A stretch of 43,878 nucleotides of DNA, taken from the IMG/VR virus record IMGVR_UViG_3300024520_000147, positions 1-43,878 of that record; one strand, 5' to 3'. Of the stretch, positions 1-43,878 are shown one piece after another (the stretch's first letter is position 1; each line of letters starts with the position of its first letter). Below the pieces are notes generated by a model, which saw only the letters and a program-made list of their open reading frames with translations, did no database searches and had not been told where the DNA came from. Source of the stretch: a virus. Both the position numbers and the translations under genes were made by a program.

Positions 1-6
1 GACGAG

Positions 7-132
7 GCAGGAGGAGTCAACCTGCTCGTGCCGTGTCAGGGTAGCACATCAGATCAACACTCTCGCCTATCCCTGAGTTGCTCTTGTAGGAGAGCGATTG
101 CTGCGGGCACCCAGCAATCCCTCAAGGCCAAC
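7..132. repeat. terminal direct repeat, left copy
   Basis: 126 bp identical to 43753-43878. The match breaks at position 6, where the right copy has one extra A (GACGAG then GCAGG here, GACGAGAGCAGG there). Either a short direct terminal repeat or the overlap left by assembly of a circular or permuted genome. Confidence 0.95.
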
Positions 133-245
133 GAAACCATCTCCAGAGCCTCCAATACGGTCCCTTGGTCCCCGTCAGCCAACTCATAGATGACCTTCTT
201 GTCCTTCGAGTTGGTCTTTCGTTTCACTTTGGTGGTGAACGCCAT
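54..245 (-). CDS. small hypothetical protein, last gene of the early operon
   Basis: A 63-residue protein with a basic, lysine-rich N-terminus (MAFTTKVKRKTNSKDKK) followed by an amphipathic helical stretch ending in QEQLRDRREC. I chose the ATG at 245 because AGGAGG lies 5 nt upstream. A GTG two codons earlier overlaps that ribosome site and is unlikely. I do not recognise the family. It is the last leftward gene before the structured convergent region. Its 3' part (54-132) lies in the terminal repeat and therefore appears again at 43800-43878. Confidence 0.7.
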   Translation of the reverse strand: MAFTTKVKRKTNSKDKKVIYELADGDQGTVLEALEMVSLALRDCWVPAAIALLQEQLRDRREC

Positions 246-254
246 CTCCACCTC

Positions 255-524
255 CTAATACGGGACATCGTCATGCCCCGTCGTTGACTGCGCTCCCTGC
301 GGTTCAGGCTTCTTCCACGGTTCCTTGATCTTCGCGCTGAAGTAGTTCTTCCCCTTGTTGTCGAGGCGTGCGTTCCCGGAAAGGTCCTCGGCCCACCACA
401 GGGCCAGTTCGTACTCCTTGCCTCCGATCTTGATCTTCCCGGAGTACACCGGGGACTGTGGATGCTCCGAGTCGTTCTCGAAGATCGTCCCGGTGCCTTC
501 CTTGCGTTCGTACTTTTCGCTCAT
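255..524 (-). CDS. hypothetical protein, DUF736-like
   Basis: An 89-residue protein (MSEKYERKEGTGTIFENDSE...). Its core, a glycine-rich strand pattern (SGKIKIGGKEYELALWW) then a YFSAKIKEPWKKP segment, resembles the small beta-rich DUF736-type proteins of phages and plasmids. That resemblance is by eye only. The C-terminus is polar and probably disordered. The ATG at 524 overlaps the stop of the upstream gene as ATGA and has an AAGGAG site, so translation is likely coupled. The frame stays open upstream to 791, but that extension overlaps another well-supported gene. Confidence 0.7.
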   Translation of the reverse strand: MSEKYERKEGTGTIFENDSEHPQSPVYSGKIKIGGKEYELALWWAEDLSGNARLDNKGKNYFSAKIKEPWKKPEPQGAQSTTGHDDVPY

Positions 525-889
525 TCCTTCTCCTTGACATCGGTGGACTTCATCACCTCGGTGCCGCTGTAGAACCCGACTCCACGCCACTTCCTTAACT
601 CGGCGTTCTCCCTCGCCACCTTCGGGATGATCTCCATCGGGTTGACCTTTCCCCTGTCGCGCCCGAAAGAGCAATAGTGGGCTTGCGGGTAGAACGTTTC
701 GTTGAGTTTCCTGACGAACCGTCCGAGGTCTTTGTCGGTCATCCACGTCTTCTGCGATAACTGGAAGATCCAGTCCAGCATCTGAGCGCAAGATGTGAAC
801 GACTCCAGCGGGATGGCGTACTCGCCATTGTACTCATCTTCCGGCGACCCGAGGACAATGAACTCGTCCGTGACTTCGATCTTCACCAT
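521..889 (-). CDS. hypothetical protein
   Basis: A 122-residue soluble protein of unknown function. The N-terminal 30 residues look like beta strands (MVKIEVTDEFIVLGSPEDEY), followed by a helical region with aromatic residues (LDWIFQLSQKTWM) and a segment containing FYPQAHYCSFGRD. A GGAGG site precedes the ATG at 889. It overlaps its downstream neighbour by 4 nt and directly abuts the stop of the gene upstream, so it sits within the co-transcribed early operon. No catalytic motif is visible. Confidence 0.7.
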   Translation of the reverse strand: MVKIEVTDEFIVLGSPEDEYNGEYAIPLESFTSCAQMLDWIFQLSQKTWMTDKDLGRFVRKLNETFYPQAHYCSFGRDRGKVNPMEIIPKVARENAELRKWRGVGFYSGTEVMKSTDVKEKE

Positions 890-1093
890 CTACAACTCCT
901 CCGTCTCCCTTCGTTTCCGTTCGTTGCTCTCGAGCCGCTCGAGTTCTTTTCTCCGGGACGCCGCGCAGTCGTGGACGTTCCGTGTCCCTCTGTCGTAGAT
1001 CGTCGCGGTACGCTTGCCCTGTGGTCCGTTGATGTCCACGGTGGTCGGGTGGCAGCACTTCCCGCAGATCGGTTGGCGGCCCTTGTGTTTCAT
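890..1093 (-). CDS. small cysteine/histidine-rich protein, possible zinc binder
   Basis: A 67-residue basic protein starting MKHKGRQPICGKCCHPTT. A CxxCC-H cluster at residues 10-15 and a later HDC (about residues 45-47) could hold a zinc ion. The C-terminal third is a charged helix (SRRKELERLESNERKRRETEEL). The ATG at 1093 overlaps the TGA of the 34-residue membrane protein upstream and has an AAGGGG site. A longer in-frame start at 1141 would run over that small gene. Function unknown. Confidence 0.6.
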   Translation of the reverse strand: MKHKGRQPICGKCCHPTTVDINGPQGKRTATIYDRGTRNVHDCAASRRKELERLESNERKRRETEEL

Positions 1094-1194
1094 CCTACGT
1101 TCCCCTTGGCGATCTCCGCGGCGTAGTACCAGATGACCCACAGTGCGGTGATGCCCAGCAGCACAGCAATCACTGACTCCACGAGGCGTTTCAC
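1090..1194 (-). CDS. 34-residue single-pass membrane protein
   Basis: A short gene read as a GTG start at 1194 and a TGA at 1092-1090. The product is MKRLVESVIAVLLGITALW then VIWYYAAEIAKGNVG. It has one hydrophobic helix (about residues 5-25) with a positively charged N-terminus. The GTG overlaps the stop of the secreted-protein gene upstream (GTGA), and its own stop overlaps the next ATG. This tiling on both sides is the best evidence that it is real. The ribosome site is weak, consistent with translational coupling. It could be a small inner-membrane effector. Confidence 0.6.
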   Translation of the reverse strand: MKRLVESVIAVLLGITALWVIWYYAAEIAKGNVG

Positions 1195-1535
1195 TTGGTC
1201 TCTAGGCAGGTCATCTTCACGCTGCCACCGTTGGCGCAGTCGCCACTACAGGTGCCGCTACCGCTGGACGAATTGAACGAGAGCGTGACGGGCTTATTCG
1301 CTGCGCGTTGCGAGCCGTGCTGTCTACAGGTGCGCTCCACTTCCCGCTCGCAGTCGCGGGCATCGTCGCAGGCGTGTAGCGGTGTGAATGCTTCGGGTTC
1401 GGTCGGTGCCACGTACCCGACCTCTATCACGACTTCCTCGGTCTCGATGACTTCCTTCGGCGCGGTGTACGTTGGGCCACCGGCAAGGGCGAGGGTGCCA
1501 CAGATCAGGACCAGAACCATCAGTGCGTGTTTCAT
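1191..1535 (-). CDS. secreted cysteine-rich protein
   Basis: A 114-residue protein with a clear Sec signal peptide (MKHALMVLVLICGTLALAGG, cleavage probably after LALA at about residue 18). The mature part contains an acidic strand-like segment and then six cysteines (CDDARDC, TC, TCSGDC, MTC), suggesting disulfides formed in the periplasm or outside the cell. AAGGAG lies upstream of the ATG at 1535. It sits in the early operon next to a 34-residue membrane protein, not in the lysis block, so an Rz1-type role is less likely. Function unknown; a role at the host envelope is an inference. Confidence 0.7.
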   Translation of the reverse strand: MKHALMVLVLICGTLALAGGPTYTAPKEVIETEEVVIEVGYVAPTEPEAFTPLHACDDARDCEREVERTCRQHGSQRAANKPVTLSFNSSSGSGTCSGDCANGGSVKMTCLETK

Positions 1536-2044
1536 GCTGTCTCCTTGCCGCTGTCGGCGTTAGTAACTTCCTCGATCCGCTTGCCGCAGTAGGGGCAGAA
1601 CCTGAAGCCATTGCTACCTTTCGGCTTGCATCCGATGTCCGTCGCACGGTGGTAATGCCTCACCCACCGGCACGCCTCCGCCTTGCCCTCGGTCTCGGCG
1701 GTGAGGCGGGCATGAAACAGGCATAGCCTACGGCCTGCGCCGAAGCCGGGTTCTCCTGTGCATTGGACTCCGTCCACCAGTTTCGCGGTACACGTCTCCT
1801 GCTTGCGTGCGTCCTCCCGCCCTTCGGTCTCGGCGGTGAGTTCGCCTGTGATATCGAAAACGATGTCTGTTATGTGCGCGTAAAACGGTTCGGTAAGATT
1901 CGCAGCGATATTTGCTGTCGTTTGTACTGTTACCAGCGCGTCTTCCGCTTTCGACAGCAGCTTGTCCTTGCGGGCGAGGGCGGCATCGGACTCCCTGACG
2001 TGCAGGTCGAAAGCGATTGCCATCTGTTTGGCTACGTCGCCCAT
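1532..2044 (-). CDS. zinc-ribbon protein with an internal duplicated segment
   Basis: A 170-residue protein starting MGDVAKQMAIAF. The N-terminal half is helical. A middle segment has C..C..C..H spacing (ETCTAKL, VQCTGEP, RLCLFH). The C-terminus holds FCPYCGKRIEEV preceded by GCKPKG, a ribbon common in small phage proteins of the Lar/restriction-alleviation kind. The peptide LTAETEG occurs twice, encoded by a 17-bp exact DNA repeat. The ATG at 2044 overlaps the upstream TGA (TGATG) and has a GGAGGGG site. Function unknown; nucleic-acid or protein binding is likely. Confidence 0.65.
   Translation of the reverse strand: MGDVAKQMAIAFDLHVRESDAALARKDKLLSKAEDALVTVQTTANIAANLTEPFYAHITDIVFDITGELTAETEGREDARKQETCTAKLVDGVQCTGEPGFGAGRRLCLFHARLTAETEGKAEACRWVRHYHRATDIGCKPKGSNGFRFCPYCGKRIEEVTNADSGKETA
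1689..1705. repeat. 17-bp direct repeat, copy 1
   Basis: TCGGTCTCGGCGGTGAG occurs here and again at 1824-1840, both inside the zinc-ribbon gene at 1532-2044 and both in the same frame, where it encodes the LTAETEG peptide. It looks like a small internal duplication. Confidence 0.8.
1824..1840. repeat. 17-bp direct repeat, copy 2
   Basis: Exact second copy of the 17-bp repeat found at 1689-1705. The copies are 135 bp apart, a multiple of three, so the reading frame is kept. Confidence 0.8.
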
Positions 2045-2547
2045 CACTCCCCTCCCGTGCGCTCGACGAGGGCGCGGGCTGTTATGCAAAGCTCGTCAGA
2101 CGAAAACGGTTGACGCGACACCATCCGTGCAAACTCCCGCAGTTCGTCGCGCTCGGTGCGGAGGGTATCCAGTTGCTTGATGATTAGCTCCACCAGCTTT
2201 GACGCCGTGAGTTTGATTCCACGAGGTAGGCTCTCCTCCGAAAACATGCTTTCTGGCAGGCCGTCGATGAGCGTGAATCCTAACTCGACGTACTGTGTAG
2301 ACAACCGCTCGATCTCCTGCCGCTGCGCATCCATGACGCCACGCAGCTCGTCCTCTAGGTCGTGCATGGAGCCAAGCTGACTGGTCAGCCGCTCGATCTC
2401 CTTCGCCTGGGCGTCTTTGCTCGCGAATAAGCGGTTCACGATCTGCTGTAGATCATCCCGCTCCTTGCTCATCGCGGCGATGGTCTCGTCACGGCGGGTG
2501 ATTGAGTCCCGCATGTTTTCCCTATGCTGCTCGATGCTGTCACTCAT
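2044..2547 (-). CDS. coiled-coil hypothetical protein
   Basis: A 167-residue, strongly helical, charged protein. Residues 1-90 have heptad-like spacing of hydrophobics (MSDSIEQHRENMRDS, then RDDLQQIVNRL, KEIERLTSQL) typical of a coiled coil. A second helical block (LVELIIKQLDTLRTERDELREF) follows a hydrophobic linker. I chose the ATG at 2547, preceded by GAGGAG; it overlaps the upstream gene by 8 nt. No enzymatic motif is visible. Confidence 0.65.
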   Translation of the reverse strand: MSDSIEQHRENMRDSITRRDETIAAMSKERDDLQQIVNRLFASKDAQAKEIERLTSQLGSMHDLEDELRGVMDAQRQEIERLSTQYVELGFTLIDGLPESMFSEESLPRGIKLTASKLVELIIKQLDTLRTERDELREFARMVSRQPFSSDELCITARALVERTGGE

Positions 2548-2860
2548 CGCCCTGCTCCTCATCCAGCAGGCCACGGGTGGCGGCCATCGCTATGGACTCG
2601 AAGTCTCCCTTGCAGTGAGGAGGCAAGTAGTAAGCGCCTCGGTCCCATCCCTTTTCCCCGTGGTGTACCGTCATTAGCACCGCCGCCCGCATTGCCTTGC
2701 TCTCTTCGTTCGCCTCCACCAGCGCATCGAGGATCTCGCGGAGGACGCTGTACCCCTCGCTCATCTCGGTGGCCATGCGGACGATGGCCTCCGTCTCCCT
2801 GTCCAGAGCCGCAATAGCCCTGTCGTCGTTGGTCAACCTGTCCTCACATTCTCTGCTCAT
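2540..2860 (-). CDS. hypothetical protein
   Basis: A 106-residue acidic, mostly helical protein. The first 60 residues form charged helices (DDRAIAALDRETEAIVRMATEMSE). A more structured part follows, with HHGEKGWDRGAYYLPPHC and an acidic tail LLDEEQGDE. GGAGGAG precedes the ATG at 2860. It lies between RusA and a coiled-coil protein in the early operon, 3 nt from the rusA stop. I do not recognise it. Confidence 0.65.
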   Translation of the reverse strand: MSRECEDRLTNDDRAIAALDRETEAIVRMATEMSEGYSVLREILDALVEANEESKAMRAAVLMTVHHGEKGWDRGAYYLPPHCKGDFESIAMAATRGLLDEEQGDE

Positions 2861-2863
2861 CGC

Positions 2864-3271
2864 TCACTCCTCCATTTCCGCCACCGTGACGGAGACTCCA
2901 ACTCCTTGCCCCTCAAGCTCGTATCGCTTTCCCGAAGCGAGATCGACCACCTGACTATCGTCCCCCCAGATCCCCCCCTGGGTCATCCCATCCAGCAGGG
3001 CCTTGACCATGTTGTCGAGGTCGGGCTTCTTCACCGGGAACTTGACCTTCTTCGGGATGGACTTCGGTCTCTTCAGCCAGAAGATCGCATCCACGAGCAG
3101 GGCACCCTCCATGGGCTTCTTCCCGACCATGGATGCGGCTGTCGCGAGGGCCACCAGATTCTCCCACCGTGCAGTCTTCTCGTCGGTGAACACCTTGGTG
3201 AACTTGCCTCGCTTGGCGAAGCGGGGCCTGCCCTTGGCGACGGGCTGACCGGGAATCCAGATCTTGATCAT
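2864..3271 (-). CDS. rusA: RusA-family Holliday junction resolvase
   Basis: A 135-residue member of the RusA crossover-junction endodeoxyribonucleases, dimeric Mg-dependent enzymes that cut four-way junctions and replication or recombination intermediates. The N-terminus has the conserved PGQPVAKGRPRF. The acidic catalytic residues are visible as PDLDN (D84, D86) and GDD (D104/D105), and K90, four residues after D86, matches the conserved lysine of E. coli RusA. Length fits the family. AAGGAGG lies upstream of the ATG at 3271. With Erf and the RecE-like exonuclease in the same operon, it completes a phage recombination set and probably resolves branched DNA before packaging. Confidence 0.93.
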   Translation of the reverse strand: MIKIWIPGQPVAKGRPRFAKRGKFTKVFTDEKTARWENLVALATAASMVGKKPMEGALLVDAIFWLKRPKSIPKKVKFPVKKPDLDNMVKALLDGMTQGGIWGDDSQVVDLASGKRYELEGQGVGVSVTVAEMEE

Positions 3272-3405
3272 CGCGTCTCCTCCTTGTGGACCGGCGCAGG
3301 GCTGGTACAGCGGCCTCTAGCCTCTCGGGGGTACGATTCCACGTCTTTCGCGTTTGAGGGCCACCACGTCGCCGTAAGGGGCCCAGGATCGGGTCTCAGG
3401 AGCAT
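3268..3405 (-). CDS. 45-residue hypothetical protein
   Basis: An open frame filling the gap between the PP-loop enzyme and rusA. It begins MLLRPDPGPLTATWWPSNAK and ends SPAPVHKEETR. It starts 1 nt after the upstream stop and its TGA overlaps the rusA ATG, the tiling seen throughout this operon. The ribosome site is weak (GGGGTGTGAG). The proline- and arginine-rich composition with no hydrophobic core leaves some doubt that it is translated. Confidence 0.45.
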   Translation of the reverse strand: MLLRPDPGPLTATWWPSNAKDVESYPREARGRCTSPAPVHKEETR

Positions 3406-3406
3406 C

Positions 3407-4237
3407 TCACACCCCACACATGCCTTCGCACTCGTTCTCAAACCAGTTGATCTCGGTCTGGCCCTCGCCCCGGAACTTCACCTCGCGGAGAGGGACGCAG
3501 GAGTTATGCACGAATTGCTGCCCGATTAAGCCACGCGGGTTGATGAGGGCCATATTCCGGATCAGTTCGTCGACCTCTACCGCCTTCTCGAAATCGCTTG
3601 GATGGTTGTCCCGTAGATTCATCCACTCCCTGTCTGAGTGGAACGGACAGAATGTACAGGCAGATTTCTGCGGCTCGGGTAACCCAGCCTCGACGACAAT
3701 CCGATAGCAGTCGTTCCGATACATCCTCAAGTCGATGAGCGGCCAAGTGTGGGTACACCACTTCTCTCTCGACGGCTTCATGCGGGTTGCCTCGTCCATG
3801 CTGATGCCGATCTGGGCGATGGCGCGGCGCTTGACCCGTTGCCGAAACTTTAACCCCATTGCCCGCCGCACTTCCTGAATAATCGGCTCAATCTTGAATT
3901 CGTGTGTGCATTGCCGCCTCGTAAGGCCCTTTTCCCCGTTGGGGGAAATGGTGTAGACGGGGATTGATACGAATGTCTTCCCGGCTAACGCGATGTTTTT
4001 GAAGTTCTCCGACAGCGAGATTCCTGTCTTGTGTCGCGTCACCCGAATCGGGATCTCCGACCACTCCTTCAAGATCTCCAGGTAGTCGTAGACGTACTGC
4101 GGTTCGTCGCCCGTGTCCGCGAACACCGCGAACTCAGGTCGTGGAATCTTCCCTTGGTTCGCCAGCACGAGCATCGCCGTGGACTGGACCCCCGCCCCGA
4201 GGCTCATATAGATCAGAGGCTCGCCCTCGTACTTCAT
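3407..4237 (-). CDS. PP-loop ATP pyrophosphatase, PAPS reductase-like
   Basis: A 276-residue protein of the adenine-nucleotide alpha-hydrolase (PP-loop) superfamily. The N-terminus carries the SLGAGVQST loop (residues 12-20), then FADTGDEPQYVYDYL (about 39-53). Residues 106-119 hold TRRQCTHEFKIEPI, the region that in PAPS-reductase and DndC-like enzymes contacts the substrate, and CTFC lies at 194-197. Enzymes of this fold adenylate or reduce sulfonucleotides, or supply sulfur for nucleic-acid modification. GGAGGGG lies upstream of the ATG at 4237. It sits between the helicase loader and rusA, which hints at nucleic-acid modification rather than cysteine biosynthesis. The substrate is not known. 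Confidence 0.8.
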   Translation of the reverse strand: MKYEGEPLIYMSLGAGVQSTAMLVLANQGKIPRPEFAVFADTGDEPQYVYDYLEILKEWSEIPIRVTRHKTGISLSENFKNIALAGKTFVSIPVYTISPNGEKGLTRRQCTHEFKIEPIIQEVRRAMGLKFRQRVKRRAIAQIGISMDEATRMKPSREKWCTHTWPLIDLRMYRNDCYRIVVEAGLPEPQKSACTFCPFHSDREWMNLRDNHPSDFEKAVEVDELIRNMALINPRGLIGQQFVHNSCVPLREVKFRGEGQTEINWFENECEGMCGV

Positions 4238-4935
4238 GCCCCCCTCCCGTTGCCCTTACCTCCGAACAGCAGCCCACCGAAGTTCTCGACAACCTCCTCG
4301 TCGGTCATGCGGTCCATTCGCCGTTTACGCTCCCGGATCTCTTCCCCGATTTCGGCCAACACCTCCGGGTCAGGCTTCTCCCCCGCCTCGATGGCCCTCG
4401 GCATCGGACCCTCACCGATCCGTACCGGTTCCGAGGAGAACTGACGGAACTGCTCCCCGTTGTTCCCCTCGATCAACCCCATGATCTTCGCAGGAGGGGC
4501 AGCCTCGAGCCTTGGGCTGTGATGCGCCTTGTACGAGTCCACGAACCGCTTACGCAGCCACTGCTCCTCCTCGGTTGAGCGGCACAGGGGCACCCACCCG
4601 CCGAAGCTGGACTTGATCACCTCGCCGGCCACGGCATCCACGACCACGCTCTCGTAGGCCCCGTGCTTGCACACCGCGGTCCAGACCTGTTCCCAGGCGA
4701 CGATGGCCTTGTCCTCGACGGAGGGGGCCTTGCCCTTGATCAGTTCCCGCAGACCCGCAGGGGTGGGGAACCACTTCTCGGTACCGATCCACTGCCACGC
4801 CGCCTTTTCGACCGCGTGGATGTCACAATCAGCGAGGGTCTGACTGAAGACCTTAGCGAGTGTGCTGGTGACCTCCCGCCCGTAGGTCTCGCTGAGTCCG
4901 GACAGGATCTCGGCCATTCGTGATTCACGGTCCAT
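4234..4935 (-). CDS. putative helicase loader / replication protein (lambda P / G39P-like)
   Basis: A 233-residue protein. The N-terminal 70 residues (LAKVFSQTLADCDIHAVEKAAWQWIGTEKWFPTPAGLREL) match the helical pattern of phage helicase-loader N-domains, in which a W..T..FPT-AEL motif is typical. The middle part (WTAVCKHGAYESVVVDAVAGEVIKSSFGG) recalls uncharacterised phage replication proteins. The C-terminus is acidic and basic-rich, ending GGKGNGRGA. AGGAGG lies 6 nt before the ATG at 4935. It overlaps the initiator gene upstream by 11 nt, the O-then-P gene order of lambdoid phages. The role as loader of the host DnaB helicase is inferred from this order and the weak similarity. Confidence 0.6.
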   Translation of the reverse strand: MDRESRMAEILSGLSETYGREVTSTLAKVFSQTLADCDIHAVEKAAWQWIGTEKWFPTPAGLRELIKGKAPSVEDKAIVAWEQVWTAVCKHGAYESVVVDAVAGEVIKSSFGGWVPLCRSTEEEQWLRKRFVDSYKAHHSPRLEAAPPAKIMGLIEGNNGEQFRQFSSEPVRIGEGPMPRAIEAGEKPDPEVLAEIGEEIRERKRRMDRMTDEEVVENFGGLLFGGKGNGRGA

Positions 4936-5584
4936 TGCTCACCTCCTGCTCTTCGAGCCATTCGGTCAGGTTAGCTACGGTCTTCTGCCCCACCGCGCTC
5001 ATCTGGGGCCTCTTCGTCTTCCCCTCCGGTGGGAGTTCGGAGAAGTCCTGCTTCTTCAGCCAACGGTGCATCGCCGGGACAGCGCCTCCGTCATCCCGGG
5101 TCCACTCATGGGACGGGAGCAACGCCTCGATCCATTTCTGGACATTCTCGCAATGATCCCGCAGCCCGAGCCTCCTCCACCAATCCCACGCTTCGACCTT
5201 CGAGCTTCTCCCGGTGACGTGGGGGTACGCTCCCCAGCACTTCAGGAATCCTGCGGAGTACTCAGGCTTCCTGCGCCCCTTCCTCCCTCCCTTGCGTATC
5301 CCTCCCTCCTTCCCAGAAGAACTCTTAGTCTTCTCTTCTTCCGGAGAAGAAGCATGTAGGGGAAGAGAAGAGTCAGACCCTACACCCGGAGGGAGAGGGG
5401 GAGTGTGAGGGGGAGAGGGAACCGTGGCCATAGTATGGCCAGATGTGTCTGGACAGGAGTGGCCATAGTATGTCCGCATATGTCCAACTATGGCCAGATT
5501 GATGATGTAACTGACCGACCTGTCTTCAGATGCAGCCATTTCCCTTAGCTTTTCGAGGATTTCCTTTTTGATGTGGACGTTCAA
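4925..5584 (-). CDS. replication initiator-like protein: RHH domain plus O-type C-terminal domain
   Basis: A 219-residue, three-part protein. Residues 1-38 (MNVHIKKEILEKLREMAA, then DRSVSYIINLAI) look like a ribbon-helix-helix DNA-binding domain. Residues 39-107 are a Pro/Ser/Lys-rich linker. Residues 108-182 (CWGAYPHVTGRSSKVEAWDWW, WIEALLPSHEWTRDDGGAVPAM-RWL) match the AYP...K..A...W / W...DGG..P....WL pattern found at the C-termini of phage replication proteins such as O-like initiators. An array of DNA repeats lies inside the gene (residues 29-54), as lambda ori lies inside gene O. It is followed by the loader-like gene. Initiator function is inferred; the RHH in place of the usual winged helix is unusual. 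Confidence 0.65.
   Translation of the reverse strand: MNVHIKKEILEKLREMAASEDRSVSYIINLAIVGHMRTYYGHSCPDTSGHTMATVPSPPHTPPLPPGVGSDSSLPLHASSPEEEKTKSSSGKEGGIRKGGRKGRRKPEYSAGFLKCWGAYPHVTGRSSKVEAWDWWRRLGLRDHCENVQKWIEALLPSHEWTRDDGGAVPAMHRWLKKQDFSELPPEGKTKRPQMSAVGQKTVANLTEWLEEQEVSNGP
5321..5352. repeat. pyrimidine-tract element and hairpin inside the initiator gene
   Basis: Positions 5321-5339 match 14521-14539 in inverted orientation at 18 of 19 bases. The overlapping segment forms a hairpin, CTTCTTC (5335-5341) with GAAGAAG (5346-5352) around CGGA. The wider stretch 5270-5420 is strongly strand-asymmetric (C/T-rich then G/A-rich), encoding the Pro/Ser/Lys linker. It sits beside the half-site array and could be an unwinding or structural part of an origin. 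Confidence 0.5.
5425..5496. repeat. phased half-site array, candidate replication origin or operator
   Basis: A perfect 8-1-8 palindrome TGGCCATA-G-TATGGCCA lies at 5425-5441. A second, imperfect copy is at 5460-5476, exactly 35 bp further on. Its right half-site TATGTCCG (5469) is followed at 10-bp steps by TATGTCCA (5479) and TATGGCCA (5489). A weaker TGGACA at 5450 is 10 bp before the site at 5460. One-helical-turn spacing suits ribbon-helix-helix dimers binding on one face of DNA. The array lies within the initiator gene, just after its RHH-coding part. An origin is the favoured reading; an autoregulatory operator is the alternative. Confidence 0.6.
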
Positions 5585-6240
5585 GGCAGGCTCCTAAGAT
5601 TCATCTGCCCGGTGAACTCTTCCGGGGTCTTTGTGTGCTTTGAGAGATTGCACCGGCTGCACGAGCAGCAGAGATTCGACGCCTCGTGAGTTCCTCCACG
5701 AGACAACGGGATGATGTGATCCACGTGTCGGTCCCTTTTCGCGACGACCTTCTTGCAGTACGTGCAGCGGAGCCGGTTAGCGGTCTTCAGGTAGGTGTAC
5801 TTTGCGGCGATCTCGGCTTTATCCCCTATGGACGCTGCGCGCTCTTTGGCCCTTCGAGTTGCTTGATACCCGTTGTACCTAGCTTGGTTCGCCCTCCTCC
5901 ATTCCGCTCGTTTCTCTGGATTTCTCTCGGTCCACTCTTTCACGCGGGCGATTGCCGCGTCCCTGTTCTTCCCGTAGTTCGCCTTGAACCACTTGAGAAT
6001 CCGCTCCTTGTTTTCCGAGTAGTACTTTTTCTTGTACTCTGACAGCCTCGCCTTGTTCTTTTCGCGGTACTTCTTCTGCTTCTCTCTACCGCCACCGCTC
6101 TCGTAGTACTTCCGACTGGCCTCTCCCTTACAGACCTTGCATCTCGTCTGACGCCCGTCTTTCGTCCTAGAGTGCCGATGGAACTCCCCTATAGGCTTCT
6201 CTTCCCTACAGTGGGAGCATCGCTTGGACCCTGGTCGCAT
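5581..6240 (-). CDS. HNH endonuclease with N-terminal zinc finger
   Basis: A 219-residue protein. The N-terminus carries a treble-clef-like finger CSHCREEKPIGEFHRH...TRCKVCKG (C8, C11, C34, C37), common in phage HNH proteins. Residues 45-135 are a long basic helical region. The C-terminus is an HNH domain: CTYC (159-162), DRHVDHIIPLSRGG (H172, D174, H175), SNL (N189) and CSRC (194-197). It overlaps the initiator start by 4 nt. It may be a free-standing homing-type nuclease, or it may act in DNA processing; no intron or intein is visible. The ribosome site is weak, suggesting coupling or low expression. Confidence 0.85.
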   Translation of the reverse strand: MRPGSKRCSHCREEKPIGEFHRHSRTKDGRQTRCKVCKGEASRKYYESGGGREKQKKYREKNKARLSEYKKKYYSENKERILKWFKANYGKNRDAAIARVKEWTERNPEKRAEWRRANQARYNGYQATRRAKERAASIGDKAEIAAKYTYLKTANRLRCTYCKKVVAKRDRHVDHIIPLSRGGTHEASNLCCSCSRCNLSKHTKTPEEFTGQMNLRSLP

Positions 6241-6242
6241 CG

Positions 6243-6392
6243 TCAGGCCTTGAACCGGGCGATGTACTGGGTGATCGCGATCCTGATGACCTGGCTCACG
6301 GTGCGCTCCTGCCGCTTACCGTGGTTCGCAAGCCACTTCTTCATCTCCTTCGTGGCGAAGAATGACATTGCCTCACTGTGCTTTGCGCTCAT
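6243..6392 (-). CDS. small ribbon-helix-helix DNA-binding protein
   Basis: A 49-residue protein read directly from the minus strand: MSAKHSEAMSFFATKEMKKW, then LANHGKRQERTVSQVIRIAI and TQYIARFKA. The strand, helix, R-T-V-S turn and second helix order is that of CopG/Arc-type regulators. The motif RTVSQVIRIAI matches RSVSYIINLAI of the initiator N-domain at 7 of 11 positions. A strong AGGAGG site precedes the ATG at 6392. It ends 2 nt before the HNH start. It probably binds DNA as a dimer and may recognise the half-site array at 5425-5496 or a related operator. Confidence 0.7.
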   Translation of the reverse strand: MSAKHSEAMSFFATKEMKKWLANHGKRQERTVSQVIRIAITQYIARFKA

Positions 6393-6436
6393 CTGTTCCT
6401 CCTGTGAAAGCATCGTAGCATATCAGAGGCTCTGAG

Positions 6437-7276
6437 TCACGTTCCGATTGCTTCCGGATCGACGAAATCCCAGCGGTTCAGGCTGGTCTCGAGGACGTGG
6501 TCCGGGTAACCCGGCCACTTCCCGGTCTCCTCGCACCGTTCGATGCGCTTGATCACCTCACCGATCAGGCACCCGGCGTGGTTGAGTGACTGTTGGTCGA
6601 GTCGGTGCAGGGTGATGTTCTCGTGGTCCGCCTTGTCGGCGGCCATGAGGATGAACTGCCGTTCCATGTCGTCATCTGAGCAGCACTGAGCGCCCCACGA
6701 GTAGTGTTCCCCCTGGACGTGCATCTTCTGGAGGCCGATGGCCCTGCGGAAGCCTGCCCAAGAGACATCTCCGGTCACCTTCAGGTCGAGGACCATAGGC
6801 CCGTGGTTTTCGTGGCATCCGACCACGTCGAAGATCCCCTTGCAGGGCATCCCGTTGGATTCCCACACCGCCGGCACCTCGAACTGAGGGTCCTCGAGCG
6901 CCCGGATGAAGGGGTGGTTGATCACGGCCTCACCGAGAGCGAGGACCCGGTCGTACTCCTCGGCCTTGAGAAGCACCATGTCCGCGAACTCACGAGCAAA
7001 TTCCTTCCATATTTTCGACGCCTTCGAGCAGTCCGGACCCTTGACGTACTCCTGATCGAACTTGTCCGGCTCGAAGGCGCAGCAGTGGACCGCCTTGCCA
7101 AACTCCATGTTCGCAAGGGCTTGCGCGGATGGCTCCGGCAACTCCCGGTCCTTGTACATCCGGTAGTGCCGCATGTTGACGAGAGCGGCCTTGATTGCGG
7201 AGAAGCTGAGGGCGTCGATCTCCTTGAACTCCGAGATGGGCATCTCGGGGTAGAATCCGGTTTCAGGTGGTTTCAT
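6437..7276 (-). CDS. RecE/exonuclease VIII-like nuclease (DUF3799-type)
   Basis: A 279-residue protein of the PD-(D/E)XK exonuclease family that chews 5' ends of double-stranded DNA for single-strand annealing. Visible family features: SFSAIKAAL near residue 24; FGKAVHCCAFEPDKF with H64; MPCKGIFDVV with D150; MVLDLK with D164 and K166; and MHVQGEHY with Q188. Order and spacing match the catalytic H...D...DxK...Q set. It lies two genes from the Erf annealing protein, the usual exonuclease-annealase pair, with a small membrane protein between them. Its ATG at 7276 overlaps that gene's stop. Confidence 0.85.
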   Translation of the reverse strand: MKPPETGFYPEMPISEFKEIDALSFSAIKAALVNMRHYRMYKDRELPEPSAQALANMEFGKAVHCCAFEPDKFDQEYVKGPDCSKASKIWKEFAREFADMVLLKAEEYDRVLALGEAVINHPFIRALEDPQFEVPAVWESNGMPCKGIFDVVGCHENHGPMVLDLKVTGDVSWAGFRRAIGLQKMHVQGEHYSWGAQCCSDDDMERQFILMAADKADHENITLHRLDQQSLNHAGCLIGEVIKRIERCEETGKWPGYPDHVLETSLNRWDFVDPEAIGT

Positions 7277-7380
7277 CGTCTCCCTCTGTATTTCGTCAGT
7301 TCAGAAAGCGTGTGAGCGAGCCAGAACCCGGAGACCAACCCGCAGAAAAAGGAGGCAAGAATTAAGAACAAATCTGTCAT
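7273..7380 (-). CDS. 35-residue single-pass membrane protein
   Basis: A short gene encoding MTDLFLILASFFCGLVSGFW followed by LAHTLSELTKYRGRR. It has one transmembrane helix (about residues 4-24) and a basic C-terminus, so the tail is probably cytoplasmic. GGAGG lies before the ATG at 7380, which overlaps the erf stop (ATGA), and its own stop overlaps the exonuclease start. Its position inside a recombination pair is odd. It may be a small envelope or exclusion factor. Function unknown. Confidence 0.6.
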   Translation of the reverse strand: MTDLFLILASFFCGLVSGFWLAHTLSELTKYRGRR

Positions 7381-8219
7381 CTCGCCTCCGTGTCCCCGAA
7401 CTGCGGGTGCGCTTTGAGTCTCGTCATCGCCAGTACGGCCCGCGGGGCGGAGCATTTCGTCCGGAACTCGTTCACATCCGAGAACCCCTCGATGTGTTCG
7501 CCATCCCCGTCGATCCCCTCGGTGATCTCCAACAGCACCTGTTTCGCGGTCGCCTGGAGTTCGGGGTCGCCCGGGGTGTCATTCAGGCCGATGCGCTCGC
7601 ACAGTTGGTCGATCAGCTTCTGCACCTGGGGGACCGGGACGGGCTTCGGAGGGGCAGGGGCACCCTTGGGCGCTTTGCGTGGCGTAGCGGCCTTGTGAGG
7701 GTCCTTGCGGGGGTCTCCACCGCCCCTCGGTGGGTTACCCTGCGCGGTGTTCCCGTCGTCGTCTTCGGCAGGCAGGACACACAGGACCTGAAGCCCGTAC
7801 CGCCGCAGGTAGGTATGGAGTCCCCCGACCTTCTGCGGACCGGGTTCCTGGGTGGATGCGGAGATGGTGTTCCCGATGAACTGCGCGGAGGCTGCGTGGT
7901 AGATCCGGGTGTGGACCTCGACGACGTACCCCATCTCGGTCTCGCGGCGTACCGGGGAGGCCCCCTGCACGATCACGAGTCCGTTCTTGCCGAGCGGGAC
8001 CTTTGCGGCCTCGATCACGTCCGCGATGTCCGCGTAAGACGATCTGAAGTGGGGGTTCTCAGCGGTTTTTTTCGCGGACTCCATCTCGCTCTGCGCCTTG
8101 AGCAGCGCCGGCAGGATCTTGTCCAGCTTGTCGGAGGTCTCGAGGATGGGGGGCTTCTCGGGTGGCGTCCACGCAGGCTTGCACAGATCATCCATCGTGC
8201 TGGTTGCGTTCTCGTTCAT
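7377..8219 (-). CDS. erf: Erf-family single-strand DNA annealing protein
   Basis: A 280-residue recombinase of the ERF superfamily, which anneals complementary single strands and forms rings in vitro. The diagnostic block is residues 53-160: AENPHFRSSYADIADVIEAAK, GLVIVQG, GYVVEVHTRIYH, PGPQKVGGLHTYLRRYGLQVL and AEDDDGN. A Pro/Lys-rich linker (about 160-195) separates it from a C-terminal helical domain that may bind partners such as single-strand binding protein. It is paired with the RecE-like exonuclease, and RusA lies further down. It probably repairs and circularises or concatenates phage DNA. Confidence 0.92.
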   Translation of the reverse strand: MNENATSTMDDLCKPAWTPPEKPPILETSDKLDKILPALLKAQSEMESAKKTAENPHFRSSYADIADVIEAAKVPLGKNGLVIVQGASPVRRETEMGYVVEVHTRIYHAASAQFIGNTISASTQEPGPQKVGGLHTYLRRYGLQVLCVLPAEDDDGNTAQGNPPRGGGDPRKDPHKAATPRKAPKGAPAPPKPVPVPQVQKLIDQLCERIGLNDTPGDPELQATAKQVLLEITEGIDGDGEHIEGFSDVNEFRTKCSAPRAVLAMTRLKAHPQFGDTEAR

Positions 8220-8404
8220 TTCTCCCCCTCGATCTGCTTCAGCCGTGAGTTGATCAGTCCACGCAGGTGCTTCGCGGCCACGGGACGCGGCAACGCCGGG
8301 TCTCCCAACGCGAGACTCTTACCCCTCCAGAGGACGTGGGTGGTTTCAGACGCTGCGATGAGTTCGATGATCTCGGTGGTCACGTTCACGTATCCTTCGC
8401 TCAT
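8216..8404 (-). CDS. small hypothetical protein
   Basis: A 62-residue protein (MSEGYVNVTTEIIELIAASE...). A strand-helix N-terminus is followed by a basic helical C-terminus (AAKHLRGLINSRLKQIEGEK). AGGGAG precedes the ATG at 8404, and the stop overlaps the erf start as ATGA. It is translated just ahead of the annealing protein and might be a partner, but nothing in the sequence shows a function. Confidence 0.6.
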   Translation of the reverse strand: MSEGYVNVTTEIIELIAASETTHVLWRGKSLALGDPALPRPVAAKHLRGLINSRLKQIEGEK

Positions 8405-8426
8405 TTCTTTCTCCCTGTACCAAAAT

Positions 8427-8439
8427 GGGTAAGTTACCC
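8427..8439. promoter_or_regulatory. short palindrome upstream of the recombination genes
   Basis: GGGTAA-G-TTACCC is a perfect 6-1-6 inverted repeat in the 59-bp gap between 8404 and 8464. No good sigma70 boxes flank it. It could be an operator or a short RNA hairpin. Confidence 0.3.
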
Positions 8440-8463
8440 GGGGGGTCTCCCAGGAAAAGTGTG

Positions 8464-8667
8464 CTACTCAGGTATGGGCCACTTCTGGAGTTTGTCGTAG
8501 GCATCCACGATGCCCTCGTAGCCCATCGCGAGGAGCAGTAGACGCAATGCGCCGTCCGCGTGGAAGTGGATGCTATCCGGGTCGGCCCCCTTCAACCCGG
8601 GGTTGTTCTTGGCGTCCAGTTCCTTCATCGCCCAGTCCATCTCGATCTTGCTGAGAAGTCTCTTCAT
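8464..8667 (-). CDS. small hypothetical protein
   Basis: A 67-residue protein starting MKRLLSKIEMDWAMKELDAK and ending LQKWPIPE, mostly helical with an HFHADGALRLLLLAMGYEG core. GGGAGG lies 8 nt before the ATG at 8667, which overlaps the stop of the HTH gene upstream. No recognised family. Confidence 0.6.
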   Translation of the reverse strand: MKRLLSKIEMDWAMKELDAKNNPGLKGADPDSIHFHADGALRLLLLAMGYEGIVDAYDKLQKWPIPE

Positions 8668-8900
8668 GCCGCACCTCCCATTTCCTTCCAGTTGTCCGCT
8701 CGGATCTTCGTCAGTTTCTTCACCGCGGCGACGTAAGCAGCCTCCGCGAAGGGCGTCTCGCACCCTCCACGCCGCTCCCAGCGCAGCACCGTGGATGCGG
8801 CAACCCCGAGATGCGCCCCCATGTCGCCCAGGGAGACGTACCGCGGGTCGTACACGTCCGTGATGGACTTCCGCAGTTCCCTTGCCTCGTAGAACGTCAC
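8664..8900 (-). CDS. small HTH protein, XRE/Cro-like
   Basis: A 78-residue protein starting at a GTG (8900) with a near-perfect AAGGAGGT site. Residues 21-45 (YVSLGDMGAHLGVAASTVLR, WERRG) fit a helix-turn-helix in which the second helix, ASTVLRWERRG, would read DNA, as in Cro/XRE proteins. The remainder is helical. It is the only classical HTH regulator I see in the left arm, so it is a candidate for the operator shared by the two early promoters. That link is a guess. Confidence 0.6.
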   Translation of the reverse strand: MTFYEARELRKSITDVYDPRYVSLGDMGAHLGVAASTVLRWERRGGCETPFAEAAYVAAVKKLTKIRADNWKEMGGAA

Positions 8901-9208
8901 TTGTACCTCCTTGCGGCCTTCATCACCGCCCGTTGAATCGGACGGCAGGGGACCACCTCAACATCGAAAAATAGTTGGTCTGACTCGACCACCCCCCGCG
9001 AGGACTGTCTCGTGGTGTGGATCATCCGAGGAGTCAAGATCAGCCCGATCTCGAGACCATCGTCGGCCTTGACCTTGCCCCCACGGATGCGCTTGTACGA
9101 TGCGTAGCCCCGTATCAGACCGTCCCCCGCGTCCCAGTGCGCTCGCCCCCAGAGCCGCTTGAATTGCTCGTAGGGGATCATCGGGTACGGTTCGATGGGC
9201 GCGGTCAT
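8897..9208 (-). CDS. hypothetical protein
   Basis: A 103-residue protein (MTAPIEPYPMIPYEQFKRLW...). It contains a WGRAHWDAGDGLIRG segment, a basic SYKRIRGGK turn and a strand-rich LFFDVEVVPC segment, ending in a basic helix RAVMKAARRYK. I place the start at 9208, where the ATG overlaps the stop of the 30-residue gene upstream (ATGA); that start has no ribosome site of its own. The frame is open to 9316, which would give 139 residues instead. Function unknown. Confidence 0.5.
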   Translation of the reverse strand: MTAPIEPYPMIPYEQFKRLWGRAHWDAGDGLIRGYASYKRIRGGKVKADDGLEIGLILTPRMIHTTRQSSRGVVESDQLFFDVEVVPCRPIQRAVMKAARRYK

Positions 9209-9297
9209 CGGCACCGCAGCCAGTGCCGTAGCCTGACCCAGAGGTCGTGCAGTACTCTTCCGTTGCAGCGGTCGCATTGTTGCCACAAGATCGCCAT
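9205..9297 (-). CDS. 30-residue CxxC peptide
   Basis: A very short gene encoding MAILWQQCDRCNGRVLHDLW and then VRLRHWLRCR. It has a CDRC zinc-knuckle half, a strong GGAGG site 6 nt upstream, starts 3 nt after the methyltransferase stop, and its TGA overlaps the next ATG. The start signals are better than those of the overlapping longer frame. It might act mainly to couple translation of the next gene. Confidence 0.4.
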   Translation of the reverse strand: MAILWQQCDRCNGRVLHDLWVRLRHWLRCR

Positions 9298-9300
9298 GGT

Positions 9301-9858
9301 TTACTCCTCCCCCCACTGCGTCGCCATCGCTTTCGCGATACCTTCGTAGGTCAGACTTCTACGCTTCCACCGGTCTGGTCCGGGAGACTCTCTGTGGACC
9401 CTCGGTTCCCTACCGGGAACGATCTCGGTCGGTTCCAGCAAGGGCAGACCCTTCAACCACAGGCATGTGGCTTTTGTCTCGCCGTGCCCGAACTGCCACG
9501 GCTGGATTATCTGGTCAGGCTTGCGGTAGTGGGTCGAAAACACTCCCACCGGGTTCTCCATCGCGATTCTACGGATCGGCAGTTCCATGATCCGTCGCAT
9601 GAACAGCAACGCCTCGGCTTGCTCCTGTCGTTTGAACTTGAACCACCTGGCCCCGCTCACCGCGACATGAGTACAGGGCGGGAACGCCACGATCATGTCC
9701 CACCGGCTCGCCGTTGCGATCAGGAGCGCATCACCGCGGATATGGTGGGCCTGATCGTCGTCGGCTTCGAGTAGGTCACAGGAGAAGGCTTCGTGGCCTT
9801 CGTCTCGAAAAGCCCTACGAACAACGCCGCTGAATTCGCAGGCAACAAGCACTCGCAT
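9301..9858 (-). CDS. short C5-cytosine DNA methyltransferase
   Basis: A 185-residue protein with the N-terminal motifs of cytosine-5 methyltransferases. These are the AdoMet loop ACEFSGVVRRAF (motif I, residues 6-17), SCDLL (D28), the catalytic FPPCTH (C62, motif IV) and MENPVG (motif VI, E101). The target-recognition region and C-terminal motifs IX-X of full-length enzymes (usually over 300 residues) are missing or very reduced, a short form common in phages. AAGGAG lies before the ATG at 9858. It may methylate phage DNA to resist host restriction; activity is unproven. Confidence 0.75.
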   Translation of the reverse strand: MRVLVACEFSGVVRRAFRDEGHEAFSCDLLEADDDQAHHIRGDALLIATASRWDMIVAFPPCTHVAVSGARWFKFKRQEQAEALLFMRRIMELPIRRIAMENPVGVFSTHYRKPDQIIQPWQFGHGETKATCLWLKGLPLLEPTEIVPGREPRVHRESPGPDRWKRRSLTYEGIAKAMATQWGEE

Positions 9859-9880
9859 CACGACTCCTTTTCGATATTGC

Positions 9881-10183
9881 TCAGTGCCACGTTTCGCGGT
9901 CCTGGGCCTCGATGGCCTCCTCCTCGAGCCACGAAAGTTTGTCTCGCCGCATCTTGGTCTGGTGGCACTCACGACACCGAGTCAGCCCGGGGTCTGCAGT
10001 CCACCGCAGAGAGGGCCACGTCTGTCTCGCCGCTTCGATGGCCTCGAGCGCGTCTTCGTGGTAGACCCCGGTGAGAATCGTCCCCAGGCCGGGGATCGTG
10101 ACTTCCCACTCCCAGCCCTGGGCGGACTCTACTAGTTCGAGGTCCGCTCGAATTGAACCGTGGAGTGTGTCTGTTTCGCTCAT
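9881..10183 (-). CDS. hypothetical protein with CxxC
   Basis: A 100-residue acidic protein. The N-terminal half is strand-like (GWEWEVTIPGLGTILTGVYH). A CRECHQTKMRR motif (about residue 77) suggests half a zinc site or a reactive pair. The C-terminus is acidic and helical (EEEAIEAQDRETWH). The ATG at 10183 overlaps the upstream stop (ATGA) with a weak ribosome site. Function unknown. Confidence 0.55.
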   Translation of the reverse strand: MSETDTLHGSIRADLELVESAQGWEWEVTIPGLGTILTGVYHEDALEAIEAARQTWPSLRWTADPGLTRCRECHQTKMRRDKLSWLEEEAIEAQDRETWH

Positions 10184-10881
10184 ATCTGCTGCCGAGCGGC
10201 GCGGATGATTGCGGTCTTCGAGGGTTGTCGGGTGTGGCCGATCTCCGTCGTTGTGAAGTAGACGTACTGTCCACGGTTCGGCGTGTCCGAAAGGAAGATC
10301 TTGCAAGAGACACGGCAGTCCGGGTCGCTGTTTGCGAGTTTCATGTACTCTCGGCAGTTGATCCCATCGTCGCCTCCACCGAAGGTGGACCAGCGTCCCT
10401 TAGACCGCTCTGATAGCTCGAAATACTCCAGGACCCTCTTGGGTACGTCGGCGGGTGCGAGCCGTTTGCCGTGGGCCTTGCGGGCGTGGAGCAGGACGTA
10501 TCCAACGATGCTCGGTCGCATGGCGACGGTCCACGTTTCGCGGATCTTGCGTGCCGGCACGCATAGCTCGTAGAGCGGGTCCTGTCCGTCGTTGTTGACT
10601 ACCCACCGGTAGTACTCGCGCCAACGCTCTGTCTCGTTTGTGGGTACGTCTGTTTCGTCGCACTCTTCGTGGTCGCCATCGCTGAATTCGTCCACGGTGT
10701 AACCTGTCTCGGTATCACCCTGGATGATATCGGCGGTCCAGAATGTCTTTTTGTGCCAGCCACCGGGCGAGGTGCAGTCCCTCTCGTCGCCGCACTGCCA
10801 CGGCACGGTGGTGATAATGTCGCATGTCATTATCGCGCCCTCCCTCGCGGTGTGTCTCGCGGTCTGTTTCGTGGTGTGCAT
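10180..10881 (-). CDS. hypothetical protein, first gene after the second early promoter
   Basis: A 233-residue protein of unknown function. I favour the ATG at 10881 (MHTTKQTARHTAREGA), which has GGGAG at good spacing and lies downstream of a sigma70-like promoter. An ATG at 10830 (MTCDIITTVPWQCGDERDC) also has a purine-rich site. The protein is aromatic and cysteine-containing, with an acidic stretch (FSDGDHEECDETD), a helical middle (VGYVLLHARKAHGKRL) and FGGGDDGINCREYMKL. No family recognised. Confidence 0.6.
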   Translation of the reverse strand: MHTTKQTARHTAREGAIMTCDIITTVPWQCGDERDCTSPGGWHKKTFWTADIIQGDTETGYTVDEFSDGDHEECDETDVPTNETERWREYYRWVVNNDGQDPLYELCVPARKIRETWTVAMRPSIVGYVLLHARKAHGKRLAPADVPKRVLEYFELSERSKGRWSTFGGGDDGINCREYMKLANSDPDCRVSCKIFLSDTPNRGQYVYFTTTEIGHTRQPSKTAIIRAARQQI

Positions 10882-10906
10882 CGCGTGTACTCCCTTTCTC
10901 CGTTCC

Positions 10907-10936
10907 GTTATAGCACGGCGCGATTGCGTCGCGCAA
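10907..10936 (-). promoter_or_regulatory. leftward sigma70-like promoter PL2
   Basis: On the minus strand a -35-like TTGCGC (10936-10931) and -10 TATAAC (10912-10907) are separated by 18 bp, just after the stop of the gene at 10940-11287 and upstream of the start at 10881. The -35 overlaps the palindrome at 10923-10937. It would re-initiate transcription midway along the early operon. Confidence 0.5.
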
Positions 10937-10937
10937 T
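10923..10937. promoter_or_regulatory. operator-like palindrome, copy 2
   Basis: ATTGC-GTCGC-GCAAT, the same ATTGC-N5-GCAAT inverted repeat as at 13550-13564. It covers the -35 and part of the spacer of PL2. Both sites also share GCGCAAT. A repressor bound here would block polymerase. Confidence 0.55.
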
Positions 10938-10939
10938 GG

Positions 10940-11287
10940 TTATCCCGTGATTCCGTAATGCTCGAGAGCCAGGTCCGCTTCGACTCCCCGGCGGTAGCTT
11001 GCGTCCGGGTCGCATATCCCGTGAAGCGAGCCCGCAGTCCCCCAGGCCCCGCACGTACAACAGCGAGTCTCGAGGATGCACACCAGAACCTCGTCCACGG
11101 TCTTCCCCGGTTCGAGCCACGAGAGATCCGGGCACTCGTCATGTTCCCAGCGGAATCGGACTGTCTCGTCACTCTCGGCCCGTAGGATGGCCCGTGCGGA
11201 GCGTAGCGCCCACAGTGCGCGTTGCCCTACGATCCCGCCATCGTTGGCTCGTCTGTCTCTGTACTCTTGAGCTAGTGTCGCGCTCAT
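10940..11287 (-). CDS. cysteine-containing hypothetical protein
   Basis: A 115-residue protein (MSATLAQEYRDRRANDGGIV...). The N-terminus is a basic helix. The middle is strand and acidic (RFRWEHDECPDLSWLEPGKT), and CILETRCCTCGAWG plus GICDP supplies five closely spaced cysteines. GGAGA precedes the ATG at 11287. A GC hairpin (11303-11322) stands just upstream. Function unknown; zinc binding is possible. Confidence 0.6.
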   Translation of the reverse strand: MSATLAQEYRDRRANDGGIVGQRALWALRSARAILRAESDETVRFRWEHDECPDLSWLEPGKTVDEVLVCILETRCCTCGAWGTAGSLHGICDPDASYRRGVEADLALEHYGITG

Positions 11288-11302
11288 GGTTTCGTCTCCT
11301 GG

Positions 11303-11322
11303 GGGGCGAGTCTCCCCGCCCC
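11303..11322. promoter_or_regulatory. GC hairpin between early genes
   Basis: GGGGCG (11303-11308) and CGCCCC (11317-11322) form a 6-bp stem with an 8-nt loop, 15 nt upstream of the start at 11287. There is no T-run, so RNA-level control or a pause site is more likely than an intrinsic terminator. Confidence 0.35.
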
Positions 11323-11330
11323 GGTAACGG

Positions 11331-11777
11331 TTAGCCCACCATATAGAATAACAATTCCTCGGCTCCGTATACCGCTTTCTTCCCGCACGAATCGCACGGG
11401 TAGGCTCGAGCGTCCGGTTCCACGAATCCATTGGCCTGGACACCGCACGAACGGCAGAAACCGGTCCCATTGTCGGCGCGGACGGCTCGCATCACGCGGG
11501 CAACCGTGATTTTCTTCTTGGCCGGCTTGCGTTTCTTCGTGGTACTGGCCTTTGTCGCCATGGTGCGGATATCGGACACTTGCAGGATGGTTTGTTTCGT
11601 GAGTTTCTGGTATCTGACGGAGACTCCTGGGACTCCGTAGGTCTCGAGGTCCTCGAGGTTGATCGGTTTCCCGGACAGAGCTTCGATGAAGTCTTTTCCG
11701 GCGGCAAGATCCTGCAGGACCGCGGCTTTGCTCCGATAGTCGCGACCATACGCTGGCGTCAAGGTGAGATTCTGCAT
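11331..11777 (-). CDS. two-part hypothetical protein with C-terminal zinc ribbon
   Basis: A 148-residue protein. Residues 1-70 (LTPAYGRDYRSKAAVLQDLA, KDFIEALSG, VSVRYQKLTK) have the look of a small widespread phage protein of unknown role that starts with the same LTPAYGRDY motif. A basic linker (STTKKRKPAKKKITVARVMR) leads to a four-cysteine ribbon, CRSC...CDSC, about 20 residues apart. AGGGGA lies before the ATG at 11777. It may be a fusion of a stand-alone domain with a nucleic-acid-binding ribbon. Confidence 0.65.
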   Translation of the reverse strand: MQNLTLTPAYGRDYRSKAAVLQDLAAGKDFIEALSGKPINLEDLETYGVPGVSVRYQKLTKQTILQVSDIRTMATKASTTKKRKPAKKKITVARVMRAVRADNGTGFCRSCGVQANGFVEPDARAYPCDSCGKKAVYGAEELLFYMVG

Positions 11778-11788
11778 CTTTCTATCCC

Positions 11789-12538
11789 CTATAAGGCGGA
11801 ATGTCGGAGTTCACCGGAGGCAACGAGTCGAGAGAAAGCGCGAACAGCCCCGACCGTTCCGTGGATCGGGTTTGCTACGCTTCGGGGTGTGGCCGAATCG
11901 GTCCCGCCGCAAAGCATGCATTCGGCACAGGTAGTGCCCGTGACAGGCCCGGGACACCAAAACTCCCCAGAGTCGAGCGGTTCGCCGGGAGACGTAACCC
12001 GGAAGGTTCTCCAACCACGGGACCGGAGGCCGGCGGCGTCTCGCGAATTGTGCGAGCTTGCCATCAAGTACCGTTTCCAGCCACGGAATCGGCCATTGTG
12101 CGCGGCATGAGTGTATCCCGTGCAACCTCGAGCCCTTTTCATGAGAGCGTGAGCGTACCGGATCGGCATACATACCGGTTCACCGAACGCACCGAAACGA
12201 ATCGAGCGACCAGCGACCAGGGCCGGCAATTCGGCCAGTTTCGCCACGGGGTAAGACCCGGCCTTGAAAGCCTTAAAGACCCCGTCAGGACCGAGAGGAT
12301 TCACATAACAGCCCCGACCATGTTTGCCGCGCCGAAACGGGCAATCTCCGCACACAGAACCGTCAGAACCGCAGCGCATTGCGGCGGACGGGCTAGACTC
12401 GAGCGGTATCGTCCATTGCTGCAGCATGTTGCCTGTTTTGGGGTTTTTGCTTGCCTTGAACCCCGTTACGATGGAAACCACGGGAGAACCGTCGAACGGC
12501 GACGGTCCGCGCCAAATCTCATAGCCACCTGGCTTCAT
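11789..12538 (-). CDS. cysteine-motif phage protein of unknown function
   Basis: A 249-residue protein starting MKPGGYEIWRGPSPFDG. It has a conserved-looking C-x6-C-x2-C-x10-C cluster around CGDCPFR (C56, C63, C66, C77), and near the C-terminus CPGP, TTCAECMLCGG. The pattern recalls a family of uncharacterised actinophage and environmental phage proteins (DUF7227-like, from memory). The cysteines could hold a metal or iron-sulfur centre. AAGGAG precedes the ATG at 12538 in a leader, GGAGTACACNCNATG, also used by the gene starting at 10881. Confidence 0.65.
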   Translation of the reverse strand: MKPGGYEIWRGPSPFDGSPVVSIVTGFKASKNPKTGNMLQQWTIPLESSPSAAMRCGSDGSVCGDCPFRRGKHGRGCYVNPLGPDGVFKAFKAGSYPVAKLAELPALVAGRSIRFGAFGEPVCMPIRYAHALMKRARGCTGYTHAAHNGRFRGWKRYLMASSHNSRDAAGLRSRGWRTFRVTSPGEPLDSGEFWCPGPVTGTTCAECMLCGGTDSATPRSVANPIHGTVGAVRAFSRLVASGELRHSAL

Positions 12539-12648
12539 TGTGTGTACTCCTTTTGTGGGGGTGGTTTGTCGCGTGCCACCGATTCCCGCGCTTATCCCGG
12601 GTTTAGCTGGTAGGCCTTTTGATCGGTTGGCCCAAACCGGAACAGAGG

Positions 12649-12855
12649 TTAGGAATGCCAGTCGTGGAAACATCCGAGGTTACAGAATGGCCGTTTCTCG
12701 GCTTGCCCTAAGAGTGGTTGCCTACCCCAAGCAGTTTCTACCTGATACGTATACAGTCGGTCGCGGGACTGTCCGCACCATGCGCAAGTTCCGCTACCGT
12801 AGGATTCTCGGGCTAGTGAGGTTCGGGAGAATGCGTCGTTCTGTACGTATGTCAT
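12649..12855 (-). CDS. small zinc-finger-like protein
   Basis: A 68-residue protein (MTYVQNDAFSRTSLARESYG...). CAWCGQ (about residues 24-28) and FCNLGCFHDWHS at the C-terminus give a CxxC...C-x3-C-x-H arrangement typical of a compact zinc finger. GGGGAG lies 10 nt before the ATG at 12855. The 110-bp gap downstream (12539-12648) contains no gene that I can support. Confidence 0.6.
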   Translation of the reverse strand: MTYVQNDAFSRTSLARESYGSGTCAWCGQSRDRLYTYQVETAWGRQPLLGQAEKRPFCNLGCFHDWHS

Positions 12856-12880
12856 GGTTCGCGACTCCCCATGGTTTGTC

Positions 12881-13255
12881 TCAGGAAAGGTCAGCTAGTT
12901 TCCGGATATAGTCGATTGACAGTCGAACCCGGGGGCTAATGTTCCGGTCTTCGTTTTCGTCGTCGAGTAACAGAGCAGACGCCGATTCACGGATGAAATT
13001 CAAGCGGCGTTCCATGTTGCGCAAGGAATCCCCGACGTCTTCGATCTTTTCGCGAACGGGCAACCGCTCGCAGACCCAAGCTGAGAATTCCCCGGGGTCC
13101 TGTTCTTCCATGGATTCCGCGATTTCGACCAGATCGGAATGCGTCAAGGGTTCGTCCGTCCGTTCGTCGGTGTCGAAATCTCCATTCGGATCACAGGCTT
13201 TTAGCAGGTTTCTCAGCGTTTCCACCGGAATCGTTGCGAAATCTAGCGGTTTCAT
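12881..13255 (-). CDS. acidic hypothetical protein
   Basis: A 124-residue, very acidic helical protein (MKPLDFATIPVETLRNLLKA, then DPNGDFDTDERTDEPLTHSD). Early-expressed acidic proteins in phages often mimic DNA or bind host factors, but that is only a possibility here. AGGAAG precedes the ATG at 13255. It is the second gene from the main early promoter. Confidence 0.6.
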   Translation of the reverse strand: MKPLDFATIPVETLRNLLKACDPNGDFDTDERTDEPLTHSDLVEIAESMEEQDPGEFSAWVCERLPVREKIEDVGDSLRNMERRLNFIRESASALLLDDENEDRNISPRVRLSIDYIRKLADLS

Positions 13256-13266
13256 TGTTGCGCTTC

Positions 13267-13506
13267 CTATCGGGAAAGGGATTCGATTCGTTCGTGGATT
13301 TCGATCATTTCGGCCAAACGTTCCTCGGTGCGAGCGACTAGGCTTCGGTCGATTTCCAGCCATCGCGCACCTTCGGACTCGGATACGGTAGGTCCGTATC
13401 CTGTGGATTCACGAAGGGCGAGTTCGGCTTTCTGCCGATGCAGTAGCATGGCGAACTCTTCAATATCTACTTCGGCCTGAGATTTTCCCGGGTATCCTAT
13501 TAGCAT
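13267..13506 (-). CDS. small helical protein, first gene of the early operon
   Basis: A 79-residue charged helical protein (MLIGYPGKSQAEVDIEEFAM... ending EMIEIHERIESLSR). It is the first reading frame after the strong leftward promoter, with AGGGGA before the ATG at 13506. Its place makes it a likely immediate-early product. Function unknown. Confidence 0.65.
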   Translation of the reverse strand: MLIGYPGKSQAEVDIEEFAMLLHRQKAELALRESTGYGPTVSESEGARWLEIDRSLVARTEERLAEMIEIHERIESLSR

Positions 13507-13540
13507 TGCGTTTCCCCTTTTCGGTTCTGAAACATACGGC

Positions 13541-13570
13541 TATATACGCATTGCATGGCGCAATAGTCAA
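13541..13570 (-). promoter_or_regulatory. main leftward early promoter PL1
   Basis: On the minus strand TTGACT (13570-13565) and TATATA (13546-13541) are separated by 18 bp, close to the sigma70 consensus. The start codon of the first gene lies about 35 bp downstream. An operator-like palindrome fills the spacer. Confidence 0.8.
13550..13564. promoter_or_regulatory. operator-like palindrome, copy 1
   Basis: ATTGC-ATGGC-GCAAT, lying entirely between the -35 and -10 of PL1. An extra half-site GCAAT follows at 13571-13575. Its twin is at 10923-10937. Because this is the divergent intergenic region (13507-13694), a protein bound here could also affect the rightward genes. Confidence 0.6.
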
Positions 13571-13681
13571 GCAATATTCGACATAAAAACGAATCCCCTG
13601 TAACCCGCACGAAACAAAGGAGATGCAAGCCGGGAAAACGGCGGGAATCCAGCCGTGGAACCGCAACGAGCGGAAGGGTGC

Positions 13682-13687
13682 TAGAAT
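13682..13687 (+). promoter_or_regulatory. candidate extended -10 for a leaderless rightward transcript
   Basis: TGC-TAGAAT is a good extended -10 box. The expected start of RNA falls on or next to the ATG at 13695, and no ribosome site precedes that ATG, as in leaderless mRNAs. There is no convincing -35. Confidence 0.3.
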
Positions 13688-13694
13688 CCCACCC

Positions 13695-14249
13695 ATGGCG
13701 CAACGATCCGAAGCATTAATGAAGCGAGAAGCAGCCGACACGGCAAGAGCAGAAGCCGGCGCGCCCGCCACGGGATCGAGCCGGAAGCAAGAGAACTTCG
13801 CCAAGCTGCTACTTGACCCAAAAAACGGGAAAAAACACCTATACGAACTGAAGATTCTAGCAGGGTATACCGGCGAGACACCCACGTCACAGATAGTTCA
13901 GAGCATAGGGTTTAAGGCTGCGCTGGATAGAGGGAAAAGGGCGGCGAGGGATACCGCCCAAGTGCTCCAGAGTCTCGCGGGAAGGAAACTCACCCGATAC
14001 TTGGAGTCCGATGCTGCGGACAATGATCCACAAACGACGGCGGGGGTCTACTATCAATCGAGGAAGGTGCTACGAGAGGAAGGAGCGGACCGCACCCCTC
14101 CACCGTCAGTCCACGAGATGGAAGCGGCGACACTGAAACGTTACCGGGAGGTGGCCCTTGTGATCCGGTGGACACTCAAGGCCCCACAGAGGGCTAAGCG
14201 GCTCCTCACGGCTCTATCGGCTCGAATTGGTGCGATGGGTAGGCTATGA
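13695..14249 (+). CDS. putative DNA-binding protein, possible small-terminase-like
   Basis: A basic 184-residue protein. Residues 30-77 (KQENFAKLLLDPKNGKKHLY, ELKILAGYTGETP) resemble the helix-turn-helix of small terminase subunits (a FA..l....k...AGYs...a pattern). The rest is helical (RDTAQVLQSLAGRKLTRYLE). It is the first rightward gene. Start choice is uncertain: an ATG at 13623 has AAAGGAG touching the start codon, too close to work normally, and the ATG at 13695 has no site but a -10 box 7 nt upstream. DNA binding seems likely; a packaging role is a guess. Confidence 0.5.
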   Translation: MAQRSEALMKREAADTARAEAGAPATGSSRKQENFAKLLLDPKNGKKHLYELKILAGYTGETPTSQIVQSIGFKAALDRGKRAARDTAQVLQSLAGRKLTRYLESDAADNDPQTTAGVYYQSRKVLREEGADRTPPPSVHEMEAATLKRYREVALVIRWTLKAPQRAKRLLTALSARIGAMGRL

Positions 14250-14259
14250 GGATTCAAGG

Positions 14260-14300
14260 CCGCCACGTGGATGTGACACCGCTAGGATCGGACGTGGCGG
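14260..14300. repeat. 9-bp perfect inverted repeat
   Basis: CCGCCACGT (14260-14268) and ACGTGGCGG (14292-14300) with a 23-nt loop, just after the stop at 14249. There is no T-run after it. It may be a pause or terminator-like hairpin or a protein site. Confidence 0.45.
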
Positions 14301-14483
14301 CAGGGGTAGAGGGTAGCCAGGGGGGGTTGAGCCCATTGGCTCCCTCATCAGTGGTTATTCGTCCCCTCTCTCAAATTTTACCCATCCTGGGATACCTTAA
14401 GGAATTTGCGTTACCCTGCGCTGGCAAAAGTCGTTTCGACGTTGCGCTGGGAATAGAAGACTATAGGTCTTCCATGGGGGGAG

Positions 14484-14539
14484 ACTCTGAGTCTTCTCTG
14501 AAGAGTAAGATAAGAGTAAGAGAAGAGAAGACGAAGAGT
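14484..14539. repeat. imperfect 16-bp inverted repeat, purine/pyrimidine
   Basis: Left arm 14484-14499 (ACTCTGAGTCTTCTCT) and right arm 14524-14539 (AGAGAAGACGAAGAGT) pair at 14 of 16 positions. The right arm, extended to 14521, matches the complement of 5321-5339 in the initiator gene at 18 of 19 bases. Confidence 0.5.
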
Positions 14540-14578
14540 CGGGGGGGGTTCCGTTGTGCAACAGAGGGAGGGGTTGAG

Positions 14579-14812
14579 ATGAAGATTGAGGAGAACATCG
14601 CTGGTGGCCGGTATCTTCTGTCGTATCGGAGGACGGATCTGGATGAGACGGAGACTTCGCTGGCCTACGAGGACGAGATGGACCCGGAGGTTCTGTGTGT
14701 GGGCCGGGATCACCGGTTGGATAAGGAGTCTGTGATCTCGTTGATTCACGCTCTGGAGTACTGGGTGGACACGAAGAGGCTGCCTCCGAAGGACTGGGGG
14801 ATGCTGGTGTGA
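14579..14812 (+). CDS. hypothetical protein
   Basis: A 77-residue protein (MKIEENIAGGRYLLSYRRTD...). An N-terminal beta-rich segment is followed by a helix (KESVISLIHALEYWVDTKRL) and a proline-rich end. GAGGGG lies 5 nt before the ATG at 14579, and the stop overlaps the next start. I reject the upstream extension to 14246. Function unknown. Confidence 0.6.
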   Translation: MKIEENIAGGRYLLSYRRTDLDETETSLAYEDEMDPEVLCVGRDHRLDKESVISLIHALEYWVDTKRLPPKDWGMLV

Positions 14813-15105
14813 AGAAGACCTCGTATCAGACGCTCGAGGATGAGACCGGGAGTCCGTGGTTGCCTCCTGACTCGTTCAATGCAGTCCGGGCCTTTGAGAA
14901 GCACCGGGTCCGGTACCACGGGCCACTCTCGGGGGGCCACAAGATCTTCTGCGTGATATGCCGCACCTCAAAGTGGCAGTACCGGGATCGGTTGGGGGCC
15001 AGACTGGATCAGATGAACGGGGTGGAGATCGGGAGGGAGAGGCTCGAGTTCAAGTCCTTGGATGGTGGGATGGTCTGTACGGGGTGCAGAGATGGTCAAG
15101 ATTGA
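14809..15105 (+). CDS. zinc-ribbon-like hypothetical protein
   Basis: A 98-residue protein starting at GTG (GTGA overlap with the previous stop). CVIC at about residue 48 and CTGC near the C-terminus (about 91-94) form a split CxxC...CxxC pair that could hold zinc. Between them is a basic strand-helix segment (WQYRDRLGARLDQMNGVEIG). Function unknown. Confidence 0.6.
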   Translation: MKKTSYQTLEDETGSPWLPPDSFNAVRAFEKHRVRYHGPLSGGHKIFCVICRTSKWQYRDRLGARLDQMNGVEIGRERLEFKSLDGGMVCTGCRDGQD

Positions 15106-15358
15106 CTCGGGGTTGAGCGAAAGCCTTAGTGACCTCGCGTATCACGCCATGAAAGACATGATCCGTCGTGATCCTCATGCGATCCACGCTCTCGTAGGAA
15201 AGGACTCAAGCGCCCTGAAGGCGTTCTATGACCGAGACCCGGAGTTCACGAGAGAGGCCATCAGGAGGGCATTGACCGAGAAGACGGTCTTCGAGAAGCT
15301 CCAGGAGATGCCCCCCGGGACGAAACTCCGGTGGAATCCGCCCAAGAGGGAGGAGTGA
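15092..15358 (+). CDS. hypothetical protein
   Basis: An 88-residue helical protein (MVKIDSGLSESLSDLAYHAM...) with a charged C-terminal end (LQEMPPGTKLRWNPPKREE). The ATG at 15092 lies inside the end of the previous gene, a 14-nt overlap; the ribosome site is weak, consistent with coupling. It stands in the run of small genes that precedes the terminase. Confidence 0.55.
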   Translation: MVKIDSGLSESLSDLAYHAMKDMIRRDPHAIHALVGKDSSALKAFYDRDPEFTREAIRRALTEKTVFEKLQEMPPGTKLRWNPPKREE

Positions 15359-15359
15359 G

Positions 15360-15578
15360 ATGGGAGCGTGTCGGAAGAACTGCGTCTGCGGTGGAGGAAC
15401 AGACAGACCACGGAAGACCTGTAGCCACAAGAGGACAGTCTGGTGCATCGGAGAGGGGCCAAGTGGCAAGATAGAGCAGGCAGCGTGGTGCCACGGTTGC
15501 GGGTCGAGCATGGCGCATCTGCTCCCCGGATACCCGAAGATGGCAATCACCGGGCAGGAAGCAGGGAGAGTGAGATGA
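15360..15578 (+). CDS. cysteine-rich zinc-finger-like protein
   Basis: A 72-residue protein with seven cysteines and two histidines: CRKNCVC, TCSH, WC, CHGCG. The CxxxCxC and CHGC pairs suggest one or two metal sites. GGGAGGAG lies before the ATG at 15360, 1 nt after the upstream stop, and the end overlaps the next start as ATGA. Function unknown. Confidence 0.6.
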   Translation: MGACRKNCVCGGGTDRPRKTCSHKRTVWCIGEGPSGKIEQAAWCHGCGSSMAHLLPGYPKMAITGQEAGRVR

Positions 15579-16009
15579 GCGGATACGGATGGAAGTCTTC
15601 GTCCATGTGGCTCGGTGAAGATGCAGAGAAGCCTAAGCCGTTCACCAAGACCAAGGACCCTCTCTCCGACATCGCCAAAGCCATCAACCGGTTGGCGCAG
15701 GCGGTGGAGGGGCACAGTCAACCATGGCATCAGGAAGTGGTCGCTCAGGCTTTCACGGAGACTCCGCGATGTGGAGTCTGTGACGCCAAGGTCACGATGT
15801 TCACCTACTGGGATGGCATTCGGCTCTGCGAGTCCTGCTTGGCGAAGAGGAACGTCGCGCCACGGTCATTCGCGAGGCATGAGGCCGAAGAAAAGCCTAG
15901 TTGCTTTAAGTGCGAAAGACGAATCAACGCAGGATTCGAGCAATGGGTCGGTGACAAGAAAGAGACCTTCTGCGGCAAGTGCTTCCGTGGTGGGACAGGA
16001 ACGCTGTGA
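15575..16009 (+). CDS. double zinc-ribbon protein
   Basis: A 144-residue protein starting MSGYGWKSSSMWLGEDAEKP. The N-terminal half is polar, with a helical segment (LSDIAKAINRLAQAVEG). The C-terminal half carries two CxxC...CxxC ribbons, CGVC...CESC and CFKC...CGKC. The start at 15575 has GGGAGAG and overlaps the previous stop. It may bind DNA or another packaging protein. Confidence 0.6.
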   Translation: MSGYGWKSSSMWLGEDAEKPKPFTKTKDPLSDIAKAINRLAQAVEGHSQPWHQEVVAQAFTETPRCGVCDAKVTMFTYWDGIRLCESCLAKRNVAPRSFARHEAEEKPSCFKCERRINAGFEQWVGDKKETFCGKCFRGGTGTL

Positions 16010-16485
16010 TGAAACCACGACGCTACTGCTTCGACTGTGGACGGCACGTCAAGGGCAAGCGGAGACGCTGCCGCGGGTGCGGGTCGCCGTGGACGGGAGA
16101 GGCCCCGGTTAGGAGAACCGTCTTCGGCTCGTACTCTGCCGTAGGCGCTGACGTGTTCAACACCTCGGAGGTGTCCCAATCCGCGTTTAAGGTCGTCTGC
16201 CGGTCATTCTCCCATCAGATCAGGCGCTCGTTCAAGCAAAGCCCGGACATCGTCGTGGGCGACCCAACGATCATGGTGAAGCGCCCAAGGTCAGGCTACC
16301 CCGGCGACCCGCTGGACGCCTTTTCGACCATCGGGGTGAAGTCCTACGGCGAACTCGGAGCCGTCCCCGGCAAGCGCAGGGACTTCTACCGTGAGCGGTT
16401 CAACGAGGCTCTCGACCAGTTCAACGCTCTAATCGACCGGAAGTGCCTTGAGATGACTTACCGAATCATGGCGGCTGGCAAGTAG
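16009..16485 (+). CDS. zinc-finger protein preceding the terminase
   Basis: A 158-residue basic protein. The N-terminus has a CFDC...CRGC ribbon (residues 7-24). The rest has mixed strands and helices, with an RDFYRERFNEALDQFNALID helix near the end. The ATG at 16009 overlaps the previous TGA. Genes directly before terL often encode the small terminase subunit, but I see no usual small-terminase fold here, so that role is only possible by position. Confidence 0.5.
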   Translation: MKPRRYCFDCGRHVKGKRRRCRGCGSPWTGEAPVRRTVFGSYSAVGADVFNTSEVSQSAFKVVCRSFSHQIRRSFKQSPDIVVGDPTIMVKRPRSGYPGDPLDAFSTIGVKSYGELGAVPGKRRDFYRERFNEALDQFNALIDRKCLEMTYRIMAAGK

Positions 16486-16486
16486 C

Positions 16487-18238
16487 ATGGCCCGCTCACT
16501 GACCATCGAAGCAGAGAAAAAGCGCCTGCGGCAACTCAATCGCTGCAAGAACGACCTATTTTACCTCGTGATGAACCTCGGGTACGGCTGGAACCCCAAG
16601 GCGCAACAGGGCGTCACCGAAGGGTTCCACGGGCCGCTGTGCCGCTGGGAAGACGAGAACAAGGACCACAAGAGAACCCTGATCCTGGCCCCCAGAAAGG
16701 GACTCAAGACCACCGTGTTCACTATCGGGTGGTGCATCCAGCAGTTGATGATCGACCCCGACACCACCATCGCCATCTTCCACTGGGCCGAGGAAGAGGC
16801 ACAGGCCATGATCAAGGAAATCGGCCACCACCTCCAGAACAACATCTTCCTGAAGCGTCTTGAGCCTATTGGCCAATACCCGCTCTGGATCAACGAAGAG
16901 AAGGGCATCGCGCACCCCAGCGCACTGGAGTACTACTCCATCCTGCCGGCGCACAACAACAAGAAGTTCATGTCCGCGTCCAAGCTCACCGTGGCTAACC
17001 GGCCCATGCTCAACCCCACCACCATGAGACAACCCTCCGTGGCCGCCAAGGGCGTCGGGTCCACCGCCACCGGGATGCACGTAGACAACATCATCCTGGA
17101 AGACATCATCGGGTACGAGACCACGCAGGAAGTCACCGGGATGGCCCGGGTGCGTGAGTGGGTGCGTGCCACCGTCACCAACGTGCTGAACAAGAACGGG
17201 CGTGTAAGGGCACGGGGGACGCGATGGGACGAACACGACGTATGGTCGGACTTTCTGAAATCCAAACAATGGAAGTGCATCGTCCGCGCTGCGATGGAGA
17301 CCGATGGACTCGCAGACGAAAATGGCGAACCCACGCACTACGGCCCCACCCCCGAAGGCGAAGACGGCATCGAAGCCGCCCTCGAGAGAGAAAAGCACGA
17401 ACTGCTTGAAATGGGACCGCGGATCTACTCTGCACAGAGACAGAATCAAGCCACCTCGCTCGCAGAAAGAGTCTGGGATGCGCGATCCTGCGAACACTAC
17501 ATCGACACCCTGAAAGAAGCGATGATGTACCCCGGGCGCACCTTCGTGCTATCTGACCCTGCCCCTGCAAAGGTTGGTTCTCAGGACATCACCAAGGAGA
17601 AATCGAGAGGAGACGCAACCAAGGACGACTGGGCGTTCGCTGTCGTGCGACTCCGAGTCAACAAGACCCTGCTCGAACTGGTGATTCTGTACCTCGAAGC
17701 CTCCAAGACGCTCGAGATCGATCAGGGGATGGACCTCGCATGCAATCTGATGCACAAGTTCGGGACGAATATGTGCTTCCATGAGGCTTACGGTGGGCTG
17801 ATTGCCGACTACACGCTCTCGATGAAGAACGCCGCGAAGAGGAACGGCGTGCGACTGTTCACCGAAGACGGGGTGCTGCCTCAGTACACGAACTCTTACG
17901 CCACCGGGGCGAAGAACATCAGAATCAAAACCTTTGCGGATTGGGCGCGTGACATGCGCGTGTACGTCTGTCGTGAAACTGTACCTCCACTGATGCTGGA
18001 GTCTGAAGACGGCGGCACCGGCATGCGTGGCCTGTGGGAACAGGCGCGTCCTTTCCGCATCGTCGGCAAAGGAAACAACCTCAAGTACGATGACGTGATC
18101 GACGTGTGCGCGAGAGCCACCGATCCGAAGCTGAGAGAGTACTCCCCGCAAGTGGAGTCGATGGCAGACAAGATGGAAGAGTTCTGGGGAGAGACTGAAG
18201 AATCTGAGATGCCAAGAACGGCCAACTTGGGGTGGTGA
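16487..18238 (+). CDS. terL: terminase large subunit
   Basis: A 583-residue packaging ATPase-nuclease that drives DNA into proheads and cuts concatemers. The Walker A-like loop is LILAPRKGLKTT (residues 65-76) and the Walker B with catalytic glutamate is NIILED (about 198-203). The C-terminal RNase H-like nuclease begins with VLSDPA (about 353-358), whose aspartate is a likely metal ligand, and further acidic residues follow. Length is normal. It starts 1 nt after the previous stop. In most tailed phages the portal gene comes next; here six genes intervene. Confidence 0.93.
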   Translation: MARSLTIEAEKKRLRQLNRCKNDLFYLVMNLGYGWNPKAQQGVTEGFHGPLCRWEDENKDHKRTLILAPRKGLKTTVFTIGWCIQQLMIDPDTTIAIFHWAEEEAQAMIKEIGHHLQNNIFLKRLEPIGQYPLWINEEKGIAHPSALEYYSILPAHNNKKFMSASKLTVANRPMLNPTTMRQPSVAAKGVGSTATGMHVDNIILEDIIGYETTQEVTGMARVREWVRATVTNVLNKNGRVRARGTRWDEHDVWSDFLKSKQWKCIVRAAMETDGLADENGEPTHYGPTPEGEDGIEAALEREKHELLEMGPRIYSAQRQNQATSLAERVWDARSCEHYIDTLKEAMMYPGRTFVLSDPAPAKVGSQDITKEKSRGDATKDDWAFAVVRLRVNKTLLELVILYLEASKTLEIDQGMDLACNLMHKFGTNMCFHEAYGGLIADYTLSMKNAAKRNGVRLFTEDGVLPQYTNSYATGAKNIRIKTFADWARDMRVYVCRETVPPLMLESEDGGTGMRGLWEQARPFRIVGKGNNLKYDDVIDVCARATDPKLREYSPQVESMADKMEEFWGETEESEMPRTANLGW

Positions 18239-18240
18239 AC

Positions 18241-19101
18241 ATGGATCTGACCGTGGTGATGACCGTCTACAACCGACCGTATATGGTGCTGATGAACACG
18301 TTCATCGCGCTCGCCCGGGCGCTGAAACCCGGGTGCAAGGTCCTCGTGATCGACGACGGTTCCGATAAGGACTTCATGCGGGACTACAAGGAGATCCGCT
18401 CCATCGTCGAGGAGTGGGGTGTGCCGCTGGAGTGGAAGCGCATCTCGACTTCAAATGATCGGCCAGAGACGTACCACATCGACGGGCACAACAACCCAGC
18501 CTACGTCAACAACCGGGCGCTGGAGATGACCGACACGGAAGACCTCTGCTGGCTCTCCAGCGATTGCATCGTCCCGCCGAACGCATTCGAGGTGATCGAA
18601 AAGTACGACCTATCGACGACCGTGGTCACCACCCGCGTGATCGACCTGGACACCGCGGCGGTCTTCCTCGGGGCCTCGCGACTGTTCCCGATGTGCTGGT
18701 TCCTGACGATGAAGACTGCGCACTGCCGAGAGATCGGTGGGTTCGACGAAGAGTTCATCAAGGGCATGGCCTACGAGGATAACGACTTTGCCGGAAGACT
18801 GTGCCTGCATGTGGGGAAACTCGCCATCGACCAGTCCGCGACCGTGTGGCACCAGTCCCACCCGCCCGCGGCGTACTCGGACGACCTCGTCGGATTCAAG
18901 AAGAGTGGGGCGTACACCTCGGAGCGATGGTCTGGGCACGCCCCGTTCAACGGGAAAGAAGTCCCGGTGGCCTTCAAGTCCAATGCGGTTGGGAACGTCG
19001 TGTTCCTGACGGAGTTCAAGTATACAGGAGGACACGACAGTGCCCCGCAACTACAAGCCCAAGAGGCCGGTGTTGTCGGTTCTGATCACGGCGCTACCTG
19101 A
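18241..19101 (+). CDS. family-2 glycosyltransferase A
   Basis: A 286-residue GT-A fold protein. LTVVMTVYNRPYMVLMNTF and VLVIDDGSD (D38-D39) form the nucleotide-sugar site. LCWLSSDCIVPPNAFEVIEK replaces the usual DDD segment, and GGFDEEFIKGMAYEDNDFAGR holds the catalytic acidic region. I chose the ATG at 18241 because GGGGTGG lies 5 nt upstream. Such enzymes transfer a sugar from a nucleotide donor; the acceptor is unknown. It is the first gene of a six-gene modification cassette between terminase and portal and overlaps the next gene by 62 nt. Confidence 0.85.
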   Translation: MDLTVVMTVYNRPYMVLMNTFIALARALKPGCKVLVIDDGSDKDFMRDYKEIRSIVEEWGVPLEWKRISTSNDRPETYHIDGHNNPAYVNNRALEMTDTEDLCWLSSDCIVPPNAFEVIEKYDLSTTVVTTRVIDLDTAAVFLGASRLFPMCWFLTMKTAHCREIGGFDEEFIKGMAYEDNDFAGRLCLHVGKLAIDQSATVWHQSHPPAAYSDDLVGFKKSGAYTSERWSGHAPFNGKEVPVAFKSNAVGNVVFLTEFKYTGGHDSAPQLQAQEAGVVGSDHGAT

Positions 19102-19654
19102 GCGTGGAGAACTCCTCGGGGGTCTCGTTGACGGCCTAATCGAACAGATAGGTGATGGGCCAGTCGAGGTGCTGTGCCTTATTGACAACAGGAAACGCTC
19201 GACAGGATCTAAGCGGAATGCACTTTTGGGGGTTGCCGCCGGGAAGTGGACTACGTTCATCGACGATGACGACCTCGTGTCGAACGACTATGTGGACACG
19301 CTGCTCGCGGAGATCAAGAAGGCCGGGAACGCGAAAGACGTGATCACGTTTCACTCCGTTCTGGTGAAGGCTGGCGCAGTCGTTGAGCGGCACGAGTTCA
19401 GCCTCACGAATTGCAAGCTAGGCACCGGGGCAAAGAGCGTTGACGAGGCCGGCGTGCCCGTATCCTTAAGGATCGTTCCCATTCATATGTGCTGGAGGCG
19501 GTCTGTAGCAATGAAGGTCCCGTTCGTTGATAGTTGTCATGGTGAAGATTGGGTTTGGGCCGCGGAGATGGTCGAGGTTGTGGGCCCATCGAGGCAAGTG
19601 AACCTCGACAAGTCGATGTACTTCTACATGCAAGACGAACTGAAGGCCGTGTGA
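19040..19654 (+). CDS. family-2 glycosyltransferase B
   Basis: A 204-residue protein from a GTG start with AGGAGG. After a basic N-terminus, VLSVLITALPERG begins a short GT-A domain. KRNALLGVAAGKWTTFIDDDD (D75-D78) holds the donor-binding DxD. HGEDWVWAAEM near the C-terminus looks like the ED(W) catalytic motif. It is shorter than glycosyltransferase A and lies out of frame inside its 3' end. It probably acts with the neighbouring transferases and methyltransferase on one glycan or modified group. Confidence 0.8.
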   Translation: MPRNYKPKRPVLSVLITALPERGELLGGLVDGLIEQIGDGPVEVLCLIDNRKRSTGSKRNALLGVAAGKWTTFIDDDDLVSNDYVDTLLAEIKKAGNAKDVITFHSVLVKAGAVVERHEFSLTNCKLGTGAKSVDEAGVPVSLRIVPIHMCWRRSVAMKVPFVDSCHGEDWVWAAEMVEVVGPSRQVNLDKSMYFYMQDELKAV

Positions 19655-20154
19655 TGCCGCGACTCGAGAAGATACACAACGGTGGGTATGTGTCCCCAGA
19701 TGACCCCGGAGAGATCGGAACGGACAAGGCCCCTCGTGGAGGCGTGAGCGATGCCGAGGCTGGGATACTCGCTGCCTTGGTTCGCGGGAAAAGGGTGTTG
19801 GAGATCGGGACAGGGCTAGGGGTCGCGACTCGGCAAATGCAACAAACGGCCCTATCACTCACCACCGTGGACATCGACCCGTGGGTTGCGGAGGCTGTCG
19901 CCCCTGAACTCGCTGCGTTGGGGGTCACCACGCTCTCTAGCCTCCCGCAAGAAGAGAAGTACCAGTTCTTTTTCGTAGATGGCGACCACACCGCAGAGGC
20001 CGTCGCCAAGGATTACGGGTGGTGCGTCGAACACGCCGACTCTCCGGCAATGATCGTTATCCACGATTACACGCACATCCCCCACGTCCGAGACTCGGTT
20101 CCCGGTCTGTTCATCATAGACACCGAGTTCGGACTCGGGGTGGGGGTTATATGA
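19654..20154 (+). CDS. class I SAM-dependent methyltransferase
   Basis: A 166-residue Rossmann-fold methyltransferase. Motif I is VLEIGTGLG (48-56), the acidic end of strand 2 is TVDIDPW (D73), and FFFVDGDH (105-112) followed by IVIHDYTH resembles the MTase_24 group, small-molecule or sugar methyltransferases often found in glycan clusters. The ATG overlaps the stop of glycosyltransferase B, and the stop overlaps the radical SAM start. O-methylation of a sugar is the likeliest role, by context only. Confidence 0.8.
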   Translation: MPRLEKIHNGGYVSPDDPGEIGTDKAPRGGVSDAEAGILAALVRGKRVLEIGTGLGVATRQMQQTALSLTTVDIDPWVAEAVAPELAALGVTTLSSLPQEEKYQFFFVDGDHTAEAVAKDYGWCVEHADSPAMIVIHDYTHIPHVRDSVPGLFIIDTEFGLGVGVI

Positions 20155-21254
20155 GCGTACCAATGAAGACTGCCTACTCCGACCTCAAGGCTGCGTACCA
20201 CACAGGATGCATCGACAGCCTGCGGAACACGGGCCGATGTCTACCGCCGCACGTTCAGTTGATCATCTCCGACCTGTGCAACCACGACTGCTCGTTCTGC
20301 GCCTATCGGATGTCCGGGTACACCTCGAATCAGAACTTCGGGGAGGCCAGAGAAGACGGCACGGTGAACAACAACCCGAATCGTCGTTGGCCCTTCAAAA
20401 AGGCGCTGGAGATCCTCGACGACTGCGACCAACTCGGAGTCAAGGCGGTCCAGTTCACCGGGGGCGGGGAACCCACCGCGCACAAGAACCACATCAAGAT
20501 CTTTTCCCGTGCGCTGGAACTCGGGTTCAAGTGCGCTCTGGTGACCAACGGGTCGAAGCTCGCTGACGGGTGGGAGAAGGTCTACCCGAAGTTTAGTTGG
20601 ATGCGGGTGTCGCTCGACGCGGGCACTCCGGAGACCTATGCGGCGATCCGCAGGGTCAGACCCTCTCAATTCCAGAAGACTTTGGAAAACATCAGCCGGT
20701 TGGATGATGCCGGGTGCCTAGTTGGGGTGTCGTTCATCGTCACGAAGGATAACTGGCATGAGATCTATGAGGCATACGAAGCAGTCCGCGTAGCAGGAGC
20801 CTCGTCTATCCGATACGGGGCAATTTTCACCCCGAAAGGTTCCGCGTACTACGACGAGTCTGGATTGAAGACGAAGATCTCCAGTCTCATCGGCATGGCG
20901 GTCGCCAACGCGAAAGGACAGGAATTTCAGGTTATTGACCAGTTCTCCCACCGTCTCGATGACCTCGACGATGGACAGCCGGATTACCCCATATGCGGGT
21001 ATCAGCATTTCAACATGTATATTGGTGGTGACCTGAAGGTCTACCGCTGCTGCAACACGGCCTACAATGACCTGGGGCTGATAGGAGACCTGAACGATGG
21101 CAAAACGCTCCTCGACTGGTGGGATTCCGACGAGGCGGAGGCGGCGTACACTCGGTTCTCGCCCCGCGCCTGCGAACGCTGCGCCTTCAACCGGCAGAAC
21201 CGCGTCATCAACTACCTTGCCGGTCCCGAAGATCCCCACGTTGACTTCGTCTGA
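20151..21254 (+). CDS. radical SAM enzyme with SPASM/twitch-like C-terminus
   Basis: A 367-residue protein. The 4Fe-4S and AdoMet motif is SDLCNHDCSFCAYR, CxxxCxxC at C43, C47 and C50, followed by QFTGGGEPT (about 101-109) for AdoMet binding. The C-terminus has CGYQHFNMYIGGDLKVYRCC (about 282-300) and ACERC (about 341-345), the cysteine layout of SPASM or twitch domains that hold extra clusters in enzymes modifying peptides, sugars or alcohols. I start at 20151 (ATGA overlap, purine-rich site). Substrate unknown; flanking glycosyltransferases suggest a sugar or a protein side chain. Confidence 0.85.
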   Translation: MSVPMKTAYSDLKAAYHTGCIDSLRNTGRCLPPHVQLIISDLCNHDCSFCAYRMSGYTSNQNFGEAREDGTVNNNPNRRWPFKKALEILDDCDQLGVKAVQFTGGGEPTAHKNHIKIFSRALELGFKCALVTNGSKLADGWEKVYPKFSWMRVSLDAGTPETYAAIRRVRPSQFQKTLENISRLDDAGCLVGVSFIVTKDNWHEIYEAYEAVRVAGASSIRYGAIFTPKGSAYYDESGLKTKISSLIGMAVANAKGQEFQVIDQFSHRLDDLDDGQPDYPICGYQHFNMYIGGDLKVYRCCNTAYNDLGLIGDLNDGKTLLDWWDSDEAEAAYTRFSPRACERCAFNRQNRVINYLAGPEDPHVDFV

Positions 21255-21453
21255 CAAGGAACTCACCGAAGCACTGGTTGACGCCGCGAAGACGATGGGC
21301 CATGCCGTGATCCAGTACGGCTGGGGCGAGAACTGCTGGAGTTACCGGTGCGTGAACTGCGGGATGACCGCGGGGTGCGCCCACTACCCACCGCCGAACA
21401 GTCCGAAGATCTCCGGAGACGCCGTGAAGAAGAAGTGCCCGGAGGCGAACTGA
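21241..21453 (+). CDS. small zinc-finger-like protein
   Basis: A 70-residue protein. The best start I can find is TTG at 21241, inside the end of the radical SAM gene. CVNCGMTAGCAHY and a later KKKC could form one metal site. The stop overlaps the next ATG. The frame is open upstream to 21097 but there would overlap the SAM gene in low-complexity sequence. It may be a partner protein for the neighbouring enzymes. The start is uncertain. Confidence 0.5.
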   Translation: MTSSDKELTEALVDAAKTMGHAVIQYGWGENCWSYRCVNCGMTAGCAHYPPPNSPKISGDAVKKKCPEAN

Positions 21454-22415
21454 TGGAGGCCACCACGTACAAGATCACCGACGATGGCAAAGTCGAAGGA
21501 CTCGGGGAGATCTCCATCCCGAACCAGTCCACGGTGACCAACGACGACTTCGACCCCGAGTCCGTACTGATCCAAGTCCTACGGAGACCCACCGACCCGC
21601 TGAATAAGATGCTCGAGGAGTCCTTGTACTCCTGGGTGGCGGCGGGGATCGCCGTGCAACCGCTACGGGACGCCTTCGGCGGGTGGATCGACGTATCCCG
21701 CAACTGGCAGTCGTGGATGTTCCGGAAGTCCCCGCGAAAGTTCAAGTACCAGTTGATCATCGACAACGACGTGGGCGCTCCGGTGGACATTCCGATGAGA
21801 CTCGCCCGCCATGATCTCCCCATCGTCAGCGCAGTCGTCCCTGCGTTCAACACCGAGAAGAAGCTCTTCGCGTGCATCGCGGTGAAGGGCAAGGACGGCA
21901 GGGCACGCTTCCCGACGCTGAACACCACGAAGGTCATGCCTGCCGAGGGACTCGTCGAAGTCCACAACTGCGGCACCGGATGCGTGATGGTCCGAAGAGA
22001 CGTGGTTGAGTCCATGTGGGAGAAGCACGAGAGCGAGAAGGCACGCATGGCGAAGGCCCAGGCCGGCGTCATGGCCCTGATCGCAGGAGAGGAGATCGAC
22101 CCGGATGAGCGCAAGGAGGTCATGTACCTCCTGCGGAACTGGGACTACGTCCACAACGAGCTTGGAGCGCCGTTCAGCATCCCGCAGTCGCTACGGGATG
22201 AAGCGGCGAAGACGGGAGTGATGCCGAGAGGGGAAGATATCTGTTTCACTGACCGGGCGCGTTCGCTCGGTTACAAGGTCTACGCGGATCTGTCCGCTCG
22301 CTGCGTCCACGACGCGACGATGACGCTCGCGTGGCCCCCTGAAGCCCTCGATCACTCTTTGAGCGTTGAAGACTGGATGGTCTCGGCGTTCGACCCGCCC
22401 GTTACGGAGGTATAG
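21453..22415 (+). CDS. glycosyltransferase-like protein C
   Basis: A 320-residue protein with GT-A-like features. YQLIIDNDVGAPVD (DND at 104-106) is a metal and nucleotide-sugar DxD. EVHNCGTGCVMVRRDVVE (169-186) and PRGEDICFTDRARSLGYKVY followed by CVHD match the acceptor and catalytic region of phage glycosyltransferases with a GED..F...a...G..v.. pattern. A helical insertion (about 186-235) is less typical. GGAGGCG lies before the ATG at 21453. It ends the modification cassette, 2 nt before the portal gene. Confidence 0.65.
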   Translation: MEATTYKITDDGKVEGLGEISIPNQSTVTNDDFDPESVLIQVLRRPTDPLNKMLEESLYSWVAAGIAVQPLRDAFGGWIDVSRNWQSWMFRKSPRKFKYQLIIDNDVGAPVDIPMRLARHDLPIVSAVVPAFNTEKKLFACIAVKGKDGRARFPTLNTTKVMPAEGLVEVHNCGTGCVMVRRDVVESMWEKHESEKARMAKAQAGVMALIAGEEIDPDERKEVMYLLRNWDYVHNELGAPFSIPQSLRDEAAKTGVMPRGEDICFTDRARSLGYKVYADLSARCVHDATMTLAWPPEALDHSLSVEDWMVSAFDPPVTEV

Positions 22416-22417
22416 TC

Positions 22418-24223
22418 ATGGCGTTCGCGAAGGAAGAAGAAGCGCGGTGGGTGATGTCGTTCATCGAACACTCCGCAAAGTACAGGGACGACTTCGAGCA
22501 TATCTGGCAGGTCACCCTCGAAAATTACCTTGTCAGGCGCGATGTCTTCAACGCGAACCAGCAGGTCAAGTACCCATACCTCGACAACAGAGAGATCACT
22601 CGCTCGACCACCGGGGCCGCACGGCTCAAGGACCCCGAGTCGCATCAGATCGTCGAGACGCTCGTGGCGAACGAGATGCTCCAGTTGTTCGGCACCGATG
22701 ACACGTTCGTTCGCGCTACTCCGGTGGGGTACGAGGATGCCTCCGCAGCCCGTACTGTCTCTGGCCTCACGCGCCACTGGATGCGATTGCCGGGGCACCA
22801 CTGCACGTTCCACAAGTGGTTCAAGGACGAGAAGATCTTCGGTACGGGCATTGTAGAGGGGTCGTGGCACTACGAGACCCGCCCCGACGCGCTCACCGCG
22901 GTGGATGACGTGTACGGCGTACCAGAGCCGCAGGAGGTCATCACGGAGTTACCGTGGTGGGACGACTACAGGCTACGCTGCGTGGACCTGTTCGACTTCT
23001 ATCCCGAACCTGGTAAGGAGTCCATCTCGGACATGCGCGGGGTCGCGAAGCGGTTCATGACCACGAAGATGGAGGCCGAGGCCAACCCTCGGTACGACCA
23101 GGCCGCAGTCGCCAAGGCAGTCCTCAACAAGAACGTCACAGATGGACGTGAACGCGAGGAGAAGTCGTGGCGCGAGGGCATGGACAGATCGTTAGTCGAG
23201 AAGGCCCCGGACGAATGGACCCCTCTGATCGGGTACGTGTTCTACGGTAGGGTGCCGTACAAACACCCGGACGGTGAGACATGGCGTAGAGTTGAGGTCA
23301 TTGCCGGGGAGGTCGTGAGAAGTGAAAGGCACGTAGGGCGTATCCCGTTCTTCGAGACCACGATGTCGCCCATCCAGGGCCGGTTCTACGGATTGTCACC
23401 GCTGGAGGTGATGATCTACACCCAGGACTTCGTGGATGGCCTGTTGATGCTTCTCGCGGATGCATCCGCTCGAGCGACTCACCCGTCTCCCATGGTTGAC
23501 CGCAACGCAAACGTGGACACGGCGAAGCTCAAGAAGCAGCGGTACGGTCTGCCGATCATGACCGACCGGCCCAACGCTGTGGAGTACCTACGGTACGATC
23601 CTCCGCTCGCGCCGGCGATGAACGTCTTCTCGTCCCTGAAGGGGCAGATGAGAGAGGGAGGAGGCGTCTCAGGGGCCTTTCAGGGGCTTGGGCTAGGGGT
23701 GGACCGTGCGTCCGCTACGGAGGCCGCAGGGACCATGCAGCAGGCCAAGGGACGCCCCGAGGCCAATGTGATGCTCAAGGAGCGGGAGTACCTCCCGCCC
23801 ATCGCCCAACACGCCCTGAAGCAGTATCAGCGGTTCCTGCTTGATGGGGAGGGCCTCGCGAAGCGTATCGGTGTGATGCCCGAACCGGTGCCGCTGGAGA
23901 CGATCCACGGGGAATACGACATCGAGTTCATTGGCTCTCGGCAGCAGGGGAACAAGTCGGAGCGCATCCAGGGTTACCGGGAACTTTTCTCCCTGGCGGC
24001 GCTCCCGATGGTCGGTCCGTATCCGCCGTGGCAGGAGATCATTGTCAGGTTCATGAAGGAATTTGGACTGCACGAGGAGGCCCAGTCCTCGCAGATGACC
24101 ATCATGCAGAACCTGTTGATGCAGCAGATCCAGAATCAAGAGTTCGGAAACGGTAACGGGGAGACACCTCGTAACCCGGGCGCTCTGCCAGCAGAGCAAA
24201 CGGCTGGGGGCGTAATTGGCTGA
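22418..24223 (+). CDS. portal protein
   Basis: A 601-residue protein of the size and character of podovirus portal (head-tail connector) proteins. It has an N-terminal helical region (FIEHSAKYRDDFEHIWQVTL), a strand-rich wing with conserved tryptophans (LPWWDDYRLRCVDLFDFYPE), GRVPYKHPDGETWRRVEVIAG, and PFFETTMSPIQGRFYGLSPL before a helical C-terminus. Twelve copies would form the DNA channel at one vertex. GGAGGT lies before the ATG at 22418. Identification rests on position (before scaffold and capsid) and overall pattern. Confidence 0.75.
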   Translation: MAFAKEEEARWVMSFIEHSAKYRDDFEHIWQVTLENYLVRRDVFNANQQVKYPYLDNREITRSTTGAARLKDPESHQIVETLVANEMLQLFGTDDTFVRATPVGYEDASAARTVSGLTRHWMRLPGHHCTFHKWFKDEKIFGTGIVEGSWHYETRPDALTAVDDVYGVPEPQEVITELPWWDDYRLRCVDLFDFYPEPGKESISDMRGVAKRFMTTKMEAEANPRYDQAAVAKAVLNKNVTDGREREEKSWREGMDRSLVEKAPDEWTPLIGYVFYGRVPYKHPDGETWRRVEVIAGEVVRSERHVGRIPFFETTMSPIQGRFYGLSPLEVMIYTQDFVDGLLMLLADASARATHPSPMVDRNANVDTAKLKKQRYGLPIMTDRPNAVEYLRYDPPLAPAMNVFSSLKGQMREGGGVSGAFQGLGLGVDRASATEAAGTMQQAKGRPEANVMLKEREYLPPIAQHALKQYQRFLLDGEGLAKRIGVMPEPVPLETIHGEYDIEFIGSRQQGNKSERIQGYRELFSLAALPMVGPYPPWQEIIVRFMKEFGLHEEAQSSQMTIMQNLLMQQIQNQEFGNGNGETPRNPGALPAEQTAGGVIG

Positions 24224-24536
24224 GAGCGTATTCGAGAAATACAAGGGGTTCTTTTCCCCCCAGGAGAGGACGGCTTCGGAGGAACCTGGGACGGAGGACG
24301 ACGAGATTGTCGCCCGCGCTGAGAAGATCCGCGATATGCGCGTGTTCATTTCGACTAAGGCGTATTCAGACTTCAGGGCGACTATCGAGCGGGAGATCCT
24401 GAAGAACGAGCCGGACCCGATGATGGGTTCTGACGTGGTCGCGTGCTGCACGTTCAAGCAACAGGGGCTGCGACAAGGTTTGAGGGAATTGGACCATATG
24501 GTACGATTGGCAGAGGAGAAGTTAGCCGATGAGTGA
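24216..24536 (+). CDS. hypothetical protein between portal and scaffold
   Basis: A 106-residue acidic helical protein starting at TTG (24216, with GGGGGCG), overlapping the portal end by 8 nt and the next gene by 8 nt. The N-terminus FEKYKGFFSPQER and a central helical region (KAYSDFRATIEREILKN) are visible, and the C-terminus is LDHMVRLAEEKLADE. It is probably a head-assembly accessory protein by position; no family is recognised. Confidence 0.6.
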   Translation: MAESVFEKYKGFFSPQERTASEEPGTEDDEIVARAEKIRDMRVFISTKAYSDFRATIEREILKNEPDPMMGSDVVACCTFKQQGLRQGLRELDHMVRLAEEKLADE

Positions 24537-25428
24537 ATTCGATCTAGGACAGAAGCTCCCGGACGAACCGGAAGCGCCAGCGAATCCGGACATCGAGAGC
24601 CTGAGCGACGAAGAAATCGAAGCGCAGATCCAGGGACTCTCCAGGGACGAACCAGAAGAAGTCCTCGCGGACGATATGGTGGTCGAAGAGTCCGCCGAGA
24701 CACTCGAGGTTCCAACAGAGGAACCAACCGAAACCCCAGTCGAAGATCAGGTTACCGAGGAAGTACCCGTCGAGCCGACAGCAGCGGACCTCGACGCGCA
24801 ACTCATCGCAGCGAGAGAAGAGAAGCTCCGGGCTGATCTGGAGTACCAGCAGTCCCACTCGTCGAGACTCGCCGGCGAAATCGGTCACCTGAAGACACAG
24901 ATCAAGGAATTGAATTCACGCCAGCCCGAAACCGAGTTCGGTTCGGATGCTGATGATGAATCCCCGCTTCTGCGGAAGGTTATGTCACGCTTGGACGCCA
25001 TTGAGTCCTCGAGGGCGGAACCGATGCAAGCGCAAGTGGATGGGGCAATCGCTGCCGCCGTTCAGTCGCACCCTGCATCAGCCGACCTTCAGACTTATCA
25101 GGCGGAGGTCCATGCCCTCTCCTCCAAGTACGTTGACGACTTCCGCATGGCTCAAGAGGCAGGTTCTCCGGAAGTGGCCCGACAACTCGCGCACGCCACC
25201 GTGTCGCGTATCGTTGCGGATGCCAAGGAGACCCACATCTTGAACCTCCAGAAGACGGCCCGAGAACGGGCCAAGACACGGGCGGAGCAGGTGCAGGAGG
25301 AGAAGTTGCGGTCAGCCGCGACGGCCTCCGGTCCTCAAGTGAGGTCATCTGCGAAGTCCAAGTCCGTGGACAGTCTCAGCGAAACCGAACTCGATGCAGT
25401 GATTGACAGGAGCATCGCGTCGGGCTGA
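24529..25428 (+). CDS. scaffolding-like protein
   Basis: A 299-residue protein, strongly acidic over residues 1-90 (many Glu, Pro, Thr repeats), then a coiled coil (AAREEKLRADLEYQQSHSSR), a middle helical part and a basic, polar C-terminus. This low-complexity acidic N-half with a helical C-half just before the capsid gene is typical of phage scaffolds, which guide capsid assembly and then leave. The ATG at 24529 overlaps the previous gene. Confidence 0.7.
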   Translation: MSEFDLGQKLPDEPEAPANPDIESLSDEEIEAQIQGLSRDEPEEVLADDMVVEESAETLEVPTEEPTETPVEDQVTEEVPVEPTAADLDAQLIAAREEKLRADLEYQQSHSSRLAGEIGHLKTQIKELNSRQPETEFGSDADDESPLLRKVMSRLDAIESSRAEPMQAQVDGAIAAAVQSHPASADLQTYQAEVHALSSKYVDDFRMAQEAGSPEVARQLAHATVSRIVADAKETHILNLQKTARERAKTRAEQVQEEKLRSAATASGPQVRSSAKSKSVDSLSETELDAVIDRSIASG

Positions 25429-25431
25429 TGT

Positions 25432-25451
25432 CCTCCACGGGGTAGTGGAGG
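25432..25451 (+). promoter_or_regulatory. hairpin holding the capsid ribosome site
   Basis: CCTCCAC (25432-25438) and GTGGAGG (25445-25451) form a perfect 7-bp stem with loop GGGGTA. The right arm contains the GGAGG ribosome site of the capsid gene, 9 nt before its ATG at 25461. The hairpin could limit initiation, or protect the 5' end of processed capsid mRNA. Confidence 0.5.
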
Positions 25452-25460
25452 CTCGCCGTC

Positions 25461-26438
25461 ATGGCGAACGAACTGCAATACACCGGGGGGTCGGTAAACC
25501 TCTCGAATCTCATCACCACGTCCATTCGCAGAAAATTCGTACCGATCCTGCGGAACAAGCTCAGGTTCTCTCCCTACGGGAAGAAGGGTAAGTTGACCCT
25601 CCACGGTGGGGCGAAGGTCCTGAGATGGAACCGCTTCGACGACATCGGCACGTACACCACGGCGCTGACCGAGAACACGCTCTCCAACGAGAACAAGGTC
25701 AACACGCTGACCGTGACCGCGGTCCTGATGACCCTCTCGGATTACGGGGCGTATGCTCCGATCAGCGATCTGGCGAATTCCGTCTGGACCACGGAGACGA
25801 GGAACGAGTATGCCTCGATCTTTGCCTACTCCGGAGCCAAGACGAAAGACACCCTTGAACGTAATGCCGCTCAGGACACCACCAACTACTTCATCGCGGG
25901 ACAGACCGCGGTCAACGGCGGAGCCACTCCCGCGACGGCGGCCAGTACGGCCATCGCCCAGGATCTCAACGTTATCCGGGGGTTCTTCGATCAGAACGAC
26001 TGCGACGGGTTCGACAGTCTCGACGGGAATTACGCCCTGTTCATCCACGGAGAGGTGGAGCAGGACATGGTCGGGGATGTCACCACGACCCGTCTCTCGT
26101 GGTCGCCGTTGATCCAGAACGTCAACCCGCAGGCTGGGCGCATCACGGCGTACAAGGGACCGGGCGCGTTGCTCGGCATGGCCGTCATGCGAACGAACAA
26201 CATCCAGCAGGAGACGCTGACGAACACGATCACCGCGTATACCTGCGTGGCCCTCGCTGACTACGGCTTCGGCGTGACCACGATGGACCAGTCGGAACCG
26301 CGCATCATCATGAAGCGCCCCGGCAACTCGACCCTCTCTGTCCCGTTGGACACCTACGGGACTATCGGTTGGAAGATGCGGATGGCGCAGGGCCTCCTCG
26401 ATTCCAACCGGGCACTCCGGTACTACGCCGCGAAGTAG
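25461..26438 (+). CDS. major capsid protein, N4-gp56 family
   Basis: A 325-residue protein with the pattern of the N4 gp56 family of HK97-fold capsid proteins: an N-terminal arm (TTSIRRKFVPILRNKLRFSP), GGAKVLRWNRFDDIG, ALTENTL, a TVTAVLMTLSDYGAYAPISD strand-helix block and a C-terminal VALADYGFGVTTMDQ region. It would form the icosahedral shell. GGAGG lies upstream, within a hairpin. N4-type capsids occur in podoviruses, consistent with the portal and internal proteins here. Confidence 0.85.
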   Translation: MANELQYTGGSVNLSNLITTSIRRKFVPILRNKLRFSPYGKKGKLTLHGGAKVLRWNRFDDIGTYTTALTENTLSNENKVNTLTVTAVLMTLSDYGAYAPISDLANSVWTTETRNEYASIFAYSGAKTKDTLERNAAQDTTNYFIAGQTAVNGGATPATAASTAIAQDLNVIRGFFDQNDCDGFDSLDGNYALFIHGEVEQDMVGDVTTTRLSWSPLIQNVNPQAGRITAYKGPGALLGMAVMRTNNIQQETLTNTITAYTCVALADYGFGVTTMDQSEPRIIMKRPGNSTLSVPLDTYGTIGWKMRMAQGLLDSNRALRYYAAK

Positions 26439-26451
26439 GCGGCTACGAAGG

Positions 26452-26477
26452 GCGCACCTCGGGACGCCGGGGTGCGC
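26452..26477 (+). terminator. GC-rich hairpin after the capsid gene
   Basis: GCGCACC (26452-26458) and GGTGCGC (26471-26477) pair over a 12-nt loop, 13 nt after the capsid stop. No T-run follows, so it is more likely an attenuating or mRNA-protecting element that lets capsid mRNA accumulate than a full intrinsic terminator. Confidence 0.4.
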
Positions 26478-26491
26478 TCAATGGGGGACTT

Positions 26492-27163
26492 GTGGGTAAA
26501 CCGCAGGTGATCAACATTCCGAAGGCGTACATGGGGATCACCCTTCAGGAATCGAACGTGAAGTCGTTTCTTCAGGAGATGAATCCTGAGATCCACTTCG
26601 ACATGGGCGCATGCCTCGGATTGTGGCACCCCTACATGCAGTTCCGGCAGAACATCTTTTACCGCGGGGGGTCAGTCGGCGCGATGGATCGGAACGTTTT
26701 ACCGGAAGTGCCCATCTGGTCGATGAAGCGGGACCTCGTCCGTGTTCCGGCAGAGCAAGTGAAGATTCATGAGATTGCGGTGTACGGCACGAAAGGCGTG
26801 GCGATTACCTGTCAGAAGTGCAAACACACATGGCAACAGGGGAACACCACGCCGACAGTCGTATGCCCCGATGAGTCCGCTTGCGGGAACTTCGGTCTGG
26901 TGACGGACTCAAGCCTGTTCACCGCGTCAGAGATTCCTGACGGCACAGCATGGGTTTACCGCGAAGTGCGCGATAGGGTGATTCTCGTCGGGTGGCGGCA
27001 CACGTTCAACCGGCTGCTCAAGGCAAAGATCCCGGGAGTCACCCAGAAGAAGCTCGAGGAGAAGTTCGGCATCGACCTGTGGCCGAAGCCTGTTGACCCT
27101 CTGGAGATCGACGAGGCTCAAGAGGACTCGTTCCTTGACCAGTCTCTCGTAGTGAGTGCGTAA
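26492..27163 (+). CDS. virion-region protein with inserted zinc ribbon
   Basis: A 223-residue protein starting at GTG (26492) with GGGGG nearby. Residues 107-131 hold C107, C110, C125 and C131 (CQKC...CPDESAC), a ribbon inserted in an otherwise strand- and aromatic-rich protein (CLGLWHPYMQFRQNIFYRGG). The C-terminus is acidic. Its place between capsid and head-tail adaptor suggests a head-completion role. The family is not recognised. An upstream extension to 26369 overlaps the capsid gene and is rejected. Confidence 0.55.
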   Translation: MGKPQVINIPKAYMGITLQESNVKSFLQEMNPEIHFDMGACLGLWHPYMQFRQNIFYRGGSVGAMDRNVLPEVPIWSMKRDLVRVPAEQVKIHEIAVYGTKGVAITCQKCKHTWQQGNTTPTVVCPDESACGNFGLVTDSSLFTASEIPDGTAWVYREVRDRVILVGWRHTFNRLLKAKIPGVTQKKLEEKFGIDLWPKPVDPLEIDEAQEDSFLDQSLVVSA

Positions 27164-27834
27164 TGGCTATAGCAGTCGATTCGTCGGTGACGCAGACCCC
27201 GGGTGAGCAGTCCCTGAGTACCCTTGCCTCTGCTGTTGCGAACTACGTCGGGGCCTCGTCTTCGAGTGAGGTCCTGTCGATGGTTGAGCAAGCTGTCGGG
27301 GACGGGGTGAACCGGCTCAACACGAGGACGTGGTTGTACAACATGCTCACGTTCAATGTGTCGCTCGCAGTGGACCAATTCGACTACAACATCCCGGCGA
27401 ACTTCAAGAAGCCGCGCAGGGCTGACCGGCTCAACTCGAGTAATCAGGTCGAGGGACGGTTAATCTGGAAAGACCCCAAGACCTTTTCGGACGACCACGA
27501 CAACACGACCTACACCGGGACATCTTCGTACTACACGGTGTATTCGCACTACCAGTACGGTACGATGAGCCTTGACGTGGCCCCCGATGAGTCGATGGTC
27601 GCGAGTTACCCGACGATCCGATTGCTCTACCACGCCAGGATCGACAAGCCCTCCGGTGCTGGTGATGTAGTGGGGGTTCCTCCTGAGTTCTACCATTTCC
27701 TTGAGTGGTATGCGAAGTGGCACCTCTCGGCTAACCGCGGGAATCGGACTCAAATGCAGCAGGCGGAGCGTATGTGGCGCGATGCCTTCCAGAGCCTACT
27801 CGCAGACGACAATGATGTCGATACGGACTTCTAA
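27163..27834 (+). CDS. head-tail adaptor protein (P22 gp4 / T7 gp11-like)
   Basis: A 223-residue protein with an N-terminal helical region (LASAVANYVGASSSSEVLSM, VNRLNTRTWLYNML). It is followed by beta strands (FDYNIPANFKKPRRADRL, YGTMSLDVAPDES) and a C-terminal FYHFLEWYAKWHLSANRGNR helix with WRDAFQSLL. This is the fold order of podovirus adaptors that bind the portal and carry the tail. The ATG overlaps the previous TAA. Confidence 0.65.
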   Translation: MAIAVDSSVTQTPGEQSLSTLASAVANYVGASSSSEVLSMVEQAVGDGVNRLNTRTWLYNMLTFNVSLAVDQFDYNIPANFKKPRRADRLNSSNQVEGRLIWKDPKTFSDDHDNTTYTGTSSYYTVYSHYQYGTMSLDVAPDESMVASYPTIRLLYHARIDKPSGAGDVVGVPPEFYHFLEWYAKWHLSANRGNRTQMQQAERMWRDAFQSLLADDNDVDTDF

Positions 27835-27836
27835 CC

Positions 27837-29915
27837 ATGAATCATCGCAGCGAAGTAGTGTTCAGAGACGCGAACTCCTCACCCGAGTGGGGCAGTGCCT
27901 ACACGGTGACGGCCACTCCCAAGGGCGCTCGTGTGTCCGCGGTGGCGACAGCGCAGAGTTACATCGACGTTGACGCAGGCCATTCGTTCAGTGTCGGAGA
28001 CAAGTTCCTGCGTAACCCGGGGACTGACAATGAGTTCTCCGGTACCGTCACGGTGGTCACGGCGACCAGGGTCACCTTTGCCGAGACCTACAGCGCGGCA
28101 GTCGGCGACGTGCTGGTCAACCTCGGGCCTGACACGGGGTCTTCTGCTCCGAACTACGACGCCATCGACACCGAGATCTACTCCGACGCAGACGGCACCA
28201 CGGTGATCACGAACTCCGTCGTCACGGCATCCTCAAAGGGCGCGTTCGACTACTGGCACCGCAGCGGCGGGGGCTACTGGGAACTCATCAAAGACTCGTC
28301 AGGTGCCCCCCAGGGCGTCGTGGAGGGCTGGGGCGGGACTCCAGGGGTCGAGTACGCCACGGACTATGGATCGGACTACGAAGCGGTTCAGGCGGCTGTC
28401 CTTGCGATAGAGAGCATGGGCGGTGGGACGGTCAAACTCGCTGATGTGACGTACACGATGGCGAATGGTGACGCTATCGCTCTGGCGAGCAACAACCCGG
28501 TGACGATTGAGGGCGTCGGGTCTGCGTCGATCATTGACGGGTCAGTGACGAACACAAGTCTCGCGATCATCATGATCACCGGGGACAACACGAATCTGAA
28601 GAACTTCAAGATCCTTGGGAACCGTACCGAGTCGAACGATTGCCGTTGCATCAACGTCAGCGCATCGGACTACGTGAACATCTCCGGTATCGAGATCTAC
28701 GATTCAGGCGACCACGGGATCTGGTTCGGTGATGCTTCAACGAATTTCGATGTCGGGAATTGCAAGATCGACACCGTGAAGTACTCCGGTGTGTACGTCA
28801 GACAGGCGTCGTGGGGTAAGATTCACGATAACTACGTCGAGAGTTGCTGCATACAAGATGCGCTGGATTCCCCGGGCAACGTGATGGCCGGGATCTGCGT
28901 GATTGGTCACTCTTCCAGCGACACGACCCACATCAAGATCAGCGACAATGTCGTGAAGGACACGCACACGGCAGGGATCAGGGTCGAGGGTCAACCCGGC
29001 CAAACGTACAACTGTGCGGTACATGGGAACATCCTGTCCGGTCGAGGCGCTTCGTCCACGCATGGCGAGGGTCTTCCTGTTGTCGCAAGTTTCGTCACGA
29101 TCCACGACAACGTGATCACGGATATGTGGGGGGACGGCATCTTCGCCTCCGCAGTGGCCGGCGGGACGTATGAGTCCGTCAGCATCAAGGGCAACAACAT
29201 TCGCGACTGTTCCCGGGCCGCTAGCAATTTCCACTTCGGCATCGAGATGCAGATCGTCTATGGCGCGACGGCGAGGAACTGGTCGATCACAGACAATACG
29301 GTTTCCGGGTCTCTCCATAACCGGGCTGTTGGCGTAAGAACGACGGACTCTGGAGGCACGGCGACGTTCACTGCCGATACGACTGCTGTCGTGAGCAACG
29401 TCATCGTTGCGAATAATATTGACTGGGGATCGGTTAGCACGCCCTGCGTGAAGATCTACGACGGGTGGTTCCACAAGGTTCACCAGTTCGGGAACGTCTC
29501 CAACGACAACACGGTTCATGGGATCATCCGGAACAAGACTCAGGAGATCACTCTCGCTAATGACGCGACGTTCACTGAGTCCACCGGGAATTTCCTCCCG
29601 ATAAACTCGATCCTGCTCGGCGTCTCTGCGGAAGTAACGGAGACCATCAGTGGGACCGCTACGCCGACTACGTGGGAACTAGGCGATGGGAACGATCCGA
29701 ACCGGTTCATCCACACAGGTAATGCGTTGACCATCGGGACCAGGGCTTCTGGCATTTATCACTTCCATGTGAATCAGGTGCGCAATGCCGCGCAACCCGG
29801 TCCAGCGCAGGACTTCAACGACGAGATCCGAGTGACGTTGAACCAGATCCCAAGTGCGGCGGGGAAGATCCGCGTGACCCTCTGGTACTTCTACGCTCCG
29901 TTCGGATCTGAGTAA
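27837..29915 (+). CDS. tailspike-like right-handed beta-helix protein
   Basis: A 692-residue protein. Residues 1-180 look like a virion-binding head domain. From about 185 (ESMGGGTVKLADVTYTMANG) a long run of short strand repeats with N/D-G turns (VNISGIEIYDSGDHGIWFGD, SGVYVRQASWGKIHDNYVES, ITDMWGDGIFASAV) is the signature of a parallel beta-helix, as in tailspikes that bind or cut surface polysaccharide. A catalytic cleft cannot be assigned. The C-terminal 150 residues are a beta-rich trimerisation-like domain. The ribosome site is weak. Confidence 0.75.
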   Translation: MNHRSEVVFRDANSSPEWGSAYTVTATPKGARVSAVATAQSYIDVDAGHSFSVGDKFLRNPGTDNEFSGTVTVVTATRVTFAETYSAAVGDVLVNLGPDTGSSAPNYDAIDTEIYSDADGTTVITNSVVTASSKGAFDYWHRSGGGYWELIKDSSGAPQGVVEGWGGTPGVEYATDYGSDYEAVQAAVLAIESMGGGTVKLADVTYTMANGDAIALASNNPVTIEGVGSASIIDGSVTNTSLAIIMITGDNTNLKNFKILGNRTESNDCRCINVSASDYVNISGIEIYDSGDHGIWFGDASTNFDVGNCKIDTVKYSGVYVRQASWGKIHDNYVESCCIQDALDSPGNVMAGICVIGHSSSDTTHIKISDNVVKDTHTAGIRVEGQPGQTYNCAVHGNILSGRGASSTHGEGLPVVASFVTIHDNVITDMWGDGIFASAVAGGTYESVSIKGNNIRDCSRAASNFHFGIEMQIVYGATARNWSITDNTVSGSLHNRAVGVRTTDSGGTATFTADTTAVVSNVIVANNIDWGSVSTPCVKIYDGWFHKVHQFGNVSNDNTVHGIIRNKTQEITLANDATFTESTGNFLPINSILLGVSAEVTETISGTATPTTWELGDGNDPNRFIHTGNALTIGTRASGIYHFHVNQVRNAAQPGPAQDFNDEIRVTLNQIPSAAGKIRVTLWYFYAPFGSE

Positions 29916-29918
29916 GCC

Positions 29919-32390
29919 ATGCCCGACACCTCGCTGAAGCTCTCCAAGGGCCTTGTGACATCGAAGGACCCGACCCAACTCGCCAATGGTGAGTTGCAGC
30001 AGGCCACCGGAGTGTGGATGCGACCCGGGGACGGTGACCGCGTCTGGAAGATCGACGGGCGCACGCTGTTCGGTGACACCGGGTCTGGGTCCACGATCAA
30101 GGGCTTGCAACTCTGTCAGTTCGACGAGACTGGAGAGGACGGTTCGTCGGGTACGGACTACCTCGTGGCGTTCTCCGGGACTTCGATGTACGGGGCGTCC
30201 CCGGGGGATCATGGGACGTTCTCGGCGCTTGCTACGGGCCTCTCGTCGGACTCCATCGACTGGAGTTCCGCGCATCAGGACGGGAAGTGGTTCTTCACGA
30301 ATAAGCAGGACAACGTTCGTGTCCTCCAGCGTGACGGTACGGTGCGTATCGCTGGGATGCGAGCGCCGAGTAAGCCTACGTTTGAGGAGACGATCTCACT
30401 GGTCGCGTCCACAGTATATCCGACAGAGGTGGTCTACGACGGCTCTGAAAGCGATGAGAGCCTATTTGATGGCTTCCTTAACCACGAGTTAGCTTACGAC
30501 ACGGATGAAGAGACGGCCTCTGTCTCCATCCCAGTAGGCCACGACGGGATCAATTACACCACGTCGTATCGAGAGGCCACATGGGGAGGTTGGGACGCAG
30601 ATGTCACTGCCCCGACCAAGCGTATCCTGACGATCAAGTGGCGAGTGTCCGGTACGCCGATTTCGTCAGACTTGGTGGACTCGGCTGGTGATGGTACAGC
30701 CTTTGGAAGCGGTTTCGCAGTGGTCGCGCAGATCGAATATTCAGTCGATGCCGGGGTGACATGGAGCGACATCGTTGGCGAGCGAGGGACGCTTAAAGGA
30801 CTCATCACCAGGTCTCATGGCAGGGTGCAGATAGAAAAGCAAGAGATTGATGTAGATCCGACTGACGTTCTGCAAGTACGGTTCAGGCTGATCTATATCT
30901 ACTCAGCGCAGCAACCAGCAGTGATGAACATCTATTCGATTAAGGTCGTCGACGGTTCGGACGTTGAAGACTTCTCGCTCGAAGAAGACCTGCACTACGC
31001 GATAACAGAGTGGGACGAAGTCAATAGAATAGAGTCCGTGGCGTCGGAGACGCTCACGATACCCGCCGCTGTTCTCGTCAGCCAGAATGAACTCGTGCTG
31101 AATCTACCCGAGGCCACGAATTCAAACACGACCCACTTCAGGATCTATAGAACAGCAGAGGGTGGAAACAAGGACTTCCAACTTGGTCGCTTAGACCAGA
31201 CTCCGGTGTCAAATACCACATGGAGCGATCTATTCGAGACCCCAGCGACTACGCAACCGTCGCCGCTGATTCAGATGGTGCGGGTGGCTTCCTCGACCAC
31301 CCCGGGTGAGTTCGTCTACATACCACTGAACTCTCCTCCTCCTCCTCTTGAGTTCCTGTTGAGTTTCCAGGGCGCTCTCGTCGGAGGGTTCGGTCGGGCG
31401 CTGCACTATGCGGCTACGAGTCTCCCCGAATCGTGGCCCAACTGGAACATCATCGACGGGTTCAACTTCGAGGAGCATGACGAGCTTGTCGGTGGGACCG
31501 TAGTCGGGAGTTCGCTCCTACTGGGCGCTAGGGGTGTGATGATCGTACTCGACGATCTTCCCCGCTCCATCCAGGGCAACCTCGTGATCTCTGCGATCAA
31601 GACGCTCAAGGGCGCACCGGGGTGCGTGGGTCGCAAGGCCATCACCTCGTTCGCCATCGACGCAGAGCCTCTCGCCGCGTGGGTCTCCCCTCACGGCATC
31701 CACATCACCGATGGGCATACCACACGCAGGGTGTCAGACGACATCGACTGGTATTCGATGGTAGACCAGGCATCGCTATCCACCGCAGTCCTTGAATACG
31801 ACGAGCGCCGGCAGCTTCTTGTGTTCTCGTATGACGCGGATACCAACGGGTCGAACAACCGGTACATCCTGCTCCACTTCGGTCCAGAGCATCGGAAGGG
31901 CAGCGCGGGGACTCCCGGGATCACAGGGCCACACTACGGGAAGTTCGCGGACATCGCTGACGGGCTAGTGTCTTCCTCCCACAAGGTCTACTCGGGGTCT
32001 TCTGACGGGAACGTCTACCTCGAGTGGAGCGGCAAGCGAGACCCATCGAACTCCTACAACTCGAGCGGCACGCTGCCGTTCATCGTGAAGACCGGTCGGC
32101 AGTACATGCGCTACGCCGAGTCGAAGGTGTGGCGTGCTGGCCTGCGGCACACCGCGGTGACAGGCGGGTCCATTGAGGTGACGTGGGTCACCGGCAGGGA
32201 CGGTCACAACCCTCAGACGAAGACGTTCACGGTGCCGTTGGATGGTGCAGCGGAGCATACGTTCATCGTGAACCTCGGTGGGCAGTGGCATGAGGTGACG
32301 CTGACGCACACGGGCGAGGCTACGTTCGGGATCTCAGACTTCTGGTGGGAGGTTGATGAGCAGGGCAAGCCGGGTAAGGTCGTGACGTGA
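29919..32390 (+). CDS. large tail hub / stabilisation protein
   Basis: An 823-residue protein starting MPDTSLKLSKGLVTSKDPTQ. The N-terminal pattern, a short leader then LANGELQQATGVWMRPGDGD and FGDTGS, resembles P22 gp10 or T7 gp12-type tail proteins, which often start by listing a genome-exit nozzle domain rich in beta strands. The C-terminal third has beta-propeller-like repeats (PHGIHITDGHTTRRVSDDID, GKFADIADGLVSS). It probably forms the tail nozzle beneath the adaptor. Confidence 0.65.
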   Translation: MPDTSLKLSKGLVTSKDPTQLANGELQQATGVWMRPGDGDRVWKIDGRTLFGDTGSGSTIKGLQLCQFDETGEDGSSGTDYLVAFSGTSMYGASPGDHGTFSALATGLSSDSIDWSSAHQDGKWFFTNKQDNVRVLQRDGTVRIAGMRAPSKPTFEETISLVASTVYPTEVVYDGSESDESLFDGFLNHELAYDTDEETASVSIPVGHDGINYTTSYREATWGGWDADVTAPTKRILTIKWRVSGTPISSDLVDSAGDGTAFGSGFAVVAQIEYSVDAGVTWSDIVGERGTLKGLITRSHGRVQIEKQEIDVDPTDVLQVRFRLIYIYSAQQPAVMNIYSIKVVDGSDVEDFSLEEDLHYAITEWDEVNRIESVASETLTIPAAVLVSQNELVLNLPEATNSNTTHFRIYRTAEGGNKDFQLGRLDQTPVSNTTWSDLFETPATTQPSPLIQMVRVASSTTPGEFVYIPLNSPPPPLEFLLSFQGALVGGFGRALHYAATSLPESWPNWNIIDGFNFEEHDELVGGTVVGSSLLLGARGVMIVLDDLPRSIQGNLVISAIKTLKGAPGCVGRKAITSFAIDAEPLAAWVSPHGIHITDGHTTRRVSDDIDWYSMVDQASLSTAVLEYDERRQLLVFSYDADTNGSNNRYILLHFGPEHRKGSAGTPGITGPHYGKFADIADGLVSSSHKVYSGSSDGNVYLEWSGKRDPSNSYNSSGTLPFIVKTGRQYMRYAESKVWRAGLRHTAVTGGSIEVTWVTGRDGHNPQTKTFTVPLDGAAEHTFIVNLGGQWHEVTLTHTGEATFGISDFWWEVDEQGKPGKVVT

Positions 32391-33829
32391 GGAATGTCGG
32401 AGCAATCAAGGGAACCGCGGGGTTCGTTACTATGGAGGCGATCAGTCGTCTCCAACAGCGGATCGACGCACTTGATCGCGTGGTGAACTTGCTGATCCAG
32501 AACGGCGAGATTGTGATTCAGCACGATGCCATCATCGACACGGGTAGTCATGTCCATGTGGACATCGACACGCACATTGAGAACGATGCAATCCACTTCA
32601 CTGAGGGCACGGTTGACCACGACGCCATCCTGAACAACGGGACCAACAGTCACGCCCTAATCGACACCCACCTCGACGCTGGTGTCGCCGCTCACGATCA
32701 GATAGACCGTGCACTGCGAGCGTTCGACGGTGCCATCGTTGAGACCATCGAGATCAGCGTCACTGCCGTGGGTGCCGTGACCACGTTCACACTCGAAGAC
32801 GACGCCTCCAGCGGAACGCTCACGGTGCTGTTCGCTGGGGTTGAATACACGATAGCGGAGCCTGCGACGAGAGTCTTGATCGCGGGTACGGATGCTGTGC
32901 CTGTGCTGAACTACGTGTACATCACCGAGTCGGGTGGTGTCCTGACGCTCGATAGAAGCACGTCATGGCCTGCGACGGCGCACGCTCCGATTGCTACGGT
33001 GCTGTGCCAGTCTTCCACGGGCAGCACGAGCAGCATCGACACGGTGGGCGCGTACAAGGTTCATGCGTGGACGGATCACCTGAACAAGTCCACCGAGAAT
33101 GGTCACATCCAGCACATCAACCGGAAGATCCGTCAGGCCCATGCGGACTGGGAGAGCGGGGTCGCCGCGGGTGACATCGGCAGCGACGACATCATCGTCG
33201 CGGGTGGATACGTCTATCAGATGCACTCTCACGCGATGCCTGCGTTGACGGTGTCCACTCATGGCGCGTGGGTGGTCAACGATCCCGACGCGGCCTACAC
33301 GAAGATCTCAGGCACCTCTCCTGGTCCCTTGCAGAGCATTGACAAACTCAGCGATGGGACGCCTATAGGGACGAACAAGTACATCAATCTGGTGCTATGG
33401 GGTTGCGTGAGCGAGGCCACTGCTGATTGCAAGTTGTTCTTCAACGTGCCTGACACGCAGTACAATAACCTCGCGGATGCGACTGCGGATGCTTCGCGGA
33501 GTTCTGACTACTCGATCTCGACAGACTTTCGCGGATGCGGGTTCCTGATTGCCAAGTACATCACCAAGTACAACGGCACGAGCCATGCTCAACAGACCAA
33601 GACCGATTTGCGGGGTCTGTTCCCGGCGACATCCCCGGGTGGGTCAGCAGCGGGCACGCCTACGTTCCTGACTGTATCTGCTGCTGCTCGTCCGACTGCG
33701 AGTGATTATTCGCATGGTCAGCCAATCATCTGGCGTAACACCTCAGATGACAGTGAGGAGCTTCTTGTGTGCATGTCTACGGACGATGAGGCTACGTTGC
33801 AGTGGATGCTGCTTGGGAGTCCGTCATGA
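32387..33829 (+). CDS. tail fibre protein
   Basis: A 480-residue protein from a GTG start overlapping the previous TGA (GTGA). After an N-terminal coiled coil (AISRLQQRIDALDRVVNLLI), a histidine-rich repeat HDAIIDTGSHVHVDIDTHIE, then IDTHLDAGVAAHDQID, is typical of trimeric phage fibre shafts. The C-terminal half is beta-rich (HSHAMPALTVSTHGAWVV and further strands), probably the receptor-binding part. Confidence 0.7.
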   Translation: MRNVGAIKGTAGFVTMEAISRLQQRIDALDRVVNLLIQNGEIVIQHDAIIDTGSHVHVDIDTHIENDAIHFTEGTVDHDAILNNGTNSHALIDTHLDAGVAAHDQIDRALRAFDGAIVETIEISVTAVGAVTTFTLEDDASSGTLTVLFAGVEYTIAEPATRVLIAGTDAVPVLNYVYITESGGVLTLDRSTSWPATAHAPIATVLCQSSTGSTSSIDTVGAYKVHAWTDHLNKSTENGHIQHINRKIRQAHADWESGVAAGDIGSDDIIVAGGYVYQMHSHAMPALTVSTHGAWVVNDPDAAYTKISGTSPGPLQSIDKLSDGTPIGTNKYINLVLWGCVSEATADCKLFFNVPDTQYNNLADATADASRSSDYSISTDFRGCGFLIAKYITKYNGTSHAQQTKTDLRGLFPATSPGGSAAGTPTFLTVSAAARPTASDYSHGQPIIWRNTSDDSEELLVCMSTDDEATLQWMLLGSPS

Positions 33830-34536
33830 GGAACAGATGGGTCTGGGTTCTGATTGCGGTCCTCGCGGTGGTGCTGACCGTTCAGGCCGGGGTGTGGGGT
33901 CTCAAGTACGCCAATCAGATGTTGATCTCTGCTGACGATGCCATCGACGAGACCTACGATGCGGACTACGACGACCTCATCGTGGAGTGCGATTCCGGGA
34001 ACTGCGGCATCTCCGTGCAAAGCGATGCCCAGACTGGGATGTACTTCATGTACGGCGACGGCAGCACGGACTACGCGACATTCACGCAGACGAACGACAA
34101 CTGGGATTCCTACATTGGTACGGGTGGCGGGTCTTCGTTCAACTGGAGCGTGGACACCACTGCCGACGTGTTTACTCTCGGTGCGTCGATCGTCAACATG
34201 GCGACTTCATTTCAGGCGACTCTTGGAGGTGTGTTCACCAACGGGATTCAGATTGACGATGGTGCGACGAACGCATACAGGATCAAGGCCACCGGTACTA
34301 CGACCGGGAACCTCATGTACGAGATCGACGATAGCGGTGTCCATCATTTCGCGAACGGATCTGGTGGGTCCTACGATGTCGAACTGAAGAGGAACGCTGC
34401 TGGATCGTTGTCGCTACAGAATCCGGGTGGAAACACGTCACTGATCGTAATGGAAGACACCGCTGGAGCCTGCTGGAGTTGCGGGCCTGCCGTGTCTACG
34501 GGGACATTCACATGCGCCACTATCACTTGCCCTTGA
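33826..34536 (+). CDS. membrane-anchored fibre-like protein
   Basis: A 236-residue protein with a signal-anchor (NRWVWVLIAVLAVVLTVQAG, about residues 3-22) followed by a beta-rich, Gly/Thr/Asp-rich domain like phage fibre tips (NAYRIKATGTTTGNLMYEID). It ends with a cysteine cluster CWSCG...CATITCP. The ATG at 33826 overlaps the fibre stop. A hydrophobic N-terminus is unexpected for a fibre. It could be displayed at the host envelope or be a secreted decoy. Function unknown. Confidence 0.6.
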   Translation: MRNRWVWVLIAVLAVVLTVQAGVWGLKYANQMLISADDAIDETYDADYDDLIVECDSGNCGISVQSDAQTGMYFMYGDGSTDYATFTQTNDNWDSYIGTGGGSSFNWSVDTTADVFTLGASIVNMATSFQATLGGVFTNGIQIDDGATNAYRIKATGTTTGNLMYEIDDSGVHHFANGSGGSYDVELKRNAAGSLSLQNPGGNTSLIVMEDTAGACWSCGPAVSTGTFTCATITCP

Positions 34537-34919
34537 TCGCGTTTCTCTGCCTGCTGCTTGCCTGCGCCCCTGCGTTGCCGGGCACTTATCTGGTCCTGAA
34601 GCACCACGACTTCAGCATGGACGACGTGGACGACAACCCCGGTCTGTCGAGGCAGTTGAGCAAGTGCGCGAACCCGCCCGCAGCCCTAGTGGAGAAGTTC
34701 AGAGCGGGTAAGGTCAAGCGCATCAAGTGCAAGACCAAAGAAGACCCGTTCACATCTGCGCTGTACTTGTTCAGTGAGTGCTACCTCGCAGCCATCGCAG
34801 TCAACGATACGTTCGCAACCGGGGCTGACAGCGTGGTGATGAGATTCTCCAAGGGCAGTGCGTGTGAGTTCTCTGTGAACGGGAACTTCATCATTCAAGT
34901 GAAAGAGAAGGAGGACTGA
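34512..34919 (+). CDS. predicted lipoprotein
   Basis: A 135-residue protein with a lipoprotein signal: MRHYHLPLIAFLCLLLACAP, lipobox L-L-A-C with C18 as the lipidated residue. The mature part is mixed with four more cysteines (CANP, KCK, ECY, CEF). GGGGAC precedes the ATG at 34512, which overlaps the previous gene. Phage lipoproteins often block superinfection at the outer membrane (Cor/Llp type). That role is possible here but unproven. Confidence 0.65.
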   Translation: MRHYHLPLIAFLCLLLACAPALPGTYLVLKHHDFSMDDVDDNPGLSRQLSKCANPPAALVEKFRAGKVKRIKCKTKEDPFTSALYLFSECYLAAIAVNDTFATGADSVVMRFSKGSACEFSVNGNFIIQVKEKED

Positions 34920-34920
34920 C

Positions 34921-35667
34921 ATGCCACAGGACATCTTCGGACGGGGCGCGGCCCCGACTCAGCCCTCCTTCGGTCCTGCTCCGCGTCCGGTGGACCCGGG
35001 GAAGACTCCGACTGCACCGGGAGGTGGGAGGCAGGGGACAGATGGCGCTGGTGCCATAATTGGTTTGTTCGCTCAAGTGATCGGGGACAAACTGATGAAC
35101 CAGGGGAAGAACGACGTCGAAGCCCCCACTAATCTGTTCGATACGTGGCAGGCTCGAGAGGGCCACGGGACGGCGCTGAACAGTCTGAAGGCATTGATCG
35201 ACAGGGATGGTCGTTTGCCGCCCCAGCACACGAATCTGCAATTGACGGACGTGGACCGCTCCACCGAAGCGGGCATCGCCGGTGTTCAAGATCTGATGGG
35301 TCGCCTCGGTCTGACGAACTCAGGGTTGAGTGCGGCGCTCCAAACGGCCACTCAGCATGGTGGGGCCATGAACCGCACTCGCACCATCGCCGCAGAGCAG
35401 CAGGCGCAGACTGACCGTCACGCTCGCAATCTTCAGTTGATGGCGCAGTTGTTGGGCCTGAGCAATGCGGACAACATGAACACCCAGAACCTCTCGTTGC
35501 AGGCCCAGCTTGCTAACCAGCAGCAGGGCAATACTGAGCAATCGGCGTTCCTACAGTCGCTTTCGTTGGCTCCGGAACTGTTCAAGGGTGGTGGGTCTTC
35601 GGGTTCTTCCGGCAACGCGGCTCAAAGCACATTGGACCAGAGCGGATGGGGGAGGACTTGGGCATGA
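34921..35667 (+). CDS. internal virion protein-like, small
   Basis: A 248-residue protein. Residues 1-45 are Pro/Gly-rich. Then come a hydrophobic GAIIGLFAQVIGDKLMN and long Gln/Ala/Asn-rich helices (IAAEQQAQTDRHARNLQLMA, LQAQLANQQQGNTEQSAFLQ) and a Gly/Ser tail. This fits the small ejected proteins of podoviruses (T7 gp14 or P22 gp7 class). AAGGAGG lies before the ATG at 34921. Confidence 0.6.
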   Translation: MPQDIFGRGAAPTQPSFGPAPRPVDPGKTPTAPGGGRQGTDGAGAIIGLFAQVIGDKLMNQGKNDVEAPTNLFDTWQAREGHGTALNSLKALIDRDGRLPPQHTNLQLTDVDRSTEAGIAGVQDLMGRLGLTNSGLSAALQTATQHGGAMNRTRTIAAEQQAQTDRHARNLQLMAQLLGLSNADNMNTQNLSLQAQLANQQQGNTEQSAFLQSLSLAPELFKGGGSSGSSGNAAQSTLDQSGWGRTWA

Positions 35668-36644
35668 ACCCGCTAGACCAACTGATGAACCCGGGCCTTG
35701 ACCCGCTACAGATGATCCTCCAGAGCGCCGCACGGGGGTCTCAGGCCCCCGTACAACCCCCTCAGAGCGCCCTGGAGGCCCTGTTGGCTCAGGGACGGCC
35801 AGACCTGCCCGATGTCCAGCCGGAGGCGATCTCGACGAAGGAGCGCGTCCTGACGACCATCTCGGACATGCTACGGACCTACGGGAAGGCCATGGTGCGT
35901 CAACCGGTGGGCAAGTCTCAGTTGGCTGCTCTGCGTGAGTTGCGTCAGCAGCAGGCCGACAAGGAGACGGAGCGTCAGACTCGCCGGCAGGACCAGGACT
36001 TCCGTTACGACGTTCTCGGGGCGCAGGCTACGGATGCGAGAACGGCGCGGGAGGTTGGCAGGGAAGCGAGGAAGGCGGAAATCAAGGGCAAGCAGGAGCA
36101 TGAGACTTCTGAGCGTGAGGCGAGCGAGAAGGCCCGTGAGCGGTACGGGTCACTCTCTATCAAACAGCAGGAAGAGTCCTCTGCGAGGCTCGCGGCCTCT
36201 GATCGGTCTTGGCGTGAGTACATGGCTGGACTCCCGTCAGAGGAGATGCGAACCGCTGCGGGGCAGAGGGTCCAGGGCCTAAGAGAGATGGTAGCGACTC
36301 AGTTCCCGGATAGAGTAGAGGAGCGGCTCGCTCAGGGGGATTCTCCGGCATCCATACGAGAGTCTTTCATGAAGGAGCTGTCTGTCTTCGCAACAACGCC
36401 GGAAGAACTGGCTGCGGTAAAGGCAGTGTTCGATATGTTCGTCGAACCGATTCTCGTCAAGGCCGGGCAACCAGAGGCCGGTCTGGCCGGATCCGCTCCC
36501 GCGTGGATGGTCGCTTCCTACAACAAAATACGAGACGCGCACATCGGGGATGTTGTCGTTGACACAGTCAAGGACTTGTTCGGAAGATCGAAGGACAAGG
36601 CACAGAACACCATCCCACTCGGTCCAATCGGTGGCGGCAGGTAA
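35664..36644 (+). CDS. internal virion protein-like, coiled coil
   Basis: A 326-residue protein starting MNPLDQLMNPGLDPLQMILQ with GGAGGAC upstream. Residues 95-180 are a very charged Arg/Glu/Gln coiled coil (RELRQQQADKETERQTRRQD, EHETSEREASEKARERYG). A helical C-terminal domain follows. It lies between two other ejection-type proteins and probably travels with the DNA into the cell. No enzyme motif seen. Confidence 0.6.
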   Translation: MNPLDQLMNPGLDPLQMILQSAARGSQAPVQPPQSALEALLAQGRPDLPDVQPEAISTKERVLTTISDMLRTYGKAMVRQPVGKSQLAALRELRQQQADKETERQTRRQDQDFRYDVLGAQATDARTAREVGREARKAEIKGKQEHETSEREASEKARERYGSLSIKQQEESSARLAASDRSWREYMAGLPSEEMRTAAGQRVQGLREMVATQFPDRVEERLAQGDSPASIRESFMKELSVFATTPEELAAVKAVFDMFVEPILVKAGQPEAGLAGSAPAWMVASYNKIRDAHIGDVVVDTVKDLFGRSKDKAQNTIPLGPIGGGR

Positions 36645-36650
36645 CCCGAT

Positions 36651-37094
36651 ATGGGCATCCTCGCGGAACTGGTTCAGGAGAACGGCGGTCTGCTACGCGC
36701 ACGCACCGCGACTGACCCCGCACGCCTCGGCGCAGAGGTCCAAGCCCTCGAAGCACTCCAGATGCAGACCGGGGCACCCGCTGTCGATCAGGACACCCCG
36801 GGTCTCGGTCGGAAACTCATCGACCTGATCTCTCGCCCGAACTACATGGCCGCGGGGATCTTCGAAGAGATCATGGAGGGCACCCCCGAGGAGTCCCTTG
36901 GCAGAGCCTTCCGCGAACTCTTCTCCGGGGTCGGCGGCATCCAGGGCGACAAGGAAGCCTTTGCGGAGTCCTCGAGCAGCAGGGCGTGGGCAAGCTCGGC
37001 AGTGTTCATGTGCCCATCGTCAGCAACTACCTCGGGGAGTTCACGGGCCGCGGTGCGCTCGGGTTGGGGATGGACATCTTCTTCGATCCGCTGA
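36651..37094 (+). CDS. N-terminal part of large internal virion protein, frame lost near 36968
   Basis: A frame of 147 residues whose first 107 or so (MGILAELVQENGGLLRARTA ... GRKLIDLISRPNYMAAGIFE) read as a normal internal virion protein N-terminus. The last 40 turn into Ser/Arg-rich sequence in the wrong frame. At 36963-36985 the -1 frame continues smoothly as VLEQQGVGKLGSVHVPIVSN. One extra base around 36968 would join it to the next frame as a single 1054-residue protein ending at 39814. Confidence 0.65.
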   Translation: MGILAELVQENGGLLRARTATDPARLGAEVQALEALQMQTGAPAVDQDTPGLGRKLIDLISRPNYMAAGIFEEIMEGTPEESLGRAFRELFSGVGGIQGDKEAFAESSSSRAWASSAVFMCPSSATTSGSSRAAVRSGWGWTSSSIR

Positions 37095-39814
37095 CGTACC
37101 TCGGTGGGGCGGGTGCTGCGAGGTCGGTGCTGACGAAGGCCGGCGGGAAGGCTGTCCGCAAGAAAGTCTCCAAGATGGCGATGAAGCGGTACAGCGCCGA
37201 GGTCGCCAAGAGTCTCCCGAAGAACGCCACGCCTGAAGTCCGTGACGCCATCGTCAAGAAGGCTGACCAGTGGCTTGAGGATGCTGTCGAGGCTGGCGGG
37301 TCTGAGTGGCTCGAGCAGGGCGGGATCTACTGGATGGGCCGCCGGGTCGCGGGCAGCCCGATCAAGGCCATCGTCAACTCCGGGTTGAGTAACAAGATCC
37401 ACCAGCGGTTGCTGAAGACTGCCACGGGCAGGGCGACTCTCGGCGTAGGGCAGAGCATCAAGGAGTCGGCAGATCGCGTCGGTGAGATGTTCGGGAACAT
37501 GTTCGTCCCCGGGTTCGGCGCACGCAATCTTCCTGACTTCATGCGTTCCCGCAAGGACATGCTCAACGCTGCCGCGGTGCGACGTGACACGGTGTATACC
37601 GTCCTCGAGGACATTGGCCTGCACAAGATCCCTGAGAAGGACTGGAAGAAGTTCACCACCGCCATCGACGAGGGGAAGATCGGCACACTCTCGGAGCCGT
37701 ATCAGGCGATGGCTCGTGAGGTGGAAAAGCTCAACAAGAAGATGTTCGGTGACGAAGTCAAGATGGACGTGATGAACCCCGCGTCCTTCCGGACGAACTA
37801 CATCCCGCACTTCTACGAGATGCGCCACGAGGAGATGGAAGCGGCCCTCATGGCGCACCGTGCGCGTAAGGCTGCGAAGGGCACCATCACCCGTCACTCT
37901 GAGGAGCGTGTGTTCAACACGTTCAAGGAGGCTCTCGAGCACAACAAGGCTCACCCGGAGCTTCCGCAGTTCAACCCGATATGGGACCCGCACGAGTTGA
38001 TGCGCCGTCGCCTCGACGCTCACGTTGACCTGACGACATGGAAGCCTTGGATCAAGCGGCTCGAGGCGCAGTACGGGACTAAGGGACGATTGAACCCGCT
38101 CGGCTTCGACCCCGAGGAAGCCTTCGATCTGGGTATGCGTCAGCCCGAACTCGCTCTCGTCGAGACCGAGGCCATCGCAGACGCGATCAAGACAGGCAAG
38201 GACGCATCGAAGAGCCTGATGAAGCGGTTCTCCCCTGAAGGGAAGCAGGCGTACCTGTCAGCAAGGCTGCGGAATGCGAAGTCACCTCGAGAGGCACTTG
38301 AGATCCTTGACACGTACAAGGATTACGACCAGTTCCTCCCGAAGCAGAAGATACCCTTCGGGACGAAGGCTCCGGATGGTTCGGACTACGTCCCGTGGAA
38401 GCTCCCGCGCAGTAAGCAGACCTACGAGTTGCCGCAGACCCTCGCGGATCACCTCACCAGCATGGACCGTAGCCTGTTCACCGACCCAGACGTGAAGGGT
38501 CTACTGAAAGCCTACGACATGATCACGAACGCCTTCAAGGCTGGCGTCACGATCTTCTTCCCTGCGTTCCACTTCAGGAACGCATACTCAAACGTCGCAC
38601 AGGCATTCACCGACATTGGCATCGAAGCACTCAACCCGAAGTCCTATGCGGAGGCGGCATCCATCCTCGCGGGCTACCACACTGGCCTCAAGAAGACGCT
38701 CTCCAGGCAGGGGCGAGAGATCGTAGAGACCGGGGTCTTCAAGACGAAGTCAGGACTCGAGTACTCATTCGACGAGATCCGCGTCATGCTGAAGCAGCAC
38801 GGGATCTACGTCGATGGCAACGACATGCTGGAGTACGCGGGGAAGAAGCGTAGCCGACTCGGCCAGAAGATCACCAAGGTGCCACGCACTGTCGGTGGGG
38901 TCATCGAGAACGAGTCGCGCACTCAACTGTTCTTGACCCACCTACGCAGAGGGCTTTCCCCCGAGGACGCCGCGGAGCGGGTGAACAAGGTTCTGTTCGA
39001 CTACCGCGACGGGATGACCAACTTCGAGCGCACGTACATGCGTCGTGCGTTTCCGTTCTACCTCTGGACGAGTCGTAACTTTGCGTTGCAGTTGAACGTG
39101 CTAAGGACTACCCCGGGGCGGGCGGCGAACATCATCAAGCCGATCCGTGGCCGCCACCAAGAGAACGAAGAGATGACCTCGTGGGAGGCCGGTGCGCTGA
39201 AGATGCGCCTCGACGGCGATGGTCGCACTGTGCGGATGATCACCGGGGTGGACGTGCCGATACGCAACCTTGATCTGCTGTGGCAGGGCGGGTTGAAGAA
39301 GTCGATACGCGGCATCATGGGTATGGTCAACCCGCTCGTTAAGGCCCCTATTGAGGTCGCCACGGGCACGAACCTATTCCTGGGCAGGCCACTGGGGCGC
39401 AAGCAGTCGGAGTCCGTGGGGCGTGCGATAGAGTCCATGGGCAATCCTGCCGCGCCTTTGCGTAAGTGGCTGATGTACGCGAAGCGGTACGACGACGCGG
39501 GTCGCCCGCGATACTCCTTTGACGGGGAGAGGTTCTATCTGTTGTTCCAGTCGTGGATGTTCTCGAGAGTGGTCTCCACCACTGACCGTCAGTTCCGGGA
39601 GTACATGGACGACAGTGCGATTGCCGGCGGGCTGCTCGACTTCATGACGGGCTTGCGGTTGAAAGAGATGAACATGGCCGAGGAGCATGTAAAGAAGACT
39701 CGCGAGCGCATTGGTCAGTTGAAGCGTTCGCTGGTCAGGCGTGGTGTGGGTTACGAGTTCCAGAAGCAGGTCATCCCCAACGAAGAGAAACTTTCACAGT
39801 TGGAGTTACGATGA
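36986..39814 (+). CDS. large internal virion protein, main part
   Basis: 942 residues from a GTG inside the frame, without a ribosome site, so probably not an independent start. It includes ALGLGMDIFFDPLTYLGGAG, a motif seen in large ejection proteins of podoviruses, many amphipathic helices, and a C-terminal region rich in Lys and Arg (AEEHVKKTRERIGQLKRSLV). Such proteins form a channel across the envelope during DNA entry. The upstream frame supplies the true N-terminus if the frameshift is an error or is bypassed. Confidence 0.7.
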   Translation: MGKLGSVHVPIVSNYLGEFTGRGALGLGMDIFFDPLTYLGGAGAARSVLTKAGGKAVRKKVSKMAMKRYSAEVAKSLPKNATPEVRDAIVKKADQWLEDAVEAGGSEWLEQGGIYWMGRRVAGSPIKAIVNSGLSNKIHQRLLKTATGRATLGVGQSIKESADRVGEMFGNMFVPGFGARNLPDFMRSRKDMLNAAAVRRDTVYTVLEDIGLHKIPEKDWKKFTTAIDEGKIGTLSEPYQAMAREVEKLNKKMFGDEVKMDVMNPASFRTNYIPHFYEMRHEEMEAALMAHRARKAAKGTITRHSEERVFNTFKEALEHNKAHPELPQFNPIWDPHELMRRRLDAHVDLTTWKPWIKRLEAQYGTKGRLNPLGFDPEEAFDLGMRQPELALVETEAIADAIKTGKDASKSLMKRFSPEGKQAYLSARLRNAKSPREALEILDTYKDYDQFLPKQKIPFGTKAPDGSDYVPWKLPRSKQTYELPQTLADHLTSMDRSLFTDPDVKGLLKAYDMITNAFKAGVTIFFPAFHFRNAYSNVAQAFTDIGIEALNPKSYAEAASILAGYHTGLKKTLSRQGREIVETGVFKTKSGLEYSFDEIRVMLKQHGIYVDGNDMLEYAGKKRSRLGQKITKVPRTVGGVIENESRTQLFLTHLRRGLSPEDAAERVNKVLFDYRDGMTNFERTYMRRAFPFYLWTSRNFALQLNVLRTTPGRAANIIKPIRGRHQENEEMTSWEAGALKMRLDGDGRTVRMITGVDVPIRNLDLLWQGGLKKSIRGIMGMVNPLVKAPIEVATGTNLFLGRPLGRKQSESVGRAIESMGNPAAPLRKWLMYAKRYDDAGRPRYSFDGERFYLLFQSWMFSRVVSTTDRQFREYMDDSAIAGGLLDFMTGLRLKEMNMAEEHVKKTRERIGQLKRSLVRRGVGYEFQKQVIPNEEKLSQLELR

Positions 39815-41787
39815 AGAAGTTACTGACCCTTGCTGCGCTGTTCATCCCGTTGCTGGCCTTTGGTCAGCGGGGTGGTGCCCCCACGACTCCGACGATGGCG
39901 GCGATCATCCCTGACTGCACTGCGGTCACGGGGAACTGCCCTGTGGACAACTACGTTTGCATGGATTCTTCGGACATCATCAATCGCTGCGAGGTTCCTG
40001 GGATATGGTCCACCGTTGGCGGTGCGGCTGATGCGGACATCGAGACGCGGTCTACCTCGGGTGCTGCGGGGACGGCTCCCGTGAGTGACGGAGCATCCGG
40101 TCTTGACATGACGGACATCGCTACCGAGGCTGAGTTGACGGCGCACACTGCGGACACGACTGCGGTCCACGGGATCACGGATACTTCGCTGCTGTTGGAT
40201 CAGTCCACGAGTTTTGCGGGGGATGCCACCGGGATCTACAGCAACCTGCAACTCGGTACGGATGTGGTGACGGCCACGGAGCTTGATCAGTCCATCGCGC
40301 CTACGTGGACGGGGGACCACATCTGGTCAACGGCGACCGAGGTTCACTTCCCCGAGGAGACGGAGTCTACGTCCGGTTGGGTGGAGTGGGATGCGACGGT
40401 TGCCGGGACCAGCCCCCCGACAGCGTCGTACCGGTTCATCCGCGGAGATGCAGACAACACGGCGGCCCCTCACGCGCACCCCAATGGCGAGGATGACGAG
40501 GAGTTGACGTTCGGGTACAACATCTTGAATGCAGGCGGCGGGAGGATCGACACAAGCCAGCACGCCTTCGAGCGCACTTACGAGGCGACGTGGTGGGACG
40601 GGACGCAGGAGAGCTTCGAGTACAACTGGGACTTCACCGAGACCGATGGGACCACGAATCGTGTCTTCATCACTCGCTGCTTCACGGGGTCGTACTGCGT
40701 GGCCAACGATACGGTGTGGTGCGTGGACGACACTGATTGCGCTGGCGTCGGTGGGGCATGCTTCATCGACTACGCGGGGACCTGCTCTCACACCTGGGAC
40801 GCATTCGATAACGCTGGCGAACCGCATTTCAAAGTGGACAAGACCGGGCGACTGTCCTTTGGACGCGGTGTGGATTCGCTCGTAACCCGGACTGACGCAG
40901 ACGGAAGCGCGAACATGATGGAGATGAACCATCACATCTCTTCCGATGGTGACGGCAGCCCAGGTTACGATTACGTAGGTTTCGAGTTGGAGACCTACTA
41001 CGATGCCACCGCCGCAGGCTTCGTGAACGACATGCGAGGCGTGAAGGTATCGAACAAGTTCACCGGTTCCACGGCAGACCGAGACATTGTCACCGGGATG
41101 GTTGGCGTCTCTGCGAACAACTACTTCTCCGTGACTGGGGACGCTGGGGATAACGCCAACGTCGGGGCGATCACTGGGTTCCAGTACAGCCCTACGTTCT
41201 CTTCAGCAAGCGAGTTGGACATAACTGATGCGTATGGGTTGCGGTTGATCTCTTGGCCTAGTGGGGCGACTCTCGGAACAGACGTGAACTTGTCCAACTC
41301 CTACGGCGTGTACATCGGGGACCTCGGTGGGTTCGCCAGTCAGAGCCACGCAGTCTTCATCGAGAAGCAGAACAACAACCAAGATGACGGTCTCGGTAAC
41401 CTCACCTTCGAGGGTGGTGGGATTGAGAACGGTCACATTATGCTTGATTCGGTGAATCAGGCGCACTTGTACTTTGTCGATGGCGACCTCACGTACCGCA
41501 CATGGATGGGCGCGGACGGCGACCTCACCACGGCGAACGAGACTCGTGGCGCTCCGCTGCACTCCCCACGAGGCACTGACGCAAACTGGGGCACGACGAT
41601 CTGGGGTCTCGGATCGAACGGTACGACCAGCACCGGGAACGAAGTGTGCGCGTTGGCTCGGCTCGACTGCGAGGCTGTCGAGAATTCGTCAGTCGCCAGC
41701 GGTGATCTTTGCACGACCGAGCAGGGCACCGACACTGGCAAGTTCCTCGCCCTCTGCAAGAACACCTACGACACGCTACCCAACTGA
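39811..41787 (+). CDS. exported fibre-like protein
   Basis: A 658-residue protein with a Sec signal peptide (MKKLLTLAALFIPLLAFGQR, cleavage near residue 18). Early repeats such as DTTAVHGITDTSLLLDQSTS and DATGIYSNLQL are fibre-shaft motifs. The middle has paired cysteines (CFTGSYC, WCVDDTDCAGVGGACF). The C-terminal half is beta-rich. The ATG overlaps the previous TGA. Export of a fibre-like protein is unusual: it may be assembled outside the cytoplasm, cover receptors or be released. Virion location is not certain. Confidence 0.6.
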   Translation: MKKLLTLAALFIPLLAFGQRGGAPTTPTMAAIIPDCTAVTGNCPVDNYVCMDSSDIINRCEVPGIWSTVGGAADADIETRSTSGAAGTAPVSDGASGLDMTDIATEAELTAHTADTTAVHGITDTSLLLDQSTSFAGDATGIYSNLQLGTDVVTATELDQSIAPTWTGDHIWSTATEVHFPEETESTSGWVEWDATVAGTSPPTASYRFIRGDADNTAAPHAHPNGEDDEELTFGYNILNAGGGRIDTSQHAFERTYEATWWDGTQESFEYNWDFTETDGTTNRVFITRCFTGSYCVANDTVWCVDDTDCAGVGGACFIDYAGTCSHTWDAFDNAGEPHFKVDKTGRLSFGRGVDSLVTRTDADGSANMMEMNHHISSDGDGSPGYDYVGFELETYYDATAAGFVNDMRGVKVSNKFTGSTADRDIVTGMVGVSANNYFSVTGDAGDNANVGAITGFQYSPTFSSASELDITDAYGLRLISWPSGATLGTDVNLSNSYGVYIGDLGGFASQSHAVFIEKQNNNQDDGLGNLTFEGGGIENGHIMLDSVNQAHLYFVDGDLTYRTWMGADGDLTTANETRGAPLHSPRGTDANWGTTIWGLGSNGTTSTGNEVCALARLDCEAVENSSVASGDLCTTEQGTDTGKFLALCKNTYDTLPN

Positions 41788-42257
41788 TGCTGCGTCTACT
41801 CCCAGTGCTGATGATGGTTCTGTCCCCCGCAGGGGTGGACGCGGACTATCTCGCTCGTGGTTCTGCTGGGCACTGCACCCTACCGATGCAATCTGTCGCC
41901 GGGTGGTGTCCCGAGGAGATCCAGTGGAGCGACGACCCGTTACCCGTGGATGCCCCTGACGGGGTGCTGTGGTACGAGGTGCAGCGATGCGGGGCCACGA
42001 CCCCCGATGACATCGAGTGCTTCGTGGTGGGGTCCACGATCATGGCTGGGCGCTCGTGGCTGCCGTACTGGGACGCGCCTGCCGCGGAAGAGGGCCGGTA
42101 CTACACCTACCGGATCAGGGGCATCCTCTCGGCCTACGAGCGGGATTACACCGGGCCGTGGTCTGGTCGTGTTGGGTTCCGCGCCCCGTGGCGACGGTGC
42201 TACGAAGACCGGGTTGAGTTCGATTGTTCCGAGTTCGATGCGAGGGCTGCGCGATGA
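41787..42257 (+). CDS. secreted FN3-like protein
   Basis: A 156-residue protein with a signal peptide (MLRLLPVLMMVLSPAGVDA). The mature part has the pattern of a fibronectin type III domain (GVLWYEVQRC ... EEGRYYTYRIRGI ... TGPWSGRVGF) with several cysteines. The ATG overlaps the previous stop. It lies between an exported fibre-like protein and the endolysin, so it may be an adhesive or envelope factor. An upstream extension to 41709 has no support. Confidence 0.6.
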   Translation: MLRLLPVLMMVLSPAGVDADYLARGSAGHCTLPMQSVAGWCPEEIQWSDDPLPVDAPDGVLWYEVQRCGATTPDDIECFVVGSTIMAGRSWLPYWDAPAAEEGRYYTYRIRGILSAYERDYTGPWSGRVGFRAPWRRCYEDRVEFDCSEFDARAAR

Positions 42258-42529
42258 ATGCTTCGGAGTTCTGGGTGACTGTGAACGTGTTGTGCAAGGT
42301 CCACGGAGGGACAGTCACATCGGGAATCCGTTCCAAGGACAGGAACCACATGGTCGGAGGGAGTCCTCGCAGCAAGCACCTGATGGGCATTGCCGCGGAC
42401 GTGGTCCTCGACGACATGGCGCTGATCTACCGCGATGGGTTTGTCCATGCGGCGAAGAAGGTCGGGTTGTCGGCCCTCGACGAAGCAGACCACATCCACC
42501 TGCAAGGGTTGCCTCCGGGGGTGGTCTGA
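42254..42529 (+). CDS. M15-family peptidase, endolysin
   Basis: A 91-residue D-Ala-D-Ala carboxypeptidase-type enzyme. VTSGIRSKDRNHMVGGSPRS leads to SKHLMGIAADVVL (His, then Asp seven residues on) and EADHIHLQG (HxH): the HxxxxxxD...HxH zinc ligands of Peptidase_M15 endolysins, with a conserved acid before them. It cuts peptidoglycan cross-links at lysis. It is short even for this family, catalytic domain only. The ATG overlaps the previous stop. Confidence 0.9.
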   Translation: MNASEFWVTVNVLCKVHGGTVTSGIRSKDRNHMVGGSPRSKHLMGIAADVVLDDMALIYRDGFVHAAKKVGLSALDEADHIHLQGLPPGVV

Positions 42530-42864
42530 TGGATCAGATACTCAACTCGCTCAGTGGCGAGTACGGCATTGCCTTCGCCATCCTTTCAGCCGCGGTGTTC
42601 CTGGGGATGCTGGGGTTCCGCATCGTTGACCGTGTCCTGGTGATGAAGGAGAAGTCCAGCGGTACAGGGTTCTACGATGCAGACAGGAGGAGCCTCGAGG
42701 CCATCGCTTGCAGTGAGGTTAGCTGCCACGAGATCCTGAAGCAGTTAGCATCCGCGATGGTCAAGCTGGTGGATTCCATCGAACGCCATGACCGTCGCGC
42801 CTCCGCGTACATTGCCGAGTCGAAAGCAGCCATCGCCAACGAGATCGCGGACAACGGAGACTGA
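42529..42864 (+). CDS. membrane protein, spanin or holin-like
   Basis: A 111-residue protein: one transmembrane helix (GIAFAILSAAVFLGMLGFRI, about 12-31), then a soluble helical tail (EILKQLASAMVKLVDSIERH) reaching the C-terminus. An N-in anchor with a long periplasmic coiled coil would suit an inner-membrane spanin subunit (Rz-like) or a pinholin-type partner of the endolysin. No outer-membrane Rz1 partner is clear nearby. The ATG overlaps the endolysin stop. Confidence 0.55.
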   Translation: MDQILNSLSGEYGIAFAILSAAVFLGMLGFRIVDRVLVMKEKSSGTGFYDADRRSLEAIACSEVSCHEILKQLASAMVKLVDSIERHDRRASAYIAESKAAIANEIADNGD

Positions 42865-42866
42865 CC

Positions 42867-43217
42867 ATGTGGCTCATACTTCAGGGACTCTGGTATCTGG
42901 CCGGTGTGGGCCTCCACGTCGTCTACAAGCTCGCGAAGTGGGCGCAGGGGCAGGAGGCATACCTGGGGTTCAGGGGCACCATGGAAGCCTACTGGACGGT
43001 TCGCAAGTGGCACATCATCCAGGCGGGCATCGGCTCTCTACTGGCGATGGGAGCGTGGACCAGCGGACATCTGCTCGTTCCGGTGAACATGGCTATCGAG
43101 AAGGCTGGCGGGGTGCAGGAGTTGCCCCTCGTGTGGTGGTCGTCCTTCGGTGCGGGGTTCGCCTTCGACTACTTCGCGTACAAGATCATCGAGAAGATAT
43201 CCAAGAAGAAGGTATGA
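42867..43217 (+). CDS. holin-like membrane protein
   Basis: A 116-residue protein with hydrophobic segments near residues 2-18 (WLILQGLWYLAGVGLHVV), 50-67 (HIIQAGIGSLLAMGAWTSGH) and 88-106 (LVWWSSFGAGFAFDYFAYKI), and a basic tail KIIEKISKKKV. Two or three membrane spans with a basic C-terminus beside an endolysin fit a holin that forms the membrane hole. Confidence 0.6.
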   Translation: MWLILQGLWYLAGVGLHVVYKLAKWAQGQEAYLGFRGTMEAYWTVRKWHIIQAGIGSLLAMGAWTSGHLLVPVNMAIEKAGGVQELPLVWWSSFGAGFAFDYFAYKIIEKISKKKV

Positions 43218-43492
43218 CCGCTCCGCTGGTCATCTTGACTCGAGCGAAGGTCATCTTCAAAGCAGGGAGGAAGAGCATGAAGTGGTGGAAGAGGGTACGC
43301 AAGGGGATTGAGATCGCTCAGGACATCAAGAAGGTCTCTCGCGACATCATCGACTGGGAGACGAAGCTCCAGTTGGCTGTCGCGAAGGGTGAGGGAGTCC
43401 ACGTTGAGGCCGGTGACGTGGAGAACGTCTACCTGAAGGGGAGGCCACTGTTCGAGGTGGCCCACAAGGTCGAGGACTTCGGTCTGTTCTAG
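43214..43492 (+). CDS. small basic protein, last late gene
   Basis: A 92-residue protein (MTAPLVILTRAKVIFKAGRK...) with a basic N-terminal half (KSMKWWKRVRKGIEIAQDIK) and an acidic C-terminal half. The ATG at 43214 overlaps the previous stop. It is the last gene of the late operon before the convergent structured region. Function unknown; it may belong with the lysis genes. Confidence 0.55.
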   Translation: MTAPLVILTRAKVIFKAGRKSMKWWKRVRKGIEIAQDIKKVSRDIIDWETKLQLAVAKGEGVHVEAGDVENVYLKGRPLFEVAHKVEDFGLF

Positions 43493-43500
43493 CCAACCCT

Positions 43501-43589
43501 GTGCGCCCTGCCTCTGGGTTGCCGGGCTTCGCTCTCCCGGCTCCACCTGCCCCCTCGGGTGGTCTCCCCTGCCTGGGGGTGGGGCGCAC
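43501..43589 (+). ncRNA. candidate structured RNA / late transcript end
   Basis: An 8-bp closing stem, GTGCGCCC (43501-43508) with GGGCGCAC (43582-43589), encloses hairpins GCCGGG/CCCGGC (43521-43541), CCACC/GGTGG (43543-43562) and CCCC/GGGG (43566-43578). This is a multi-branched fold directly after the last late gene, followed by a short T-run. It may be the late terminator, a stable RNA or both. It is not a tRNA: no TTC loop and wrong arm sizes. Confidence 0.4.
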
Positions 43590-43697
43590 GCCTTTATCGC
43601 CGTCAGGTGGCTGTCAGGGGCCTTCTCGGCGGTGTTAAAGGGTGGGGCAGTGATGCCGAGATAAGTGAGGCGCTGTCGCCCACGGCACCAATGCCCC

Positions 43698-43740
43698 AAA
43701 AGAGTGGGGCCGGCATCCCACGCGACTAGAACCCGGCCCC
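43698..43740 (-). terminator. early operon intrinsic terminator
   Basis: Read leftward, GGGGCCGG (43740-43733) pairs with CCGGCCCC (43713-43706), then ACTCTTTT follows. An 8-bp GC stem and a T-run, about 60-100 nt beyond the stop of the last early gene across the contig joint, make this a plausible intrinsic terminator. Confidence 0.55.
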
Positions 43741-43752
43741 CAGGAGACGAGA

Positions 43753-43878
43753 GCAGGAGGAGTCAACCTGCTCGTGCCGTGTCAGGGTAGCACATCAGAT
43801 CAACACTCTCGCCTATCCCTGAGTTGCTCTTGTAGGAGAGCGATTGCTGCGGGCACCCAGCAATCCCTCAAGGCCAAC
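43753..43878. repeat. terminal direct repeat, right copy
   Basis: 126 bp identical to 7-132. It contains stem V and, from 43800, a second partial copy (3' part) of the first early gene at 54-245. Confidence 0.95.

Follow-up and report, generated by a model that had tools for sequence, protein, structure and literature searches.

A cassette of genes for two glycosyltransferases (GTA and GTB), a methyltransferase (MT) and a radical SAM enzyme (rSAM) was found between the terminase large subunit gene (terL) and the portal gene of an uncultured bacterial virus, and its radical SAM enzyme belongs to an undescribed, widespread and almost virus-restricted family. With slightly better than even confidence, we propose that the four proteins act as a late cytoplasmic module that assembles an O-methylated glycan and tailors it by radical chemistry, most likely on virion proteins. 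A sequence-only reading of the same DNA had suggested such a methylated, radically tailored glycan, and the analysis supports it as the best reading; the chemistry of rSAM and the acceptor of the glycan are what we infer here, and the sequence is compatible with the virion and the host surface alike. The window is the whole stretch of DNA that was analyzed, 43,878 nucleotides long (positions 1-43,878 of IMG/VR record IMGVR_UViG_3300024520_000147).

The interval between terL (16487..18238; phrog_38, 4.2e-36) and the SU10-type portal gene (22418..24223; PF23899 SU10_portal, 8.7e-25) holds six overlapping or abutting ORFs at 18241-22415, all judged genuine and, like both flanking genes, on the + strand. 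GTA (18241..19101) starts 2 nt past the terL stop and overlaps GTB (19040..19654) by 62 nt, and GTB has a GTG start with the Shine-Dalgarno sequence AGGAGG 8 nt upstream. MT (19654..20154) overlaps GTB via TGATG, and rSAM (20151..21254) overlaps MT via ATGA. An ORF for a small Cys-rich, zinc-ribbon-like protein of 70 aa follows (21241..21453); TTG is its sole start option and it is the weakest call among the six. It is joined via TGATG to p1574 (21453..22415). Coordinates, overlaps and profiles thus bear out the earlier description of six tightly overlapping genes between terL and portal. This layout suggests translation of the cassette coupled with terL and portal, and its position points to expression during virion production. 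A foreign origin of the cassette was considered on the basis of G+C and rejected, there being no difference from the window (0.589 vs 0.595). tRNA and Rfam scans found none. The portal had no match in viral contigs or named phages, and terL matched named phages weakly (22.9-26.6% identity to cyanophages, an archaeal virus and an oyster-associated phage).

Profile searches against Pfam and PHROG agreed with the earlier assignment of two family-2 glycosyltransferases and a class I methyltransferase. GTA is a GT2 enzyme of GT-A type (PF10111, 7.6e-08; PF00535, 9.2e-06), and its subfamily was found in viral contigs only at two other loci, L004 and L023 (34% identity in the latter), each time near an rSAM gene. 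GTB is a short GT2 enzyme (PF00535; phrog_8858, 9.2e-25; phrog_14775) that matched proteins in 46 Mycobacterium/Gordonia phage records, including gp108 of mycobacteriophage Che8 (34% over 193 aa, 1e-24); its nearest solved relative was GalT1 (5hea, 3.4e-11). MT is a Methyltransf_24 protein resembling O-methyltransferases (PF13578, 3.5e-10; PDB 6jcl, 3.6e-4). No match to GTA, MT or p1574 was found among named phages. In the proposed pathway, the two soluble GT-A enzymes would attach one or more sugars to an acceptor, most probably through Ser/Thr or another side chain on a protein of the capsid or tail, and MT, judging from its family, would O-methylate a sugar hydroxyl. A capsid or tail acceptor is suggested by the homology of GTB to Che8 gp108 together with the recurrent siting of such cassettes among head genes. 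Ser/Thr-rich C-terminal tails were also considered as glycosylation sites and were set aside, the capsid tail being unremarkable.

The rSAM family was detected at 62 distinct viral loci, and its relatives were few among 84,980 cellular genomes. A first profile scan of the cellular genome contigs gave no match; a second, which used a broader alignment, gave 24 loci, with nine in the rSAM family, one clearly phage (L073). Around rSAM, genes matching GT profiles made up 33% of those at ±1, 16% at ±2 and about 3% from ±8, and MT profiles were matched by 16% of genes at ±1 and by almost none past four genes. An adjacent GT was present at 34 of the 62 loci (9.2 expected; maximum 18 in 2,000 permutations) and an adjacent MT at 20 (2.7 expected; maximum 9 in 2,000 permutations). 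In a separate Pfam count, 29/118 genes at ±1 carried PF00535, compared with 3/118 at ±8/9. Counting against the proposal, at 12 of the 62 loci no profile-matched GT lay within five genes of rSAM. The large genes nearby were mainly those for major head (capsid) protein, terminase and portal. The functional linkage of GT, MT and rSAM is borne out by its recurrence over 62 distinct phage loci, where the counts clearly exceed those from permutation.

Individual loci indicate which genes travel together. At L004 an MT-GTA-rSAM trio adjoins terL, with 41/35/44% identity to the window proteins, and the terL of this locus falls outside the terL cluster of the window. The order at L023 is terL-GTA-MT-GT-rSAM-p1574-portal, with MT and the second GT swapped for other families. 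Relatives of the window terL occur at L023, L033 and L066, and at all three a p1574 relative adjoins the portal gene; at L033 and L066, p1574 lies between terL and portal and the cassette is elsewhere. The conserved core is thus rSAM + GT (+ MT), and p1574 belongs to the terL-portal backbone. No fixed six-gene unit was seen in other phages, and the six genes do not hold as one set, since p1574 is separable and the small Cys-rich protein is not conserved. The combination had also been thought undescribed; it recurs widely in genomes, and our literature search found no description of an rSAM + GT cassette. As for p1574, which had been read as a third GT-like protein, its sequence matched phrog_1574 (5.4e-12) and no GT family, but the model (pLDDT 72) has a GT-A fold, with Z 17.8 to STIV A197, Z 17.3 to the LH3 GT domain and Z 13-18 between its core and many GT-A enzymes, and an ID-N/D-D (DXD-like) motif is conserved. 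On this model, p1574 may add further GT activity, separate from the cassette.

The same neighborhoods bear on the possibility that the cassette alters the host surface (LPS, teichoic acid, capsule) or its precursors and blocks superinfection, the virion not being the target. Marine phage GT clusters have been interpreted in this way (PMC7029224), distant cellular rSAM relatives (L076, L077) sit among polysaccharide and GT genes (a setting that favors the main proposal too), and some related loci carry epimerases and other sugar-building genes. However, the cassette has no flippase and no membrane-bound GtrB-type enzyme, none of its proteins has a transmembrane segment (maximum 19-residue hydropathy 1.45), it is sited among head genes, and GTB is nearest to the capsid-glycosylation GTs of mycobacteriophages. 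We consider a host-surface role possible but unlikely.

The rSAM protein is a member of the radical SAM superfamily, as indicated by its cluster motif, GGE motif, PF04055 match (2.3e-18) and TIM-barrel-like fold, with Z values above 20 to solved enzymes. The CxxxCxxC motif (C43, C47, C50) and TGG.EP are invariant in 28 members of the family, as are the C-terminal residues Cys282, C300, C301, C341 and C344, which are enough for one predicted auxiliary cluster. The enzyme had been called SPASM/twitch-type. The radical SAM assignment stands, with one predicted auxiliary site; since a single such site is predicted and SPASM PF13186 scored 14 bits, below its cut-off of 21.5, 'twitch' would be the better label. 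Among solved structures, BlsE gave the best sequence-profile match (1.9e-14), with DesII among the next (1.9e-08). BlsE is a sugar decarboxylase acting on cytosylglucuronate (PMC3715490), and rSAM scored 50.2 bits against the BlsE equivalog TIGR04466, whose cut-off is 400. In the glycan pathway that we favor, rSAM would split SAM to a 5'-deoxyadenosyl radical, take a hydrogen from a sugar carbon of a nucleotide sugar or attached glycan, and then epimerize, dehydrate, oxidize or decarboxylate the sugar in the manner of BlsE or DesII. The particle would thereby gain a coat of uncommon sugars, altering its recognition or stability. More tentatively, and short of an even chance in our estimate, the virus-restricted rSAM family may edit GT-attached virion sugars by radical epimerization, deoxygenation or decarboxylation in many unrelated tailed phages, giving the particles sugars that their hosts lack; virion glycans tailored by radical SAM enzymes would then be a general, undescribed phage trait.

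The structural matches of the rSAM model (367 aa, pLDDT 92) were SkfB (Z 26.6), BlsE (Z 24.8), DesII (Z 23.6) and SuiB (Z 23.1). With the peptide maturases as close as the sugar enzymes, the fold does not pick the substrate. It would be conceivable that rSAM acts directly on a peptide or virion protein by epimerization or cross-linking, as SkfB, SuiB and EpeE do, with the GTs and MT working on the same or another target; SkfB is the top structural match, and peptides are substrates of some SPASM/twitch enzymes. Against this, the N-terminus of the model consists of two short helices and a peptide-recognition domain is absent, the recurrent partners of rSAM are GTs, and the nearest solved sequence is a sugar enzyme. 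Moreover, small Cys-rich ORFs were neither conserved nor enriched beside rSAM, a precursor test limited to Cys-rich make-up. The 70-aa protein, earlier described as a zinc-finger peptide, had no Pfam or PHROG match and no relative among 2,402 ORFs from related loci; with neither relatives nor enrichment, it was rejected as the rSAM substrate. We regard a peptide target, which had also been considered in the sequence-only reading, as improbable.

Hypermodification of phage DNA (glycosylated, methylated bases) is very improbable: DNA glycosylation by phage GT clusters is possible according to literature cited in PMC12619734, but no hydroxymethylase, thymidylate-synthase-like or TET gene was found among the scanned window proteins (a set omitting some small early ORFs), leaving no hydroxylated base to build on, and the recurrent neighbors of rSAM included no DNA-modification genes. 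Hardly credible is a viperin-like nucleotide enzyme acting in phage-phage competition beside incidental GT genes, for although the viperin family NF038283 was the best NCBIfam match by E-value (2.1e-18), it reached 66.5 bits where the cut-off is 180, rSAM has an additional C-terminal domain for a predicted cluster, and the permutation result contradicts incidental GTs.

If the virion glycan reading is true, radical enzymology would join virus particle modification and new sugar-editing enzymes would be added, with a bearing on phage particle recognition. The rSAM family would provide a sequence marker by which tailored-glycan cassettes could be recognized in many uncultured phages, and it yields a testable prediction, namely that capsid or tail proteins show mass shifts.

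To our knowledge, phage virion glycosylation has been demonstrated experimentally in few systems. In comparison with GtrABC-type serotype conversion, which relies on a flippase and a membrane-anchored GT, the cassette contained no GtrA/GtrB match. STIV A197, a GT-A-fold protein of an archaeal virus, is the top fold match of p1574 over 169 residues, with only 18% identity. The RiPP maturases SkfB and SuiB share the overall fold of rSAM and differ in having the recognition domain; no precursor peptide gene was found in the test of small Cys-rich ORFs. BlsE and DesII have the same radical SAM barrel and C-terminal domain, whereas identity is about 21% and rSAM is a phage gene. The podophage ctQWt234 (MW202801) likewise carries a distant rSAM of the same family (full-length match, hhalign 100%; 24-25% identity) beside GTs and an MT in a virion gene block, but its cassette follows the MCP gene and includes an additional PhyH dioxygenase and NodB-like deacetylase (MCP-rSAM-GT-PhyH-MT-NodB-GT-tail). 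For Che8 and Rita, PMC11256854 reports glycans covalently attached to the major capsid protein, and the Che8 system (gp108-110; Freeman et al. 2023, as given there) uses soluble phage-encoded GTs as does the window. Che8 gp108 is a fusion of a GT domain homologous to GTB with a Methyltransf_24/TylF domain, whereas the window has GT and Methyltransf_24 MT as overlapping genes; a direct profile match between MT and the gp108 methyltransferase domain was not significant, the two being alike at the Pfam level only. The second GT of Che8 differs from that of the window, its glycosylation genes lie at the genome end and not among head genes, and no radical SAM enzyme is annotated in Che8 genes 94-112. 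On the best explanation, therefore, the kind of cassette, phage virion glycosylation, is already known, and what sets this one apart is its widespread virus-specific rSAM partner.

Between terL (16487-18238, + strand) and a SU10-type portal gene (22418-24223, +) of the 43,878-bp virus record lie six ORFs, all on the same strand and all abutting or overlapping. Profile matches identified two GT2 glycosyltransferases (GT), GTA (18241-19101, +) and GTB (19040-19654, +; strong AGGAGG), a Methyltransf_24 methyltransferase (MT; 19654-20154, +) and a Radical_SAM enzyme (rSAM; 20151-21254, +). A 70-aa Cys-rich protein without a profile match (21241-21453, +) and p1574, matching phrog_1574 of unknown function (21453-22415, +), complete the interval. 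With stop/start interlocks (TGATG, ATGA) and these matches, the six-gene block proposed in the sequence-only reading is real. Cassette and genome do not differ in G+C, and the cassette is presumably expressed late. In the early region, a PAPS-reductase-domain protein (3407-4237, -) gave a weak Radical_SAM match; other early genes were RusA, ERF, a DUF3799 nuclease and an HNH endonuclease.

Viral contigs were scanned first with the window rSAM protein and then with alignments, giving many relatives with 36-48% identity across the full length; 62 distinct loci were left once near-copies (85%) were removed. Their neighbourhoods come from IMG/VR fragments and approximate calls by one home-made gene finder, with labels from profiles of recurrent neighbour clusters that were trained on an earlier subset and scored alike at all positions. 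The GT share fell from 33% at ±1 through 16% at ±2 and 14% at ±3 to roughly 3% at ±8 and beyond, and the MT share was 16% at ±1 and almost nil past ±4. A GT adjoined rSAM in 34/62 loci (9.2 expected; maximum of 2,000 permutations, 18) and an MT in 20/62 (2.7 expected; maximum 9), counts beyond all permutations; the genes are not unlinked passengers. A separate Pfam count agreed, with PF00535 in 29/118 genes at ±1 and 3/118 at ±8/9. MT-rSAM-GT was a recurrent order, and the large non-GT genes nearby were chiefly of major head protein, terminase and portal families.

The composition of the block varied. Locus L004 carries MT-GTA-rSAM (41, 35 and 44% identity to the window) directly upstream of a terL outside the window's terL cluster. 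A window relative, L023, reads terL-GTA-MT-GT-rSAM-p1574-portal, its MT and second GT coming from other families, and in L003 the interval from terL to a presumed portal contains GT, rSAM, GT and further genes. In L033 and L066, terL, p1574 and portal are related to the window's and the glycan cassette is found at another place, on the opposite strand. These arrangements make p1574 part of the backbone and the cassette a movable set with an rSAM and GT core. The six genes are thus not one fixed set, p1574 being independent of the cassette and the Cys-rich protein having no relative among the ORFs of related loci.

The p1574 model (nine-sequence alignment, pLDDT 72) has a GT-A core whose nearest folds are STIV A197 (Z 17.8) and LH3's GT domain (Z 17.3), so that its earlier description as a third GT-like protein holds only at the level of fold. 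Among its relatives in other phages (L140, L143, L145) some are longer GT-A proteins with a methyltransferase-like C-terminal part, near tail genes.

The rSAM alignment used on the viral contigs was also searched against 84,980 bacterial and archaeal species, each represented by a single genome. It yielded 24 loci, nine close enough for the rSAM family (L067-L075, two in one genome) and the others at 23-30% identity. A 76-sequence tree placed the viral members and eight interspersed genome-contig members in a single group (support 98/86), apart from nine of the ten other cellular sequences; the tenth, L088, was long-branched and outside both. L073 is a phage, judged by its structural genes. 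The planctomycete contigs L068 and L070 (from a Rhodopirellula MAG and Laterigemmans baculatus) carry rSAM-GT2 pairs (L068:3624-5650; L070:9983-11815) 41-54% identical to that of viral locus L035, perhaps captured from phages. On this grouping and these cases, the family is almost confined to viruses within the collections searched.

Conserved across 28 members are CxxxCxxC, TGG.EP and another five invariant cysteines (282, 300, 301, 341, 344), a set that fits one auxiliary cluster. Three homologues (L005:6015-8036, 673 aa; L057:8837-11014, 725 aa; L125:9992-11551, 519 aa) have large in-frame insertions inside CxxxCxxC that begin with Cys and end in HN or SN directly before Cys, those of L057 and L125 resembling each other; they are probably inteins in the cluster-binding motif. 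The AlphaFold2 model (pLDDT 92) was nearest to SkfB (Z 26.6), BlsE (24.8), DesII (23.6) and SuiB (23.1), and sequence profiles ranked BlsE top among solved structures (1.9e-14), followed by SkfB, MoaA and DesII. BlsE removes the carboxyl group from the sugar moiety of cytosylglucuronate (PMC3715490). Sugar and peptide substrates cannot be told apart by fold alone; the cellular relatives L076 and L077, outside the viral group, lie among polysaccharide and sugar-acid genes (as read from the translations), which supports a sugar. The radical step may act on a sugar, the product would be a glycan, probably O-methylated by the cassette, and the phage presumably benefits.

Among named phages, GTB was best matched by glycosyltransferases from phages of Mycobacterium and Gordonia (46 records), including Che8 gp108 (L131:3980-5155), a GTB-type GT2 fused with a methyltransferase (PF00535 + PF13578/TylF, macrocin O-methyltransferase). 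This protein is annotated merely as a glycosyltransferase. Two papers, each with Freeman et al. 2023 as its source for Che8, describe covalent glycosylation of the major capsid protein (MCP) in Che8 and Rita (PMC11256854) and mycobacteriophage glycans at the C-terminal ends of capsid and tail-tube subunits (PMC12619734). Because of this homology, these glycans, the solubility of the cassette proteins (hydropathy) and the absence of a base-hydroxylating gene among the window proteins scanned, the most probable acceptor is a virion protein, with the host surface ranked second, a peptide third and DNA fourth.

In the named podophage ctQWt234, a distant rSAM-family member stands within MCP-rSAM-GT-PhyH-MT-NodB-GT-tail, so that genes for glycan tailoring sit inside the virion block. 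Its cassette (MW202801.1 19640-24303 = L132:8001-12664, complete genome) is richer still, with rSAM, GT, a PhyH dioxygenase, methyltransferase, NodB-like deacetylase and GT after MCP. Within the literature searched, of partial coverage, no description of a linked rSAM-GT cassette or of this rSAM family was found and both are novel to that extent; in marine phages, radical SAM genes and glycosyltransferases have been noted separately (PMC7029224, PMC7150976).
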